Shown here piece by piece: positions 1-64,000 of a DNA stretch of 64,000 nucleotides (position 1 is its first letter; every line of letters begins with the position of its first letter). Origin of the DNA: Martelella lutilitoris (GTDB taxonomy: Bacteria; Pseudomonadota; Alphaproteobacteria; Rhizobiales; Rhizobiaceae); NCBI RefSeq assembly GCF_005924265.1, contig NZ_VCLB01000010.1, positions 124,001-188,000 of the forward strand, given 5' to 3'. Under the pieces are notes generated by a model. The model was not told where the DNA came from and made no database searches. It worked only from the letters and a program-made list of their open reading frames with translations. The translations under genes and the position numbers were made by a program.

Positions 1-836
1 GAGCGCCAGCGGTTGAGCGGCGTGCGGCCGGGATCATCGGCCGGGAAATAGTTGAACGGCAGGTCAACGGGCACATTGGCGTCGACATCGCGCCGGTATT
101 CGTCGCCGAGCGAGCCGGAATCATATTCGATATGGTTGAACATATAGAGCCGGTTGGCGAAGCTTTCCTGCGCCAGACAGGGGCCGACCTCGTCGGAATC
201 CATCAGCAGCTCCATGCCCGGCACCCGTTCCAGATCCTCGCGGCGCACCTCGGTCCAGCGCGACACCGGGATCTGGAAATCGTCGGAAAAGCCGTTGAGA
301 TAGACGGAGGCCGGCTTCAGGTTGCGATGGCGATAGACCCCGAAAGCCTTCTTGTTGAGAAGGTGCTTCTCCACGCCGTGGAAATGATAGGCTGCCGCCA
401 TCGCACCCCAGCAGATGTTCATCGTCGAGTGACAGTTCGTCGTGGTCCAGTCGAGGATGTCCTTCAACTCGTCCCAATAGGTGACTTCCTCGAAATCGAG
501 CGTCTCCACCGGCGCGCCGGTGATGATGAAGCCGTCGAACTTCCGCTCCGCCACCTCGTCCCAGGTCTGGTAGAAGGAGAGCAGATGGTCGATCGGCGTG
601 TTCTTTGCCTTATGGCCGCCGACGCGCACCAGCGAAAGCTCGATCTGCAGCGGCGAGGCGCCCAGAAGCCGGGCGAACTGCAACTCGGTCTTGATCTTGT
701 TCGGCATGAGATTGAGAAGGGCAAACTGCAGCGGGCGGATATCCTGCCGCTCGGCAACCGTTTCCGTCTTGACCCGCACGCCCTCTGCAAGAAGCGTTTC
801 ATAGGCGGGCAGCGTATCAGGAATCTTGATAGGCAT
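1..836 (-). CDS. metA: Homoserine O-acetyltransferase MetA (3' end beyond window)
   Basis: Transfers an acyl group to L-homoserine, the first committed step of methionine synthesis in the cytoplasm. The 278 codons present start [16 protein letters not shown]; the family is about 305-310 residues, so roughly 30 C-terminal residues lie off the left edge. The nucleophile motif NICWGA puts Cys at residue 142, as in E. coli MetA, and HIEYD carries the catalytic His and Glu. Residue 111 is Glu (GAPVET), the residue reported to select acetyl-CoA, whereas E. coli has Gly and uses succinyl-CoA; acetyl transfer is therefore predicted. GGAA lies just upstream of the ATG. A SAM-II riboswitch and a strong promoter precede the gene. 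Confidence 0.95.
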
Positions 837-918
837 GTCTCATTCCAATCCCGAACAGAAACCGACCGTCGTCAACGCGCAGCCGGTCCGAATGGGCAGG
901 AATTTTCCGCTCGCTTCG

Positions 919-975
919 GCCCTTTAGCGAGTTGTTTTACGTGGCTGCAAGCCGGCCGGCCAAATCACCACGAGG
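919..975 (-). ncRNA. SAM-II riboswitch (metA leader)
   Basis: The minus strand reads CGTGGTGATTTG, then GGCTTGCAGCCACGTAAA, then AACTCGCTAAAGGG, which matches the SAM-II (metA motif) class of alphaproteobacteria. CGTGG pairs with CCACG as P1, and the CUAAAGGG end forms the pseudoknot. It begins almost exactly at the predicted transcription start. About 83 nt separate it from the metA ATG, so control is not simple masking of metA's own ribosome site. Confidence 0.93.
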
Positions 976-981
976 AAAAGC

Positions 982-1010
982 TAGATAACGCCGCAATTGC
1001 CGGACGTCAA
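982..1010 (-). promoter_or_regulatory. metA promoter
   Basis: On the minus strand TTGACG (1010-1005) and TATCTA (987-982) are separated by exactly 17 nt. The expected start, near 975, coincides with the 5' end of the SAM-II aptamer. Confidence 0.75.
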
Positions 1011-1048
1011 TCTTGGCGCGAAAGACAATCCGTTGCCGGGCTGTCGCT

Positions 1049-1498
1049 TCAGGTGAAAAATGCTGTCAAGGCAGGCCACGAAAGCGGCATTTCCATGCCA
1101 AGTCCAATGTTTCCGGCCGCTTCTTTCCAATCAAGGAAAAACAGCCGGAAGCGTATAGGCCCTCCGCCGTCAGAGGCGTGTTCTTCTGTGTGGAACCAGT
1201 TTTCGGGCGCATCCTCCGGTATGGGCACAGTGAATATATGGCGCCGGTGGCACAGTAGCGCGCCGTTTTTTCTGAAGCTGTAGTCAATGCTGCCAAGTGC
1301 CGACCAGCCTTCGTTCAGGTGAAGTCCGGTCTCCTCGTGAAATTCCCGTTTTGCCGCCTCAATCGGAATTTCCGCATGCTCCAGCGTCCCGCCGGGAACC
1401 TGAAGCGGAACTTCCGGAAAGTCCGGCTCATCGAAGACGAGCACCCTGCTGCCCCGTCGTGCATAGATGAGCACTTTTTCCGCGTCCGGTATCATCAC
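1049..1498 (-). CDS. NUDIX hydrolase
   Basis: A 149-residue NUDIX protein with a complete box: G-T-L-E-H-A-E, seven residues, then REFHEETGL, fitting GX5EX7REUXEEXGU. Such enzymes hydrolyse nucleoside-diphosphate-linked compounds with Mg2+; the substrate cannot be told from sequence. It starts with two Met codons 12 nt after the lysE-type gene stop, behind AGGGAA, so the two are probably co-transcribed. Confidence 0.88.
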   Translation of the reverse strand: MMIPDAEKVLIYARRGSRVLVFDEPDFPEVPLQVPGGTLEHAEIPIEAAKREFHEETGLHLNEGWSALGSIDYSFRKNGALLCHRRHIFTVPIPEDAPENWFHTEEHASDGGGPIRFRLFFLDWKEAAGNIGLGMEMPLSWPALTAFFT

Positions 1499-1510
1499 GC
1501 TTCCCTGTTT

Positions 1511-2143
1511 TCAGGACGTTGTCCGTTTCAGCGCGGCCGTTGCAAGCCCCATCGCAATCAGCGCACTGCCGCCCAGCCGGGGCAGGAACGCGGTGACCGT
1601 GGACGAACTTAGCTTTGTCCGCAACCGGTCTGCCAACAGGGCATAGGCCAGTGCATTGACGGCGGCCAGCCCGACAAATGTGACAACAAGCGTTGAAAAC
1701 TGAGGGACAAGCGGCGCTTGCGGCACAATGAACTGCGGTACGAAGGCGATGAAGAAGGCAATCGATTTCGGATTCAGCGCCGTCACGGTCATGGAATGAA
1801 AGAAAATCTTGCGCGCGGCAAGCGGGGCCGGCGTGGTGGATGCGATGTTTTCGCTGGACTCGGCGCTTCTGAAAAGCCGGATACCGAGATAGACGAGATA
1901 GGCCGCGCCGACCCATTTGAGGATGACAAACAGTTTGGCCGACGTCAGCACAAGCGCGCCGAGACCGGCAAGCGAGGCGCTCATGGCGATGAGATCGCCG
2001 AGCGCGACGCCGGCGACGGTGGCAAGCGCCACGCGCCGCCCCTGGCTCAGCGCGTAGCTCAGCACGAGAAGAACAGTTGGGCCGGGAATGAGGAGCAGTG
2101 CCGTCGATGCCGCCACGAAGGCGAGCCAGAGATGGAAATCCAT
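1511..2143 (-). CDS. LysE/RhtB-family exporter
   Basis: A 210-residue membrane protein of the LysE/RhtB family, which exports amino acids or related metabolites through the inner membrane. It has the family length, the early PGP motif (LLLIPGPTVLLVL, about residue 17-29) and about six hydrophobic segments. The start is supported by AAGGA 7 nt upstream. It is divergent from the copper operon and leads the NUDIX gene. The substrate is unknown. Confidence 0.88.
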   Translation of the reverse strand: MDFHLWLAFVAASTALLLIPGPTVLLVLSYALSQGRRVALATVAGVALGDLIAMSASLAGLGALVLTSAKLFVILKWVGAAYLVYLGIRLFRSAESSENIASTTPAPLAARKIFFHSMTVTALNPKSIAFFIAFVPQFIVPQAPLVPQFSTLVVTFVGLAAVNALAYALLADRLRTKLSSSTVTAFLPRLGGSALIAMGLATAALKRTTS

Positions 2144-2236
2144 GTTTATGTCCTTGGATGCCTCGCGTTTTCATCAGCAAAGACAGGTTCTGCAGCCTTC
2201 GGCAAGGGGACCGTAGATCAAAAATGCGAAAACCGC

Positions 2237-2267
2237 TTGACCTTCCAGTGACTGGAAACCCTATCTC
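2237..2267 (+). promoter_or_regulatory. CueR/HmrR-type copper promoter
   Basis: TTGACC (2237-2242) and TATCTC (2262-2267) are separated by 19 nt, the overlong spacer typical of MerR-family promoters. The spacer holds the dyad CTTCCAGT / ACTGGAAA. This layout matches CueR/HmrR promoters in which the Cu(I)-bound regulator untwists the DNA. It lies 40 bp before the copZ-like start. No cueR/hmrR gene is adjacent. Confidence 0.82.
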
Positions 2268-2307
2268 CTCCGTCAGCATCAAAGCCAATGCAACAAGGAG
2301 CATGACG

Positions 2308-2517
2308 ATGGGCGAGAAAATGACGCTGAAGATCGAAGGCATGGGCTGCAGCAAATGCAGCGACAAGGTGACGAAGGCGCTTGGCAGCATTGACGGGATT
2401 TCCGATGTCGCGGTCAGCCTGGACGACAACGCCGCCTCGTTTGAGCTTGCCGCGCCTGCTACCCGCGATCAGGCGGTCGAGGCTGTCGAGGACGCCGGTT
2501 ACGACGTCGTGGCCTGA
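2308..2517 (+). CDS. copZ: CopZ-like heavy-metal-binding chaperone
   Basis: A 69-residue single HMA-domain protein with the metal site GMGCSKC (MxCxxC). It is expected to bind Cu(I) in the cytosol and deliver it to the ATPase encoded 39 bp downstream. The ATG at 2308 is chosen because AAGGAG ends 7 nt before it; the in-frame ATG at 2302 is too close to that ribosome site. The CueR-type promoter upstream supports copper induction. Confidence 0.88.
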   Translation: MGEKMTLKIEGMGCSKCSDKVTKALGSIDGISDVAVSLDDNAASFELAAPATRDQAVEAVEDAGYDVVA

Positions 2518-2556
2518 GGCTGCCGAGAGGCATTCAATTTCCGGAAGGCGTTATCC

Positions 2557-5034
<2,478 letters not shown>

Positions 5035-5053
5035 TCAAAAAAGGAAACCTCTC

Positions 5054-5089
5054 GCCGGTCGACGCAAATCAAAAGCGCCGACCGGCTTT
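5054..5089 (+). terminator. Putative terminator after copA
   Basis: GCCGGTCG (5054-5061) pairs perfectly with CGACCGGC (5079-5086), followed by TTTC. The loop is long (17 nt) and the T-run short, so efficiency is uncertain. Confidence 0.5.
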
Positions 5090-5169
5090 CCATTCCGCGC
5101 CGATCGTCCTATTCTTCCTTTCAGCCGCTCGCATTTGGCGCCAAAGGAATTCCGAGATTCCCCGGCCCT

Positions 5170-5183
5170 TTGATCACGATCAA
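5170..5183 (+). promoter_or_regulatory. FNR/FixK box upstream of adhE
   Basis: TTGATCACGATCAA is a perfect match to the FNR/FnrN/FixK consensus TTGATNNNNATCAA. CTAAAT at 5205-5210 is a plausible -10, giving a start near 5217 and placing the box centre about 41 bp upstream, the class II activator position. The remaining 366-bp gap between copA and adhE shows no other gene. Oxygen-limited induction of adhE is inferred. Confidence 0.85.
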
Positions 5184-5400
5184 TACAAAACGATTTAAAG
5201 CGGCCTAAATCTGCCCCCGGTGAGATTGGACGGTCTTCTTCCGGATAGTTTTCTAAGCCCCGACCGGGTGTCATACCGGTAACGAAATGTGGCGCGAAAC
5301 TTTCCCGCATGACCGCCGGGCCGCCCCCAAGACCGGCCCATCCCGTCCGCCAACCACAGCAACCGCCGGACATTCCGGCGAATAGCGCAGGAGTAGTCCC

Positions 5401-8067
5401 ATGCCGGCCATCAGCACGACCGAACTTGACCAGCTTGTTGCCCGGACGAAGGCAGCGCAGCAGAAGTTTGCGACCTACACGCAAGAGCAGGTCGACTTCA
5501 TTTTCCGTTCCGCCGCCCTTGCCGCGGCAGATGCCCGTATTCCCCTTGCCCGTATGGCGCATGAGGAGACCGGAATGGGCGTCATGGAAGACAAGGTGGT
5601 CAAGAACCACTTCGCCTCGGAATACATCTACAACAAATACAAGGACGACAAGACCTGCGGCATCCTCTCGGAGGAACCGGAATACGGCATCTTCACGGTT
5701 GCCGAGCCTGTCGGCCTGATTTGCGCCATCGTCCCCACCACCAACCCGACCTCGACCGCCATCTTCAAGGCGCTGATCAGCCTGAAGACCCGCAACGGGG
5801 TCATCTTCTCGCCGCATCCGCGCGCCAAGCGCTCGACCTGCGAGGCTGCTCGCGTGGTGCTTGAAGCCGCCGTCAAGGCCGGCGCGCCGAAGGACATCAT
5901 CGGCTGGATCGATGAACCCTCGGTCGAGCTTTCGAACGCGCTGATGCACCATGAGGATATCAACCTGATCCTCGCCACCGGCGGTCCCGGCATGGTGAAG
6001 GCCGCCTATTCGTCGGGCAAGCCGGCGATCGGCGTCGGCGCCGGCAACACGCCTGCCGTGATCGACGAATATGCCGATATCAAGCGTGCCGTTGCCTCGA
6101 TCCTGATGTCGAAGACCTTCGACAACGGCGTCATCTGCGCCTCGGAACAGTCGGTGATTGCCGTCGACAAGGTTTATGACAAGGTGCGCGAGCGCTTCAT
6201 CAGCCATGGCGGTTATGTTCTGTCGGGCAATGAGGCCGGCGCCGTCCGCGACATCATCATGAACAAGAAGGGTACGCTGAATGCCGAGATCGTCGGCCAG
6301 TCGGCCGTCAAGATCGCGGCCATGGCCGGCATCGAGGTGCCGCCGCGCACCAAGGTTCTGATTGCCGAGGTCGAGAGCACGGGCGAGGAAGAAGTCTTTG
6401 CCCACGAAAAGCTGTCGCCGACGCTTGCCATGTACAAGGCGAAGAATTTCGATCACGCCAGCCGTATCGCGTCGGAACTGGTGGCGCTTGGCGGTATCGG
6501 CCACACCTCGGTGCTCTACACCGACCAGGACCTGCAGCCCGAACGCGTCACCGCCTTCGGCGAAAAGATGAAGACGGCTCGCGTCCTGATCAACACGCCG
6601 GCCTCGCAGGGCGGTATCGGCGACCTTTACAACTTCCGTCTGGCGCCGTCGCTGACGCTTGGTTGCGGTTCGTGGGGCGGCAACTCGATCTCGGAAAACG
6701 TTGGGCCGCAGCACCTCATCAATAAGAAGACCGTGGCCAAGAGGGCAGAAAACATGCTGTGGCACAAGCTTCCCCCGTCGATCTATTTCCGTCGCGGTTC
6801 GCTTCCCTTCGCTCTGGAAGAACTGAAGGGCCACAAGCGTTGCCTGATCGTGACTGACCGTTTCCTGTTCGAAAACGGTTATGTCAACGACACGGTCCGC
6901 GTGCTGAAGGGCCTCGGCATGGAGGTCGAAACCTTCTTCGACGTTCAGGCTGACCCGACGCTCGCCGTTGTCCGCAAGGGCTGGGAACTGGCCCGTTCGT
7001 TCGAGCCGGATATCATCCTGGCGCAGGGTGGCGGTTCGCCGATGGATGCGGCCAAGATCATGTGGGTGATGTACGAGCATCCGGAAGTCGAGTTTGCCGA
7101 TCTGGCGCTGCGCTTCATGGATATCCGCAAGCGCATCTATCACTTCCCCAAGCTCGGCATCAAAGCCAAGTTCGTTGCCGTACCGACCACCTCGGGTACT
7201 GGCTCGGAAGTCACTCCGTTTGCCGTCGTCACCGACGAGAAGACCGGCGTGAAGTACCCGATCGCCGACTACGAACTGACGCCGACCATGGCCATTGTCG
7301 ACGCCGACCTCGTCATGAACATGCCGAAGTCGCTGACGGCCCATGGCGGGATCGACGCGGTGACCCATGCGCTCGAAGCCTATGTCTCGATCATGGCGAA
7401 CGAGTATTCGGACGGTCAGGCGCTTCAGGCCCTGAAGCTTCTGAAGGAATATCTGCCTTCGGCCTACAAGAACGGCGCTGCCGATCCCAAGGCCCGCGAG
7501 CAGGTTCACAACGCCGCAACGATTGCCGGCATGGCCTTTGCCAACGCCTTCCTCGGTGTTTGCCACTCGATGGCGCACAAGATCGGCGCGCAGTTCCATC
7601 TGCCGCACGGCCTGTCGAACGCCCTGCTTCTGGCCAATGTGGTTCGCTACAACGCGGTCGACAATCCGACCAAGCAGGCCACCTTCAGCCAGTATGACCG
7701 GCCGAAGGCGCTGTGCCGCTATGCCGAAATCGCCCGCCATCTCGAACTTGGCGGAAAGACGGACGAACAGTCGGTCGAAAACCTGGTCAAGTGGATCGAA
7801 AGCCTCAACAAGGCCTGCGATATCCCCGAATCGATCCAGGCGGCCGGCGTCGGCGAAGCCGACTTCCTCGACCATCTCGACGAGGTTGCCGAAAAGGCCT
7901 TCGATGACCAGTGCACCGGCGCCAACCCGCGCTACCCACTGATTTCGGAAATCCGCCAGGTCCTGCTCGACACCTATTATGGCCGCGCCTACGAAGAAGG
8001 CGTCGTCAACGAGCCGGCAGCAGCCGAAGACAAGGGTTCGGTCGTGCCGCTCAGCGCCCGCAAGTAG
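5401..8067 (+). CDS. adhE: Bifunctional acetaldehyde-CoA/alcohol dehydrogenase AdhE
   Basis: Reduces acetyl-CoA to acetaldehyde and then ethanol with two NADH, a fermentative electron sink. The 888 residues match full-length AdhE. The N-terminal aldehyde dehydrogenase half carries the catalytic Cys246 in GVICASEQ. The C-terminal iron-dependent alcohol dehydrogenase half has GGGSPMDAAK and TTSGTGSEVTPF, and iron ligands Asp652, His656, His722 and His736, within one residue of the E. coli numbering. It is a single gene, with an FNR/FixK box upstream and a bidirectional terminator downstream. AdhE is patchy in Rhizobiales, so transfer is possible, but base composition looks like the host. Confidence 0.96.
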   Translation: MPAISTTELDQLVARTKAAQQKFATYTQEQVDFIFRSAALAAADARIPLARMAHEETGMGVMEDKVVKNHFASEYIYNKYKDDKTCGILSEEPEYGIFTVAEPVGLICAIVPTTNPTSTAIFKALISLKTRNGVIFSPHPRAKRSTCEAARVVLEAAVKAGAPKDIIGWIDEPSVELSNALMHHEDINLILATGGPGMVKAAYSSGKPAIGVGAGNTPAVIDEYADIKRAVASILMSKTFDNGVICASEQSVIAVDKVYDKVRERFISHGGYVLSGNEAGAVRDIIMNKKGTLNAEIVGQSAVKIAAMAGIEVPPRTKVLIAEVESTGEEEVFAHEKLSPTLAMYKAKNFDHASRIASELVALGGIGHTSVLYTDQDLQPERVTAFGEKMKTARVLINTPASQGGIGDLYNFRLAPSLTLGCGSWGGNSISENVGPQHLINKKTVAKRAENMLWHKLPPSIYFRRGSLPFALEELKGHKRCLIVTDRFLFENGYVNDTVRVLKGLGMEVETFFDVQADPTLAVVRKGWELARSFEPDIILAQGGGSPMDAAKIMWVMYEHPEVEFADLALRFMDIRKRIYHFPKLGIKAKFVAVPTTSGTGSEVTPFAVVTDEKTGVKYPIADYELTPTMAIVDADLVMNMPKSLTAHGGIDAVTHALEAYVSIMANEYSDGQALQALKLLKEYLPSAYKNGAADPKAREQVHNAATIAGMAFANAFLGVCHSMAHKIGAQFHLPHGLSNALLLANVVRYNAVDNPTKQATFSQYDRPKALCRYAEIARHLELGGKTDEQSVENLVKWIESLNKACDIPESIQAAGVGEADFLDHLDEVAEKAFDDQCTGANPRYPLISEIRQVLLDTYYGRAYEEGVVNEPAAAEDKGSVVPLSARK

Positions 8068-8092
8068 TTGCAGGCATTGAACAGCATGAAAG

Positions 8093-8118
8093 AAAACGCC
8101 GCCTCCGGGCGGCGTTTT
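8093..8118. terminator. Bidirectional terminator between adhE and the NlpC/P60 gene
   Basis: CGCCGCC (8097-8103), loop TCCG, then GGCGGCG (8108-8114), flanked by AAAA and TTTT. It can end transcripts from both convergent genes. Confidence 0.92.
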
Positions 8119-8128
8119 ACGTTTCGTG

Positions 8129-8995
8129 CTATCCCGCGCGCTGCGGCCTCAGATAGGAGGTCGGGTTGCCATAGGCGGGTGCGATGCGGGTGATCGCGTG
8201 GTCGAGGTTTTCGCGGGCAACCCGCATGGTTGCGCCATTGGCATGGATGAGGACCTTGGCATCTTCCATGATGCCGACATGGCCTTTCCAGAAGACGAGG
8301 TCGCCGCGTTTCAGCGCCCGGCGCGTCACCGGCTCGCCCTCCATCAACTCCTGCATGTCGGAATCGCGCGGCACGGCGATCCCTGCCATCATCATCGCCA
8401 TCTGTATCAGCGCCGAGCAGTCGAGGCCGAAGCCCGATCGTCCGCCCCACAGATAGGGCGTCTCCAGAAAGCGCAGCGCCGTCTTGACCGGATCGCGCTC
8501 AAAGGGGCGGCCGAGCGGAAAGCAGTGATCGGCGAAAACCGCCGTGCCGTCCGAGCAGAGATAATAGCGGCTGCCGCGCGTCTCCGCCTCGTCGACAAAG
8601 GTCAGCCGACAGCCCATGGAGAGCGCGCAGACCGGCCCGGCCTTGAGTTCGGCCTCGGGATAAAGGAAGGTCCGGGGTACCGAGATGACATGGGAGGCCT
8701 GGCGCTCGCCTTCGGCCACCATCGCCTCCGGCAGGTAGCCGACATAGCCGTCGAAGCGCGACTGCACCCAGGCCCAGCCGGATCTGCGTTCGAAGATGTC
8801 GACGGTTTCGCCAAAAAGAAGCTGGCTGTCGATGAAAGCGGCTTCCGACGGCTTTGGCCGCAAGGGCGCGACGGGAGCGATGATCTGGGCTGGCGTCGGT
8901 ACGGCGAAGCGATCAGCATGGACGATGCCGGAAAGCCGGGCGTCGGCGAGATCGGGCCGGAAGGCATGCAGCCTTCGATCGAGTTCCATCACCAT
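8129..8995 (-). CDS. NlpC/P60 family cell-wall peptidase
   Basis: A 288-residue protein with two SH3-like segments in the N-terminal half (LLFGETVDIFERRSGWAW is typical) and a C-terminal NlpC/P60 domain. The catalytic Cys is in GLDCSALIQ, and the His is expected in VLIHANG. Family members cleave peptide cross-links in peptidoglycan. I see no clear signal peptide. The start codon overlaps the aminopeptidase stop (ATGA), so the two are translationally coupled. Confidence 0.88.
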   Translation of the reverse strand: MVMELDRRLHAFRPDLADARLSGIVHADRFAVPTPAQIIAPVAPLRPKPSEAAFIDSQLLFGETVDIFERRSGWAWVQSRFDGYVGYLPEAMVAEGERQASHVISVPRTFLYPEAELKAGPVCALSMGCRLTFVDEAETRGSRYYLCSDGTAVFADHCFPLGRPFERDPVKTALRFLETPYLWGGRSGFGLDCSALIQMAMMMAGIAVPRDSDMQELMEGEPVTRRALKRGDLVFWKGHVGIMEDAKVLIHANGATMRVARENLDHAITRIAPAYGNPTSYLRPQRAG

Positions 8996-10380
8996 CAGCT
9001 CGTCCGGATCGTTTCGAAGAGGGCGCGGATCGCCTGCGCCTCGCCGCCGGCGGGGCCGAAATCGCGATCGGTCGGGGCGTGGCCATAGATGTCAAAATGC
9101 GCCCACGTTCGCGCCCGCCCGACAAAGCGCTTCAGGAAGAGCGCCGCGGTTATCGCCCCGGCCATGCCGCCGGCCGGCGCGTTGGTCAGGTCGGCGATCG
9201 CGGTTTTCAGCCTGGCGTCATAGCCGGCAAAGAGCGGCATGCGCCAGAGCGGATCGGAGAGCGTCTCGCCGCTCTTTTGAAGCTTGTCGGCAAAGGCGTC
9301 GCTGTCGGTGAAGAATGGCGCGATGTCCGGGCCGAGCGCCACGCGGGCAGCCCCCGTCAGCGTCGCCATGTCGATCAGAAGGTCGGGAAGTTCCTCGTCC
9401 GCATAGGTCAGCGCATCGGCAAGGATGAGCCGTCCTTCGGCATCAGTGTTGTCGATCTGTACGGTGAGCCCCTTGCGGGAGCGGTAGATGTCGCCCGGGC
9501 GGAAGGCATTGCCGGCAATGGAATTCTCGACGCTCGGGACGATGACGCGCAGGTCGACGTCGAGGCCGGCATCCATGATCATCAGCGCCAGCCCCATCAC
9601 ATTGGCGGCCCCGCCCATGTCCTTTTTCATCAGGCCCATGCCGGCCGCCGACTTGATGTCGAGGCCGCCGGTATCGAAGCAGACGCCCTTGCCAACCAGT
9701 GTGATGCTCCTCGCGCCCTTGCGGCCCCAGCGCAACTCCATCAGGCGCGGCGCCTTTTCACCCGCCCGGCCGACCGCATGGATCAGCGGAAAGCCGGCCT
9801 TCAGCAGGTCGTCGCCGCGGATGGCGCTGAATTCCGCGCCATAATGGCGGGCCAGGCTCTCGAAGGCCTGTTCCAGATGGTCCGGCTGCATGTCGTTTGC
9901 AGGCGTGTTGATCAGGTCTCGGGCGAGGAAGATCGCGGCAACCGTTCGTTCGATCGCGGCCCTGTCGCAGTCCTCCGGCACGGCGAGGCGAACCTTCCCG
10001 GCCGTGGAAGGCTTGAGGTAACGCTCGAACCGGTAGCAGCCTGCAGCAAAGCCGATCAGTGCCTGGCACGGATCGCCCTCAAAGCCCGCAAGCTGCCAGT
10101 CACCGGGCGGCAGAAGCCTGGAAAGGCGACCAGTGGCGAAGGGAGAGGCTTCTCGGCCGAGGCCGAAGAGCGCGCCGGAAACACTGCCATCGTCGCCGGG
10201 AACCAGCAAAAGTTCGCCCTCGCGGGCGGAAAACCCGGCCGCGCGGCCAAACCGATGGATATTGTCCGGGAGGATGTCCGGCCTTTCGAGATCAGCAGGC
10301 GTCACCGCGAAGAGCGGTTTTGTCTCTGAACCGGCTGGGCAAAAGGGCGAAGGGTGTTCGAAAAACTGGAAACTGGGCAT
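8995..10380 (-). CDS. Leucyl aminopeptidase family (M17) peptidase
   Basis: A 461-residue M17 metallo-exopeptidase that removes N-terminal residues from peptides in the cytoplasm. Metal and active-site motifs are GKGVCFDTGGLDIK, MKKDMGGAA and NTDAEGRLILADAL, in the expected order in the C-terminal half. The N-terminal domain is more divergent than in E. coli PepA. It is coupled to the NlpC/P60 gene, suggesting joint handling of muropeptides (inference). Confidence 0.9.
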   Translation of the reverse strand: MPSFQFFEHPSPFCPAGSETKPLFAVTPADLERPDILPDNIHRFGRAAGFSAREGELLLVPGDDGSVSGALFGLGREASPFATGRLSRLLPPGDWQLAGFEGDPCQALIGFAAGCYRFERYLKPSTAGKVRLAVPEDCDRAAIERTVAAIFLARDLINTPANDMQPDHLEQAFESLARHYGAEFSAIRGDDLLKAGFPLIHAVGRAGEKAPRLMELRWGRKGARSITLVGKGVCFDTGGLDIKSAAGMGLMKKDMGGAANVMGLALMIMDAGLDVDLRVIVPSVENSIAGNAFRPGDIYRSRKGLTVQIDNTDAEGRLILADALTYADEELPDLLIDMATLTGAARVALGPDIAPFFTDSDAFADKLQKSGETLSDPLWRMPLFAGYDARLKTAIADLTNAPAGGMAGAITAALFLKRFVGRARTWAHFDIYGHAPTDRDFGPAGGEAQAIRALFETIRTS

Positions 10381-10509
10381 TTGTGTTCGCTTGTCAGTGT
10401 TGCCCCGCCTACTTTCGCGGGAAAAAACTTTCTGTAAAGTGTCTGAAAGCCTCGGGATTGATTCCTTACGCTGATCGGGGCGCTGAGAACAGACGGAGAT
10501 TGCCTTAAA

Positions 10510-11316
10510 ATGACCAATCCGACCGGGCTTTCGAGAAAGGCGGCGCTGGCGCTCGTTGCGGCGGCCATCATTGTTTCAGGTTGCGCCAGCGTGCGCAGGC
10601 CGATGACCACGGCACAATACATGTCCGCCGAGGAGATTGCCGGCCTCTCGCCCTCGCAGCGCCAGATGGCGAGCTATCGGCTTGAAACGGCATATCTTTC
10701 CAGGCCCGGAAATGTCAAATCGGGTATCGCCTGGTCTGAGTATCTGAAGGCCGAGGGGCGCTACAGCGAGGCCAACCAGGTGATGCGCGAGGTCGCCGCG
10801 CGCAATCCCGATTCCGGCGATGCATTGCTTCACTATGCCGAAACGCAGGCTGCGCTTGGCTACTATCCCGATGCGCTGCGCACGATCCGCAATGCGGAAG
10901 CCGCTTCACCGCGTGACTGGCGGACCTTCTCGCAGGAGGGGTTGATTCTCGACCAGATGGGCAAGCCGGTTGAAGCGCGCATGCGCTACCGCCAGGCGCT
11001 CACATTGTCGCCCAAGAACCCCGAAGTCCTGTCCAACATGGCGGTCTCCTATGTGCTGACCCATGATCTGGCGACGGCGGAGAATTATCTGCGCGAGGCA
11101 ATCGCCCAGCGCGATGCCAGCCCGGAAGTCCGGGTCAACCTGGCGCTGGTGCTTGCGCTTCAGGGCAAGCAGCAGGAAGCCGAGCGGGTGGCAACGACCG
11201 GCGTCTCGGCTGAAGAGGCCCAGGCCAACCTCGCGGCGCTACAGGCCGCTACCGCACCCGGCGGCGCCTGGGAACGATACGCCGTGGGCGCGGGCGGACA
11301 ACAGTCGTCCATGTGA
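10510..11316 (+). CDS. TPR-containing lipoprotein (TadD-like)
   Basis: A 268-residue protein with a lipoprotein signal (hydrophobic stretch ending IIVSGC, Cys at about residue 25) and at least three tetratricopeptide repeats between about residues 70 and 220. It resembles TadD-type pilus-assembly lipoproteins, but no tad genes are nearby, so a specific role is not supported. It is divergent from the aminopeptidase gene, with a 129-bp gap between them. Confidence 0.8.
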   Translation: MTNPTGLSRKAALALVAAAIIVSGCASVRRPMTTAQYMSAEEIAGLSPSQRQMASYRLETAYLSRPGNVKSGIAWSEYLKAEGRYSEANQVMREVAARNPDSGDALLHYAETQAALGYYPDALRTIRNAEAASPRDWRTFSQEGLILDQMGKPVEARMRYRQALTLSPKNPEVLSNMAVSYVLTHDLATAENYLREAIAQRDASPEVRVNLALVLALQGKQQEAERVATTGVSAEEAQANLAALQAATAPGGAWERYAVGAGGQQSSM

Positions 11317-11440
11317 TCACGGCGTGACGCGCGCGGAATATTTCTTGGTCAGGCGGCTACATCTGACGTCCGCTAAAATGCGTCAAAACATACAGATAAA
11401 TCGTTTCGTCGTTTCGATGAAAGGCGAAAACGATCTGGTC

Positions 11441-11716
11441 TCAGGACACAGTGCGCAGGATGAGGCCTGCCAGCGCATAGACGCCGGCAAGGCTTGCCGC
11501 AAAGAAGGCGAGGCTGCCGACAATCGTCAGCCACAGGGCCCAGTTTGTGCCCTTTCCGCGCGCGTGCTTTGAAAGATAGATGATCCTGGCATCGTCCGCG
11601 TCCCGGCTGGCCATCGCGCGCAGGCGGTGTGCGAAGACGAACTCCGGCTCCTCGAACGCATCGGCCGTCGCTGTTGTCACTGCGGAATTCCGGCGGCTGG
11701 AGATGTATCGTCTCAC
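11441..11716 (-). CDS. Small membrane protein of unknown function
   Basis: A 91-residue protein with a charged N-terminal half and one C-terminal transmembrane segment (WLTIVGSLAFFAASLAGVYA). I do not recognise a family. The GTG at 11716 is preferred because AAGGGAG lies 7 nt upstream; an in-frame ATG at 11776 would add 20 residues. It stands alone between the TPR lipoprotein gene (convergent) and yacG. Confidence 0.65.
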   Translation of the reverse strand: MRRYISSRRNSAVTTATADAFEEPEFVFAHRLRAMASRDADDARIIYLSKHARGKGTNWALWLTIVGSLAFFAASLAGVYALAGLILRTVS

Positions 11717-11890
11717 TGCCTTGCTCCCTTGTATGTCCCGTTTCCGCCCGAAGGGCGAAAACCTCCCAGCCAACAAGTATAGAGCAGTTCGTTCAAAAAA
11801 CGATTATAAATTGCAATCTCAGGTGCAGAAAAACGGCGAAATCCACCGGAAAACGCAGAATTTCCAAGGTTGCGCTACCAAAAGTTGTTT

Positions 11891-12091
11891 CTATTGTTCC
11901 TCGCCGCCCGGCTTCGACTCATCCTCTGCAACAGGAATGGCGTAGGAGCCTGTCAGCCAACGGGAAAGGTCGATCTGTCGGCAACGGTCGCTGCAGAAGG
12001 GGTAGTTCTCGCGCGTCGAGGGGCGCCCGCATTCGGGGCACTTGCGGGGTTTTCTCAAAGGCTCAACGCGGGTGTCGCTGTCATTGCCCAT
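11891..12091 (-). CDS. yacG: DNA gyrase inhibitor YacG (zinc-binding)
   Basis: A 66-residue protein with the zinc site CPECGRP...FCSDRCRQIDL characteristic of YacG, which inhibits DNA gyrase in E. coli. The ATG at 12091 lies inside the maf gene, giving an 11-bp overlap and likely translational coupling. It is the last gene of the infA-maf-yacG group. Confidence 0.9.
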   Translation of the reverse strand: MGNDSDTRVEPLRKPRKCPECGRPSTRENYPFCSDRCRQIDLSRWLTGSYAIPVAEDESKPGGEEQ

Positions 12092-12713
12092 CTTTGCTCC
12101 ATTCTTGGCAAATGTCATAGCCGCGGCCGGAAAGTAGCGTCTGTGTTTCGTAGAGCGGCAGGCCGACCACGGCGGAGTAAGAGCCGATAAGGCGCGCGAT
12201 GAAGGCGGCTGCGCGGCCCTGGACGGCATAGGCGCCCGCCTTGCCGTGCCATTCGCCGGACGCGAGATAAGCCTCGATCTCTTTCTTGGAGAGATGTTTG
12301 AAGGTAACGCGCGTCTCGACAACGCGCAGGCTTTCCTCAGCCTCCCCGGCAATCCTGACGCAAAGGCCGGTGAAAACCCGATGATTGCGACCGGAAAGGA
12401 GCGAAAGGCAGGACATGGCCTCGTCTTCGCTTGAAGCCTTGGGCAGGATGCGCCTGCCGACGGCGACCACCGTATCGGCGGCCAGAATGGCCGCGCCGCG
12501 CCAGGCCGCATCGTCGTCGAGCATCCCGGCCACCACGCCGGCCTTGCCGCAGGCAAGCCGTCCGGTCAGAAGCCGCGGCGTCTCTTTTGCCAGCGGGGTT
12601 TCGTCGATATCGGCGGGCAGGATGCGGTCGGGCTTAACGCCGATCTGGGCCAGAAGGTCCACACGGCGCGGCGAGGCCGATGCCAGGACAAGTTTTGTCT
12701 TTGCCACGGTCAA
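12081..12713 (-). CDS. maf: Maf-like nucleotide pyrophosphatase
   Basis: Maf/Ham1-like pyrophosphatase that hydrolyses non-canonical nucleoside triphosphates. KLVLASASPRRVDLL is the family N-terminal motif, and ILAADTVV carries the catalytic Asp. No ATG is available near the N-terminus. TTG at 12713 gives MTVAKTKLVLASASPRR and follows GGGAACGGG; GTG at 12707 and TTG at 12743 are alternatives. It lies just after infA and overlaps yacG. Confidence 0.9.
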   Translation of the reverse strand: MTVAKTKLVLASASPRRVDLLAQIGVKPDRILPADIDETPLAKETPRLLTGRLACGKAGVVAGMLDDDAAWRGAAILAADTVVAVGRRILPKASSEDEAMSCLSLLSGRNHRVFTGLCVRIAGEAEESLRVVETRVTFKHLSKKEIEAYLASGEWHGKAGAYAVQGRAAAFIARLIGSYSAVVGLPLYETQTLLSGRGYDICQEWSKDGQ

Positions 12714-12749
12714 ACCCGTTCCCGAACGCTTGAGAGAAGGCAAGCGCGT

Positions 12750-12968
12750 CTACTTGAAGCGATAGGTGATCCGGCCCTTGGTCAGGTCGTAAGGGGTCAT
12801 TTCCACAAGCACCTTGTCGCCGGCGAGAACGCGGATACGGTTCTTGCGCATGCGGCCGGCGGTGTGGGCGATGATCTCGTGGTCGTTTTCAAGCTTCACC
12901 CGGAATGTCGCATTCGGCAGAAGCTCGACGACGACGCCCGGAAATTCCAGTACTTCTTCTTTAGCCAT
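12750..12968 (-). CDS. infA: Translation initiation factor IF-1
   Basis: 72 residues starting [19 protein letters not shown] and ending GRITYRFK, the full length and sequence pattern of bacterial IF-1, an S1/OB-fold protein that occupies the ribosomal A site during initiation. In many rhizobia a low-molecular-weight tyrosine phosphatase gene sits between infA and the UPF0262 gene. Here the 255-bp gap upstream of infA has no such gene. Confidence 0.97.
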
Positions 12969-13223
12969 TTATGTCGTTTCTTTTCTTTCCTGCATCCGGG
13001 ACCTGCCCGAACGCTTCAATCCCCGCCCGGCCGATTGCCGGCATGACAGACGGGGACACTGTTGCTTCAATGATCTGCAGCGTATCGGCTGCGCTTGAAA
13101 TCAGACGCGCGGCGCTGCTGAATTGCGGCGAAACCTACACAATAGTTCAACGTTTGTGAACCATGTTTGCTCCCGCCGTCGTTTTTTGTTCACGCGAGGT
13201 CGAAGCCCCTCAGCGAGAGTGTC

Positions 13224-13697
13224 TCAGCCGCGCCAGTAGAGCACGCAGAACAGCGTGAACAGACGCCGCGCGGTATCGAAATCGAGCTCGATCTTGCCTT
13301 TGAGGCGGTCCTGAAGGGTCTGCGAGCCTTCATTGTGTATCCCGCGCCGGCCCATGTCGATCGCTTCGATCTTGCTCGGGCTCGCCGTCTTGATCGCCTC
13401 GTAATAGCTCTCGCAGATCATGAAATAGTCCTTCACGATCCGTCTGAACGGGGTCAGCGACAGGATGTGAGTCGCGACCTTTTCGCCGTTTTCGAGTGTG
13501 ATGTCGAAGATCAACCGTTTCTCGATGATCGAGAGCGTCAGCTTGTAGGGTCCGCCGTCATGTCCGACCGGGTGGAAATAGTTCTCCTCGAGCAGGTCGA
13601 AGATGGCGACGGCGCGCTCATGCTCGACATCGGGCGAAGCGCGGCCGATGCTCTCGTCGAGAACAACGTCACTCAGCCTGTATTCGCCCGTCGTCAT
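13224..13697 (-). CDS. UPF0262 family protein
   Basis: A 157-residue protein starting [17 protein letters not shown], recognisable as UPF0262, a family restricted largely to alphaproteobacteria and nearly always next to hisD. Its function is unknown. The ATG at 13697 is 2 bp after the hisD stop, so the genes are co-transcribed. No membrane segment or signal is visible. Confidence 0.88.
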
Positions 13698-13699
13698 GT

Positions 13700-15004
13700 C
13701 TATTCCTTGCGATTGAGGCGGATGGCAACCGATCGTGCATGCGCGCCCAGACCCTCGCATTCTGCAAGCTCAATGGCCGCCGGCGCAAGCCTATTCAGCT
13801 GTTCGGGCCCCAGACGAAGGATGGATGTGCGTTTCATGAAATCGAGAACGCCGAGGCCCGAGGAAAACCGGGCCGAACGGGCGGTCGGCAGAACGTGGTT
13901 GGAGCCACCCACATAGTCGCCGATTGCCTCGGGCGTATAGTGCCCGGCAAAGATCGCGCCGGCATTGCGTACTTTCGGGATCAGCGCTTCGGGATCACCG
14001 ACCGCAAGCTCCAGGTGTTCCGGCGCCACGCGGTTGGCGAGCGAAAGCGCGGTATCGAGATCAGAAACACAGATGATCGCGCCATAATCGCGCCAGCTTG
14101 CGCCGGCGATCTCGCCGCGCGGCAGGGTCTTCAACTGCCGCTCGACCGCCTGCTCGACAGCCTCGCCGAGCGCCTTGTCGGTGGTGATCAGGATCGACTG
14201 GGCGGCCGTGTCATGTTCGGCCTGGGCCAGAAGGTCGGCGGCGATCCAGTCCGGATTGTTGTCGCCGTCGGCGATCACCAGCACTTCCGAGGGGCCGGCG
14301 ATCATGTCGATGCCGACCGTGCCGAAGACGGCGCGCTTGGCGGCCGCGACCCAGGCATTACCGGGGCCGACGATCTTGGAGACCGGGGCGATCGTTTCCG
14401 TACCGTAGGCGAGGGCGGCCACCGCCTGGGCACCGCCGATCCGGTAGATCTCGGTGATGCCGGCGATCTTCGCCGCGGCGAGGACCGCCGGATTGATCTT
14501 GCCCTTCATCGCCGGCACGACCATGACAACGCGTTCGACGCCGGCGACCTTGGCCGGCACGGCATTCATCAGCACCGAGCTCGGATAGCTCGCCGTGCCG
14601 CCTGGCACGTAGAGCCCGACCGCCTCGACGGCCGTCCAGCGATGGCCGAGCGTGACGCCGATCTCGTCCTCATAGGAATCATCCGGTGGGAGCTGGCGGG
14701 CATGGTGCTTGCGGATCCGCTCCTCGGCCAGCGTCAGCGCGTCGATGACCTTCGGGTCGACTGCGGCGATTGCGGCCTCCAGCTCTTTCGCGCCAACCTT
14801 CATCGGCGTTGCGGGATCGGAAAAGTCGACGCCGTCGAACCGCGCAGAATAGGCGGCAAGCGCGGCATCGCCGTTTGCCCGCACTTCGGCGAGAATTTCA
14901 TCGACGGTATCGCCGACATCCTTGGAAACCTCGCGCTTCATCGACAAGAGCGCCGCAAAGGCGGTTTCAAAATCGTCGGCGGCTGTATCGAGCCAGATGG
15001 CCAT
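13700..15004 (-). CDS. hisD: Histidinol dehydrogenase
   Basis: 434 residues catalysing the last two steps of histidine synthesis (L-histidinol to histidine, NAD+ and Zn2+). Family motifs visible include [55 protein letters not shown] and APEHLEL. The ATG at 15004 is preceded by GTGAGG; a TTG five codons upstream is less likely. It lies between the DUF2948 and UPF0262 genes, the usual rhizobial order. Confidence 0.96.
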
Positions 15005-15059
15005 GCTTGCCTCACTCAATCAGATAGGAATTCATTCCAGACAAAAAACAGACATTGTC

Positions 15060-15500
15060 TCAGCGCGGATGATGCGGCTTGCCGCGCGCTTCCCAGCTTG
15101 CCGAAAGATCGGCCAGCAGCACTTCGATGCATTCCACATCCGCAACGATCTCGCCGCCGCCCGAAAGGGTGATGACCAGAGAGCCTTCCGGCCCTTCGCC
15201 GGTTTTTTCGAATGTCATCGAAAGCAGGTTGGAGACTTCGTCCTCGGCCTTGCGGTCAAGCCCGATGCTGCGTACGGCGGTGACCCGCTTGAACACGAGC
15301 GCCGCGCGCCGCCGTTCCGGCTTCGTGAAGAAGCCGCGCTTCTTCTCCCAGACGAAACGGTTGCACAGAAGCTGAAACTGGCCCGCAACCCTGGAGAAGG
15401 TCACGTCCTTCGACAAAAACACGGCATCCTGGACATGCGCCGAGATGATGGCGAGGTCTTCTTCATCCAGCGCCATGAGTTTCAGCTGATCGGTGGACAT
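15060..15500 (-). CDS. DUF2948 family protein
   Basis: A 146-residue alphaproteobacterial protein, MSTDQLKLMALDEEDLAIIS, matching the DUF2948 family that sits between murA and hisD in rhizobia. Function unknown. The ATG at 15500 follows GGGAAA; upstream in-frame codons extend towards murA but lack support. Its stop is about 55 bp before hisD. Confidence 0.85.
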   Translation of the reverse strand: MSTDQLKLMALDEEDLAIISAHVQDAVFLSKDVTFSRVAGQFQLLCNRFVWEKKRGFFTKPERRRAALVFKRVTAVRSIGLDRKAEDEVSNLLSMTFEKTGEGPEGSLVITLSGGGEIVADVECIEVLLADLSASWEARGKPHHPR

Positions 15501-15618
15501 GACAAATTTCCCGGCGGGTTCGAGGTTTTTTACCGAGATAAGGCGATAGAAGCCGTTGCGCAACCATTGGCCCGCCGGGAATGCCCGTGTCGACAGGAAA
15601 ATGATGCCGCGAACGGCC

Positions 15619-16911
15619 TCAGTCGCTGATCCGATCGACGACCGCGCCGCAGCGCGTGAGCTTTTCTTCCAGCCGCTCGAAGCCGCGATCAAGGTGATAG
15701 ACGCGCGACACGGTCGTCTCGCCCCTGGCCGCAAGGCCGGCGATGACAAGCGAGACCGAGGCGCGCAGGTCGGTCGCCATCACAGGCGCGCCGTGCAGCT
15801 CCTTCACGCCCCTGATGGTCGCCGTCTGGCCGGATAGCGAGATGTCGGCGCCAAGACGGGCAAGCTCCTGCACATGCATGAAGCGGTTCTCGAAGATCGT
15901 CTCGACGATGCGCGACGTGCCCTTGGCCCGCGTCATCAGGCCCATGAACTGCGCCTGCAAATCGGTCGGGAAGCCCGGATAGGGTTTGGTGGTGATATCG
16001 ACCGGGCGTATATCGTCGCCATGGCCGATGACGTGGATGCCGGTTTCCGTCGGAGTGATCTCGGCGCCGGCGGCCCGGATCGCCTCGATGGCGGAGCTCA
16101 AAAGCGCGGCATCGGTGTTTTCCAGCGTGACCTCGCCGCCGGCCATGGCGACGGCCATGGCATAGGTTCCGGTCTCGATCCGGTCCGGAAGCACGGTGTG
16201 GCGTGCGCCGGAAAGCGAGGTGACACCGTCAATGGTGATTGTCGGCGTGCCGGCGCCTTCGATCCTCGCGCCCATCGCCTTCAGGCAATTGGCGAGATCG
16301 ACAACTTCCGGCTCGCGCGCGGCGTTCTCCAGCACGGTCGTGCCATTGGCAAGCGTTGCCGCCATCATCAGCGTGTGGGTGGCGCCGACGGAGACCTTCG
16401 GGAATACATAATGGCGGCCGACGAGACCGCCCTTCGGCGCCTTGGCCTCGACATAGCCCTGCTCGATCTCGATTTCCGCGCCGAGCGCCTTCAACCCGTC
16501 GATGAAGAGGTCAACGGGGCGGGTGCCGATGGCGCAGCCGCCCGGCAGAGAGACCCGGGCAATGCCCTCGCGCGCCAGAAGCGGACCGATGACCCAGAAG
16601 GACGCGCGCATCTTGCGCACGAGGTCATAGGAGGCCGTGGTGTCGGTGATCGTCGGGCAGTTGAAATGGATGGTGCGCGCATAGCCGTCCTGCTGGCGCT
16701 CACGCCGACCATTGACGGAAATATCGACGCCGTGATTGCCGAGAATGCGCATCAAAAGCTCGACATCGGCCAGATGCGGCACGTTCTCGAGCGTCAGCGT
16801 GTCGCTGGTCAGAAGCGAGGCGATGATCAGGGGAAGCGCCGCATTCTTCGCGCCGGAAATGGGAATGACGCCCTTCAGGGGATTGCCGCCGACGACTCTG
16901 ATTTGATCCAT
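15619..16911 (-). CDS. murA: UDP-N-acetylglucosamine 1-carboxyvinyltransferase MurA
   Basis: Transfers enolpyruvate from PEP to UDP-GlcNAc, the first committed step of peptidoglycan synthesis. 430 residues, beginning [20 protein letters not shown]. The catalytic, fosfomycin-reactive Cys is at residue 126 in [22 protein letters not shown] near the N-terminus supplies substrate-binding residues. It heads the minus-strand murA-DUF2948-hisD-UPF0262 group; 118 bp separate it from the DUF2948 start. Confidence 0.96.
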
Positions 16912-17091
16912 TCCACATTTTCCGGGAAAACCCGGCCTCTTCTTGAAAGCTTAGGCGCGTCTAAACGAAACGTCGGCCATGATCAATCGCAATGGTTGAC
17001 AAGTCGTTGAACCGCTCCGGTCAAAGCAGCGAAAAATGGCATGTCTATGTTCCGGGACGCTAAAATACCGGCAGTCCAGCGGTCGCTGTTG

Positions 17092-17271
17092 TCAGCCCTC
17101 GTCCTTCTGACGGGAGGCGGGGAGGCCATCAGTCTCGTCGGCGGCGCCCTTGCGCCGTGCGCGCGACTGCTGTTTGCGCCGCATCAGGTTCTCGCGCAGT
17201 TTCTCGGCCGCGCGCTCCCGGCGCTGCGCCGCGGCGTCCGGTTTTTTCTTCTGTGGATCGGCATTGTCCAT
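17092..17271 (-). CDS. Small highly charged protein upstream of murA
   Basis: A 59-residue Arg/Lys-rich protein (MDNADPQKKKPD... RRKGAADETDG) with no hydrophobic segment. Similar short charged proteins occupy this place in rhizobial genomes, but I know of no function. The ATG at 17271 is preceded by GAAGGTGG. The stop is 180 bp before the murA start. Confidence 0.65.
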   Translation of the reverse strand: MDNADPQKKKPDAAAQRRERAAEKLRENLMRRKQQSRARRKGAADETDGLPASRQKDEG

Positions 17272-17423
17272 CTCGCCACCTTCTCGCAAAGCCTGGTTTC
17301 CGCCGAAATGCGGATAAGAGAAAAGAAATGTGTTTCCCGTCTTGCACTTGAAGCGGAGCTATGGCAATAGGCCGCTTGCCTGCACCAAACAGTGCCGGGC
17401 ACGCTTCGCAAGGCCGAAGTCGG

Positions 17424-17498
17424 GCTGCTATAGCTCAGGGGTAGAGCACTCCCTTGGTAAGGGAGAGGCCGAGAGTTCAAATCTCTCTAGCAGCACCA
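17424..17498 (+). tRNA. tRNA-Thr (anticodon GGT)
   Basis: Acceptor GCTGCTA pairs with TAGCAGC. The anticodon arm is CTCCC-TTGGTAA-GGGAG (anticodon GGT), the T arm is GAGAG-TTCAAAT-CTCTC, and CCA is encoded at 17496-17498. It reads ACC/ACU threonine codons. Its last 47 bp are repeated at 34884-34930, so it is the attachment site of the integrated element and stays functional at the left junction. Confidence 0.97.
17452..17498 (+). repeat. attL: 47-bp direct repeat (3' part of tRNA-Thr)
   Basis: Identical to 34884-34930, from CCTTGGTAAGG in the anticodon arm through AGCAGCACCA. The sequences diverge immediately on both sides. Confidence 0.95.
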
Positions 17499-17790
17499 CT
17501 TATCTCACTGAAAAAAAACAGTTTTATCGGCACCCCATTCCCTGCTTCCCGGCAGGTAAAAGCAGAACAAACCATGATTTCCCGTCTAGATCCGGGGAAA
17601 ATCCGGGAAGTTCGTTCTCGTGCCGTTCTGGTGCAGAAAAGCAAATCGCCGCCCCGATAGCCCTCGGAAGCGGCGACAATTGCATAGCAAAGCACACCAG
17701 TTTTGCTGATTCACAGTACCAGACTGCGAATCCCTACACAATCGAAAATGCCGCAAAGTGCGCGCCTGCCTTCATTTTTGGAGGGGTATA
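17499..17790. other. Element left-end non-coding region
   Basis: 292 bp between the tRNA and the first element gene. I find no convincing ORF, terminator or repeat. Confidence 0.5.
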
Positions 17791-18552
17791 ATGTCGCAAA
17801 GCTTTGCCCCTTCGGCTGCGCTCTTGCGCAGCACCCTTGTCGCGCGCCCATGGCACGGTGATGCTGAACTGGCACGCGCCTACGAGACCGGCCTTGCGCA
17901 TACGCAGAAGGCCGACACCAAGCCTCGCCAGACCATCGCCAACAAGTATTCCCGGTTCATCCAGTACGCCCGAAAGAAGGTCATTTCGCCGGATCGTGCC
18001 GCCTCACGCGCCCGTAAGCGCTCTTGGGCTGGCGCAAGCAGGCTTCCGAAAGAACTGCGTTCGGAGTTCACGGAAGGCGAACGCGCGGCGCTCAGTGTCG
18101 TGGCGGAAGAGGTTCTGAAGCATGGCCGCTGTGACCTGCCCCTCGACAAGATCGCTGCCCTTGCCGGTGTATCCCGCACAACATGCCAGAACGCCTTCAG
18201 GAAGGCCAAGGGCGGCCCGTCGCCTTGCATCGCCGTGGAAGAGCGTCCCCAGCGCGGGCGCAAGAGCCTGACCAACATCATTCGCATTGTCTCGCAGGAA
18301 TGGAAGCGTTGGCTGAAGAACCTTATAGGGTTCAAAAGGCTGAACCCCACGAAGAACAAAGATAATAAACCTACTCAGACTGCCCGTGCTGAAGGGCCTA
18401 GAAGGGCTTTTGAAGGGGAGAGGAGGCAAAGCCGGAGCGAAGCCGAAACGCCACCCACGGGGCAACGTCGGGCTGAAGGACGGGATTTAGCCGACAATGG
18501 CGCAAACCATGGCGAACCGCCCGCGAAAAGTCCGGGCCGGGGGGTGGTCTAG
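17791..18552 (+). CDS. Phage-borne helix-turn-helix protein, possible replication or regulatory role
   Basis: A 253-residue basic protein. A helix-turn-helix is evident at about residues 114-140 (DKIAALAGVSRTTCQNAF). An Arg/Lys-rich region and a probably disordered tail rich in Glu, Arg, Pro and Gly follow. The ATG at 17791 has GGAGGGG 5 nt upstream. From memory, similar proteins with an IGFK...PTKN segment occur in rhizobial prophages without a known role. It is the only non-structural gene at the left end, so replication initiation or left-end control are both possible. Confidence 0.6.
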   Translation: MSQSFAPSAALLRSTLVARPWHGDAELARAYETGLAHTQKADTKPRQTIANKYSRFIQYARKKVISPDRAASRARKRSWAGASRLPKELRSEFTEGERAALSVVAEEVLKHGRCDLPLDKIAALAGVSRTTCQNAFRKAKGGPSPCIAVEERPQRGRKSLTNIIRIVSQEWKRWLKNLIGFKRLNPTKNKDNKPTQTARAEGPRRAFEGERRQSRSEAETPPTGQRRAEGRDLADNGANHGEPPAKSPGRGVV

Positions 18553-18602
18553 AACTTTTGGGCAAAATCGGGGACCGGCGCGGGGAGATTTGCGCGAGAT
18601 TT

Positions 18603-18616
18603 TTCCTAATTAGGAA
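18603..18616. promoter_or_regulatory. 14-bp perfect palindrome before the portal gene
   Basis: TTCCTAATTAGGAA is self-complementary and lies in an AT-rich stretch in the 147-bp gap ahead of the structural operon. An operator or packaging-related site is possible; neither is shown. Confidence 0.4.
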
Positions 18617-18699
18617 GAAAAATCATTACGGAACAAAAGGTTAGGCGGAAATTGCCTGTCCGAAGTTGTCCAATTCTCAAAAAATGAAAGCTGGGGCAT

Positions 18700-19941
18700 A
18701 TGCTAAATATGCTTCAGTTCTTCAAAAAATCCGGGCGCGTGCGCGCCGATCAGAAGTCGCTAGGCGATCCCACGGAAGCGGAATATTCGCTGTTTACCGG
18801 AGGCGCTTTGCCCGGCTCGACGGTCTCGCTTGCGGTGGCGTTGACAGTGCCAGCGGTTCAATCGGCCATCCGGCTTGTTTCCGAAGCCTGCGCCACGCTC
18901 GATATTATCGTTGAACGGCGCGATGGTGAGAACTGGAAGGCTGATCCCAATCACCCGATTGCGGCTTTGCTGGAAAGCGGGCCGAATGATTGGACCTCGA
19001 CTTTCGAGTTGGTCCGCGATCTTGTCGCCACGGCGCTGACACATGATCGCGGCGGGGTAGCTTGGGTCAACCGGATTGACGGGGAAGCCCGCGAAATCAT
19101 CCGTTACGAACCGGCTCACGCGACGGTCGATTTCTCGACCGATGGACGACAGGAACCCAGCTTCAAAATCAATAACCGCGCCGAAGATGCCCGCAATATC
19201 GTGCATCTTCGCGGGCCGTTCGGGCGGTCCTGTCTGGCCCTTGCCGCCGACGCCATCGGCGCGGCGAAGGACATGGAAAGCCACGCCGGAAAGCTCTTCA
19301 AGAACGGCGCGCGGCCTGCCGGTGTCATTGAAATGGTCAAGGGCATTGGCGACGACGGCCTGAAGAAGATGGCTGCCGCTTGGCGCAAGGCCCACGAAGG
19401 GCCGGACAATGCCGGGCGCACCGCCATTCTTTGGGATGGCGCGACCTTCCGCCCGATCACGCTGACCTCGACCGATGCGCAGTTTCTCGAAAACCGAAAA
19501 TTCCAGATTGTCGAGATTGCGCGCGCTTTCCGCGTGCCGCCGTCGATGATCTACGACCTCGACCGGGCCACTTGGTCAAATTCCGAACAGATGGGCAAAG
19601 AGTTCCTGTCCTATACGCTGGAACCATGGCTGCGGGCGCTGGAAGGCGCGCTGCGGCGTTCGCTTTTTCTGCCGGAGGAACGCGGCCAGTACCGCATCCG
19701 CTTTGATCGCGATGACCTCACCCGCGCCGACCTGACAGACCGCGCGACCGCGATTAACGGTCTTATTGCTTCCCGCGTTCTCAATCCCAATGAGGGCCGC
19801 GCATGGCTCGACTTGCCGCCGCGCGAGGGCGGCGAGGAATACGCCAATCCGAACACTGGCAGCAATCAACCCGGCCTTGGCCACAATGGCGGGCCTGCGC
19901 TCGATGATCAGACAGAGGACCGCGCCAATGGACCTGAATGA
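18700..19941 (+). CDS. HK97-family phage portal protein
   Basis: 413 residues forming the dodecameric ring at the capsid vertex through which DNA enters and leaves. Typical features are the N-terminal ALTVPAVQSAIRLVSE segment, the central wing and clip region with LENRKFQIVEIARAFRVPP, and the WSNSEQM segment before the C-terminal crown. The last 14 bp overlap the next gene. It heads the structural operon, ahead of the terminase genes rather than behind them. Confidence 0.92.
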   Translation: MLNMLQFFKKSGRVRADQKSLGDPTEAEYSLFTGGALPGSTVSLAVALTVPAVQSAIRLVSEACATLDIIVERRDGENWKADPNHPIAALLESGPNDWTSTFELVRDLVATALTHDRGGVAWVNRIDGEAREIIRYEPAHATVDFSTDGRQEPSFKINNRAEDARNIVHLRGPFGRSCLALAADAIGAAKDMESHAGKLFKNGARPAGVIEMVKGIGDDGLKKMAAAWRKAHEGPDNAGRTAILWDGATFRPITLTSTDAQFLENRKFQIVEIARAFRVPPSMIYDLDRATWSNSEQMGKEFLSYTLEPWLRALEGALRRSLFLPEERGQYRIRFDRDDLTRADLTDRATAINGLIASRVLNPNEGRAWLDLPPREGGEEYANPNTGSNQPGLGHNGGPALDDQTEDRANGPE

Positions 19942-20317
19942 CGTGCTTTCCAACGTGGCCGATCAGGATAAGGGCCGGATGCTGGAGATAGCCGACCCGT
20001 GGACGGGAAAGCCAACCGGGATGCGGTTCTGGATGGCAGGCCCGGACAGCGATACGCAGCGCCGGGCGCGCATTGCGATGATGGACGAACTTGCCGAAGC
20101 CGCCGACGAACAGGGCAGGGTATCGGCTGAGGCCCGCGAAAAGGCCCGCCTGAATATGCTGGCCCGTTGCGTTCTGCGCTGGGAAATCACCGAAGACGGC
20201 AAGTCCGTCGCGATGACGCACAAGGCGATTGTCCGCGTCTTCCGCGCCGGAACATGGATACAGGCACAGGCCGACGCCTTTGCCGGTGACCGTGCCAATT
20301 TCCGACCGGAGGCGTGA
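19928..20317 (+). CDS. Conserved phage protein between portal and protease, function unknown
   Basis: 129 residues, MDLNDVLSNVADQDKGRMLE, containing PWTGKPTGMRFWMAGPDSD and a helical middle. It overlaps the portal gene by 14 bp and the protease ribosome site. Its position suggests a head-morphogenesis accessory; no catalytic motif is visible. Confidence 0.65.
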   Translation: MDLNDVLSNVADQDKGRMLEIADPWTGKPTGMRFWMAGPDSDTQRRARIAMMDELAEAADEQGRVSAEAREKARLNMLARCVLRWEITEDGKSVAMTHKAIVRVFRAGTWIQAQADAFAGDRANFRPEA

Positions 20318-20319
20318 CC

Positions 20320-20826
20320 ATGGATCGCCTGTTCTTCGAAACCAAACTGGCCGCGCTCGATAACGGTATGATCGAAGGGACGGCATGGGCCTTCGGCTCG
20401 CCGGATCGTGTCGGCGACGTGATCCGCAAAGGCGCGTTTTCCGAAGCCTCGCTGCCCCTGCCGATGCTGTTTGCGCACGACTTCAACGATCCTATCGGCT
20501 CATGGAGTGAAGCGACGGAAGACGAACAAGGCCTGAAGGTCAAGGGCGCGCTTCTGGTCGATGAAGTCGCGCGCGCCCGCGAGGTCTATGCGCTTGTCAA
20601 ATCCGGGGCCGTCAAAGGGCTTTCGGTGGGCTTTGTTTCCCGCAAAGCCGTGCCGCGCCGTGGCGGCGGTCGCATGATCTCGCAACTCGAACTTCTCGAA
20701 ATCTCTCTGGTCACGGTCGCGATGCATCCCGGTGCGCGCGTCACCAGCGCGAAATCCGCAATCAAGGCCCTGTCGCTGGCAGAGGCCCTTAACCGCGCCT
20801 CGGCGCAATTGAAGAGGTCAGCATGA
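20320..20826 (+). CDS. HK97-family prohead protease
   Basis: 168 residues of the U35 serine protease family that cleaves the scaffold domain from the capsid protein during maturation. The catalytic His53 is in LFAHDFNDPIG and Ser102 in VKGLSVGF. The ATG at 20320 follows CGGAGG by 7 nt. The stop overlaps the capsid start. Confidence 0.9.
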   Translation: MDRLFFETKLAALDNGMIEGTAWAFGSPDRVGDVIRKGAFSEASLPLPMLFAHDFNDPIGSWSEATEDEQGLKVKGALLVDEVARAREVYALVKSGAVKGLSVGFVSRKAVPRRGGGRMISQLELLEISLVTVAMHPGARVTSAKSAIKALSLAEALNRASAQLKRSA

Positions 20827-21977
20827 AACATCTTTCGAAACAGGCGCTCGCCGGAGCCTCACTTGTGTTCAAGGGCGAGGAAAACGATCCCGACAACATC
20901 GTGACGAAGGCGATTGCCGATCTTACCGCGACCGTCGAAGAGCGTTTTCAGAAGATGGAGACCAAGGCCGACACCTCGAAACTTGAGGATCGCCTGAAGG
21001 CGCTTGAGACGAAGGCCAATCGCCCTGGCGGTGACGACGGCGAGATTGAACCGACCGAAGAGCGCAAGGCTTTTGCCGTTTATCTGATGCGCGGCGATGC
21101 ACTGCCCGCCGAAGAGCGCAAGGCCCTTACGGTTTCATCCGATCCGTCCGGCGGCTATTTCGCGCCCGCCGAAATGTCGAGTGAGTTCATTCGCGATCTG
21201 GTTGAGTTCTCGCCCGTTCGCTCGGTCGCCTCGGTGCGCTCGACCGGCTCGCCGTCCGTGGTCTATCCCAAGCGCACAGGCATCACCAATGCCAAATGGA
21301 AGGGAGAGACCCAAAAGCAGGAAGAGTCCGGCGCGAGCTTTGGACAGGCCGAAGTAGCGGTTCACGAGATCAACACCTTTGTCGATATCTCGAACCAGCT
21401 TCTTGCCGACAGTGCCGGACAGGCAGAAGCGGAAGTTCGCGCCGCCCTTTCCGAAGACTTCGGCCAGAAAGAGGGCGTCGCCTTCGTCAACGGTTCCGGC
21501 GCGGGCATGCCCGAAGGTTTTATGACCAACCCGGACATTGCTTCTTTCGCCAACGGCCATGCGGCGAACCTCTCGCCAGATGCCCTGATCAAGCTTCTTT
21601 ATTCGCTGCCCGCGACCTACCGCAATCGCGGCTCGTGGTCGATGAACGGCACGACGCTTGGCATTGTCCGTACGCTCAAAGACGGCAACGGAAACTATCT
21701 TTGGCAGCCGTCCTATCAGGCCGGACAGCCGGAAACGGTTTTGGGCCGTCCAGTCATTGAAATGGTCGATATGCCCGATCTTGCGGCCAATGCCTGCCCG
21801 GTGATGTACGGCGACTTTTCGGCCTACCGCGTGCTCGACCGGCAAGGGCTTTCCATTCTGGTCAATCCCTACCTTCTCGCCACGTCGGGCCTCACCCGCA
21901 TCCACGCCACGCGCCGCGTCGGCGGTCGCGTGCTTCAGGCGGCACGCTTCAAAAAGCTCAAAATGGCAACCAACTAA
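20823..21977 (+). CDS. HK97-family major capsid protein
   Basis: 384 residues. The N-terminal ~90 residues are charged and coiled-coil-like (VEERFQKMETKADTSKLEDR), as expected for the delta scaffold domain removed by the protease. The HK97 fold follows, with SDPSGGYFAPAEMSSEFI at the start of the mature region and WQPSYQAGQPETVLGRPV near the end. It starts 4 bp inside the protease gene. Confidence 0.93.
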   Translation: MKHLSKQALAGASLVFKGEENDPDNIVTKAIADLTATVEERFQKMETKADTSKLEDRLKALETKANRPGGDDGEIEPTEERKAFAVYLMRGDALPAEERKALTVSSDPSGGYFAPAEMSSEFIRDLVEFSPVRSVASVRSTGSPSVVYPKRTGITNAKWKGETQKQEESGASFGQAEVAVHEINTFVDISNQLLADSAGQAEAEVRAALSEDFGQKEGVAFVNGSGAGMPEGFMTNPDIASFANGHAANLSPDALIKLLYSLPATYRNRGSWSMNGTTLGIVRTLKDGNGNYLWQPSYQAGQPETVLGRPVIEMVDMPDLAANACPVMYGDFSAYRVLDRQGLSILVNPYLLATSGLTRIHATRRVGGRVLQAARFKKLKMATN

Positions 21978-21988
21978 GGAGCAATCCC

Positions 21989-22369
21989 TTGCGCGATCTT
22001 GCAAACAATATCGGCGTGGCGGCAGCGCTTGAACCCGCCGTTCTGGCAGCAACCACGAACGGCGCGGCCATCGACCTTATCGGCTTCGGCAGTGCCGTTC
22101 TCGTCCTCAATACCGGAGCGATTGCCGGAGCGGGCAATTTCACGGCCAAGCTTCAGGAAAGCGACGACGGCGAGAACTTCAACGATGTCGATCCCTATCA
22201 CCTTGTCGGGGCCTTTCCCGACAAGCTTGCAGCGTCGGCCATCGTCAAAGTCGGCTATCGCGGCTTTCGCCGTCATGTGCGCATTGCCGTCACGAAGAAC
22301 GGCGGAACGTCGATTGCGATCAGCGCCGTTGTCATCAAGGGCAGCGCTGCCCAGCGTCCGGTGATCTGA
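21989..22369 (+). CDS. Phage structural protein, possible head decoration
   Basis: 126 residues, probably beta-rich (FTAKLQESDDGENFNDVD, VKVGYRGFRRHVRIAVT). The start is TTG at 21989, decided by AAGGAG 7 nt upstream. It directly follows the capsid gene, where decoration or head-completion proteins are common; the assignment is positional. Confidence 0.65.
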   Translation: MRDLANNIGVAAALEPAVLAATTNGAAIDLIGFGSAVLVLNTGAIAGAGNFTAKLQESDDGENFNDVDPYHLVGAFPDKLAASAIVKVGYRGFRRHVRIAVTKNGGTSIAISAVVIKGSAAQRPVI

Positions 22370-22370
22370 C

Positions 22371-22634
22371 ATGGCGCAGATCGACCCTCTCGCCGGTTAT
22401 GCCATGGCGTCCTATGCGATGGGCGAGCACCACCTTGCCCTTGTGCCCAGCGATACCGAAGACCTGCCTGTTCGCCCGCGCGCGATCTATTGCGCCGAAG
22501 ACGGCACGGCGGTCATCCGCGATGAAGACGGCGTTGATCTGGCCTATCCGATGACAGCCGGAACGGTGCTCGCCTTTCGCGGGGTTCGCCTCTTGGCGAC
22601 CGGCACCACGGGCACCTTTTACGGATGGTGGTGA
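22371..22634 (+). CDS. Small phage protein resembling spike-base / Rcc01079-type proteins
   Basis: 87 residues. The run PSDTEDLPVRPRAIYC, a central strand pair, and TAGTVLAFRGVRLLATGTTG at the end resemble the small spike-base proteins named after an R. capsulatus gene-transfer-agent protein. The match is by pattern only. It begins right after the previous stop. Confidence 0.5.
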   Translation: MAQIDPLAGYAMASYAMGEHHLALVPSDTEDLPVRPRAIYCAEDGTAVIRDEDGVDLAYPMTAGTVLAFRGVRLLATGTTGTFYGWW

Positions 22635-22638
22635 AGGC

Positions 22639-22986
22639 ATGCCGACGAAATCGCCGCGTGTATGCGGCTATTGCGGCCTTACGCACCTGAGCGGCGAACA
22701 ATGCAGTCTCGTTGCCGCGCGAAGCAAGGCCCGGAAGGCCCGATTTGACCGGAAACGGCCAAGCGCCCGGCAGCGGGGCTACACCCGCCAATGGGAAAGA
22801 GAAAGCAAAGCCTTCCTTGCTGACTATCCCGTTTGCGTCCGCTGCGGCGAGCCTTCCGAACTGGTCGATCACATCAAGGCCCACAAGGGCAATCAGCAGC
22901 TCTTTTGGGACCGCACCAACTGGCAACCCCTTTGCCACCATTGCCACAACAGCGCCAAGCAGTCCGAAGAGCGGCGCAAATCCTGA
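22639..22986 (+). CDS. HNH endonuclease
   Basis: 115 residues with a zinc-bound HNH domain: CVRC at 66-69, Asp77-His78, Asn94, then CHHCHN at 99-104. An extra CGYC pair lies at the N-terminus. HNH proteins next to terminases in HK97-type phages assist DNA cleavage during packaging. Here the gene lies between head and tail genes, well before the terminase genes. Confidence 0.88.
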   Translation: MPTKSPRVCGYCGLTHLSGEQCSLVAARSKARKARFDRKRPSARQRGYTRQWERESKAFLADYPVCVRCGEPSELVDHIKAHKGNQQLFWDRTNWQPLCHHCHNSAKQSEERRKS

Positions 22987-22995
22987 GAGGAAACC

Positions 22996-23487
22996 ATGGG
23001 CCTTTATGCAACGGCAGGTGCCAAACTCTATATCGGCAGCACCAAGAACCAGAAGAACGACGATTTCGTCGAGGCCGATTTCGATGCGGAGAACTGGACG
23101 GAGATCGCCAACCTCGAAAACCTCGGTTCGCTTGGCGATACCGCCGAAGCCGTGAACTTCAATCCTATCGGATCGAAGCGCCAGAAGACGCTGAAGGGCA
23201 CCCGATCAGCCGGGACGATGGAAGTTGTTTGCGGCATCGACAACGATGATGCGGGACAGGTGGCGGCCATTGCCGCCGAGAAGAGCGATCACGATTTTGC
23301 TTTCCGCCTCGTGCTCAACGACGCCCCGGCGACCGGCATCAAGCCGACCCCCTCCGAACGTATTTTCATCGCCAAGGTCATGAGCGCTTCGGAAGCCTTC
23401 GATGAAGCGAACAGCGTCATGAAGTTGAACATCTCTCTTGGCGTCAATTCCAATGTCGTACGCATTGCGGCCGCAACCGGAGACTGA
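22996..23487 (+). CDS. Major tail tube protein
   Basis: 163 residues, beta-rich, starting MGLYATAGAKLYIG. The central GTRSAGTMEVVCGIDNDDAG and the C-terminal strands match siphophage tail tube proteins that polymerise around the tape measure. An SD (GAGAGGAAACC) precedes the ATG. Confidence 0.75.
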   Translation: MGLYATAGAKLYIGSTKNQKNDDFVEADFDAENWTEIANLENLGSLGDTAEAVNFNPIGSKRQKTLKGTRSAGTMEVVCGIDNDDAGQVAAIAAEKSDHDFAFRLVLNDAPATGIKPTPSERIFIAKVMSASEAFDEANSVMKLNISLGVNSNVVRIAAATGD

Positions 23488-23548
23488 TTTTTCAACCACC
23501 GCGTAAATATTCGCTTACGCAGTTGATACTAGTCAAAGGAATCCCGTG

Positions 23549-23689
23549 ATGTGCGCACAAAGAGACGCTGCAAAGACCAAGATCGAACGGCTCATTGACG
23601 CGATGAATCGTCTTTCTGCGGTTTTGGAAAGCTCGCTCACCCAAGGCCAGAAAAGCACGGCTGACAGTTGCCCAACCAAGAAGGACTGA
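23549..23689 (+). CDS. Small phage ORF, unknown function
   Basis: 46 residues (MCAQRDAAKTKIERLIDAMN...), helical in its first two thirds. AAAGGA lies upstream of the ATG at 23549, and the stop is 4 bp before the next start. Two Cys residues but no known motif. Confidence 0.5.
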   Translation: MCAQRDAAKTKIERLIDAMNRLSAVLESSLTQGQKSTADSCPTKKD

Positions 23690-23693
23690 TGCG

Positions 23694-24002
23694 ATGACAG
23701 TCGTGACGCTCGATCAGATGAAGGCGCATCTGAATGTGACTTATGGTCGCGACGACGATCTGATTTCGAAGAAGATCGCCGCTGCTCAGAACCATATCGA
23801 GCGACTTCTCGGGTACCGGCTCGAAGAGAGCTATGGCGGCGAGGGACAGGAGCCGGTTCCGCCCGTGCTTGCTGAAGCAGTGATGCAGCTTGCCGCCCAT
23901 TGGTACGAAAACCGCGAAGCCGTCCTGATCGGCGTCACGGCGATGCCCATGCCTTTGGGCCTGCGCGAGATCATCCGCGAATACCGGGAATGGAGTTTCT
24001 GA
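23694..24002 (+). CDS. Head-tail connector protein (HK97 gp6-like)
   Basis: 102 residues. VTLDQMKAHLNVTYGRDDDL followed by KIAAAQNHIERLLG is the hallmark N-terminus of gp6/gp15-type adaptor proteins that bind under the portal. Helical throughout, and the stop is 1 bp before the gp10-like start. Confidence 0.87.
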   Translation: MTVVTLDQMKAHLNVTYGRDDDLISKKIAAAQNHIERLLGYRLEESYGGEGQEPVPPVLAEAVMQLAAHWYENREAVLIGVTAMPMPLGLREIIREYREWSF

Positions 24003-24003
24003 C

Positions 24004-24420
24004 ATGGCTGACGACGGCGGCATTTCCCGACTGAAAAAGCGCCTTAACGCGATCCCGAAAGACGTGCGCGAAGCAGTTGCTCCCGATCTTCTCAAATCCG
24101 GCAACGAACTGGCGGCGACGATGAAACAGCTTGCGCCGGAAGACAGCGGCGACCTGAAGGACAGCATTGCCGTCACGGGACCGGGCGAACAGACCCCGGC
24201 TTATTCCCAGCCGGGCGGTTCAAAGACCCTGCCGGAAAACGCCGTTGCCGTGACAGTCGGCAATGAAGAGGTGCGCTATCCGCACCTTGTCGAATACGGC
24301 ACGTCGAAGACTGAAGCCCAGCCGTATTTCTGGCCTTCGGTCCGGCTTCTCAAAAAGCGCATCACGAACCGCACAAAGCGCGCCGTTTCGAAAGCCGTGC
24401 GCAAACATTGGGGGAAGTGA
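24004..24420 (+). CDS. HK97 gp10-like tail-completion protein
   Basis: 138 residues of the HK97 gp10 family: an N-terminal helical part, then LAPEDSGDLKDSIAV and YPHLVEYGTSKTEAQPY, the family signature. It helps join the tail to the head. The stop overlaps the next start (ATGA). Confidence 0.87.
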   Translation: MADDGGISRLKKRLNAIPKDVREAVAPDLLKSGNELAATMKQLAPEDSGDLKDSIAVTGPGEQTPAYSQPGGSKTLPENAVAVTVGNEEVRYPHLVEYGTSKTEAQPYFWPSVRLLKKRITNRTKRAVSKAVRKHWGK

Positions 24421-24830
24421 TGAGCGCTGAACTTGCCCTTCAAAAAGCAATCAGGGACCGACTGACCACAAGCGGATCGGTGACCGCGCTCGTGCCGGAG
24501 GAAAACATCCTCGACCGTAATCAGCGCCCAGCGCCCGACCCTTCAATCATCATTGGCGAAGGCCAGACCTTCGATAATGGCGGCATCGCTCGCAACCGCC
24601 TGAGCATCTTTACCAATCTCCATGTCTGGAAGCGCGATGAGGCGCTGACCGGCGTCAAGCTGATTGCATCCGTCATTCGAACGGCATGCGCCATTCGTCG
24701 CCTTGTGCTGGAGTCGGGTTATCACTGTGTCGATTGCCGGGTGGCATCAACGCATTTCGTGCGCGATCCCGATGGCGAATTTTGCCACGGCATTGTCACG
24801 CTTGAAGCCCTTGTCGAGGTCGCGCCATGA
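24420..24830 (+). CDS. DUF3168 tail terminator-like protein
   Basis: 136 residues, starting MSAELALQKAIRDRL with a helical N-terminus and a beta-rich core, as in the DUF3168 / HK97 gp11 group that caps the tail tube. The ATG overlaps the previous TGA. A short ATGA-type overlap leads into the next gene. Confidence 0.82.
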   Translation: MSAELALQKAIRDRLTTSGSVTALVPEENILDRNQRPAPDPSIIIGEGQTFDNGGIARNRLSIFTNLHVWKRDEALTGVKLIASVIRTACAIRRLVLESGYHCVDCRVASTHFVRDPDGEFCHGIVTLEALVEVAP

Positions 24831-25156
24831 AAGCCGGACGCCTCGACCGTGAAATCAGACTTGAGCGCTATACCGAAACGCTGGACGAGTACGGTGCGCC
24901 GCGCTTCGCCTGGACCGAAATTGACACGGTTGCGGCGGAGCGGATTGAGGGCAGCACGACCGCGATGCTGAAGGACTTCGGCGCGAGCGACGAAACCGTC
25001 ATCGTGTTTCGCCTGCGTTTTCTCGACGGGCTGACAAATGCCGACCGGCTCATTCATGACGGCCTGATCTTCAAAATCAACCAAATCAAGGAAATTGGAC
25101 GCCGCAAGGGCCTCGAACTGCGCTGCATTTCGACCGGAAACGGGGTGACCGCATGA
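24827..25156 (+). CDS. Head-tail adaptor / head closure protein
   Basis: 109 residues, MKAGRLDREIRLERYTET, followed by AERIEGSTT and a beta-barrel-like end. This is the SPP1 gp16-like head-closure family that seals the portal after packaging. It overlaps both neighbours by 4 bp. Confidence 0.85.
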   Translation: MKAGRLDREIRLERYTETLDEYGAPRFAWTEIDTVAAERIEGSTTAMLKDFGASDETVIVFRLRFLDGLTNADRLIHDGLIFKINQIKEIGRRKGLELRCISTGNGVTA

Positions 25157-25569
25157 GCACGCGCGGGCGGAAGGCTGAACCCCGTGAACTGGATGACGCC
25201 CTGACGGTCGCGCCAGCCATGCCGGAGAGCCTGCCGGAAGATATGCGCGATGAATGGTCCGCGATTACTGACGATCTGGTCGAACGCCAGATTTTGAGCA
25301 AGGCCATGTTGGGCACGGTCGAAACCTACATTCTTGCTCGCTGGATGCAGCGCGAAGCGAAGAATGCAATCGCCCAGCACGGCGTTCTGATCGCGACGAA
25401 AGACGGCTTCTTCAAGCAAAACCCGGCGAGCACGGTTCTTGGACGCGCGCAACAGCAGATCACCCGCCTTTCGGCGGAACTTGGGCTGACACCCGCCTCA
25501 CGGGCACGCGACGGCATGGGGCCGGGAAAGGACGAAGATGATGGGCAGTCATCGCTTTTCAACATCTGA
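25153..25569 (+). CDS. Terminase small subunit (P27 family)
   Basis: 138 residues. MPESLPEDMRDEWSAITDDL and the helical centre with TVETYILARWMQREA match P27-type small terminases, which recognise the pac/cos site and load the large subunit. It overlaps the large-subunit start by 32 bp. Confidence 0.85.
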   Translation: MSTRGRKAEPRELDDALTVAPAMPESLPEDMRDEWSAITDDLVERQILSKAMLGTVETYILARWMQREAKNAIAQHGVLIATKDGFFKQNPASTVLGRAQQQITRLSAELGLTPASRARDGMGPGKDEDDGQSSLFNI

Positions 25570-27159
25570 CACTTACCCGAACTGGATTTATGACGGTTCC
25601 GACATTCCCGACCCCTTCGGCTATGGAGAACGCGCTGTTCAGTTTTTGCGCGCGCTTCGGCACCCGAAATCTCGCCTTCCGGGCGGCGCTTTCGACCTGA
25701 CGCCTTGGCAAGAAAGGATTGTCCGGCGCATCTATGGGCCTTGCCACGAAAACGGACGGCGCATCGTGCGCAATGTCGCGATGCTTCTGCCGCGCGGCAA
25801 TCGCAAAACCTCTCTTGGCGCGGCGCTCGGGCTTCTGCATACGATGGGACCTGAAGCCGTACCGGGCGGCGAGGCGATTTTTGCCGCGTCCGACCGCAAG
25901 CAGGCCCGCATTGCCTATGACGAATCCATCGGCATTGTCCGGGCCATCCCGCACGTCGAAAAGCGCCTGCGCCTGATCGACTCGAAGAACCGCCTGACGG
26001 TCTCCAAAACAGCAGCCTTCCTTGAGGCGATTTCCGCCGATGCCGGAACCCAGCACGGACGCACGCCCCTGTTTGCGCTCGTGGACGAACTGCACGCATG
26101 GAAGAAACGCGATCTTTGGGACGTGGTGCGCACGGGCCTGACGAAGGTGCCGGGTTCGCTTCTTATGGTGATTTCCACTGCCGGGCGCGGGCAGGAAAAC
26201 GTTGCCTATGATTTTTACGACTATGCCCGCAAGGTTGCGCGCGGCGAGGTCGATGATCCCGGCACCTTGCCGATCCTGTTTGAAACGCCGCGCGAGGCCG
26301 ACTGGACAGACGAAAATGTCTGGTACGCGGCCAATCCCGGCCTTGAGGACGGCTTTCCCGATATCGAAGGGCTGCGCCAGATGGCGCGCGAGGCGAAAGA
26401 GCGCCCCGGCGAGCGCGAAGCCTTCCGCCAGCTTCATCTGAATGTCTGGCTCGACCATTCATCGGATCCGTTCGTGGACATGCTTGTCTACGATCAGGGC
26501 GCGTTCCCCGTCGAGATCGATGATCTTGAAGAGTATCCTTGCTGGCTTGGCGTTGACCTATCTTCCAACAATGACCTGACCGCGATTGTCGCCGCATGGC
26601 AGCAGAGCGACGGGTATATCGTCCATCCGTGGTTCTTCTGCCCGGAAGACAATTTGCGCGGTCGGGCGGATCGGGACGGTGTTCCCTATCCCGAATGGTC
26701 CGAAGCCGGGCACATAACGGCAACGCCGGGAAACGTGGTCGATTACCGCGTTGTCGAAGATCAGATCAGAGAGCTTTGCGCCCGCTTCAATGTGCAGGAA
26801 GTCGCATTCGATCCGCACATGGCCCGCAACATCATGAACAACCTGCAGGAAGACGGCTTTCCCGCCGTCGAGATGCGGCAGGGCTGGGTGACCATGGCCC
26901 CGGCGGTGAAAGAGCTTGAGCGCGCCATTTTGGGCCGACGGCTGATCCATGGCGGTCACCCGGTCCTGCGCTGGAACTTTGAAAACATCGTGGTTCACGT
27001 CGATGCGGCAGGCAACAAGGCCTTTCACAAGGGCAAGAGCAAAGACCGGATCGACGGCGCGGTTGCCTGTGCCATGGCTGTTGGCCGGGCAGCGGCAGGG
27101 GAAAGCACCATGTCGATTTACGACAGCGACACCTTCGAAGAAGAAATGGGGTGGTTCTG

Positions 27160-27160
<1 letters not shown>
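25538..27160 (+). CDS. Terminase large subunit
   Basis: 540 residues, the DNA-packaging motor. The ATPase half has Walker A LLPRGNRKTS (about 83-92) and Walker B LFALVDE (about 178-184), with ISTAGRG as the coupling motif. The nuclease half begins at WLGVDLSSNNDLT and ends with KDRIDGAVACAMA, supplying acidic metal ligands. Full length for the HK97/P27-associated group. Its TGA overlaps the tape-measure ATG, so packaging and tail genes are fused in one operon. Confidence 0.94.
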
Positions 27161-29048
<1,888 letters not shown>

Positions 29049-29049
<1 letters not shown>

Positions 29050-29396
29050 TGGCCGACAAGTTCGAACCGCCCGTTATCCCTTCCATCGAAAGCGCCGTTT
29101 CGACTGAGGCCGTCACCTTGGAGTCGAATTTCGGAGACGGATATTCTCAACGCTCTGGAGCAGGGCTTAACGGCATCCGCCCGAAATGGCAGGCGGTTTG
29201 GTCGGCCCTGACAGTTTCTCAGGCCGATCAGATTGAGACCTTCTTTGTGTCCCGTCGCGGCTTCCATGCCTTCGAATGGCAATCTCCCCGCGACCGGGAA
29301 CCTCAGCTTTACCGCTGTAAGAAGTGGGACCGTGGCTTTGTCAGTCATGGCGTGGACAGCCTGCGCGCTGAAATCGAGAAGGTGTTTGACCTATGA
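29049..29396 (+). CDS. Minor tail protein M-like
   Basis: 115 residues; LESNFGDGYSQRSGAGLNG and FEWQSPRDREPQLYRCKKW are typical of lambda gpM-type minor tail proteins at the tail tip. The start overlaps the tape-measure stop (TAATG). It is the last recognisable tail gene: the L, K, I and J-type tip genes that normally follow are absent. Confidence 0.85.
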
Positions 29397-29752
29397 GCAT
29401 GCTTCAGCAGCAGCTTTGCACCTTTCTTCGGCAGTCCTTGGAGGGCGGGCCGAAAGGGCCGTTCCCTGAAGCCGGTCAACTGATCTGGCAGTGGTTTGCG
29501 GATTTGAGCCGTAGCCGAACATGGCACATGGCCGGGCCGAACCCGATCAGCCATTCGGAAATCGAAGCCTATGCGCGCCTGTCCGGGTGGGTGATCCGCG
29601 CCGATCACGTCGGTATTATCGCGGCTATGGATCAGGTGTTTTTGGCTTGTAGTTCATCTGGTGCCAATGCTTCGGCCCGAAACAAAGGGATGCAACCGGC
29701 GCGCAGCACCCGGCCGATGACGGCCACACTCTTCGACGCGATATTCGAGTGA
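29393..29752 (+). CDS. Phage protein with PNPISHSEIEAYARLSG motif, unknown function
   Basis: 119 residues. An N-terminal helix, a Trp-rich centre (IWQWFADLSRSRTW), then NPISHSEIEAYARLSGW and AAMDQVFL. From memory, similar proteins follow tail genes in alphaproteobacterial phages and may be tail assembly factors. Overlaps its neighbours by 4 bp on each side. Confidence 0.6.
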   Translation: MSMLQQQLCTFLRQSLEGGPKGPFPEAGQLIWQWFADLSRSRTWHMAGPNPISHSEIEAYARLSGWVIRADHVGIIAAMDQVFLACSSSGANASARNKGMQPARSTRPMTATLFDAIFE

Positions 29753-29757
29753 AGACA

Positions 29758-30897
29758 ATGAAGAGATTGACGCATCCCTCCGAAATTGGGTTATTCCAGC
29801 TGAAGGAATGGCTTGCATTTAGGTTCAAATATACAGGGCGAGCGCGCGCGGGGTACGCCGGGGAAGAACCTAAGAGAAGGCTCGTTGAAAAGAAGCGAAA
29901 GAGGCTCCTGAGCCACGACAAGCGGAAAGCCGCCGTTGGCAGATTGGCAACGATCTTGGACGGCTACTATCTATCTAAGTTCCAGTATGAAGCGTCATGC
30001 CGCCATGGTGTTCGCTCTGCCTTGTGTCTTCAAGGCCATGGCTGGGCTGACGCGGATGCAGAGGCGGCTTTGCTTGTCGAAGAGGCCCTAAAAACACTTG
30101 GCGCAAAGCGGCCTCTGTGGGAGGAGGGCCAGAAGTACTACTCTGTCAGCAAGGACTATTGCGCGCGTTGTGGCGGTTCGATGGACGGAGCGCACGGAAG
30201 GTTTTGTTCCGTCGAGTGCGCACGGGCGACTTTGAATGATAGAGCAGGTTCAGACAAACGCCACCAAGACCGTGTTATTGTCGCGGCACAACGCATGATC
30301 ACGAGGCACAATCACGCGCCTATTGAGTGCGCGCAATGCGGCAAGACCTTTCATCCGCTGCATGCGAAGGTGAGGTTTTGTTCGGCGGCTTGCCTCGGGG
30401 CCTCAGTCAGAATTCACCACGAAAAGCCTTGCGCTGTATGCGGTTCTGTTTTCCAACCCCGCTATCAAGGCCATAGATGCTGCTCAATGGAGTGCAGCGG
30501 AAAACTGAGTTCAATGGTGCGAGCGGAAAAGCTCGCTGATTTGAACCGACACTGCAAAGAATGCGGAACAGAGTTCACGCCGAAAGTCGAAACGGCGATC
30601 TACTGTTCTGAGGTATGCCGAAAAAAGGCGGGTATCAAACGTGACGCTGAGAAAAGGCAGGCTTCGGCGAAGGAGCCGTTCTTTCAGGTTCGTACGTGCC
30701 AGATGTGCAACATCGAATTCACGGCAACAAACCCGAGAGCCATACATTGTTCCAGCACTTGCAAGACCCGTGCCTACAAGATGCGGCAGAGAGCGAGGAA
30801 GAAGGCGCTGGCCGATCCGAATATTGTCAGACTGCCGGCTCCCGAGTTGGGTTCAATGACGAAAGAAGTATTCGATAGCTTGTTTATGTTATCTTGA
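29758..30897 (+). CDS. Protein with five tandem zinc-finger modules
   Basis: 379 residues. The N-terminal 130 are basic and without a known motif. The rest is five copies of C-x2-C-x11/13-C-S-x2-C; the Cys positions, counted from the ATG, are about 135-154, 191-212, 225-246, 266-287 and 314-335. Spacers are Lys/Arg-rich, and the four C-terminal modules keep exactly 13 residues between the Cys pairs. Each looks like a treble-clef or ribbon zinc finger, suggesting nucleic-acid or protein binding. A GTG at 29749 is an alternative start. Lower GC than the structural genes; it replaces the missing tail-tip genes. Function unknown. Confidence 0.75.
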   Translation: MKRLTHPSEIGLFQLKEWLAFRFKYTGRARAGYAGEEPKRRLVEKKRKRLLSHDKRKAAVGRLATILDGYYLSKFQYEASCRHGVRSALCLQGHGWADADAEAALLVEEALKTLGAKRPLWEEGQKYYSVSKDYCARCGGSMDGAHGRFCSVECARATLNDRAGSDKRHQDRVIVAAQRMITRHNHAPIECAQCGKTFHPLHAKVRFCSAACLGASVRIHHEKPCAVCGSVFQPRYQGHRCCSMECSGKLSSMVRAEKLADLNRHCKECGTEFTPKVETAIYCSEVCRKKAGIKRDAEKRQASAKEPFFQVRTCQMCNIEFTATNPRAIHCSSTCKTRAYKMRQRARKKALADPNIVRLPAPELGSMTKEVFDSLFMLS

Positions 30898-30917
30898 TAT
30901 ACGTTAAAATAGTAATA

Positions 30918-31400
30918 TTAGAATTTAGGGTTCTTCTTCATTATTTTCCAAGCTATAGGATGTATTTGATAAGGCCAGTCTAGCACGGAGTGCTGTCCGT
31001 AAGCTTTAATAATTATTCCCCTTTCTACAAGAGGGGCAATTTTCTCATCTATAACTCTGGCTGTGAAGGCTCGCTCGTTTCGCTCTAGGAAATACTTAAG
31101 GATATATCTTTCGTCATCCGATAAATCTGAAATCTCTTGAGAGAAAAATGATTTTAGGCGCCGATTTGCTATAGCGTTTCTAACCAACATAAACACAAAA
31201 ACAAATAACTGCGCAATCACTATAGAAAAGGAAAATGCGGAGATTACGAAGAGTATGTTATTGACCCAAGTTGGTAAAACTGGGGCGAAGGGTATACCGA
31301 TTTCGGGCGCGACTAAGACCAACGATGATCCTATTAGGGCCGCAAGTGCAATAGGCCACCCGACGCTCATTGCGGTAACAAAGTCTTTAAGGGATGGCAT
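30918..31400 (-). CDS. SieB-like superinfection exclusion protein
   Basis: 160 residues. Two N-terminal membrane segments (about 13-35 and 45-75) are followed by a cytosolic part with SDDERYILKYFLE, LVERGIII and YQIHPIAWKIMKKNP, the pattern of the SieB superinfection-exclusion family. Such proteins sit in the inner membrane and abort infection by competing phages. The gene is AT-rich compared with its surroundings and reads against the structural genes. Family assignment is by pattern recognition. Confidence 0.68.
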   Translation of the reverse strand: MPSLKDFVTAMSVGWPIALAALIGSSLVLVAPEIGIPFAPVLPTWVNNILFVISAFSFSIVIAQLFVFVFMLVRNAIANRRLKSFFSQEISDLSDDERYILKYFLERNERAFTARVIDEKIAPLVERGIIIKAYGQHSVLDWPYQIHPIAWKIMKKNPKF

Positions 31401-31440
31401 CTCTATTATCCTTAGCGCGCTATTCGTGTATTAAGGATTT

Positions 31441-32433
31441 CTATTCAATTATCTTATTCATGTCATCGAATAGGTAGGGTGCGATAGATACATTGCGCTG
31501 CCTCTTGGCAGTGTTCCTGAAATGCTCAATGTCGCTACACATCTCCATGAGACCTTGAACGCGCCCAATCTGATGAATGAGCATATTTCTGCCGTCTTCG
31601 CTGAGCCATTGGTGAAATCTAGCGCGGCGCCGCCCCTCGTCAGTGATATTGAGCTTATCCAGCTCCCGCTTTACATACCCATTTTCAATGGGATCATAGA
31701 CATACTTATTAATGAATGTTCCATAATATTGAGGGCGCTTTCCGTGGCTTGTATCGTTGTTATACAGGCGGTCGAGTTCAGCGAAAAACGCATCGGGAAA
31801 TGTCTTGAGCCATTTTTGCAGGCCCTGCGCGATGTACTTGGAAAGCAGAAGGCGCAAAGCGTCGTGCGAGCGATCACGTTGATAGCCTGTAGCCTCATCG
31901 ATTAATGCGATGATGCCGACTTTCGCGAAAGCCTCCATCAACACTTCAGCTTGGATTGCCAAATGCTCCTGGGAGAAGTGCAATTCGCCTGAGCGCCTTG
32001 CCGACAAGAAGACGCCGCAGATTTCCGGCAGGAGCTCCGCTTTTATTCCATGAGCAGGCGTAGCGCCGGGGTTTACCCGGTACAAGACCGGCTCCTTTAG
32101 CGCCACCCTCAAGTTATTGGAAATAAAGGGGGAATAGTTCTTTGCAGACAAAAAAGACGGCAGATTGGCGCCGTCCTCGGTTTCACGCATTCGCTTCCAA
32201 TGCGAGCCGCCCCGCTTGCTGCCAAAAGCGCGGTGAACAGCGCGCTCAGACAAGACGCGCACGCCTCCATCAAGAACAGCACAGTCAAGCTCGATTTCGC
32301 CAATCGGCAGTTGACCGCTGTAAACAGCATCTAGCACTTTTTCTCCTGTGTCAGCGGTACCAGCAAGATTAACACTCGGTTCCCCGAAGCTCTGGCTTTC
32401 CGCCGCCTGCGATTTGTCGCCTTCGTCTGCCAT
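31441..32433 (-). CDS. P63C domain-containing phage protein
   Basis: 330 residues. DEATGYQRDRSHDALRLLL, FPDAFFAELDRLY, then RPQYYGTFINKYVYD and RARFHQWLSEDGRNML are the conserved blocks of the P63C domain, found in phage proteins of unknown role. The N-terminal 180 residues contain a second segment (CAVLDGGVRVLSERAVHRAF) seen with P63C. It lies 28 bp after the Arc-type regulator gene and is probably co-transcribed with it. Confidence 0.82.
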   Translation of the reverse strand: MADEGDKSQAAESQSFGEPSVNLAGTADTGEKVLDAVYSGQLPIGEIELDCAVLDGGVRVLSERAVHRAFGSKRGGSHWKRMRETEDGANLPSFLSAKNYSPFISNNLRVALKEPVLYRVNPGATPAHGIKAELLPEICGVFLSARRSGELHFSQEHLAIQAEVLMEAFAKVGIIALIDEATGYQRDRSHDALRLLLSKYIAQGLQKWLKTFPDAFFAELDRLYNNDTSHGKRPQYYGTFINKYVYDPIENGYVKRELDKLNITDEGRRRARFHQWLSEDGRNMLIHQIGRVQGLMEMCSDIEHFRNTAKRQRNVSIAPYLFDDMNKIIE

Positions 32434-32461
32434 TCACTCGCCTTCCTATATCAATAAAGCC

Positions 32462-32959
32462 CTATTTGTTGGCCATTGATTCCAGATCATGAGCAACTTT
32501 GAGAGTATTGGCAACAAGGACTCGTCCCATGGCGGTGACTTCTGGCGAGAGTTCCCCTGCTTCTTGTTTTACTGCGCTGATGAAAGCTTCAATCGTTGTT
32601 CCGATAGAAGCGACAGAACGTGACTGAAGTGAAAGATGGCGCCGGGTCGCCGCTTCTAGTCTCTCTGATGCGGCGGTAAGAGAAGCCAAAAGGCGTTCGT
32701 TTGCTTCAGCGCCGCGCGCTATCGCCAAGGCGTGCTCAACGTCTTCCTTCGTGATCTTGCTGACTTCGTCCTGCTCCAAAGAGCCTTCGAGGCGGGCGAT
32801 CATTTCGGCATTCATTGAACGCCCATTCTCTTCCGCGACGCGCTTGATGCGATCTCGCAAGCCGTCGGGCATACGGAGGACGTACTTGTCCAATTCGCGG
32901 CTAGGGAAGTAGTCCGCTTGATTTGACTGACGTTGCTTATCGTTTGTTTTAGGTGCCAT
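32462..32959 (-). CDS. Arc-type ribbon-helix-helix regulator with long C-terminal helix
   Basis: 165 residues from the ATG at 32959. YVLRMPDGLRDRIKRVAEEN and GRSMNAEMIARLEGSL form the Arc-family ribbon-helix-helix DNA-binding domain. The C-terminal ~100 residues are helical, probably coiled coil. In-frame ATGs at 32986 and 33025 lie within or beyond operator copy A, so the shorter start is preferred; its ribosome site is weak. It is the likely master repressor of this element because no CI-type gene is present. Confidence 0.78.
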   Translation of the reverse strand: MAPKTNDKQRQSNQADYFPSRELDKYVLRMPDGLRDRIKRVAEENGRSMNAEMIARLEGSLEQDEVSKITKEDVEHALAIARGAEANERLLASLTAASERLEAATRRHLSLQSRSVASIGTTIEAFISAVKQEAGELSPEVTAMGRVLVANTLKVAHDLESMANK

Positions 32960-32973
32960 TTGGAATCCATAGC

Positions 32974-33067
32974 GGCCATTAGCCATTAAAGAAATGATAG
33001 CCAATGGCCATATCGTCATTGACATGGACCGATCACTGACTATTAGCTATATAGTAGCCAGTGGCCA
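32974..33067. promoter_or_regulatory. Three operator-like repeats in the arc / RHH divergent region
   Basis: Copy A GGCCATTAGCCAT (32974-32986), copy B TAGCCAATGGCCA (32998-33010) and copy C TAGCCAGTGGCCA (33055-33067) are variants of one 13-bp quasi-palindrome, TRGCCANTGGCYA. An AT-rich TATTAGCTATATAG lies between B and C and can serve as a -10. Autoregulation by the Arc-type protein is inferred. Confidence 0.65.
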
Positions 33068-33126
33068 TCTTCACGCGGAAGAGCGACTTCTGGCTAACAG
33101 GAAGTTAACAGCCGCGAGGTCTTGAT

Positions 33127-33288
33127 ATGGAACGAAAATCCGAACGCCTGCAATTGATGGTGGATGCCACTGTGCTCGAAAAGATCGATGATATCCGCTT
33201 TACGCGCCGAATGCCGTCACGGTCCGATACGGTGCGCCAGCTTATCTATAAGGGGCTGGAAGCAACCGAAAATCAGGTGGTGCGCTGA
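33127..33288 (+). CDS. Small ribbon-helix-helix protein
   Basis: 53 residues, MERKSERLQLMVDATVLEK..., with a short strand followed by two helices (RMPSRSDTVRQLIYKGLEA), the CopG/RHH layout. GAGGT precedes the ATG by 6 nt. Its stop overlaps the next start (ATGA). It is divergent from the Arc-type gene across the operator region, so the pair may form a switch. Confidence 0.7.
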   Translation: MERKSERLQLMVDATVLEKIDDIRFTRRMPSRSDTVRQLIYKGLEATENQVVR

Positions 33289-33491
33289 TGAGCCGGGAAC
33301 AAATGGCGATTGAGGCCGATGGTGCGTCGATTTTGCTTTCGGCCATTCTCGATACGGCAAAATCAATTGGCGAAGCGGCGGAAGGCGATCTGGCGATCCG
33401 GGTCGCATTGCTGGCGGGATCGATCCGCGTTGCCCAATCCTATGTCGAAAAGATCAAGATTGAGTTGGAGGGGGAGAATGCGGAAAACTGA
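33288..33491 (+). CDS. Small helical protein, unknown function
   Basis: 67 residues (MSREQMAIEADGASILLSAI...), fully helical by inspection, acidic at the end. Coupled to the RHH gene by ATGA and overlapping the next gene by 14 bp. No family recognised. Confidence 0.6.
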   Translation: MSREQMAIEADGASILLSAILDTAKSIGEAAEGDLAIRVALLAGSIRVAQSYVEKIKIELEGENAEN

Positions 33492-33666
33492 CCGCCCGTT
33501 GGGGATCAACGAAATCGCGTGTGAATTGGGCTGCTCGGAAAAGACAGTCCGTCGCATGTATGCCAAGGGCACGATTGATGCCTATAAGGTCGGAGGCCGC
33601 ACTTCCCCAATACGGATGGACCGGATAGCGCTTCGCAGGCTAAAGAAAAGGCGGGGCGCGGTGTGA
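33478..33666 (+). CDS. Excisionase-like helix-turn-helix protein
   Basis: 62 residues. GINEIACELGCSEKTVRRMY, then YKVGGRTSPIRMDRIAL, is the MerR-like winged HTH of excisionases and AlpA-type proteins. GGAGGGGGAGA precedes the ATG at 33478. It lies in the short operon leading into the integrase, as expected for a recombination directionality factor. Confidence 0.78.
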   Translation: MRKTDRPLGINEIACELGCSEKTVRRMYAKGTIDAYKVGGRTSPIRMDRIALRRLKKRRGAV

Positions 33667-34022
33667 TGGGCCTGCCCAAAACATATACGATGGATGAAGT
33701 TGCCTGCGCCCTGCATGTTTCGAGGCGTACACTTCAGGAACACCTGAAGGCGCATCCCTTCTATCGTCAGATCGGGCGTCGGAAGATTTTCACCGACACC
33801 GATGTGTCCGCACTCTTGGAGGCGTTGCCATGTCACCCCTCAAAACCTGCAAACGCAACGGAAGCAAAAACTGGTACCTGCGCGGCACCATCCGTGGCGT
33901 CACAGTGGACGAAACTACGGGAACTGACGTCTGGGAAAGGGCGGAAGAAATCCGGATACGGCGCGAGGCGGAAATCCTCGACCGTAGTATCCATGGAAAG
34001 CGCAAGACGGCGACTTTCCTAG
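33666..34022 (+). CDS. Second helix-turn-helix protein overlapping the integrase
   Basis: 118 residues. MDEVACALHVSRRTLQEHLK and FYRQIGRRKIFTDTDVSALL form an excisionase-like HTH. The C-terminal ~60 residues are basic and Ser/Thr-rich and are encoded in the same DNA as the integrase N-terminus (193-bp overlap). Tails of this kind recur in related rhizobial element proteins as far as I recall, which favours real dual coding. ATGA-coupled to the preceding HTH gene. Confidence 0.65.
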   Translation: MGLPKTYTMDEVACALHVSRRTLQEHLKAHPFYRQIGRRKIFTDTDVSALLEALPCHPSKPANATEAKTGTCAAPSVASQWTKLRELTSGKGRKKSGYGARRKSSTVVSMESARRRLS

Positions 34023-34864
34023 AAGCGGCAGTCAAATACATGGAAGCGGGAGGGGAAACCCGCTTCACCGGCCCTGTCGCAAACCATTTCGGCACGACGC
34101 CTCTTAGCAAGATCGATCAAGACGCGGTTGATCGGGCCGCGATTAAGCTTCATCCGAAGGGAAGCCCGGCAACGCGCAATCGGCAGGTTTACACGCCGGT
34201 TTCTGCCGTGATGACTTTCGCGGCGAAGAGGGGGCTTTGCGAGCGTGTGCTTTTCGAGAGGCCCAAACAAGCGCCCGGTCGGGTGCGGTGGCTTGCGCCG
34301 GAAGAGGCCGAAAGGCTGATTGCGGCTTGCTCTTCACACCTGAAGCCGCTCGTTATCTTCCTTCTATATACCGGCGCGCGCTGTTCTGAAGCGCTGTATC
34401 TGGACTGGCGCAATATCGATCTGGCGAGGGCGCATGTTTCTTTTGAGGACACGAAGAACGGCGAGGATAGAGGCGTACCGCTTCATCCTCGTGTTTTGTC
34501 GGCGCTCGCCAATCTTGAATATCGGGACGGCCCGGTCTTTCGTCGCCCGGACGGAAGGCCCTACGAGGTCAAGGAAGAAAGCGGCGGGCAAATCAAAACG
34601 GCGTTCAAAGGTGCCTGCCGCCGCGCCGGGATTTCCGATTTTACGCCGCACGACTGCCGCCATACCTGGGCCACTTGGCACTATGCCGCGAATCGCGATC
34701 TGATCGCTCTTCAGAAGCTCGGAGGGTGGAAATCGGAACGTATGGTTTTGCGTTACGCGCACGTCAATGTAGCCAATTATTCGGCCTCAATTAATGCCCT
34801 TCCATGGGAGAAATCCGGGGACTTGGAAGGTGGAAATGAAAATACCAAAAGGAAAACAAAGTGA
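33830..34864 (+). CDS. int: Tyrosine recombinase / phage integrase
   Basis: 344 residues. Catalytic residues are visible: Arg in LYTGARCSEALYLDW, HDCRHTWATWH (His-x-x-Arg and following), and the nucleophile Tyr in MVLRYAHVN. The N-terminal arm and core-binding domains occupy about residues 1-150. It ends 20 bp before attR. It should catalyse integration into, and with an excisionase, excision from tRNA-Thr. Confidence 0.95.
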   Translation: MSPLKTCKRNGSKNWYLRGTIRGVTVDETTGTDVWERAEEIRIRREAEILDRSIHGKRKTATFLEAAVKYMEAGGETRFTGPVANHFGTTPLSKIDQDAVDRAAIKLHPKGSPATRNRQVYTPVSAVMTFAAKRGLCERVLFERPKQAPGRVRWLAPEEAERLIAACSSHLKPLVIFLLYTGARCSEALYLDWRNIDLARAHVSFEDTKNGEDRGVPLHPRVLSALANLEYRDGPVFRRPDGRPYEVKEESGGQIKTAFKGACRRAGISDFTPHDCRHTWATWHYAANRDLIALQKLGGWKSERMVLRYAHVNVANYSASINALPWEKSGDLEGGNENTKRKTK

Positions 34865-34883
34865 TAGGATATGACGCCCGCAA

Positions 34884-34930
34884 CCTTGGTAAGGGAGAGG
34901 CCGAGAGTTCAAATCTCTCTAGCAGCACCA
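34884..34930 (+). repeat. attR: 47-bp direct repeat of tRNA-Thr 3' part
   Basis: Exact copy of 17452-17498, with no 5' half of the tRNA before it, so it is not a functional tRNA. It marks the right junction; host sequence resumes at 34931. Confidence 0.95.
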
Positions 34931-35054
34931 TTTCACTCGATTTTTCTCTTTTGAGAACAGCGAACGCTTTCGATCTGTGGCGTTTTGGGCTCATTCTCGA
35001 TTTTCATCGATCGATGCGATGCGTGGTGCTATTGCGTCAGAGAGCAAAAGACAA

Positions 35055-35085
35055 AGGCCGTTCCGGTATAACACCGAAACGGCCT
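35055..35085 (-). terminator. Terminator after uxuB
   Basis: AGGCCGTT (35055-35062) pairs with AACGGCCT (35078-35085), extended by an inner CGGT/ACCG. On the minus strand it is followed by TTTGTCTTTT. It ends the minus-strand uronate operon. Confidence 0.8.
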
Positions 35086-35116
35086 CTTCTTCCAAGACTG
35101 CTATTGTCCGAAAATT

Positions 35117-36577
35117 CTATCGGAGTTCCGCAACCATCTTCCGGGCGCCGATCTTGCCGAGGCCTTCGAGGTTTTCGGCGAGGCTTTCCTTGAAGCCGAC
35201 GCTTTCCCTGAGCGCGGCTGGAAAAATGCCGGAGCCTGAGAGGATGCGCTCGACCTTCTCGCGCGATGACCCGCCATTGGCGAGCGTCTTCAGCCTGTCC
35301 GCCATCGGGTCGCGCACATCGATCGGCGCCCCCTTGTCATCCGTGCCGGCGACATAGCGGATCCAGCCTGCGACCAGCAGGGTAAGGCGGGGGCACGGGG
35401 TTCCGTTCTTCAGATGATGGGCGATTGATTCCAGCGCGCGCTGCGGCAGTTTCTGGCTGCCATCCATGGCGATCTGCCAGGTGCGGTGGCGAATTGCGGG
35501 GTTTTCGAAGCGCGTGATCAGAGCGTCGGCGTATGCGTCGAGGTCGATTCCGTCAGGTGCTTTGAGCGTCGGGATCTGCTCCTTGCCCATCAGGTCGCGG
35601 GCGGCCTTTCGATAGGCCGGGTCCTGCATGCATTCGGCAATGGTTTCATAGCCGCCGAGATAGCCGAGATAGGCGAGGAAGGAATGCGAGCCGTTCAGCA
35701 TGCGGAGCTTCATGTTCTCGTAAGGGGCGACATCATCGGTGAAGGTCGCGCCGGCGCGGTCCCAGTCCGGGCGGCCGGAAACGAAATCATCCTCGATCAC
35801 CCATTGGCGGAAGGGCTCGCAGACGATGCCTGCGGGATCCTCGGTGCCGATCCGTTCGGCAAGGAGCCGATAGCTTTCCTCGGTCATCGCCGGAACAATG
35901 CGGTCGACCATGGTCGAAGGGAAGCGGCCATGCTCCTCGATCCAGTCGGCGAGATCCCTGTCGCGGGCGCGGGCAAAGTCGATCACCGCGCGGCGGGCAA
36001 GCTTGCCGTTGGAAGGCAGGTTGTCGCAGGAAAGCACGGTGAAGGGCTTCTGCCCGGCCTGTTTGCGGGCGGCAAGGGCCGCCACCAGCGTACCGACGAC
36101 CGAGCGCGGTTGATCGGGGTTTTCGAGATCGGCCTTGATCGCAGGATTGTCGAAATCAAGGCCCCCATCAGCGCCGAGCGTATAGCCCTTTTCCGTGACG
36201 GTGATGGAAACAAGCGCGATCTTGTCGTCGGCAATGGCGGCGATGATGCCCTCGGGGCCGCAGTCTTCCATGTGGCGATGATCCACGACCGCGCCGGAGA
36301 TACGCGCCTTCTGCCCGTCGGCGGCATTTTCGACGACGCTGTAAAGATAGTTGCGCTCGGCGAGCGCCTTTAGCGGCGCGGACGGACCTCTCAGTTCGAT
36401 CTCGCGATAGCCCCAGGTGCCGCCGGCGCGCAGAACGTCATCGGTATAGACGGCCTGATGGGCGCGGTGAAAGGCGCCGAAACCGATATGGCACATGCGG
36501 GCTTCGACCTTTGAGCGGTCGTAGTCCGGACGGAGGACATCGGGTTTTGCGTGATCAAGGAGCGGATTGGAGGACAT
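35117..36577 (-). CDS. uxuB: Fructuronate reductase (mannitol dehydrogenase family)
   Basis: 486 residues of the long-chain mannitol dehydrogenase family. CHIGFGAFHRAHQAVYTDD is the N-terminal nucleotide-binding block, and LRMLNGSHSFLAYLGYLGG the C-terminal catalytic block. With uxuA, uidA and a GntR regulator in the same locus, the substrate is most likely D-fructuronate, reduced with NADH to D-mannonate. The ATG at 36577 has AAGGA 7 nt upstream. A terminator-like hairpin separates it from the GH31 gene, so its expression may differ. Confidence 0.87.
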   Translation of the reverse strand: MSSNPLLDHAKPDVLRPDYDRSKVEARMCHIGFGAFHRAHQAVYTDDVLRAGGTWGYREIELRGPSAPLKALAERNYLYSVVENAADGQKARISGAVVDHRHMEDCGPEGIIAAIADDKIALVSITVTEKGYTLGADGGLDFDNPAIKADLENPDQPRSVVGTLVAALAARKQAGQKPFTVLSCDNLPSNGKLARRAVIDFARARDRDLADWIEEHGRFPSTMVDRIVPAMTEESYRLLAERIGTEDPAGIVCEPFRQWVIEDDFVSGRPDWDRAGATFTDDVAPYENMKLRMLNGSHSFLAYLGYLGGYETIAECMQDPAYRKAARDLMGKEQIPTLKAPDGIDLDAYADALITRFENPAIRHRTWQIAMDGSQKLPQRALESIAHHLKNGTPCPRLTLLVAGWIRYVAGTDDKGAPIDVRDPMADRLKTLANGGSSREKVERILSGSGIFPAALRESVGFKESLAENLEGLGKIGARKMVAELR

Positions 36578-36639
36578 GGCGGTTCCTTCCGTAAAACGGC
36601 GCATTTGGGCTGGCGCCGACGGCAATGGGGTGTGTGAAT

Positions 36640-36667
36640 AAAAAGCGGGAGAGCCTGAGCTCTCCCG
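36640..36667 (-). terminator. Intra-operon terminator between the GH31 gene and uxuB
   Basis: A perfect 9-bp stem (CGGGAGAGC / GCTCTCCCG, 36646-36667) with a 4-nt loop. On the minus strand it is followed by TTTTTATT. It lies in the 99-bp gap between the two genes and could limit read-through into uxuB. Confidence 0.78.
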
Positions 36668-36676
36668 AAGTGCCGG

Positions 36677-39052
36677 TCAGCGGCCGACAGTCTTGCCGTT
36701 GGCGTCGGCCATGCCGTTTGCGGCAATCTTGCGTCCTTCGCCTTCGGGCAGGAGTATCCGGACAGTCTCGTAGGGCGGCTTGTAGTCGCCTTCGCGCTGC
36801 CAGGTGAGGGTGAGGCCGGCGTCATCGCCGGCAAGGGCGTAATGCGTCAGGCTGTGGCCTGCGGTTTCGCGCCAGTTGACGGTGTCGCCGTCATCTTCAT
36901 ACTCGATCGTCTCGGCGGAAAACGCGCCCGGAACAGGGAAAACGGCGAGCGTGCGCGCCCTGTCGACCTTGGCATTGGCGCGGCTTGCGCCGTCCGAGAG
37001 CGGGATCACCGCACCGGCGCGGACAAAAAGCGGCATGCTGGCAAGGTTAACCGGCAGCGTCACCTCCGTTCCGGGCGCATGATATTCGCCCGACCAGAAG
37101 TCCCACCATCCGGTTTCATTCTTCGGCAGGTAGACCGTTCGCTCGGCAGCACCCTCGTCGACCACATTGGCAACCAGAAGGTCACGCCCGAGCATGAAGT
37201 CGTCGGTTTCCTCGAAGGTGCGCGCATCATGCGGATGGTCGAGGAAGGTCGGTCGCAGCATCGGCTCGTCTTTTGTGCTGGCAAGCCAGGTCAGCGTGTA
37301 GAGATAAGGCGTCAACCGGTAGCGGAAGGCAAGCGCCTCGCGGATCAGCGGCAGAACCTCCGGATACATCCAGGCTTCATTGGCCGTGCCGTCATCATTC
37401 CACGAATGGATGGTGAAGCGCGGGTGGAAAATGCCGTTCTGCACCCAGCGGACGAAGAGTTCCGGCTCCGGCTTCGGGCCGGAAAAACCGCCGACATCGT
37501 GGCCGACATTGTAGATGCCGGAGAGCGACATGGAGAGACCCATGCGGATATTGTAGCGCACCGTTTCCCAGCGGGTGTAGTTGTCGCCGGACCAGGTCTG
37601 GGCATAGCGCTGGATGCCGGGGCAGCCCGCGCGCGAGATCAGATATTGCCGGTGATCGGGATCGAAGGCTTCCTGCGCTTCCTTCGACGCGCGGCTCATC
37701 AGCAGCGAATGCAGCGGCCGGATGAGCGCGACCGGGATTTCCTTGCCGAAGCCGTTGCAACGGGCCTCGTCATCCCAGATCTCATACTCGTTGTTGTCGT
37801 TCCAGGTGCAGGCAATGCCCTTCTTCAGCAGTTGTTCCGTCACGCCCTTCTGCCACCAGGCGACGGAGGCCGGATTGGTGAAATCGAGATGGGCGCCCGA
37901 ATCATCCCAGTAGACGGCATCCGCATAGGAATTGGTCTCGCTGTCGGTGATGAACAGGCCGGCATCGAGCGCCTCGTTGAAGCGGGGATGGTCCTGCAGC
38001 AGCGCCGGCTTGATATTGGCAATCAGCGTCAGTTCGGCATCGGCGAACTTTTTCGTCATGCCTTCGACGTCCGGGAATTTTTCATAATTCCAGTTGAAGA
38101 CATAGCGCTTCGGGCCGATCGAGGTGTAGCCGGACGACATCTGGAAACTGTCGCAGGGAATGTCGTGTTCGGAGAGCCTGGTGAGGAAGCCTTCCAGCTC
38201 CTCCTGCGCATTGGGCCGGTCGGTATAGGCCATGGTCGAGCCGGAATAGCCGAGCGCCCAGCGCGGCATGAAGGCCGTGCCGCCGGTCAGCCGCGTATGG
38301 CCCTTCACCAGATCCAGCATCTCCGGCGCAAAGGCGAAGTAGTAATCGAGATCGCCATCGAGCGCGCGATAGGCGCGGAAGGGCTTGTGGTAATTGTCGA
38401 ACTCGTTGCCGAGATCGAACCAGCAGGAAGCGAGATTGTCGTAGAACACCGAGAAACAGCCGGCGTCCGGCGTCACGGTGAAGGTGACGGGCAGGTGCTT
38501 GTAGAGCGGATCGGTGGTCTTGGCGTTATAGCCCATGGCGTCAAGATTGCGCATCTCGTAGCGGCGGCCGGAGCGTTCGAGATCGCCCGCCTTCTCGCCG
38601 AGGCCGTAGACCTTCTCGCCGGGTTTCCTGAGGAGGAAATGGCTGTTGCGATGGTCGCGAATGCCGAGCATGTAGGCGCCGGTCGGGCGCTCCTCGGCAA
38701 CCAGCTTCCATGTGCCGTCGGCCTGTTTCGCTTCCCAGCGCATGGTCAGCGGGTTTTCGACGGTGAGTCTGAGGGCGGCGGTCTCGAGGGTGAGCGCTTC
38801 GCCTTCGGTGCAGGAAAATTCAGGCAGGGAGAAGCCGGAAAGGTCATCGCGGGAACGGCCTTCGAAGGGCACGTCCTCTTCCGGCGCGATCGACCAGGTG
38901 CGGTCGAGCCGCCAGTCGCCGGACTTTTTCAGCGAGACGCGGAAGAGGGTTTCTTCGAGAACGGTGATTTTCAGGGTGTGGGAGCCGTCGACGGTGAGCG
39001 TGACGCCATTGGCGTCACGCGCGTCAAGCGCCCAGTTCTTGAGGGTACGCAT
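36677..39052 (-). CDS. Glycoside hydrolase family 31 (alpha-glucosidase/alpha-xylosidase type)
   Basis: 791 residues, cytoplasmic (no signal peptide). The catalytic nucleophile is Asp419 in CTWNDNNEYEIW and the acid/base Asp490 in QTWSGDNYTRW. Length and spacing are close to E. coli YicI (416 and 482). GH31 retaining enzymes release alpha-linked glucose or xylose. In this locus it probably trims an alpha-glycoside attached to glucuronate, such as a hemicellulose fragment (inference). 18 bp after dctM, so part of the TRAP operon. Confidence 0.9.
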   Translation of the reverse strand: MRTLKNWALDARDANGVTLTVDGSHTLKITVLEETLFRVSLKKSGDWRLDRTWSIAPEEDVPFEGRSRDDLSGFSLPEFSCTEGEALTLETAALRLTVENPLTMRWEAKQADGTWKLVAEERPTGAYMLGIRDHRNSHFLLRKPGEKVYGLGEKAGDLERSGRRYEMRNLDAMGYNAKTTDPLYKHLPVTFTVTPDAGCFSVFYDNLASCWFDLGNEFDNYHKPFRAYRALDGDLDYYFAFAPEMLDLVKGHTRLTGGTAFMPRWALGYSGSTMAYTDRPNAQEELEGFLTRLSEHDIPCDSFQMSSGYTSIGPKRYVFNWNYEKFPDVEGMTKKFADAELTLIANIKPALLQDHPRFNEALDAGLFITDSETNSYADAVYWDDSGAHLDFTNPASVAWWQKGVTEQLLKKGIACTWNDNNEYEIWDDEARCNGFGKEIPVALIRPLHSLLMSRASKEAQEAFDPDHRQYLISRAGCPGIQRYAQTWSGDNYTRWETVRYNIRMGLSMSLSGIYNVGHDVGGFSGPKPEPELFVRWVQNGIFHPRFTIHSWNDDGTANEAWMYPEVLPLIREALAFRYRLTPYLYTLTWLASTKDEPMLRPTFLDHPHDARTFEETDDFMLGRDLLVANVVDEGAAERTVYLPKNETGWWDFWSGEYHAPGTEVTLPVNLASMPLFVRAGAVIPLSDGASRANAKVDRARTLAVFPVPGAFSAETIEYEDDGDTVNWRETAGHSLTHYALAGDDAGLTLTWQREGDYKPPYETVRILLPEGEGRKIAANGMADANGKTVGR

Positions 39053-39070
39053 TTCAGTATTCCCGTTTCG

Positions 39071-40381
39071 TTAGCCGCCGTAACCCAGAAGCAGGCGCGG
39101 CAGGCCGAGGCTGATTGCGGGGACATAGGTGACGAGCATCAGGACCGCGATCAGGGTGAGGAAGAAGGGGATCAAAGGCTTGATCACCTTCGGGATCGTG
39201 GTGCCGCCGACCGAGCAGCCGATGAAGAGGGCTGATCCGACAGGCGGCGTGCAGATGCCGACGCAGAGGTTGAGCGTCATCATCACGCCGAACTGGACCG
39301 GATCCATGCCAAGCTGCTGAACCACCGGCATCAGGATCGGGGTGAAGATCAGAAGCGCCGGTGTCATGTCCATGAAGGTGCCGACGACAAGAAGGACGAC
39401 GTTCAGGATCAAAAGAATCAGGATCGGGTTGTCCGACAGGCCGAGCATGAAATCGGAGATCATGTTCGGAATGTTGCCGAAGGCCATGGCGCGCGACATC
39501 GCGATCGAGCAGCCGATCATCAGCAGGACCACGGCGGTGGTGATCGCCGATTCGAGGATGATCGAGGGAAGCTGCTTGATCGAGGTTTCACGATACCAGA
39601 CGAAAGCCAGAAGCAGGGTATAGACGACGGCAATCGCCGAGGCTTCGGTGGCGGTGAAGATGCCGCCGATGATGCCGCCCATGACGACGACGATCAGACC
39701 GAGCGGCAGGAGCGCGTCGAGGCCCTTCCTGACGAATTCGCCGGCGGTCGGGCGGGGCTGGGTCGGGTAGCCGCGCTTCTTGGCGATGATACCGGCGACG
39801 ATCATGATGCCGAGGCCCATCAGGATGCCGGGCACATAGCCGGCCACGAAGAGGGCCGCGACCGAGGTGCCGCCTGAAATCAGCGAAAAGACGATGAAGG
39901 TCGAGCTCGGCGGGATCAGGAGGCCGGTCGTGCAGGACGAGATGTTGACGGCGGCCGAATAGGCCGGGTCATACCCTTCCTTCTTCTGCAGCGGCGCCAT
40001 GACGCCGCCGACGGCAGCCGCGGAGGCTACGGCCGAACCCGAAAGCGCGCCGAACATCATGTTGGCCAGCACGTTCACATGGGCGAGCGAGCCGGGAAGG
40101 GCGAAGCCGAGCACCTTGGCGAAATCGATGAGCCGGCGGGCAATGCCGCCGCGGTTCATGATATTGCCGGCCAGGATGAAGAAGGGGATCGCCAGGAGGG
40201 TGAATGAGTCGAGGCCAGAGGACATCTGCTGGGCGACGATGAAGAAGGACTGGTCGATGCCGACGAAGAGCGCGAAGGTGACGGCAGCCGAAACGCCGAT
40301 GGCGAAGGCGATCGGAACGCCGAGAACCATCAGCAGGATGAAACTGCCGAACAGGACCAGCGGGGCGTAGGACATAAGCAT
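39071..40381 (-). CDS. dctM: TRAP transporter large permease (DctM)
   Basis: 436 residues, about 12 membrane segments, with LPGSLAHVNVLANMMFGALSG and PPSSTFIVFSLISGG typical of the DctM subunit that carries the Na+-coupled transport path. GGGGAG precedes the ATG at 40381 by 8 nt. It follows dctQ by 14 bp. The substrate is probably a uronate or uronide, judging from its neighbours. Confidence 0.95.
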   Translation of the reverse strand: MLMSYAPLVLFGSFILLMVLGVPIAFAIGVSAAVTFALFVGIDQSFFIVAQQMSSGLDSFTLLAIPFFILAGNIMNRGGIARRLIDFAKVLGFALPGSLAHVNVLANMMFGALSGSAVASAAAVGGVMAPLQKKEGYDPAYSAAVNISSCTTGLLIPPSSTFIVFSLISGGTSVAALFVAGYVPGILMGLGIMIVAGIIAKKRGYPTQPRPTAGEFVRKGLDALLPLGLIVVVMGGIIGGIFTATEASAIAVVYTLLLAFVWYRETSIKQLPSIILESAITTAVVLLMIGCSIAMSRAMAFGNIPNMISDFMLGLSDNPILILLILNVVLLVVGTFMDMTPALLIFTPILMPVVQQLGMDPVQFGVMMTLNLCVGICTPPVGSALFIGCSVGGTTIPKVIKPLIPFFLTLIAVLMLVTYVPAISLGLPRLLLGYGG

Positions 40382-40395
40382 GAAAGGAACTCCCC

Positions 40396-40953
40396 TTAGT
40401 TCAGAGGTCCGCCGGCTTCGGCGGGCGGGGCTTCAACGGGCGTCTTGCCGGCGAAAAGGCGGATGGCCATCTGCAGGCAGTAGAAGAGAATGACGGCGCC
40501 GGAGACCGGAATGGCGATGTAGATGTAGCCCATCGGCATCTGCAGGGCGGGTGAGACCTGGCCGTTTGCAAGCGTGCGGCCAACGAGCGCGCCGCCGCCA
40601 TTGATCATGACCGCGATGGCAAAGAAGGCGATGACGGCGACGACCAGAAGCTGGGCAAGCTGCTTGCGCCAGCCCGAAAGCGCCGGCGCCAGGATCTCGA
40701 TGGCGAGGTGGCGACCTTTGCCGAAGGTGTAGGCGCCGCCGATCAGCGCCATCCAGATGAACAGGAAACGGGCGATTTCGTCGGTATAGATGGACGGCGC
40801 GCGCAGGATGTAGCGGCTCATGACCTGCCACACCACGCAGACGACCATGCCGGAGAAGCCGGCGACGATAATGACGCGCAGGACGGCGTCGATCATATTG
40901 GCAAGGCCGTCGACGAGACGGCTGATCGTGTCGGGTTTTCCTTGTTCGGACAT
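40396..40953 (-). CDS. dctQ: TRAP transporter small permease (DctQ)
   Basis: 185 residues with four membrane segments. SRYILRAPSIYTDEIARFLF and GRHLAIEI are the DctQ signatures. The start at 40953 follows AAGGGAGGG. First gene of the minus-strand operon dctQ-dctM-GH31-(uxuB), divergent from dctP across a 218-bp regulatory region. Confidence 0.93.
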   Translation of the reverse strand: MSEQGKPDTISRLVDGLANMIDAVLRVIIVAGFSGMVVCVVWQVMSRYILRAPSIYTDEIARFLFIWMALIGGAYTFGKGRHLAIEILAPALSGWRKQLAQLLVVAVIAFFAIAVMINGGGALVGRTLANGQVSPALQMPMGYIYIAIPVSGAVILFYCLQMAIRLFAGKTPVEAPPAEAGGPLN

Positions 40954-40987
40954 CCGACCCTCCCTTGAGCGAGTTCTTTGTGCGGCC

Positions 40988-41095
40988 TTTTGGTTGATAC
41001 CTTTGGCCGATGGTTGAAGCATGAACCAAAATAAAAAATTGGTCAACCAATTTATCTATTTTGGTTGACACCTAAAATAATTTGGTCAACCATAA
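40988..41095. promoter_or_regulatory. UxuR/ExuR-type operator cluster in the dctQ-dctP divergent region
   Basis: AAATTGGTCAACCAATTT (41036-41053) is nearly identical to the E. coli UxuR/ExuR site AAATTGGTATACCAATTT. TTGGTCAACCA recurs at 41082-41092. Two related copies, TTTTGGTTGAYACC, lie at 40988-41001 and 41059-41072, the latter containing a TTGACA -35 for dctP. The GntR protein encoded at 44037 is the obvious ligand-responsive repressor. Confidence 0.83.
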
Positions 41096-41171
41096 GCCCA
41101 TCCGCTGCAATAAGGCACTCTGTGGCGGTCTGACAATCACTCCTCAAACGAACGGGTGCCGGGAGGAAGAT

Positions 41172-42164
41172 ATGAACGTCTTTTCCAAAGTCGCTTTGAT
41201 GACGGGCGTCGCTGCTGTCGCCTTTGCCGCAACCGCCGAAGCGCGCACGCTTCGCCTCAATCACAACAACCCGCCGGACCATCCGCTGCATATCTCCATG
41301 GAATTCATGGGCGATCGCCTGTCCGAACTGACCGACGGCGCCTGGGATATCCAGGTTTTCCCGAACGGCCAGCTCGGCAATCAGCGCGAATCGATGGAAC
41401 TGGTCCAGAGCTGCGTGCTCGACATGGCCAAGAGCAATGCCAGCGAGCTGGAAGCCTTCGAGCCGACCTATTCGGCCTTGAACCTGCCCTATCTCTTCCT
41501 CAGCGAAGATCATCAGTTCGATGTTCTGACCGGTGAAATCGGCCAGGAAATCCTCGACGCCTCCCACGACAAGGGGTTCCAGGGCGTCGCCTTCCTGATC
41601 GAGGGCGCGCGTTCCTTCTACGGCAACAAGCCGATCAATACCCCGGCAGACCTCCAGGGCATGAAGATCCGCGTTCAGCCGAGCCCGTCTGCGATCCGCA
41701 TGGTCGAGCTTCTGGGCGGCAGCCCGACGCCGCTTGCCTATGGCGAGCTTTACAGCGCCCTGCAGCAGGGCGTCGTTGACGGCGCGGAAAACAATCCGAC
41801 CGCGCTCACCACCGTGCGTCACGGCGAAGTGGCGGACTATTTCTCGCTCGACGAGCACACCATGATCCCCTCTGTCGTGGTGATCTCGAACTGCGCATGG
41901 GATGCCATGTCCGATGACGACAAGGCCGCCTTCCGTCAGGCCGCCCAGGAAGCCATGCAGTTCCATCGCGAACAGTGGGACGCAATCGTGTCCACGACGA
42001 TGGGCGAGATCGAGGAAATGGGCGTGACGGTCAACACCGTCGACAAGGCGCCTTTCATCGAGGCCGTTCAGCCGATGTATGACGAAGTCAAGGGCAACTC
42101 GCCGGCTGTCGCCGACCTGGTCGACCGCATCCAGGCCGAAGGCGCGAACTACAGCGACAACTAA
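41172..42164 (+). CDS. dctP: TRAP transporter solute-binding protein (DctP family)
   Basis: 330 residues with a cleavable signal peptide (MNVFSKVALMTGVAAVAFA, cut after AEA). The periplasmic receptor delivers substrate to DctQM. GMKIRVQPSPSAIRMV holds the conserved Arg that binds the substrate carboxylate, and QQGVVDGAENNP follows. GGGAGG precedes the ATG. Neighbouring uidA and uxuA point to a hexuronate or glucuronide ligand (inference). Confidence 0.94.
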   Translation: MNVFSKVALMTGVAAVAFAATAEARTLRLNHNNPPDHPLHISMEFMGDRLSELTDGAWDIQVFPNGQLGNQRESMELVQSCVLDMAKSNASELEAFEPTYSALNLPYLFLSEDHQFDVLTGEIGQEILDASHDKGFQGVAFLIEGARSFYGNKPINTPADLQGMKIRVQPSPSAIRMVELLGGSPTPLAYGELYSALQQGVVDGAENNPTALTTVRHGEVADYFSLDEHTMIPSVVVISNCAWDAMSDDDKAAFRQAAQEAMQFHREQWDAIVSTTMGEIEEMGVTVNTVDKAPFIEAVQPMYDEVKGNSPAVADLVDRIQAEGANYSDN

Positions 42165-42180
42165 GTCGCGCGAAAAATTT

Positions 42181-42205
42181 GGTCGGCCACTTCATGTGGC
42201 CGGCC
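42181..42205 (+). other. Stable hairpin between dctP and uidA
   Basis: GGTCGGCCAC / GTGGCCGGCC with a 5-nt loop and no T-run. Such structures after binding-protein genes often protect the upstream message; that role is inferred. Confidence 0.5.
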
Positions 42206-42243
42206 GGCTCATACACATTGACAGGTTCCGGTGGAGGTTCACC

Positions 42244-44052
42244 ATGCTCGAGCGATCAGAAATGGCGGAAAATGCGCTTCAGGCGCTGCATGACGAGGAT
42301 TATGATCGTCCTTTCAATCCGCAGAACCTCAACCACACCACCATGATCTTCATGGGTGACCGCGAGCAGGTCTCGCTCAATGGCGAATGGAATTTCTGCG
42401 TCGATCTGCTTGATACGGGCCTTCGCCAGAAATGGTTCGCCATGGAACCGGCCGCGCCCCGTGACCGCGAGGAGCCCTGGGACTACGACCCCTATATGGG
42501 CGAGACCGTGTCGGTGCCCTCCTGCTGGCAGATGCTGAAGGAGAAATGGTATTTCTTCGAGGGCAGCGCCTGGTATACGCGCCCTGTCGATTTTTCACCG
42601 AAGCCCGGCAAGCGCACCTTCCTGCGCGTCGGGGCCGCACAATATGACTGCAAGGTTTTCCTGAACGGCGCATTCATCGGCAATCACTATGGCGGCTCGA
42701 CGCCTTTCTTTGCCGAACTGACCGATCGCCTGAAGGATGGCCGCAACTGGCTGATGCTCTGCGTCAACAATGTCCGCACCACCGATCGCGTGCCGATGCG
42801 CAATACCGACTGGTTCAACTATGGCGGCGTCTATCGCGAGGTCTCGCTGATCGAGACGCCTCAAAGCCTGATCCGCGATTTCTTCATCCATATGACGCCG
42901 AGCGCCGAGCGCGCCGGACTGGTCGCGAGCATTGTTGCCGAAGGTGTGGACACAGCCGAAATCGCGATCCCCGAACTCGGGATCAGCGAGACCGTGAAAC
43001 TTGTCGACGGCCGTGGAACCATCACGATCGACGCCGCGCCCTTGCTCTGGTCGCCGGAGCGGCCGAAACTTTATGACGTGCATGTCACCGCCGGCGACGA
43101 CCGCGTTTCCGATCGCATCGGCTTCCGCACGATCGAGCGGAAGGGCCGCGAGCTTTTCCTCAACGGTCGCCCGCTGTGGCTTCGCGGCATCTCGGTGCAT
43201 GAGGATGACGCGAAGCTCGGCAAGGTCATCACCGAGGACGACTTGCGCCGGCGCTATGCCGATGCCAAGGAGATGGGCTGCAATTTCGTGCGGCTTGCGC
43301 ACTATCCCCACCACGAGCGTGCGGTGGAACTGGCAGATGAGGCCGGGCTGCTCGTCTGGGCGGAGATCCCGGTCTACTGGGCCATCGATTTCGCCAATCC
43401 GGCGACCGAGCGCGATGCACAGAACCAGTTGATCGAACTCATCCGCCGCGACCGCAACCGCGCCAGCGTCGCGATCTGGTCCGTGGGCAACGAAAACGCC
43501 GATACCGATGCGCGGCTGGCCTTTATGAAAGGCCTTGCGGAGACTGCGCGTGCCGAAGATCCGACGCGGCTGATTGCCGCCGCCTGCCTCGTCAACCACG
43601 CCAAGCTCAAGATCGAGGACCGGCTTGCCACCTATCTCGATATTATCGGCATCAACGAATATTACGGCTGGTATGACGAGGATTTTTCCGAACTGCCGAA
43701 AATCCTGGCCAACTCCCAGCCCGACCGCCCCGTCGTCATCTCCGAGACCGGCGCCGATGCGGATATCACCGAGCACGGACCCAAGGCTGGTCTGTTCTCC
43801 GAAGATTATCAGGCGGAAGTCTACGAAAAGCAGATCGCCACCTTGCGGGACCTCGATTTCGTCAAGGGGATGTCGCCCTGGATTCTCTACGATTTCAGGA
43901 CCGAGCGCCGCCAGGGCATTTTCCAGCGCGGCTTCAACAGAAAAGGTCTGATTGCCGCAGACAAGGTAACCAGGAAAAAATCCTTCGCTATACTGCAGGA
44001 ATTTTATCACGCGGTTGCCGCAAGGGAGGCTGACGAATGGGAGAAACTGTAA
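42244..44052 (+). CDS. uidA: Beta-glucuronidase-like glycoside hydrolase family 2
   Basis: 602 residues with the GH2 layout: sugar-binding domain (LNGEWNF), Ig-like domain, then TIM barrel. The acid/base Glu417 is in WSVGNENAD and the nucleophile Glu501 in VISETGAD. INEYYGWY resembles the beta-glucuronidase block. It has no signal peptide, so it acts on imported glucuronides, releasing D-glucuronate. GGAGG precedes the ATG at 42244. The stop overlaps the GntR gene by 16 bp. Confidence 0.9.
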   Translation: MLERSEMAENALQALHDEDYDRPFNPQNLNHTTMIFMGDREQVSLNGEWNFCVDLLDTGLRQKWFAMEPAAPRDREEPWDYDPYMGETVSVPSCWQMLKEKWYFFEGSAWYTRPVDFSPKPGKRTFLRVGAAQYDCKVFLNGAFIGNHYGGSTPFFAELTDRLKDGRNWLMLCVNNVRTTDRVPMRNTDWFNYGGVYREVSLIETPQSLIRDFFIHMTPSAERAGLVASIVAEGVDTAEIAIPELGISETVKLVDGRGTITIDAAPLLWSPERPKLYDVHVTAGDDRVSDRIGFRTIERKGRELFLNGRPLWLRGISVHEDDAKLGKVITEDDLRRRYADAKEMGCNFVRLAHYPHHERAVELADEAGLLVWAEIPVYWAIDFANPATERDAQNQLIELIRRDRNRASVAIWSVGNENADTDARLAFMKGLAETARAEDPTRLIAAACLVNHAKLKIEDRLATYLDIIGINEYYGWYDEDFSELPKILANSQPDRPVVISETGADADITEHGPKAGLFSEDYQAEVYEKQIATLRDLDFVKGMSPWILYDFRTERRQGIFQRGFNRKGLIAADKVTRKKSFAILQEFYHAVAAREADEWEKL

Positions 44053-44804
44053 AACGCCGTTATCAGGAAGTTGCGGCCGAAATTCGCGATCTCATCGCGG
44101 GTTCGAACTACAAGCCGGGCGATCGTCTGAAGACAGAGCGGCAGATGGCCGAGGAGCTGGGTGTCAGCCGTTCGCTGGTGCGCGAGGCGGTGATCACGCT
44201 GGAACTTGAAGGCCTGGTCGACGTGCGCAAGGGCTCCGGCATCTACCTCGCCACCCCGCCGGAACAGGCCGCGCAGGATGAGCCGGCGGCTGACGACCTG
44301 CCGGATGATTTCGGTCCGTTCGAACTGCTGCAGGCCCGCCAGCTTCTGGAATCAACCATTGCCGCCTTCGCCGCCGAAATGGTCTCCATGGCCGATATCC
44401 GCCGAATGCGCGAGGCCCTCGACATGGAGCGCGAGGCGATCGAGAAGGGGAGCGATGACGGCTATGAGGCCGACGAGCTGTTTCACCGGCTGATCGCCGT
44501 TGCCACGCAGAACGCCGTGCTCGTCGATCTTCTCGATGAACTCTGGGGCAAGCGCAAGAAGAGCCGCATGTGGGCGCAACTCCATACCCGCGTTTTTGAT
44601 ACGGACTATCGCCGCCGCTGGCTGCAGGACCATCAGGAAATACTCCAGGCGCTACAGATGAAGGATCCGGCGCGCGCGCGACAGGCGATGTGGACGCATC
44701 TTCAGAACGTGCGCGAGACGCTGATGGAACTCTCGGATGTCGATGATCCGGCTTTCGACGGCTATCTGTTCGGCTCCCGCGAACTGGGCCGGATCGTGGG
44801 CTAG
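44037..44804 (+). CDS. GntR-family (FadR subfamily) uronate regulator, UxuR-like
   Basis: 255 residues. An N-terminal winged HTH (RLKTERQMAEELGVSRSLVR, EGLVDVRKGSGIY) and a C-terminal FCD domain (LLQARQLLES, DELFHRLIAVATQN, HQEILQALQMKDP) define the FadR group that includes UxuR and ExuR. It should bind the AAATTGGT...ACCAATTT site 3 kb upstream and release it on binding a uronate intermediate. Its start lies inside uidA. Confidence 0.88.
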   Translation: MGETVKRRYQEVAAEIRDLIAGSNYKPGDRLKTERQMAEELGVSRSLVREAVITLELEGLVDVRKGSGIYLATPPEQAAQDEPAADDLPDDFGPFELLQARQLLESTIAAFAAEMVSMADIRRMREALDMEREAIEKGSDDGYEADELFHRLIAVATQNAVLVDLLDELWGKRKKSRMWAQLHTRVFDTDYRRRWLQDHQEILQALQMKDPARARQAMWTHLQNVRETLMELSDVDDPAFDGYLFGSRELGRIVG

Positions 44805-44916
44805 TCCTTCCCACCGCCGAGACACGCCCGAAATGACAGTTTTGACAGTCTGTCGCGCGCATTTCCCAGGCGAGCGCCGTCCCCGGACTGCCTTTTGAAA
44901 ATGACAGGAGAATACG

Positions 44917-46074
44917 ATGAAGGAAAGCTGGCGCTGGTTCGGACCCAATGATCCGATTTCACTTGCCGAGGTGCGTCAGACGGGCGCGACCGATATCGTT
45001 ACCGCGCTGCACGAACTGCCAAACGGCGTGTTGTGGGAGCGCGAGACGATCGCAGCCCGCCGCGACATGATTGCCAAGGCCGGTCTCACCTGGTCCGTCG
45101 TCGAGAGCATTCCTGTTCACGAGAAGATCAAGACGGCGGAGCCCGGTTGGGAAAAACTTGCCGAAACCTGGGGCCGCTCCGCCCAGAACCTCGCGCGCGA
45201 AGGCGTGAAGACGATCTGCTACAATTTCATGCCCGTGCTCGACTGGACGCGCACGGACCTGACCTATCCGCTTGAGGACGGCGCGCTGGCGCTCCGGTTC
45301 GACTATCTTTTGTATGTGGCCTTCGACGTCTTCATTCTTCAGCGCAAGGGCGCGGAGGCCGACTATCCGGCAGATGTGGTCGCAAGGGCCGAGGCGCGCT
45401 TCAAGGCGCTGAGCGCGGATGCGATTGCCAAGCTCACGGGCACCGTGCTGGCCGGCCTTCCGGGCGCGGAGGAAAGCTACACACTGGAAGATTTCCGCGC
45501 GCAGCTTGCCCGTTATGATGCGATCGACGCGGCAGCGCTGGCCGAACAGCTTTCGCGTTTTCTCGAGATCGTGGTGCCGATGGTGGAAGAGGCGGGCGCC
45601 GTAATGGCGATCCATCCCGATGATCCGCCGCGTCCGCTTTTCGGCCTGCCGCGCGTCGTTTCCACCGTCGAGGACATGGACCGGATTGCCGCCCGCGTGC
45701 CGAGCCTTGCCAATGGCTTCACCTTCTGCACCGGCTCCTACGGCGTGCGCGCCGATAATGACCTGCCGGCAATGCTGAAGAAGCATGGCGACCGGGTGCA
45801 TTTCCTGCACCTGCGGGCCACCAAGCGCGAGGAGGACGGTCTCAGCTTCCACGAGGCGCCGCACCTGGACGGCGATGTCGACATGGTGGCCGTCGTCAGG
45901 GCGGCGCTTGAGGTGGAGAAGGCGCGCGGTGTGCAGATCCCGTTCCGTCCCGATCACGGCCACGCCATCCTTGACGACCAATCGCGCAAGACCAATCCCG
46001 GCTATCCGCTGATCGGCCGCCTGCGCGGGTTGTCGGAAGTGCGCGGCATCGCCCGGGCGCTGGCGGCGCTGTAA
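44917..46074 (+). CDS. uxuA: Mannonate dehydratase
   Basis: 385 residues. Dehydrates D-mannonate to 2-keto-3-deoxygluconate. RWFGPNDPISLAEVRQTGAT at the N-terminus, FMPVLDWTRTDL in the centre and AIHPDDPPRPLFGLPR, FCTGSYG and RPDHGHAI further on are UxuA landmarks, including metal-binding His and Cys. 112 bp after the regulator gene, behind CAGGAG. Last gene of the plus-strand uronate operon. Confidence 0.95.
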   Translation: MKESWRWFGPNDPISLAEVRQTGATDIVTALHELPNGVLWERETIAARRDMIAKAGLTWSVVESIPVHEKIKTAEPGWEKLAETWGRSAQNLAREGVKTICYNFMPVLDWTRTDLTYPLEDGALALRFDYLLYVAFDVFILQRKGAEADYPADVVARAEARFKALSADAIAKLTGTVLAGLPGAEESYTLEDFRAQLARYDAIDAAALAEQLSRFLEIVVPMVEEAGAVMAIHPDDPPRPLFGLPRVVSTVEDMDRIAARVPSLANGFTFCTGSYGVRADNDLPAMLKKHGDRVHFLHLRATKREEDGLSFHEAPHLDGDVDMVAVVRAALEVEKARGVQIPFRPDHGHAILDDQSRKTNPGYPLIGRLRGLSEVRGIARALAAL

Positions 46075-46324
46075 TAGACGAACCGGCGCTCTCGGCATGG
46101 CGGGGCCGCCTGTCGGCCTCGCTTGCCTTCCACGTGGTGGCATTCAGGCCCGTCGCTGTGGCCGCCGGGCCGGCCTGAAGGCGCCCTTTCACGGAGCTCT
46201 GCGTTTTTTGCATAGGGGCATTGCTGAAAAGGGTCTGCCTCGATTGGAATGAAACGATTATATCCGGTTCAACAGCAAATGATGAGCGTTCCTCAAAATG
46301 ACGCTCCAGCGAAGAGACAGAAAA

Positions 46325-46468
46325 ATGAACGTCACGCGCAGCTTCAACAACTGGATGAAATATCGTCGCACTGTCAGCGAGCTCGATCGCATGTCGACCC
46401 GCGAACTGTCCGACCTCGGCATCAACCGCGAAGATATTCGCCGGATCGCACGCCGGGCCGCATTCTAA
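46325..46468 (+). CDS. DUF1127 small protein (first copy)
   Basis: 47 residues, MNVTRSFNNWMKYRRTVSEL..., ending with the DUF1127 core LSDLGINREDIRRIARRAA. DUF1127 proteins are small, Arg-rich and at least in Rhodobacter (CcaF1) bind RNA and act in sRNA maturation. Three CCUCCUCC-loop hairpins follow directly. 38 of 47 residues match the copy at 46838 by eye. Confidence 0.92.
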   Translation: MNVTRSFNNWMKYRRTVSELDRMSTRELSDLGINREDIRRIARRAAF

Positions 46469-46496
46469 GCGACGCATAAGAATTACAGGAATTCGT

Positions 46497-46622
46497 AGGG
46501 CATTCTCCTCCTCCTCCCAAAATGCCCTTCGATAGGTCGGTGATACTCCTCCTCCTCCCAATCACCGGCCACATCAAATGGCGCTCACCGGATCCTCCTC
46601 CCCCGGTGAGCGCTATTTTTTT
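46497..46622 (+). ncRNA. Three-hairpin anti-Shine-Dalgarno sRNA array (CcsR/cuckoo-like)
   Basis: Three consecutive stem-loops, each with CCUCCUCC in the loop. (1) AGGGCATT/AATGCCCT, 46497-46528. (2) GGTCGGTGAT/ATCACCGGCC, 46535-46570. (3) GCGCTCACCGG/CCGGTGAGCGC, 46581-46613, ending in a T-run (46614-46622) that makes it a terminator. Position after a DUF1127 gene matches the CcsR1-4 sRNAs cut from the ccaF1 transcript in Rhodobacter, and the motif matches rhizobial cuckoo RNAs. Loops can pair with ribosome-binding sites. Confidence 0.83.
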
Positions 46623-46837
46623 GCGCTGTTGCCAGTCGATGAGCGCTGCCGGGCTGCAGTGCCGGTTTTCTGGTCAAATGTGAGGCAGCCTCTCCGAGCC
46701 TTGCATAGACTGCATAGGACTGTTGACGCAAACCCTCTGCCTCAACGCCGGGCAAGCCTCTATATTTCGAATTGTCAGGAACAGAGATGCGTCGCAAGGA
46801 TGCGGCGCCGAAACCTTCAAACGAAGGGAGAAATGAT

Positions 46838-46981
46838 ATGAGCATGGCACATAGCTTCAACAACTGGGTGAAGTATCGTCAGACGGTCAGCGAACTGAAC
46901 CGCATGAACAACCGCGAACTGGCCGATCTTGGCATCAATCGCGAAGACATCCGCCGGGTTGCCCGCAAGGCTGCGAAGTAA
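46838..46981 (+). CDS. DUF1127 small protein (second copy)
   Basis: 47 residues, MSMAHSFNNWVKYRQTVSEL..., with core LADLGINREDIRRVARKAA. AAGGGAG precedes the ATG at 46838. It arose by local duplication or shares recent ancestry with the copy at 46325. A terminator with a CUUCCUCCC-like loop follows about 110 bp downstream. Confidence 0.92.
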   Translation: MSMAHSFNNWVKYRQTVSELNRMNNRELADLGINREDIRRVARKAAK

Positions 46982-47090
46982 CCAGCCTCTCGCGGGGCCG
47001 CCGCTTCCTCTGCTGAAGCGGCCTGCAGCTCCCGGCAAAAGTCGGTGACGCGAGGGCGAAACGGCCCCGCATCAACGCAAAAATCCGTGT

Positions 47091-47127
47091 CGCCCTCTGT
47101 CCTTCCTCCCGGACAGAGGGCGTTTTT
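47091..47127 (+). terminator. Terminator with UUCCUCCC loop after the second DUF1127 gene
   Basis: CGCCCTCTGTCC (47091-47102) pairs perfectly with GGACAGAGGGCG (47111-47122), loop TTCCTCCC, then TTTTT. The loop is again anti-SD-like. A second hairpin, CCGCTTC/GAAGCGG (47001-47021), lies upstream without the motif. The 3' UTR may yield an sRNA. Confidence 0.88.
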
Positions 47128-47371
47128 CGTTCGGAACAAAGGCATGCATGCAAGGGGTTTCGGCCGGACAGCAGGTTGCAACCGTACTCAAAAATAAAAA
47201 TTTAGCGTCTTGCTCCAGTCATAATTGTCGCGTAACAAAAGGCGCATCGAATTGGTTTGCTAAGTTACGTCTGCGCGAAAGTGCTGGAAACGGTCTTCCT
47301 ATCAAAATCGAACGACACTGCATGATGGATATCATGTGATCTTGGAACGCACGATTTGAAAGGAAATCGTT
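47128..47371 (+). other. Upstream region / 5' leader of the cold-shock gene
   Basis: 244 bp, AT-richer than average, without a credible ORF. Cold-shock genes commonly have a long structured leader; I could not define a promoter or thermosensor here. Confidence 0.4.
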
Positions 47372-47581
47372 ATGAGCGTCGGCACTGTAAAATTCTTCAA
47401 CACCACCAAGGGCTATGGCTTCATCGAACCGGAAGACGGCGGCAAGGACGTTTTCGTTCACATCTCCGCTGTTGAGCGCTCCGGCATGACCACGCTGGCC
47501 GAAGGCCAGAAGGTCAACTTCGAAGTTGTTGCTGATCGCCGCACGGGCAAGAGCGCCGCTGAAAACCTCAGCGCTGCCTAA
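47372..47581 (+). CDS. cspA: Cold-shock protein (CspA family)
   Basis: 69 residues, [20 protein letters not shown], with RNP1 (KGYGFI) and RNP2 (DVFVHIS) on an OB fold. Binds single-stranded nucleic acids and keeps mRNA unfolded. AAAGGA precedes the ATG. A strong terminator follows. Confidence 0.95.
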
Positions 47582-47614
47582 TTCCGAGCGCGGCCGGCCC
47601 TGAAGGCCGGACAC

Positions 47615-47655
47615 GAAAAAAGACCCTCCGGAGCGTGCGTTCCGGAGGGTTTTTT
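47615..47655 (+). terminator. Terminator after cspA
   Basis: ACCCTCCGGA (47623-47632), 8-nt loop, TCCGGAGGGT (47641-47650) and a T-run to 47655, with A-run on the other side. Confidence 0.92.
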
Positions 47656-47690
47656 CATGTCTGGAGACTGTCCGATCGGCTTTGGAACAC

Positions 47691-47779
47691 CGTGCGTCCC
47701 TTCGGACGCACGACGCTCTAACCTATCGAATCGCCGCATCGTGCTTTCCGAAAATCGGTTCCGATTTTCGGGCCGATGC
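47691..47779. repeat. Rhizobial palindromic intergenic repeat
   Basis: Two nested structures: CGTGCGTCC/GGACGCACG (47691-47712), and CCGAAAATCGG/CCGATTTTCGG (47748-47771) enclosed by GCATCG/CGATGC. Sequences of this form recur between genes in Rhizobiaceae as mosaic repeats (recalled, not searched). It separates the convergent cspA and UspA genes. Confidence 0.6.
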
Positions 47780-47780
47780 G

Positions 47781-48635
47781 CTAGCGCACCAGGAAAACCG
47801 GGATCTTGCAGGCACGCAGCACCGCTGTCGTGGTCGAGCCAATGACAAGGGCGCGGATGCGCGAATGTCCGTAGGCGCCCATCACCAGAAGGTCGGCGCC
47901 GGTCTCTGCCGCCACGTCTTCGATGACCTTTTCGGCATGGCCCTGGCGCAGGACGAGCTTTGCCGTCACGCCGGCGTCCTGCAGGCGTTTCAGCGCGGTC
48001 TCGGCCTTGCCGGCCATCGGGTCGCCTTCCTTGCAGACGGTCAGGAGCGTCGCGTCCGTTTCCTGCAGAATGTGGCTCGAGATCACGCGATCCACGGCCT
48101 TCTCGGCGCTCGGGCCACCGTCATAGGCGACCAGAACCCTGTGGATCGGCTTGAAGGCGCGGGCGGCAACGAAAACCGGCTGCTTTGCGGTTCTGACCGC
48201 GCGCTCCAGATTGGAGCCGAGGTGACCGGAGGCGAAATCTGCCCCTTCGCCGCGCTTGCCGATGACGATGACGCGGGAATCCGCGCTGACGTCCTCGATG
48301 GCTTCAACGAAATCGCCGTTGCGCAGCCGGGTCTTCACATCGGTAACGCCCTCGGCCGCAAGTCGCTCAAGCGCGCCTTCAAGCAGCAGGCGGCCGCGTT
48401 TCTGCGCCACCTTGGCGTTCTGCGCATCGAGTTCGGCCAGTTCCTCCAGAAGCGCGGTGCGTGCGCCGAGGCCGATGGAACCGGACAGATCGGCCGGCGC
48501 ATGGTGGCCCTGCTGGCGCTCCAGCACATGGACGAGCTCGACCGAAAGGCCGAGCTGCCCAGCGATCCAGGCGGCATGGTCGCACACGCTTTCGGCGTAG
48601 TTCGAGCTGTCGATAAAGGCAGTCAGCTTATCCAT
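47781..48635 (-). CDS. Universal stress protein with two Usp domains
   Basis: 284 residues, tandem Usp domains. The second ends with MGAYGHSRIRALVIGSTT, the ATP-binding G-x2-G-x9-G-S/T motif; the first has a similar GKRGEG...GHLGSN block. Tandem Usp proteins bind ATP and act in stress and starvation responses. The start lies 3 bp after the SulP stop, so it is co-transcribed with the transporter and may regulate it (inference). Confidence 0.88.
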   Translation of the reverse strand: MDKLTAFIDSSNYAESVCDHAAWIAGQLGLSVELVHVLERQQGHHAPADLSGSIGLGARTALLEELAELDAQNAKVAQKRGRLLLEGALERLAAEGVTDVKTRLRNGDFVEAIEDVSADSRVIVIGKRGEGADFASGHLGSNLERAVRTAKQPVFVAARAFKPIHRVLVAYDGGPSAEKAVDRVISSHILQETDATLLTVCKEGDPMAGKAETALKRLQDAGVTAKLVLRQGHAEKVIEDVAAETGADLLVMGAYGHSRIRALVIGSTTTAVLRACKIPVFLVR

Positions 48636-48638
48636 GAT

Positions 48639-50141
48639 CTAGTGCCCCTCTTTCATGAAGTCTTCGAGCGCGTCGGGCTTGTCGTGGATGGCGAGCCGGT
48701 CGACGATCGTCGCGCTCGCCTCGTTGAGGCCGACGATCTCGACGTCGGCGCCCTCACGCCTGAATTTCATCACTACCATATCGAGCGCCCCGACACTTGA
48801 TATATCCCAAATATGGGCGCGCGAGACGTCGATGACGACCTTCTCCAACGCTTCGCGGAAGTCGAAGGCGGCGTTGAAATCCTCCACCGAGGCGAAGAAC
48901 AACTGGCCCTCGACATGATAGGTCCGCTGCGTTCCATCCTCGGAAAGCTCCGAGCGGACGCCGAAGAGCTGGGCAATCTTCCAGGCGAAGAAAATGCCGG
49001 AGAGAAGAACGCCGACCAGCACGCCGATGGCGAGGTTATGCGTGGCGACCACGACCGCGACCACCGACAGCATGACGACGGACGACGAACGCGGATGATC
49101 CTTCAGGTTCTTGATCGAGGACCAGGAGAAGGTGCCGATCGAGACCATGATCATCACGGCGACAAGCGCCGGCATCGGGATCTGGCGGACCCACTGGTCC
49201 AGCACGACGACAAGGATCAGCAGGACGATGCCGGCGATGAAGGTCGACAGCCTTCCGCGACCGCCGGATTTCACGTTGATCATTGACTGGCCGATCATGG
49301 CGCAACCGGCCATGCCGCCGATGAAACCGGTGAAGAAGTTGGCAATGCCTTGGCCTGCACATTCCTGGTTTCGGTTGGAGCGCGTGTCGGTGAGGTCGTC
49401 GATCAGCTGCGCGGTCATCAGGCTTTCCAGGAGGCCGACGACGGCGACCGCCAGCGAATAGGGCAGGATGATCATCAGCGTTTCAAGCGTGAGCGGCACC
49501 ATCGGCAGGTGGAAAACCGGGAAGGCGTCCGGCAGTTCGCCCATGTCGCCGACATTACGCACGTCGAACTGGAAGATCATGGTCAAGACGGTAATGACCA
49601 CGATGGCGACGAGCGGGGAGGGCACCGCATTGGTGAGGCGCGGCAGGAGGTAGATGATCGCCAAAGCGCCGGCGACCAGCACATAGGTCATAAAGGTCAC
49701 ATCCGTCAGTTCCGGCAGCTGCGCCATGAAGATCAGGATCGCCAGCGCATTGACGAAGCCGGTCATCACCGAGCGCGAGACGAAGCGCATCAGTGCGCCC
49801 AGCTTCAGCAGGCCGAAGACAACCTGGATGACGCCGGCAAGCACCGTTGCCGCCAGCAGATATTCCAGCCCGTGGCCGGCGACCAGAGGCGTCATCAAGA
49901 CGGCGGTGGCGGCGGTGGCGGCGGAAATCATGCCGGGCCTGCCGCCGACAAAGGCGATGATCACCGCGATCGAGAAGGAGGCGAACAGGCCGACCTTGGG
50001 GTCGACGCCGGCGATGATCGAAAAGGCGATGGCCTCGGGAATGAGCGCCATGGCCACGACAAGGCCGGAAAGCGTATCGGCGCGCACATTGCCGAACCAC
50101 TCCTGCCGGTACTGGGCGAGCGAAAAATGTCTGGTGTTCAT
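48639..50141 (-). CDS. SulP-family anion transporter with STAS domain
   Basis: 500 residues. About 12 membrane segments carry the SulP landmarks ([19 protein letters not shown] near residue 30, [20 protein letters not shown] in the centre). A C-terminal STAS domain follows ([31 protein letters not shown]). Members move sulfate, bicarbonate or other anions; this protein's substrate is not decidable. ATG at 50141 with AGGGA upstream. First gene of a two-gene operon with the UspA gene. Confidence 0.9.
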
Positions 50142-50406
50142 CAATGGTCCCTGAAAATCTGTTTGCGGCCGGCAGGCAAAGTGCGGGCCGGGAGGTCATG
50201 AAAACAGTTTCAACGGTTGTCCGGCGGATCGGCGGCCGGAAGAGCCACCCGGAGTTTCACCGGGTCCGGGGTTCATTGACGACAGTCAATACGGATTTGG
50301 GCGCTGAAGGGCAAGGTTTGCAGCGCAAAATAGGCGGAAAGGGGCCGGTGATCTGCGCCTGGACGTGAATTTCCGAAGGGATACTTGCCATCACACACCG
50401 CCGCAA

Positions 50407-51069
50407 TCACCGCGGTTGCGCGATCGAGCTCCCGTCCAGAGCCTTCAGATAGGCATCGCACATCAGGCACAACTGTCCTTGGAGCTTCTCGGCATCTTGG
50501 CTATCGAGGCCTCGTTCGAAGACGTTTCGCACCGTCCCGAAGATGACCGTGACAAGGGTCAGGTTCACGCTGGCAAGGTCGGCGAAATCGGCATCGCAGG
50601 CGCTTGCGAACATGGCGGTGGTCGCAGTATCGACCCGGCTGGCGAATGCCTCGATGAGAGCTGAGTTGTCGAGGTCGGCGACCGAGCGATAGAGCGCGCG
50701 CGTTACCTCGGGCCTTTCGGTTTTTGCGCGCCAGTAGGCGTCAATCAGGGCTTTGAGCATGGTGCTCGCAGGCTGACCGTTCTGGGCGGTGCAGGTCGCC
50801 TCGATTTTCGCCGCCAGTGTCTCGAGATAGCGCTCGTTCAGGGCATAGATCAGCGCCTGCTTGTTCGGGAAGTACTGATAGAGGGTGCCGACGGAAACGC
50901 CGGCTCGTTCGGCCACGCGCGTGGTGGTGAGGCTGTCCGCGCCGGAGCGGATCAAGAGCTGAATGGTCGCCTCGAAAATGGCATCCACGGTCACGGCCGC
51001 GCGTGCCTGACGCGGCCGTTTCCGGGGTGTCAGAGAGGGGCGGGCGGGATTGGGCAAATGCGAATCCAA
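50407..51069 (-). CDS. TetR-family regulator
   Basis: 220 residues. The N-terminal HTH is clear: AIFEATIQLLIRSGADSLTT, VAERAGVSVGTLYQYFPNK. The C-terminal ligand domain is divergent. It is divergent from the SDR gene with a 60-bp shared gap that probably holds its operator, so the SDR enzyme is its likely target. The 262 bp on its far side, towards the SulP gene, show no gene. Confidence 0.88.
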   Translation of the reverse strand: MDSHLPNPARPSLTPRKRPRQARAAVTVDAIFEATIQLLIRSGADSLTTTRVAERAGVSVGTLYQYFPNKQALIYALNERYLETLAAKIEATCTAQNGQPASTMLKALIDAYWRAKTERPEVTRALYRSVADLDNSALIEAFASRVDTATTAMFASACDADFADLASVNLTLVTVIFGTVRNVFERGLDSQDAEKLQGQLCLMCDAYLKALDGSSIAQPR

Positions 51070-51129
51070 AAGGTGAATAATGCTTCATATATTAGGTCCG
51101 CAACGCATGGATTGAAAAGGGCTTGATGT

Positions 51130-51849
51130 ATGACTGGTCAAAAAACGATACTCGTTACCGGCGCCAACAAGGGGATTGGACTGGAGATTGCCCGCAAACT
51201 CGCCGCTGCCGGCCTGCAGGTGATCATCGGCGCGCGGGATGATGCCCGCGCTCAACAGGCGGTTGATGATCTTGCCGGGGACGGGCTTGCGGCAGAAGCG
51301 GTTCATCTCGACGTCAACGACGCGGAGACGATCGCCGCGGCGGCCGCCTGGACCGGGGAACGCCACGGCAGGCTGGACGTGCTCGTCAACAATGCCGGCA
51401 TCTTCGACTTTGCCGATGGTCCGCCCGACACGGCCTCAATCAGTGCTGTCCGGCGCGTCATGGAGACGAACTTCATCGGCACGCTGGCGGTGACGCAGGC
51501 AATGCTCCCCCTGCTACGCAAGGCTGACAAGGGGCGGATTGTCAACATTTCGAGCTCGCTCGGCTCCTTGGCGCTCAATGGCGACCCGACGTCGCCCTAC
51601 TACGCTTCGCAATTCATCGGCTACAACGCCTCCAAGGCCGCGCTCAATATGCTGACCGTGCAGCTTCGCGAGGTCTTGCGCGGAAGCGAGATTGTGGTCA
51701 ATTCGGTCAGCCCAGGCTTCGTGAAGACGGATTTGACCGGCTTCGGAATAATGACGCCGGAAGAAGGCGCGCGGCTTCCCGCCCGCTTTGCTCTTGAGGG
51801 GGAGGAAAATGGCGGCTTCTTCGAGCCGGATGGCGAGACGCCGTGGTAA
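51130..51849 (+). CDS. Short-chain dehydrogenase/reductase
   Basis: 239 residues. TGANKGIG cofactor site (residues 10-17), NNAG (about 87), catalytic Ser in VNISSSLGS and YNASKAA (Tyr-x3-Lys). The FVKTDLTGFG region resembles plant-type and bacterial carbonyl-reductase-like SDRs. The substrate is unknown; control by the neighbouring TetR is inferred. Confidence 0.9.
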   Translation: MTGQKTILVTGANKGIGLEIARKLAAAGLQVIIGARDDARAQQAVDDLAGDGLAAEAVHLDVNDAETIAAAAAWTGERHGRLDVLVNNAGIFDFADGPPDTASISAVRRVMETNFIGTLAVTQAMLPLLRKADKGRIVNISSSLGSLALNGDPTSPYYASQFIGYNASKAALNMLTVQLREVLRGSEIVVNSVSPGFVKTDLTGFGIMTPEEGARLPARFALEGEENGGFFEPDGETPW

Positions 51850-51998
51850 GGAGGCAAAGGCTTTTTCGACAGGACATGCGCGCTGGCGTGCTTTGGGGGG
51901 ACGTCGGAACATTGCTGCGGCCTGCCCGTTGAAGCGGCAAAAATGGGTGCGCTCCAGGCCCCTGGCTCGGGCAGAGCGAGGACAAGGAGGCGGATGAG

Positions 51999-52943
51999 GT
52001 GAAGCAAGAGGAAGGGGTAAGCCAGGCAAGACCTGAAGCGGAGAATGACGACGGCAATGTGGTTGAAGGCATCGCCATTACCCACCCGGATCGCGAACTC
52101 TTCCCGGGGGATGGGGTGAGGAAAATCGACATTGCCCGGCATTACGGCCTTGTCGGCGATCGCATGATCAAAGTGTCGGCAGAACGTCCCGTCTCGCTTC
52201 TGCGCTGCCCTGCCGGCATTGATGGCGAGTGCTTCTTCCAGAAACATGCGGGCAAGAGCTTTCCCGACGAACTCACCCGGATCGCCATTGAAGAAAAGGA
52301 CGGCGAGACCGGGGAATATCTCTACGCCCCGGACGCCAAGGCCTATATCGCCGCGGCCCAGATGGGCACGATCGAGTTTCACGGCTGGGCGGCGCGGGCC
52401 GACCGGCTGGAGCGGCCCGACCGGATGGTCTTCGACCTCGATCCCGACGAGAAGCTCGGCTTTGCCGAAACGAAGCAGGCGGCTTTCGACCTGAAGTCGC
52501 TGCTTTCGGATACCGGCCTTGAGGCCTATGCGATGGTGACCGGCGGCAAGGGCATCCACGTTGTCGTGCCGCTTCGGCGCACGGTTAGCTGGGAGACGCT
52601 CAAATCCTTCGCCAAGACGCTCGCCCATCTGATGGCGGACAGGGAGCCGGATCGGTTTACCGCCGCCATGGCGAAGGACAGGCGCAAGGGGAAGATCTTC
52701 ATCGACTGGCTGCGCAACGAGCGCGGCGCGACGGCGATCCTGCCCTATTCCGTGCGCGCCCGGCTGGGCGCCCCCGTCGCCACTCCTGTCACCTGGGACG
52801 AACTGAAGAGCCTGAACTCGGCTGCCGCCTTCGGCCTGGGACATATGGCCGACCGCCTGAAACACGACGATCCGGCGCTTGCGGTCAAACCGCAAACGCT
52901 TGGCAAGGCGGTGATCGACAAGCTCGAAAAACGGGTCGGGTGA
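51999..52943 (+). CDS. Stand-alone LigD-type DNA polymerase/primase
   Basis: 314 residues of the LigD polymerase (LigPol, archaeo-eukaryotic primase) fold used in non-homologous end joining. The metal-binding acidic pair is in MVFDLDPDE. MVTGGKGIHVVVP holds the conserved His, and FIDWLRNERGATA the third acidic residue. There is no ligase or nuclease domain and no ku gene in the window. GTG start at 51999, 8 nt after AAGGAGG. Confidence 0.9.
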   Translation: MKQEEGVSQARPEAENDDGNVVEGIAITHPDRELFPGDGVRKIDIARHYGLVGDRMIKVSAERPVSLLRCPAGIDGECFFQKHAGKSFPDELTRIAIEEKDGETGEYLYAPDAKAYIAAAQMGTIEFHGWAARADRLERPDRMVFDLDPDEKLGFAETKQAAFDLKSLLSDTGLEAYAMVTGGKGIHVVVPLRRTVSWETLKSFAKTLAHLMADREPDRFTAAMAKDRRKGKIFIDWLRNERGATAILPYSVRARLGAPVATPVTWDELKSLNSAAAFGLGHMADRLKHDDPALAVKPQTLGKAVIDKLEKRVG

Positions 52944-53074
52944 ACGGCGCTTTGCCGGTCCTGACAGGCCCACCGAACGCTTCGCGCCAGAGGCGGTTCG
53001 TCGATTGCGGCTTGTGATCCGGCGCCTTTTTCACTAAACCACCCCCACTTTTCCGCTTTATGACGGTTTTATGA

Positions 53075-53554
53075 ATGCTTTCCCGTATCTGGAATAATTA
53101 TCTCGCTCCGCTGCTGGGCCGGCCCGCCCGCGTGCAGATCGCAGCCCTTTGCCACCGCGAGGGGGCAGACGGCCCGGAGGTTCTGCTCATCACATCGCGC
53201 ACGACGAAGCGCTGGATCATCCCCAAGGGCTGGCCGGTTGCCGGAACCGACGGTGCGGGAACCGCTCTGCAGGAGGCCTGGGAAGAGGCCGGGGTAAAAC
53301 CCGCTGACGCCGATCACATCCGGGTCGGGCGCTACCGCTACAAGAAGATCGTTGGCGGCCAACTGCCGGTGACGACCGATGTCTATGTCTATGCCGTCCG
53401 GGTCGAGACGCTGCTCGACAGCTTTCCGGAGATGGACGAGCGCAAGCGCGCCTGGATGACGCCGGAGGACGCGGCGCGCGCCGTGCAGGAACCCGAGCTC
53501 AAGGCGATCCTGAAGGACTTCCCGAAACGTATCGACGAAGCGCGGCGCGGCTAG
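53075..53554 (+). CDS. NUDIX hydrolase (DIPP-like)
   Basis: 159 residues. The box reads GWPVAGTDGAGTAL then QEAWEEAGV, so the usual Glu six residues in is Thr and the Arg of REUXEE is Gln, while EAWEEAG is kept. KGWP-type boxes are normal in alphaproteobacterial relatives of diphosphoinositol-polyphosphate hydrolases. Substrate unknown. Followed by the phosphate transporter gene after 49 bp. Confidence 0.82.
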   Translation: MLSRIWNNYLAPLLGRPARVQIAALCHREGADGPEVLLITSRTTKRWIIPKGWPVAGTDGAGTALQEAWEEAGVKPADADHIRVGRYRYKKIVGGQLPVTTDVYVYAVRVETLLDSFPEMDERKRAWMTPEDAARAVQEPELKAILKDFPKRIDEARRG

Positions 53555-53603
53555 GCTGCGCGCGACAGGCCGCGAGGGCCTTTTGACTGCAAGGACATGC
53601 ACA

Positions 53604-55082
53604 GTGACCGAAGATGCCACGCCGCAATGGAAGACGCTCGACAAGGACCTCAATCGTCTGACGCGTCTGGAAGAGGCCACCATGTACACCGCCCGTCCGC
53701 TGGTGGGCGTCGGCGTCAGCCTCGTTTTCGTGACGCTGACCGTGGTGGCGGCGGCGATCTTTACCGGCGGCGAGCCGCAGAGCCTGGCGGTGATCGTGGC
53801 GGCCGCCTTCGGCGCCTATATGGCGCTCAATATCGGCGCCAATGACGTCGCCAACAATATGGGCCCGGCGGTTGGCGCAAAAGCGCTCTCGCTGCTGGGC
53901 GCGATTGCGATTGCGGCGGTGTGCGAAAGCGCCGGCGCGTTGCTCGCCGGCGGCGATGTGGTTTCCACCATCTCCAAGGGCATTATCGATCCGTCGGCGC
54001 TTGCCAGCACTGCCGTGTTCGTGCGGGCGATGATGGCGGCCCTGCTTGCGGCCTCCGTCTGGGTCAATGTCGCCACCTGGATCGGCGCGCCGGTCTCGAC
54101 CACCCATTCCATGGTCGGCGGCGTGATGGGCGCGGGCATCATGGCGGCCGGGCTTGCGACCGTGAACTGGCCGACCATGGGGGCGATCGCGGCAAGCTGG
54201 GTGATCTCGCCGCTTCTGGGCGGCGTCATCGCGGCGGCGATGCTCGCCTTCATCAAGTGGCGGGTGATCTATGTCGAGGACAAGATCGCCGCCGCGCGCG
54301 TCTGGGTGCCGGTGCTGATCGGGGTGATGAGCGCCGCCTTTGCCGCCTATCTGGCAATGAAAGGCCTTAAGAAAGTCATTTCCATCGATCTGGGCACGGC
54401 GCTTCTGATCGGTCTCGTCGCAGGGGTTGCCATGTGGCTCCTGTCCATGCCCTTCATCCGGCGTCAGTCGGAGGGGCTGGAAAACCGCAACCGCTCGCTG
54501 AAATCCCTGTTCCGCCTGCCGCTGGTGGTCTCGGCAGCGCTTCTGTCCTTTGCCCATGGCGCCAACGACGTGGCCAATGCCGTCGGCCCGTTGGCGGCGA
54601 TCGCCTATGTGCAGAAGTCTTCCGCCGTTGCCGGCCAGGTCGCCATCCCGCTCTGGGTGATGATGATCGGCGCGCTCGGCATTTCCTTCGGCCTTGTGCT
54701 GTTCGGGCCGAAGCTGATCGGCATGGTCGGCAGCCAGATCACCAAGCTCAACCCGATGCGCGCCTATTGCGTCGCGCTGTCCGCCGCCGTGACGGTGATC
54801 GCCGCCTCATGGCTCGGCCTGCCGGTGAGCTCCACCCATATCGCCGTCGGCGGCGTCTTCGGCGTCGGCTTTTTCCGCGAATGGTATATGGAAAGGCGTG
54901 CCCGCCGCGTCGAGATGGAACGGCCGGTGGCCCGCCGCATTCCGGGCCAGGAGCGCGCCCGCCGCAAGCTCGTGCGCCGCTCGCATTTCATGACGATTAT
55001 CGCCGCCTGGGTGATTACCGTTCCGGCGGCGGCGCTTCTGTCCGCCGGCTGTTTCCTGCTGCTGCAGGCGATCGGGTTTTGA
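53604..55082 (+). CDS. pit: PiT-family inorganic phosphate transporter
   Basis: 492 residues. GANDVANNMGPAVG and GANDVANAVGPLAA are the duplicated PiT signatures, each in a repeat of membrane segments, with a charged cytoplasmic loop between (RRQSEGLENRNRSLKSL). Imports phosphate, often as metal phosphate, with protons. GTG at 53604 is preferred (AAGGA 8 nt upstream) over a TTG at 53583. Confidence 0.93.
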   Translation: MTEDATPQWKTLDKDLNRLTRLEEATMYTARPLVGVGVSLVFVTLTVVAAAIFTGGEPQSLAVIVAAAFGAYMALNIGANDVANNMGPAVGAKALSLLGAIAIAAVCESAGALLAGGDVVSTISKGIIDPSALASTAVFVRAMMAALLAASVWVNVATWIGAPVSTTHSMVGGVMGAGIMAAGLATVNWPTMGAIAASWVISPLLGGVIAAAMLAFIKWRVIYVEDKIAAARVWVPVLIGVMSAAFAAYLAMKGLKKVISIDLGTALLIGLVAGVAMWLLSMPFIRRQSEGLENRNRSLKSLFRLPLVVSAALLSFAHGANDVANAVGPLAAIAYVQKSSAVAGQVAIPLWVMMIGALGISFGLVLFGPKLIGMVGSQITKLNPMRAYCVALSAAVTVIAASWLGLPVSSTHIAVGGVFGVGFFREWYMERRARRVEMERPVARRIPGQERARRKLVRRSHFMTIIAAWVITVPAAALLSAGCFLLLQAIGF

Positions 55083-55084
55083 GG

Positions 55085-55126
55085 GGATAGTCGGACGTTT
55101 CTTCCGAAACGCCCGGGTCACTATCC
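55085..55126. terminator. Hairpin between convergent pit and autotransporter genes
   Basis: Outer GGATAGT/ACTATCC and inner CGTTTC/GAAACG stems fill the whole 44-bp gap. No long T-run, so a stabilising or weak terminator role. Confidence 0.5.
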
Positions 55127-58100
55127 TCAGAACTTGAACGAGAATCGGGCCATTGCGGCTGAGTCCGCGACGCCGGAGCCGAACTGGCCGTCATAGGAGA
55201 GCGACAGGCTTGCATCCTTGAGGCCGCTTTCCGCCAGAGCACCGAGATCGAATTCGACGCCGGCGCTGACAAGCGCCACATCCTCGCCGACCGGAACGCC
55301 CGCCACGGTGAACGGCGCGCCGCCGGCAAAGGCGTTGACCGAATTCGGGGCAAGCGAACCATAGGCGTGGCGCCAGCCGAGCATGCCGGTGACCCTGGCC
55401 GCCTCGTCAAAGGCCACAGCGCCGCGCACGCCGAGCGTGGAATAGGTCATGTCCGTGGTGTCGGAGGCAATGGCAAGGGCTGCCGCGCCGCCGCTCTCGC
55501 TATAGGCATCGGTATGGACAGAGACATAGGCCAGGTCCGCAAACGGCTCGATCGTGGCCATGCCCAGATCGAATTCATAGCCCACCTCGCCGAAGACCTG
55601 GGCAACGCCGCCATTGGTGGAACCGGTCAGATAGTCGGAGAAGCCCGGGAAGGCCGCCGTGCGCTTGGTGTCGATGTCGGACCAGGCATAGGCCGCGCCG
55701 CCGGAGATGTTGAAACCCTCAAACGACGTGCCGCCATAGATGCCGATCTGGTAGCTGGTGGCGTCCGCCGACGAGGCGCGCGCATCGACATCATAGGCGG
55801 ATGACTGGTAGCCGGCCATGACGCCGAGAACGCCGGCGTCGCCAAAGCCGGCATCGCCGCCGATGATGAAGCCGCCGGTATTGCTGTCGAGCTTGGCGGC
55901 ATTGCCGTCGCCGTCGATATGGCCCATGCCGCCAAAGGCCTGCATCCAGGCGCCGTAGGCAGGGGCGGAAAGATCGTCAACGCAGCCATTGGCATTACGC
56001 TCGGCCGTCTGCGCCGCCGTCAGCGGCACGGAACCCGAAGGTTCTGCGCAGGCCGAGCCGGTGGCCGCTCGCACACGGCCAAGGGCCGCATCGCGGATGA
56101 AGCGGCTGTCCTCGATCATGCCGGTCTTCAGGCTGGCATGGATCTCGCCGGAAACCGCATCGAAGGCCGCGGGGACATCCGTCGTGCTGAGGCCGAGGAT
56201 CGCATCATAGACCGCATTGCCGGCGCCGAGACTTTCGACGCCATAGGCGGCTGCCCGCTGGTTCGGCGTCTGGGCATAGCGTTCGAAGGCGGAACCATTG
56301 CGGATCAGGCGCAGCAGCACCGAATTGGAGGTGTAATCGAGGAACGGATCGAGATAGGCAAGCGTCGTGGTCACGCCGTCAAACGTGCCGGAAACGCCGC
56401 CGTCTGCCGTCAGGATCGTGTATTCCGATTGTGCTGCATAGGCCCCGTCAAAGCCGATATGGGCGACATCGCCGCCGGAAAGCGTCGCAGTTCCCGTCGC
56501 CGCGATCAGGTCGGCGGACGTGCCGCCCGGTTCGGTCTCGACCTCATAGGTCGATCCGGGGCCGAAGGAGACGTTTCCTGCGACATTGATCGTGCCGATC
56601 GAATTGCCGGGCGAAACCGTGCCGCCATTGCCGACGGAGGTGGAGCCGACCGCGCCGTTGCCGGTGAGGCGACCGGATCCGGTGAGCGAGACCGTGCCGC
56701 CGACCGTGCCGTCGAGATGGAGCGTAAAGTCGGTGACGGTGCTGTCGCCGGTATAGCCCGAAGAATTGCCCGTCAGCGTCACAAGACCGCCGCCGGTGAA
56801 GAGAATGTCGCCGGAACCGGAGATCGTGCCGGCATAGGTGCCGTCAAAACCCTGGTCGAAGGTCATCGAGGCGCTTTCGGCGACATCGAGATTGCCGAAG
56901 AACAGGTTGGTGTCGGATATCAGCCCGCCTTGTTCGATCGACCAGTCGAGAGTGCTGGCGCCGGTCAGCCGCAGATTGCCCGTTCCGGACTTCACCATCT
57001 GACCGTTGACGCCGTTATAGCCGTTGATCGCGCCGGCAAAGGTGCCGTCCGTGCCCTGCGCAAACTCGACCACGCCCTGGTTGGCGATATCGCCGCGGAT
57101 CGAAGAGGCATTGCCGATGAGGCGACCGGCCATGACGCGGGTGCCGCCGGTATAGGTGTTGGCGCCGGAAAGCGTCAGCGTGCCCTTGCCGGCCTTGATC
57201 AGCAGGGTCTTCGTGCCGTCGACGATCGCCGAGGACACCGTGGTCGAGACGCCGTCATCAATGTTGAACGTGCCGCCGTCGCCGTTTGTCGGCGAAAGCG
57301 CCAGCGCGCCGCTCTGAATGAGATAGCCGTCGGTCTTGAACTGCAGCGTGTCGAATTCCTGCGTGTCCTCGACGGTGACCGTGCCGGCCGCGGCCGTGAA
57401 AATGCCGACCTGGCTTCCCCAGATGTCGTTCTTGCTCCCATCAGACGTCGTCCAGTTGGTGTTTGCCGCGTTCCAGATGCCATCGCCGCCATCGACAGTC
57501 TTGTCCGCCTTGAGATCGCCGCCATCCCAGAACTGCATGGTCTGCGGCTCGCCGCCGCCGGTGGTCACGGCAAGGTTCACCTCGCCGGTAACGTCCGTGT
57601 CGATCGCGCTTTCCGCATCGGCGACGCCGGAAACGGTGACCGTGCCGAAGGACCCGGAAAGGTTGCCGCCATAGTCGAACAGGTAATAATAGCCGGCCGC
57701 CGCAACGGTCGCATCCAGCGTGCCGCCAAGGGTCAGGTCGCCCCCAACCGAGATGAAGTCATTGGTGCCGCCGCCGGCAACGTCCGGCGTGTTGAGCTGG
57801 AAGACGGTGGTCGAGCCGGTGTTGAGCGAGAGGTCGCCCTCGACCCTCAGCGTGCCAGCGCTGTCGGCGGCGCCGGGGGAGAGGACGCCGGTGTCCATAA
57901 CATAGACCTTGCCGCCCAGCGAGCCGCTGCCGGAGAGCGTGCCGGAACTACCGACATAGACCGGCGAGCCGCTGTCGCCGAGCTTGCTGTCAACCTGCAG
58001 CGTGCCGCCGAGAACGCTCGTCTTGCCGGAGAAGGTGGAACCATCGCCGGTCAGGATGGTGGTGCCGGCGTAGCTGACGATCGCCGCGTCCTGATAGCCG

Positions 58101-59239
58101 CCGTCATCAAGTAGATCTGCGGAGAAGGTATAGTCGTCGCTGGTGTGGTTGAAGATCAACCTGGCTTCGTTGCCGGCGAAGGTCACGCTGTCCGTCGCGA
58201 CTGTGCCTGGTGCGGCAGCGATGGCCGGAACGCCGACCTCCTCCTCGCCGTAGCCGATGGCAAGATAGCCGCCGGGGCTGGTCCCTTCGTTCGGACGAGC
58301 CAGCAAAATCGTATCGGCAAACACCGTCGCGCCGTCGTAAACCGACAGGTTGCCCGTTTCCCAGTCGCCGACGACCAGCGAGCCGGCGCTGATCGAAGAT
58401 CCGCTGTCGCTCAGCATCACGGAGGCGTCGCCAAATGCGCCGATGGCCATCTCGCCGGTCACAGCGATCTTGCCGCCCTTGGAAACCTCGATGCTTGACC
58501 ATCCGGCGCTGCTACTGATGCCGACAGTAAGTTTGTTGCCAACACTGAGCTTCGACCCGCTTCCTGTGGCGGTCAGGATGGTTGCGCTCTTCGTTTCGCT
58601 ATAGGGCAGGCCGAACGAAGCTGAACCAACGACGTCGACCTCGCCGCCCTTCTCGATCATAAGGCTTCCGCGTCCGCTGCTGCCGACATTGAGCGTGCCA
58701 TTGAGCTTCCACAAGGAATCTGTGCCGGACACTCTAGCCGATCCTGACGCGCCCTGCTTGTAGCCGACATAGGAATTGTTGGCAGTGACTTCGCCGCCTT
58801 TATCGATGATAAGCATGCCATAGCCGAGATCGCCGACGATGAGCAACTCGTTTGCCGTGAGCATCGATCCGTTGCCAGTGACTCTGATCCCGCCAAAAAC
58901 ACCCGCTCCGCTTGCGATGGAGATATTGCCGCTTGTGATCTCGCCTCCGTCAAGGATCGTCAAAGTACCCGTCGCCGTTTTACCGATCTCGAACCAGGTA
59001 TTGGAACCGAAGTTACAGTTCCCGCTAAAGGTGGTTTCTTCGATGTTGAGCGGATTTGGCGGGCAGGTGGGCCCAGGAATGGCCGCCGCCGGGCCGGCGC
59101 CGATGAAGCCTGCGACGATGCCGGCGAAGGCGGCCTGTGCGAGGAGCAGCGAACGCCGGCTCCGCAAAAGCCGACCGGCCTCCAAACGCGGCCGGTGCGC
59201 TTCCTTGTTCCCGTCGATCGCGACAAATCGGCTGTTCAT
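55127..59239 (-). CDS. Autotransporter (type Va) with T5SS and PATR repeats
   Basis: 1370 residues. An extended N-terminal region with Arg-rich stretch and hydrophobic core ends GAGPAAA, a long signal peptide. The passenger first has repeats such as GSGRGSLMIEKGGEVDVVG (T5SS/PEP-CTERM-associated type), then classic passenger-associated repeats (LTLSGANTYTGGTRVMAG). The last ~270 residues form the outer-membrane beta-barrel and end SFKF with terminal Phe. No protease, lipase or subtilisin motif is seen, so an adhesin-like surface role is the best guess. Confidence 0.93.
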   Translation of the reverse strand: MNSRFVAIDGNKEAHRPRLEAGRLLRSRRSLLLAQAAFAGIVAGFIGAGPAAAIPGPTCPPNPLNIEETTFSGNCNFGSNTWFEIGKTATGTLTILDGGEITSGNISIASGAGVFGGIRVTGNGSMLTANELLIVGDLGYGMLIIDKGGEVTANNSYVGYKQGASGSARVSGTDSLWKLNGTLNVGSSGRGSLMIEKGGEVDVVGSASFGLPYSETKSATILTATGSGSKLSVGNKLTVGISSSAGWSSIEVSKGGKIAVTGEMAIGAFGDASVMLSDSGSSISAGSLVVGDWETGNLSVYDGATVFADTILLARPNEGTSPGGYLAIGYGEEEVGVPAIAAAPGTVATDSVTFAGNEARLIFNHTSDDYTFSADLLDDGGYQDAAIVSYAGTTILTGDGSTFSGKTSVLGGTLQVDSKLGDSGSPVYVGSSGTLSGSGSLGGKVYVMDTGVLSPGAADSAGTLRVEGDLSLNTGSTTVFQLNTPDVAGGGTNDFISVGGDLTLGGTLDATVAAAGYYYLFDYGGNLSGSFGTVTVSGVADAESAIDTDVTGEVNLAVTTGGGEPQTMQFWDGGDLKADKTVDGGDGIWNAANTNWTTSDGSKNDIWGSQVGIFTAAAGTVTVEDTQEFDTLQFKTDGYLIQSGALALSPTNGDGGTFNIDDGVSTTVSSAIVDGTKTLLIKAGKGTLTLSGANTYTGGTRVMAGRLIGNASSIRGDIANQGVVEFAQGTDGTFAGAINGYNGVNGQMVKSGTGNLRLTGASTLDWSIEQGGLISDTNLFFGNLDVAESASMTFDQGFDGTYAGTISGSGDILFTGGGLVTLTGNSSGYTGDSTVTDFTLHLDGTVGGTVSLTGSGRLTGNGAVGSTSVGNGGTVSPGNSIGTINVAGNVSFGPGSTYEVETEPGGTSADLIAATGTATLSGGDVAHIGFDGAYAAQSEYTILTADGGVSGTFDGVTTTLAYLDPFLDYTSNSVLLRLIRNGSAFERYAQTPNQRAAAYGVESLGAGNAVYDAILGLSTTDVPAAFDAVSGEIHASLKTGMIEDSRFIRDAALGRVRAATGSACAEPSGSVPLTAAQTAERNANGCVDDLSAPAYGAWMQAFGGMGHIDGDGNAAKLDSNTGGFIIGGDAGFGDAGVLGVMAGYQSSAYDVDARASSADATSYQIGIYGGTSFEGFNISGGAAYAWSDIDTKRTAAFPGFSDYLTGSTNGGVAQVFGEVGYEFDLGMATIEPFADLAYVSVHTDAYSESGGAAALAIASDTTDMTYSTLGVRGAVAFDEAARVTGMLGWRHAYGSLAPNSVNAFAGGAPFTVAGVPVGEDVALVSAGVEFDLGALAESGLKDASLSLSYDGQFGSGVADSAAMARFSFKF

Positions 59240-59587
59240 GTCCTGTCCCCCTTTGATCGATCCGCCAACGCCTTGGCCTGTTGTCCCCGGGCCGGGTTGA
59301 CGGACATGTTAACGCAACCAGAATTTGAGGTAACAGAAAGTCCGCACGCATGGCAACGCGTGGCTAACGTTTTATCCTTCGTTAACAGGTGAAATCAGAG
59401 ATGGGTGTCGCCCGATTGCAACAACCAGGTTTTTGCTACCTCAGGGCGCTTTCGGTTCCTCTTGCGATCGCCGGAAAAGGCGTCGCTACATTCAACTCAA
59501 CATATTGAATATATTTTGTTTTTTATGTGCGAATCTGACCGGGACAGCGCGGGACAGTTGGCGGCTCGGGTTTCGGGAGAACGAACA
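59240..59587. other. Non-coding gap upstream of the autotransporter gene
   Basis: About 350 bp. It holds two GTTAAC hexamers (near 59309 and 59391) and an AT-rich block at 59500-59525 that could be a promoter for the plus-strand mini-ORF. No other gene is supported. Confidence 0.4.
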
Positions 59588-59629
59588 ATGACGGTCGCAA
59601 CGGGCGGCTGCTGCGGAGGCAGGCTTTAG
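59588..59629 (+). CDS. 13-residue Cys/Gly mini-ORF (candidate)
   Basis: Encodes [19 protein letters not shown] ends 7 nt before the ATG, an ideal ribosome site, and an AT-rich stretch lies about 70 bp upstream. The adjacent Cys pair suggests a cysteine-sensing leader peptide, but the next downstream gene on this strand is argH, nearly 700 bp away, and the ORF runs into the tlpA stop. Could be chance. Confidence 0.35.
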   Translation: MTVATGGCCGGRL

Positions 59630-60288
59630 CGCCCGATCGCAGCCCCCACCAGCGCCTTGGCATCGTCGCTTGCCCATTCGGCCGGGCCGTTCATGGAGCC
59701 GAGCAGGCAGCCGTTTTCGTCGATCAGGATGGTCGAGGGCAGGCCGAAGGCAAGCCCGTCCTTCTTCAGCGTGTTGAACACGCCCATGGTTCCGTCGCGG
59801 TAGAAGGCCAGTGACGAGATGCCGATCTCGTCAAGAAATTTCTTCGGCTTCTCATCGGAGCCCGTGTCGATATTGACGGCGACGACCTCGAAATCATCGC
59901 CGCCCATTTCGGCCTCGAGTTCATCGAGCGCCGGCATTTCCTCGCGGCAGGGCACGCACCAGGTGGCCCAGAGGTTCATCAGCACTGTCTTGCCCTTGAA
60001 GGCGGAAAGCGATGTTTCGCCGGCATCGGAATTGAAGGCGAGGTTCTGCATCGGGCGCGGCGTTTCGGCCGGAATGAAGGCCGCGACCTCGCCATGGGCC
60101 AGCGGTTTCAGCGCGGCAGCGGTTTCGACCGCCATTTCACACTGGTCGGCCGCGGCCAGTTCGCTCGCGCCATTGCCAGTGAACGTATTTTTCACGTATA
60201 CCGCCACAGCGCCGGCGATGAGCCCGGCAACAAGCGCGATAAGAACAAGTCTGGCGGAGATGGGGCTCTTGCGGCTCTTCTTCGTCAT
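59626..60288 (-). CDS. tlpA: TlpA-like thiol:disulfide interchange protein
   Basis: 220 residues. An N-terminal membrane anchor ([19 protein letters not shown]) is followed by a periplasmic thioredoxin fold with the redox pair in [11 protein letters not shown] and a cis-Pro segment GLPSTILID. It probably supplies reductant for cytochrome oxidase or cytochrome c maturation, as TlpA does in Bradyrhizobium. Divergent from argH with a 23-bp gap. Confidence 0.9.
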
Positions 60289-60311
60289 GTCACTCTCCAG
60301 ATAGGCACGTC

Positions 60312-61709
60312 ATGGCTTCCGACAACAGCACCTCGAACACAATGTGGGGCGGGCGTTTCGCCTCCGGCCCCGACGCGATCATGGAGGAGATAAATGCCTC
60401 CATCGATTTCGACAAGGCTCTCTATAACGAGGATATCGACGGCTCGATTGCGCATGCCACCATGCTTGCCGAAAAGGGCATCATTTCGGAAGAGGACAAG
60501 GCCTCAATTCTGGAGGGGCTTTCAACAATTCGTCGTGAGATCGAGGAGGGACGTTTCACCTTCTCGCGCCAGCTCGAAGATATTCACATGAATATCGAAT
60601 CGCGCCTGCGCGAGTTGATCGGCGCCGCCGCCGGACGACTGCACACGGCGCGCTCGCGCAATGATCAGGTGGCGCTCGATTTCCGCCTCTGGGTGAAAAA
60701 GGAACTGATCAAGACCGAAGCGGCCTTGACGCGGCTTATCGGCGTTTTTCTCGCCCGCGCCGAAGAACATGCCGATACGGTGATGCCGGGCTTCACCCAT
60801 TTGCAGACCGCCCAGCCCGTCACCTTCGGCCATCATTGCATGGCCTATGTCGAAATGTTTGGCCGCGACCGCAAGCGCGTGCGCCACGCCATCGAACATC
60901 TGGACGAAAGCCCGATCGGCGCTGCGGCGCTGGCCGGCACGGGCTTTGCCATCGATCGCCACATGACGGCGGAAGCGCTCGGCTTTTCCGGCGGACCGAC
61001 GCGCAACTCCATCGACACGGTGTCGGATCGCGACTTCGCGCTGGAATTTCTGTCTGTTGCCGCCATCTGCGGTACGCACCTGTCGCGTCTTGCCGAGGAG
61101 ATCGTGATCTGGTCGACGCCGCAGTTCAATTTCGTCCGGCTTTCCGACAGTTTCTCCACCGGTTCCTCGATCATGCCGCAGAAGAAGAACCCGGATGCCG
61201 CCGAACTGGTGCGCGCCAAGACGGGCCGCGTCAACGGCGCGCTGGTGGCGCTGCTGACGGTGATGAAGGGCCTGCCGCTCGCCTATTCCAAGGACATGCA
61301 GGAAGACAAGGAACAGGTTTTCGACGCCGCGAAAAGCCTTGATCTGGCGATTGCCGCCATGACAGGGATGATCGGCGACCTGACGGTCAATACGGCCTCG
61401 ATGAAGGCCGCGGCCGGCTCCGGCTTTTCCACCGCGACGGACCTTGCCGACTGGCTGGTGCGCGAGGCGGGCCTTCCCTTCCGTGACGCCCATCACGCGA
61501 CCGGTCATGCGGTGGCGCTCGCCGAGAAGAAGGGCTGCGACCTTGCAGAACTGTCTCTCGAAGAACTTCAGGCCATCAATCCGGCGATCACGGCCGGCAT
61601 TTTCGATGTCCTGACGGTCGAGGCCTCGGTGGCGAGCCGCAAGAGCTTCGGCGGAACGGCGCCGGACGAGGTGAGAAAACAGATCGCCTGGTGGCGCGAG
61701 CGCGTTTGA
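60312..61709 (+). CDS. argH: Argininosuccinate lyase
   Basis: 465 residues. Splits argininosuccinate into arginine and fumarate. [18 protein letters not shown] at the start, [30 protein letters not shown] and the signature [12 protein letters not shown] (catalytic Ser about 285-286) are all present. Divergent from tlpA, and followed by the lptM-lysA pair, the usual rhizobial order. Confidence 0.97.
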
Positions 61710-61734
61710 ATTCGCGCGTTTGAGGGTGCACAAG

Positions 61735-61763
61735 CCTTTCCTGATCGGCTATCAGGAAAGGCA
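61735..61763 (+). other. 12-bp perfect hairpin between argH and the lipoprotein gene
   Basis: GCCTTTCCTGAT pairs with ATCAGGAAAGGC around a 5-nt loop. No T-run follows directly, so it may attenuate or stabilise rather than terminate. Confidence 0.55.
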
Positions 61764-61796
61764 TCGGGTTTGTTCAGGCTTGCGGTGGGAAGTGCC

Positions 61797-62063
61797 ATGA
61801 GAAAAGACAGGATCGCCGTTGCGGCATTGTTGGCGAGCGCACTGGTGCTGACGGCCTGCGGGCGGCGCGGGCCGCTGGAAGTGCCGCCGGCAACGCCCAA
61901 ACAGGCCGAGCGCGAGGCGAAGAACGCCGATACGCCCGCCATCCGCATTGCGCCGAACGACAAGCCGGTCATCTTCGACGGCTCCGGCGACAATGTCGTC
62001 AATGCCGGGCCGGATGCCGCCGTCGACGGCGAGCCCTTCATTCTCGATTCCCTTCTCAACTAG
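61797..62063 (+). CDS. LptM-like small lipoprotein
   Basis: 88 residues. Signal sequence with lipobox LTAC, followed at once by GRRGPLEVPP, the pattern of LptM/YifL, which helps assemble the LptDE lipopolysaccharide translocon in E. coli. The ATG at 61797 follows GGGAA; a TTG at 61770 is less likely. 14 bp before lysA. Confidence 0.83.
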   Translation: MRKDRIAVAALLASALVLTACGRRGPLEVPPATPKQAEREAKNADTPAIRIAPNDKPVIFDGSGDNVVNAGPDAAVDGEPFILDSLLN

Positions 62064-62077
62064 GCCAGGTCTTTTTC

Positions 62078-63340
62078 GTGAACCATTTCGAATATCGCGA
62101 CGGCGTGCTCTTTGCCGAGGGTGTTTCCATTCCGGCCATCGCCGAGGCTGTCGGCACGCCCTTTTATTGTTATTCCACGGCCACCTTCACGCGCCATTAC
62201 AAGGTCTTCGCCGAAGCCTTTGCCGGCTCGGATGCGCTCGTCTGCTATGCGGTCAAGGCCAATTCCAATCAGGCAATCCTGAAAATGCTGGCCGGGCTGG
62301 GCGCCGGTATGGACGTGGTCTCGGAGGGCGAACTCCGCCGTGCGCTTGCCGCCGGCGTTGCTCCGGAAAAAATCGTGTTTTCCGGCGTTGGCAAGACCGT
62401 GCGCGAGATCGATTTCGCGCTGGAGACCGGCATCTACTGCTTTAATGTCGAATCCGAGCCTGAACTTGAGGTCTTGAGCGCCCGCGCTTCGGCCAAGGGC
62501 CTGGAGGCGCCGGTTTCCTTCCGCATCAATCCGGATGTGGATGCGAAGACCCATGCGAAGATCTCGACGGGCAAGAAGGAAAACAAGTTCGGCATTGCCT
62601 TTTCGCGCGCTGCGGCCGTTTATGCCCGCGCGGCGGAACTGCCCGGCATCCGCGTGACCGGGATCGACATGCATATCGGCAGCCAGATCACCGAGCTTTC
62701 GCCCTTCCGCGACGCCTTCCGGCTCATGAGGACGCTGGTTTCCGAACTGCGGGCGCAAGGCCATGCGATCGATCATGTCGATGTCGGTGGCGGGCTTGGC
62801 ATTCCCTATCAGTTCGACAACAACCCGCCGCCGGAACCGACGGCCTATGCCGCCGTCATCCGCGAGGAACTGGCCGGCCTTGATTGCCGGATCGTTGCCG
62901 AGCCGGGGCGGATGATTGCCGGGAATGCCGGGATTTTCGTTACCGAAGTGATCTATGTGAAGGATGCGGAGGCGAAAAGCTTCGTTATCGTCGACGGCGC
63001 GATGAACGACCTGATCCGCCCGACGCTCTACGAGGCCTATCACGCGATCCGCCCTGTGGTGCTGAACTCGAAGGCTAAGCGGATGACGGCCGATGTCGTT
63101 GGTCCGGTCTGCGAGACGGGCGACTATCTGGCGCTTTCGCGCGAGATGGGAAGGCCCGAGCCGGGCGATCTTCTGGCGGTCTCGACGGCCGGCGCCTACG
63201 GCGCGGTGCAGGCCGGCACTTACAATACCCGCCTTCTCGTGCCGGAAGTGCTGGTCGACGGCGACCGCTATCATGTCATCCGCCCGCGCGGCAGCTATGA
63301 GGATCTGATCGGGCGTGATTCCGTGCCGGACTGGATGTGA
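62078..63340 (+). CDS. lysA: Diaminopimelate decarboxylase
   Basis: 420 residues. PLP enzyme converting meso-diaminopimelate to lysine. The PLP lysine is Lys60 in CYAVKANSN. HIGSQI, EPGRMIAGNAG and GPVCETGDYL give the remaining cofactor and substrate residues. GTG start at 62078. Follows the LptM-like gene, probably in one transcript with argH. Confidence 0.96.
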   Translation: MNHFEYRDGVLFAEGVSIPAIAEAVGTPFYCYSTATFTRHYKVFAEAFAGSDALVCYAVKANSNQAILKMLAGLGAGMDVVSEGELRRALAAGVAPEKIVFSGVGKTVREIDFALETGIYCFNVESEPELEVLSARASAKGLEAPVSFRINPDVDAKTHAKISTGKKENKFGIAFSRAAAVYARAAELPGIRVTGIDMHIGSQITELSPFRDAFRLMRTLVSELRAQGHAIDHVDVGGGLGIPYQFDNNPPPEPTAYAAVIREELAGLDCRIVAEPGRMIAGNAGIFVTEVIYVKDAEAKSFVIVDGAMNDLIRPTLYEAYHAIRPVVLNSKAKRMTADVVGPVCETGDYLALSREMGRPEPGDLLAVSTAGAYGAVQAGTYNTRLLVPEVLVDGDRYHVIRPRGSYEDLIGRDSVPDWM

Positions 63341-63358
63341 CCCTGCTCGCAAAGTCTT

Positions 63359-63386
63359 GAAGACGGATTTCTCCAAATTCGTCTTC
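63359..63386 (+). terminator. Hairpin after lysA
   Basis: GAAGACGGATTT / AAATTCGTCTTC with a CTCC loop and one G-T pair. No good T-run, so a weak terminator at best. Confidence 0.5.
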
Positions 63387-63467
63387 GTCTCCTCGCTATC
63401 GTCATAAACCGTGCTATGGTTTTCGTATCGTTCACGCCGCCGCCGAAAGGCGCGACAAACGGGACCC

Positions 63468-64000
63468 ATGACCGCGCGACAGCAAGACACCGGCACGCAA
63501 GACCCGGACAAGGGCAGACAAGGCAAGGCGCTGATGCGGCGCATTGCCCGCGGTCGCGCCTTTGCCCGCTTCAACCTTGTTGTTGAACGCCTGGCTCCGG
63601 GCCTCGTCTGGCCTGCCTGCGCTCTTGCGCTCTATCTTTCCTGTTCCTGGCTCGGCCTGTTTCACGCCGTGCCGTTTGCGCTGAGGATCGTTCTCCTTCT
63701 GCTGCTTGTCGGCGGCTTTTTTGCGGGGTTCTGGCCGCTGCGGCGGTTCAAAATACCAACCCGGGCAGAAGCCGAGCGGCGGCTGGAACGGGAGAACGGG
63801 CTTGCCCATCAGGCCGTTTCCGTTGCCGGAGACAGGCCCGCCCGCGAAACCCCGGAAGCCCTTGCCCTGTGGCATGCCCACCAGCGCCGCATGGCGGAAA
63901 AGCTCGGCAGCCTCGACCCCGGCCATGCCCGGGCGGACTTTTCTGCCGTTGATCCATACGGCCTGCGCGCCGTTCCCGCGCTTTTGCTCTTTGTGGCATT
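63468..64000 (+). CDS. DUF4175 / TIGR02302-type membrane protein (N-terminal part)
   Basis: The first 177 residues of a protein cut by the window edge. Two membrane segments (about 45-60 and 68-92) are followed by RAEAERRLERENGLAHQAV and a helical region. This matches the N-terminus of the long (about 850 residue) TIGR02302 proteins that follow lysA in rhizobia. Function unknown. ATG at 63468. Confidence 0.8.
   Translation, partial: MTARQQDTGTQDPDKGRQGKALMRRIARGRAFARFNLVVERLAPGLVWPACALALYLSCSWLGLFHAVPFALRIVLLLLLVGGFFAGFWPLRRFKIPTRAEAERRLERENGLAHQAVSVAGDRPARETPEALALWHAHQRRMAEKLGSLDPGHARADFSAVDPYGLRAVPALLLFVA

Follow-up and report, generated by a model that had tools for sequence, protein, structure and literature searches.

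A DUF1127 gene with an alpha-r14 (NfeR1-family) small RNA in its probable 3' UTR in Martelella

The 64-kb stretch of Martelella DNA analysed here (the window) contains two short DUF1127 genes, the first of which is followed by three predicted hairpins (Table 1). The loops of all three hairpins (46493-46618) contain CCUCCUCC, and a T-run follows the third hairpin only. A sequence-only reading had picked out this arrangement, a DUF1127 gene and then three hairpins with a common anti-Shine-Dalgarno loop and a T-run at the last one, together with a second DUF1127 gene nearby; Pfam and folding confirmed the former, and a PF06568 match the latter. The hairpin region has a minimum free energy of -57.7 kcal/mol, compared with a mean of -34.9 for shuffled sequences (z = -6.3), and none of the 200 shuffles was equally stable. 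The pattern CCTCCTCC has seven matches in the window, five of them at 46507-46601, while 2.1 were expected window-wide, and seven matches were reached by only one of 100 shuffles. Two pairs of these matches overlap, so that the five matches correspond to three sites, one per loop. The observation is real and functional-looking, and it was correctly spotted.

Table 1. Features of the DUF1127 locus in the window
Feature	Position	Strand	Basis and details
LsrB/VtlR-like box, TGCATAGGGGCATTG	46209..46223	+	12/15 letters of the Brucella VtlR motif (reverse complement)
Putative promoter	46235..46263	+	Sequence reading; CTGCCT 46235-46240, 17-nt spacer, TTATAT 46258-46263
Short DUF1127 gene, 47 aa	46325..46468 (including stop)	+	Pfam PF06568, 57.4 bits, E 1.2e-15
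alpha-r14 (NfeR1-family, cuckoo-type) sRNA, 3' UTR of DUF1127 gene	46488..46618	+	Rfam RF02344
Hairpin 1	46493..46532	+	Predicted fold; anti-Shine-Dalgarno loop 46505-46520, CUCCUCCUCCUCCCAA
Hairpin 2	46535..46570	+	Predicted fold; anti-Shine-Dalgarno loop 46545-46560, ACUCCUCCUCCUCCCA
Hairpin 3 with T-run (terminator)	46576..46622	+	Stem to 46618; loop 46592-46602, AUCCUCCUCCC; T-run 46616-46622
Putative second promoter	46702..46765	+	Sequence reading; TGCA-N6-GCAT 46702-46715, CTGCCT 46737-46742, 17 nt, CTATAT 46760-46765
Second short DUF1127 gene, 47 aa	46838..46981	+	PF06568, 55.2 bits
Terminator of second DUF1127 gene	47091..47127	+	Fourth CCUCC-loop hairpin, 47091-47122; single UUCCUCCC loop 47103-47110

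Elsewhere in the window, two RNA elements scored above their Rfam cut-offs, both on the minus strand: a sul1 RNA motif at 50215-50270, located upstream of a minus-strand ORF that by eye resembles a sulfate transporter, and a SAM riboswitch of the alphaproteobacterial type at 904-981.

The RNA that follows the first DUF1127 gene belongs to a described family. The RF02344 covariance model gave 90.1 bits against a curated cut-off of 58.8 and matched over model positions 1-123 of 123. Membership of the ftsZ-DE and ar7 families was rejected, as the Rfam scores were below cut-off. Members of alpha-r14 are described as having three hairpins with differing stems and an identical, ultraconserved CCUCCUCCC anti-Shine-Dalgarno motif (PMC10746234), and a 2011 paper presented such loops with variable stems in two Sinorhizobium RNA models (PMC3927594). 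The window RNA likewise has three predicted hairpins with differing stems, each with an unpaired CCUCCUCCC, and in this it resembles NfeR1 of Sinorhizobium meliloti, although two of its three loops exceed the nine-letter motif by one CCU triplet. The length of the loops at 46505-46520 and 46545-46560 varies by whole CCT triplets among relatives, the anti-Shine-Dalgarno stretch lengthening stepwise.

The layout also agrees with that of CIN1 or cuckoo loci, with a short DUF1127 gene beside adjacent CCUCCUCCC-loop hairpins. The RNA of such loci has 2 to 4 hairpins. Short DUF1127 proteins often occur with CcsR-like RNAs in alphaproteobacteria, an arrangement labelled the CIN1 locus (PMC10253847) and traced to Reinkensmeier and Giegerich 2015, as cited there; as far as that description goes, no difference in layout was seen. 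Given the RF02344 match and a CIN1 label already in print, neither the RNA nor its association with DUF1127 is new, and the locus is a further copy of a described small RNA family (alpha-r14/NfeR1, cuckoo) and not a new system.

Conservation was examined in 40 above-threshold alpha-r14 copies from 13 genomes of the genus, with the stems read per sequence by script. No loss of CCUCC was detected in these close relatives, all 40 copies keeping three TCCTCC clusters. The numbers of distinct stems were 23 for hairpin 1, 27 for hairpin 2 and 11 for hairpin 3, stem 3 being less variable between genus copies than stems 1 and 2. In the RNAalifold alignment, two-sided changes were found at 11 of 24 predicted pairs, all within hairpins 2 and 3; for hairpin 1 RNAalifold returned no structure, and the 5' arm of this hairpin seems to be out of register in the alignment. 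The loops are therefore kept while the stems vary with compensating changes (40/40 copies; 11/24 pairs), which bears out the earlier suggestion of selection on the loops, with counts that are not independent because the copies are related by descent.

Three alpha-r14 copies were found in the genome of the window itself, and all 13 genomes of the genus contain the RNA above the cut-off. Stricter filters were used for the wider samples: in the order, 63 of 199 genomes had a match at E <= 0.001 and 29 of 199 were above the cut-off; in the class, 10 of 240 had a match, and the only one above the cut-off was the window's own genome. A 385-aa protein encoded nearby has its nearest named matches in Martelella, with 97% identity to that of M. 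radicis, in a search that may omit the window's own genome or one very close to it. The locus of M. radicis contains the parts in the same order as the window.

The place of the RNA after DUF1127 stop codons is recurrent: 69 of the 107 above-threshold copies of the order and genus have a same-strand DUF1127 stop no more than 260 nt upstream, compared with 0 of 107 for opposite-strand DUF1127 genes in the same upstream range, which served as antisense control. The compact combination of a DUF1127 gene and three hairpins, pointed out in the sequence-only reading, is not peculiar to this locus: it recurs in the order and already bears the name CIN1. For these counts, and for those from the gene side below, the DUF1127 genes were found by a profile built from the locus translations, not by that of Pfam. 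The second RNA of a tandem array, in some loci 178-197 nt from the stop, was scored here as having an upstream DUF1127 gene. Within the genus, 27 of 40 copies have DUF1127 upstream (<=260 nt) and 13 downstream only (<=900 nt); in other genera the gene is upstream in 42 of 67 copies, downstream only in 2 and in neither place in 23, indicating that the RNA does not need DUF1127. Another 31 rows, kept apart from the 107 and forming part of the below-cut-off rows of the order, had DUF1127 upstream in 15 cases, downstream only in 1 and in neither place in 15.

Repeated forms were also seen. One other genus of the family has two or three alpha-r14 RNAs in tandem behind a DUF1127 gene, amounting to a row of six to nine anti-Shine-Dalgarno hairpins, and the start of one contig (G199:C54:1-3000) contains repeated units of DUF1127 and two CCTCC, spaced by ~445 nt, with alpha-r14 scores below the cut-off.

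Viewed from the gene side, a CCTCC-loop hairpin lies at most 300 nt downstream of 31 of 42 DUF1127 genes in the 30 best-scoring loci of the order (controls: shuffles 7.8, GGAGG-loop 1, upstream 8), and the same holds for 33 of the 38 genes in 35 genus loci (controls: shuffles 5.7, GGAGG-loop 2, upstream 16); both sets contain the window's own loci. The upstream control in the genus is raised, at least partly owing to the position of the first RNA ahead of the second DUF1127 gene. The second gene ends in a terminator with a single loop of this type, a hairpin that the sequence-only reading did not list, and CCTCC was present in the terminator loop at 9 of 11 orthologous loci, the window included, while in the other 2 of 11 CCTCCC stands before the terminator; the second DUF1127 gene was read by eye in four of these eleven loci. 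The terminator stem changes in a paired way, from GTCC/GGAC to GCCC/GGGC, and the alpha-r14 model gave only 23.1 bits here.

Upstream of the first DUF1127 gene, a putative promoter is preceded by an LsrB/VtlR-like box, and similar promoter sequences were seen by eye upstream of genus copies. The published Brucella VtlR box is CAATGCAGCCATGCA (PMC12595884), and the window box reads GG where the Agrobacterium box GCAT-N3-TG-N3-T has TG (PMC7486931). In the putative second promoter, TGCA-N6-GCAT and CTATAT correspond to reported NfeR1 promoter elements (PMC10746234), and the best VtlR match, 12/15 letters at offset 29 (~46647-46661), lies apart from the exact TGCA-N6-GCAT.

Boxes were predicted at a minimum of 11/15 letters of the Brucella VtlR motif. 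Within the genus, 23 of the 27 promoters that precede a DUF1127-alpha-r14 pair had such a box (shuffles 2.2; control stretch 2/27), as did 22 of 36 outside the genus (shuffles 3.4; control stretch 6/32) and 12 of 25 lone copies outside the genus (shuffles 2.2; control stretch 2/25). No enrichment was detected in the genus copies without an upstream DUF1127 gene, with boxes in 2 of 13 (shuffles 1.2; control stretch 0/13). These counts omit 6 of the 107 rows, namely five duplicate promoter stretches and one without a start codon in range.

A candidate regulator is encoded in the same genome, where a 303-aa LysR gene lies directly before two AbcR (ar15) RNAs and TGCATGGCTGCCATG stands before the first of them; a LysR gene followed by AbcR RNAs is the arrangement described for vtlR/lsrB (PMC7486931). 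LsrB activates NfeR1 in Sinorhizobium (PMC10746234), and VtlR of Brucella activates three DUF1127 genes and AbcR2, while a fourth Brucella DUF1127 gene goes the opposite way and is described as lacking the VtlR motif (PMC12595884). The likeness to this VtlR/LsrB regulon lies in the similar box before the window's DUF1127 gene; the available accounts of the regulon mention no RNA downstream of the DUF1127 genes, whereas the window has one. From these sequence likenesses we infer that LsrB would control the locus in Martelella.

The NfeR1 RNA is preceded by an LsrB-activated promoter of its own. In the window, by contrast, the DUF1127 gene separates the putative promoter from the RNA, and no promoter with an LsrB box was found directly before the RNA. 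With the DUF1127 gene between box and RNA, the window RNA is to be regarded as a member of the family but not as a twin of NfeR1. Since it starts 19 nt past the stop codon, it probably arises by cleavage of the DUF1127 transcript; so short a gap speaks against a promoter lying within it, though it does not tell against a promoter inside the ORF.

What such an RNA might do is suggested by NfeR1, which is described as a stable, Hfq-independent transcript of ~123 nt that is raised under stress, and whose locus is present in six copies in S. meliloti (PMC7143759). Its loops block mRNAs at the ribosome-binding site in a redundant manner (PMC10746234, PMC7143759), and ntrBC and two tested transporter mRNAs are silenced through these seeds (PMC10746234). 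The blocking of ribosome-binding sites proposed in the sequence-only reading is thus demonstrated for this relative, and for the window RNA it would hold by analogy.

Candidate targets were searched in the window's own genome, where GGGAGGAG-N3-9-ATG has 45 occurrences and the pattern read in reverse has 9, one of the 45 sites being the opposite strand of the window RNA itself. A solute-binding-protein domain was found at 10 of 30 sites taken up, for which 29 frames were Pfam-scanned, the opposite strand of the window RNA being omitted. For the control AAAAGGAG the corresponding numbers were 18 and 8, and 1 of 17 frames was binding-protein-like, as judged by eye and not by a Pfam scan. The excess of solute-binding proteins agrees with the transporter targets of NfeR1 and is suggestive of targeting without proving it; it may be a mere mark of strong ribosome-binding sites, the control set of 18 sites being small.

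Taken as a whole, the locus is likely to be a Martelella CIN1-type locus, in which an LsrB-controlled RNA is cut from the 3' UTR of a DUF1127 gene and blocks ribosome-binding sites. A LysR regulator of the LsrB/VtlR type would help to start transcription at ~46270, and a single transcript would extend as far as the 46622 terminator. RNase E would then free the RNA, perhaps aided by the DUF1127 protein, as with CcaF1 in Rhodobacter, and the loops would base-pair with ribosome-binding sites of the GGGAGGAG type, many belonging to transporter genes, and reduce their translation. It speaks against this reading that DUF1127 proteins of Agrobacterium act via PhoR contacts and that Salmonella YjiS showed no RNA binding.

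The hairpins could instead serve only as a stabilising 3' end and terminator of the DUF1127 mRNA, with loops that act in cis, for example as a binding place for the DUF1127 protein or for the ribosome-binding site of the same gene, without a separate RNA in trans. The short distance from the stop codon would suit such a role, being 19 nt in the window and, among the 69 copies that have an upstream DUF1127 gene, at most 7 nt in 23, as would the second DUF1127 gene, which likewise ends in a CCUCC-loop terminator. However, 13 of 40 genus copies and 25 of 67 other copies have no DUF1127 stop within 260 nt upstream, and NfeR1 is described as a free 123-nt RNA that acts in trans (PMC10746234), which makes a purely cis-acting role improbable.

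A true CcsR-type array, with each hairpin cut out as its own small RNA like CcsR1-4 of Rhodobacter, is considered very unlikely. In R. sphaeroides, ccaF1 is a DUF1127 gene with RNAs of similar type co-transcribed downstream, and RNase E processes the ccaF1-CcsR precursor (PMC10253847), so that the layout is the same; the CcsR1 model (RF02791) also matches weakly across the last two hairpins of the window RNA. This match, at 29.2 bits, falls short of the 65.3-bit cut-off, and CcsR1 membership was rejected on that score, whereas the alpha-r14 match extends over the whole model. Of the likeness to CcaF1-CcsR and the cuckoo RNAs that had been noted at the outset, the cuckoo part stands with the 90.1 bits of alpha-r14 and the CcsR1 covariance match does not. 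Moreover, NfeR1 is described as one three-hairpin transcript (PMC10746234), and the Rhodobacter locus is reported to have four RNAs, an RpoHI/RpoHII promoter and a 71-aa protein, whereas the window has one alpha-r14, an LsrB-like box and a 47-aa protein. Chance pyrimidine-triplet repeats without function, conceivable since CCT can expand by slippage and the loops of relatives differ by triplets, were rejected in view of the fold (z = -6.3) and of the 40/40 copies that keep three TCCTCC clusters on changing stems, with two-sided changes at 11 of 24 pairs.

The CIN1-type reading can be extended, tentatively and with rather low confidence, to the whole order: regulators of the LsrB/VtlR type would drive an operon with two products, and the DUF1127 protein would bind the CCUCC hairpins on the transcript that encodes it and set how much ribosome-blocking RNA is released, the terminator of the second gene being a minimal form with one hairpin, below the Rfam thresholds.

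In the literature searched, no publication was found that joins DUF1127 with NfeR1 or with CCUCCUCCC, while three join DUF1127 with LsrB, and the one text with both Martelella and sRNA concerns, to judge by its title, a different genus, the 2015 cuckoo work and the CcaF1 work of Gruetzner 2021 being known through citations. The present analysis brings together parts that were not found stated together in the available texts, namely the activation of DUF1127 genes by VtlR in Brucella, that of NfeR1 by LsrB in Sinorhizobium, and the fact that DUF1127 and alpha-r14 very often form one boxed unit. Martelella is now placed in a known system of a small RNA and a small protein.
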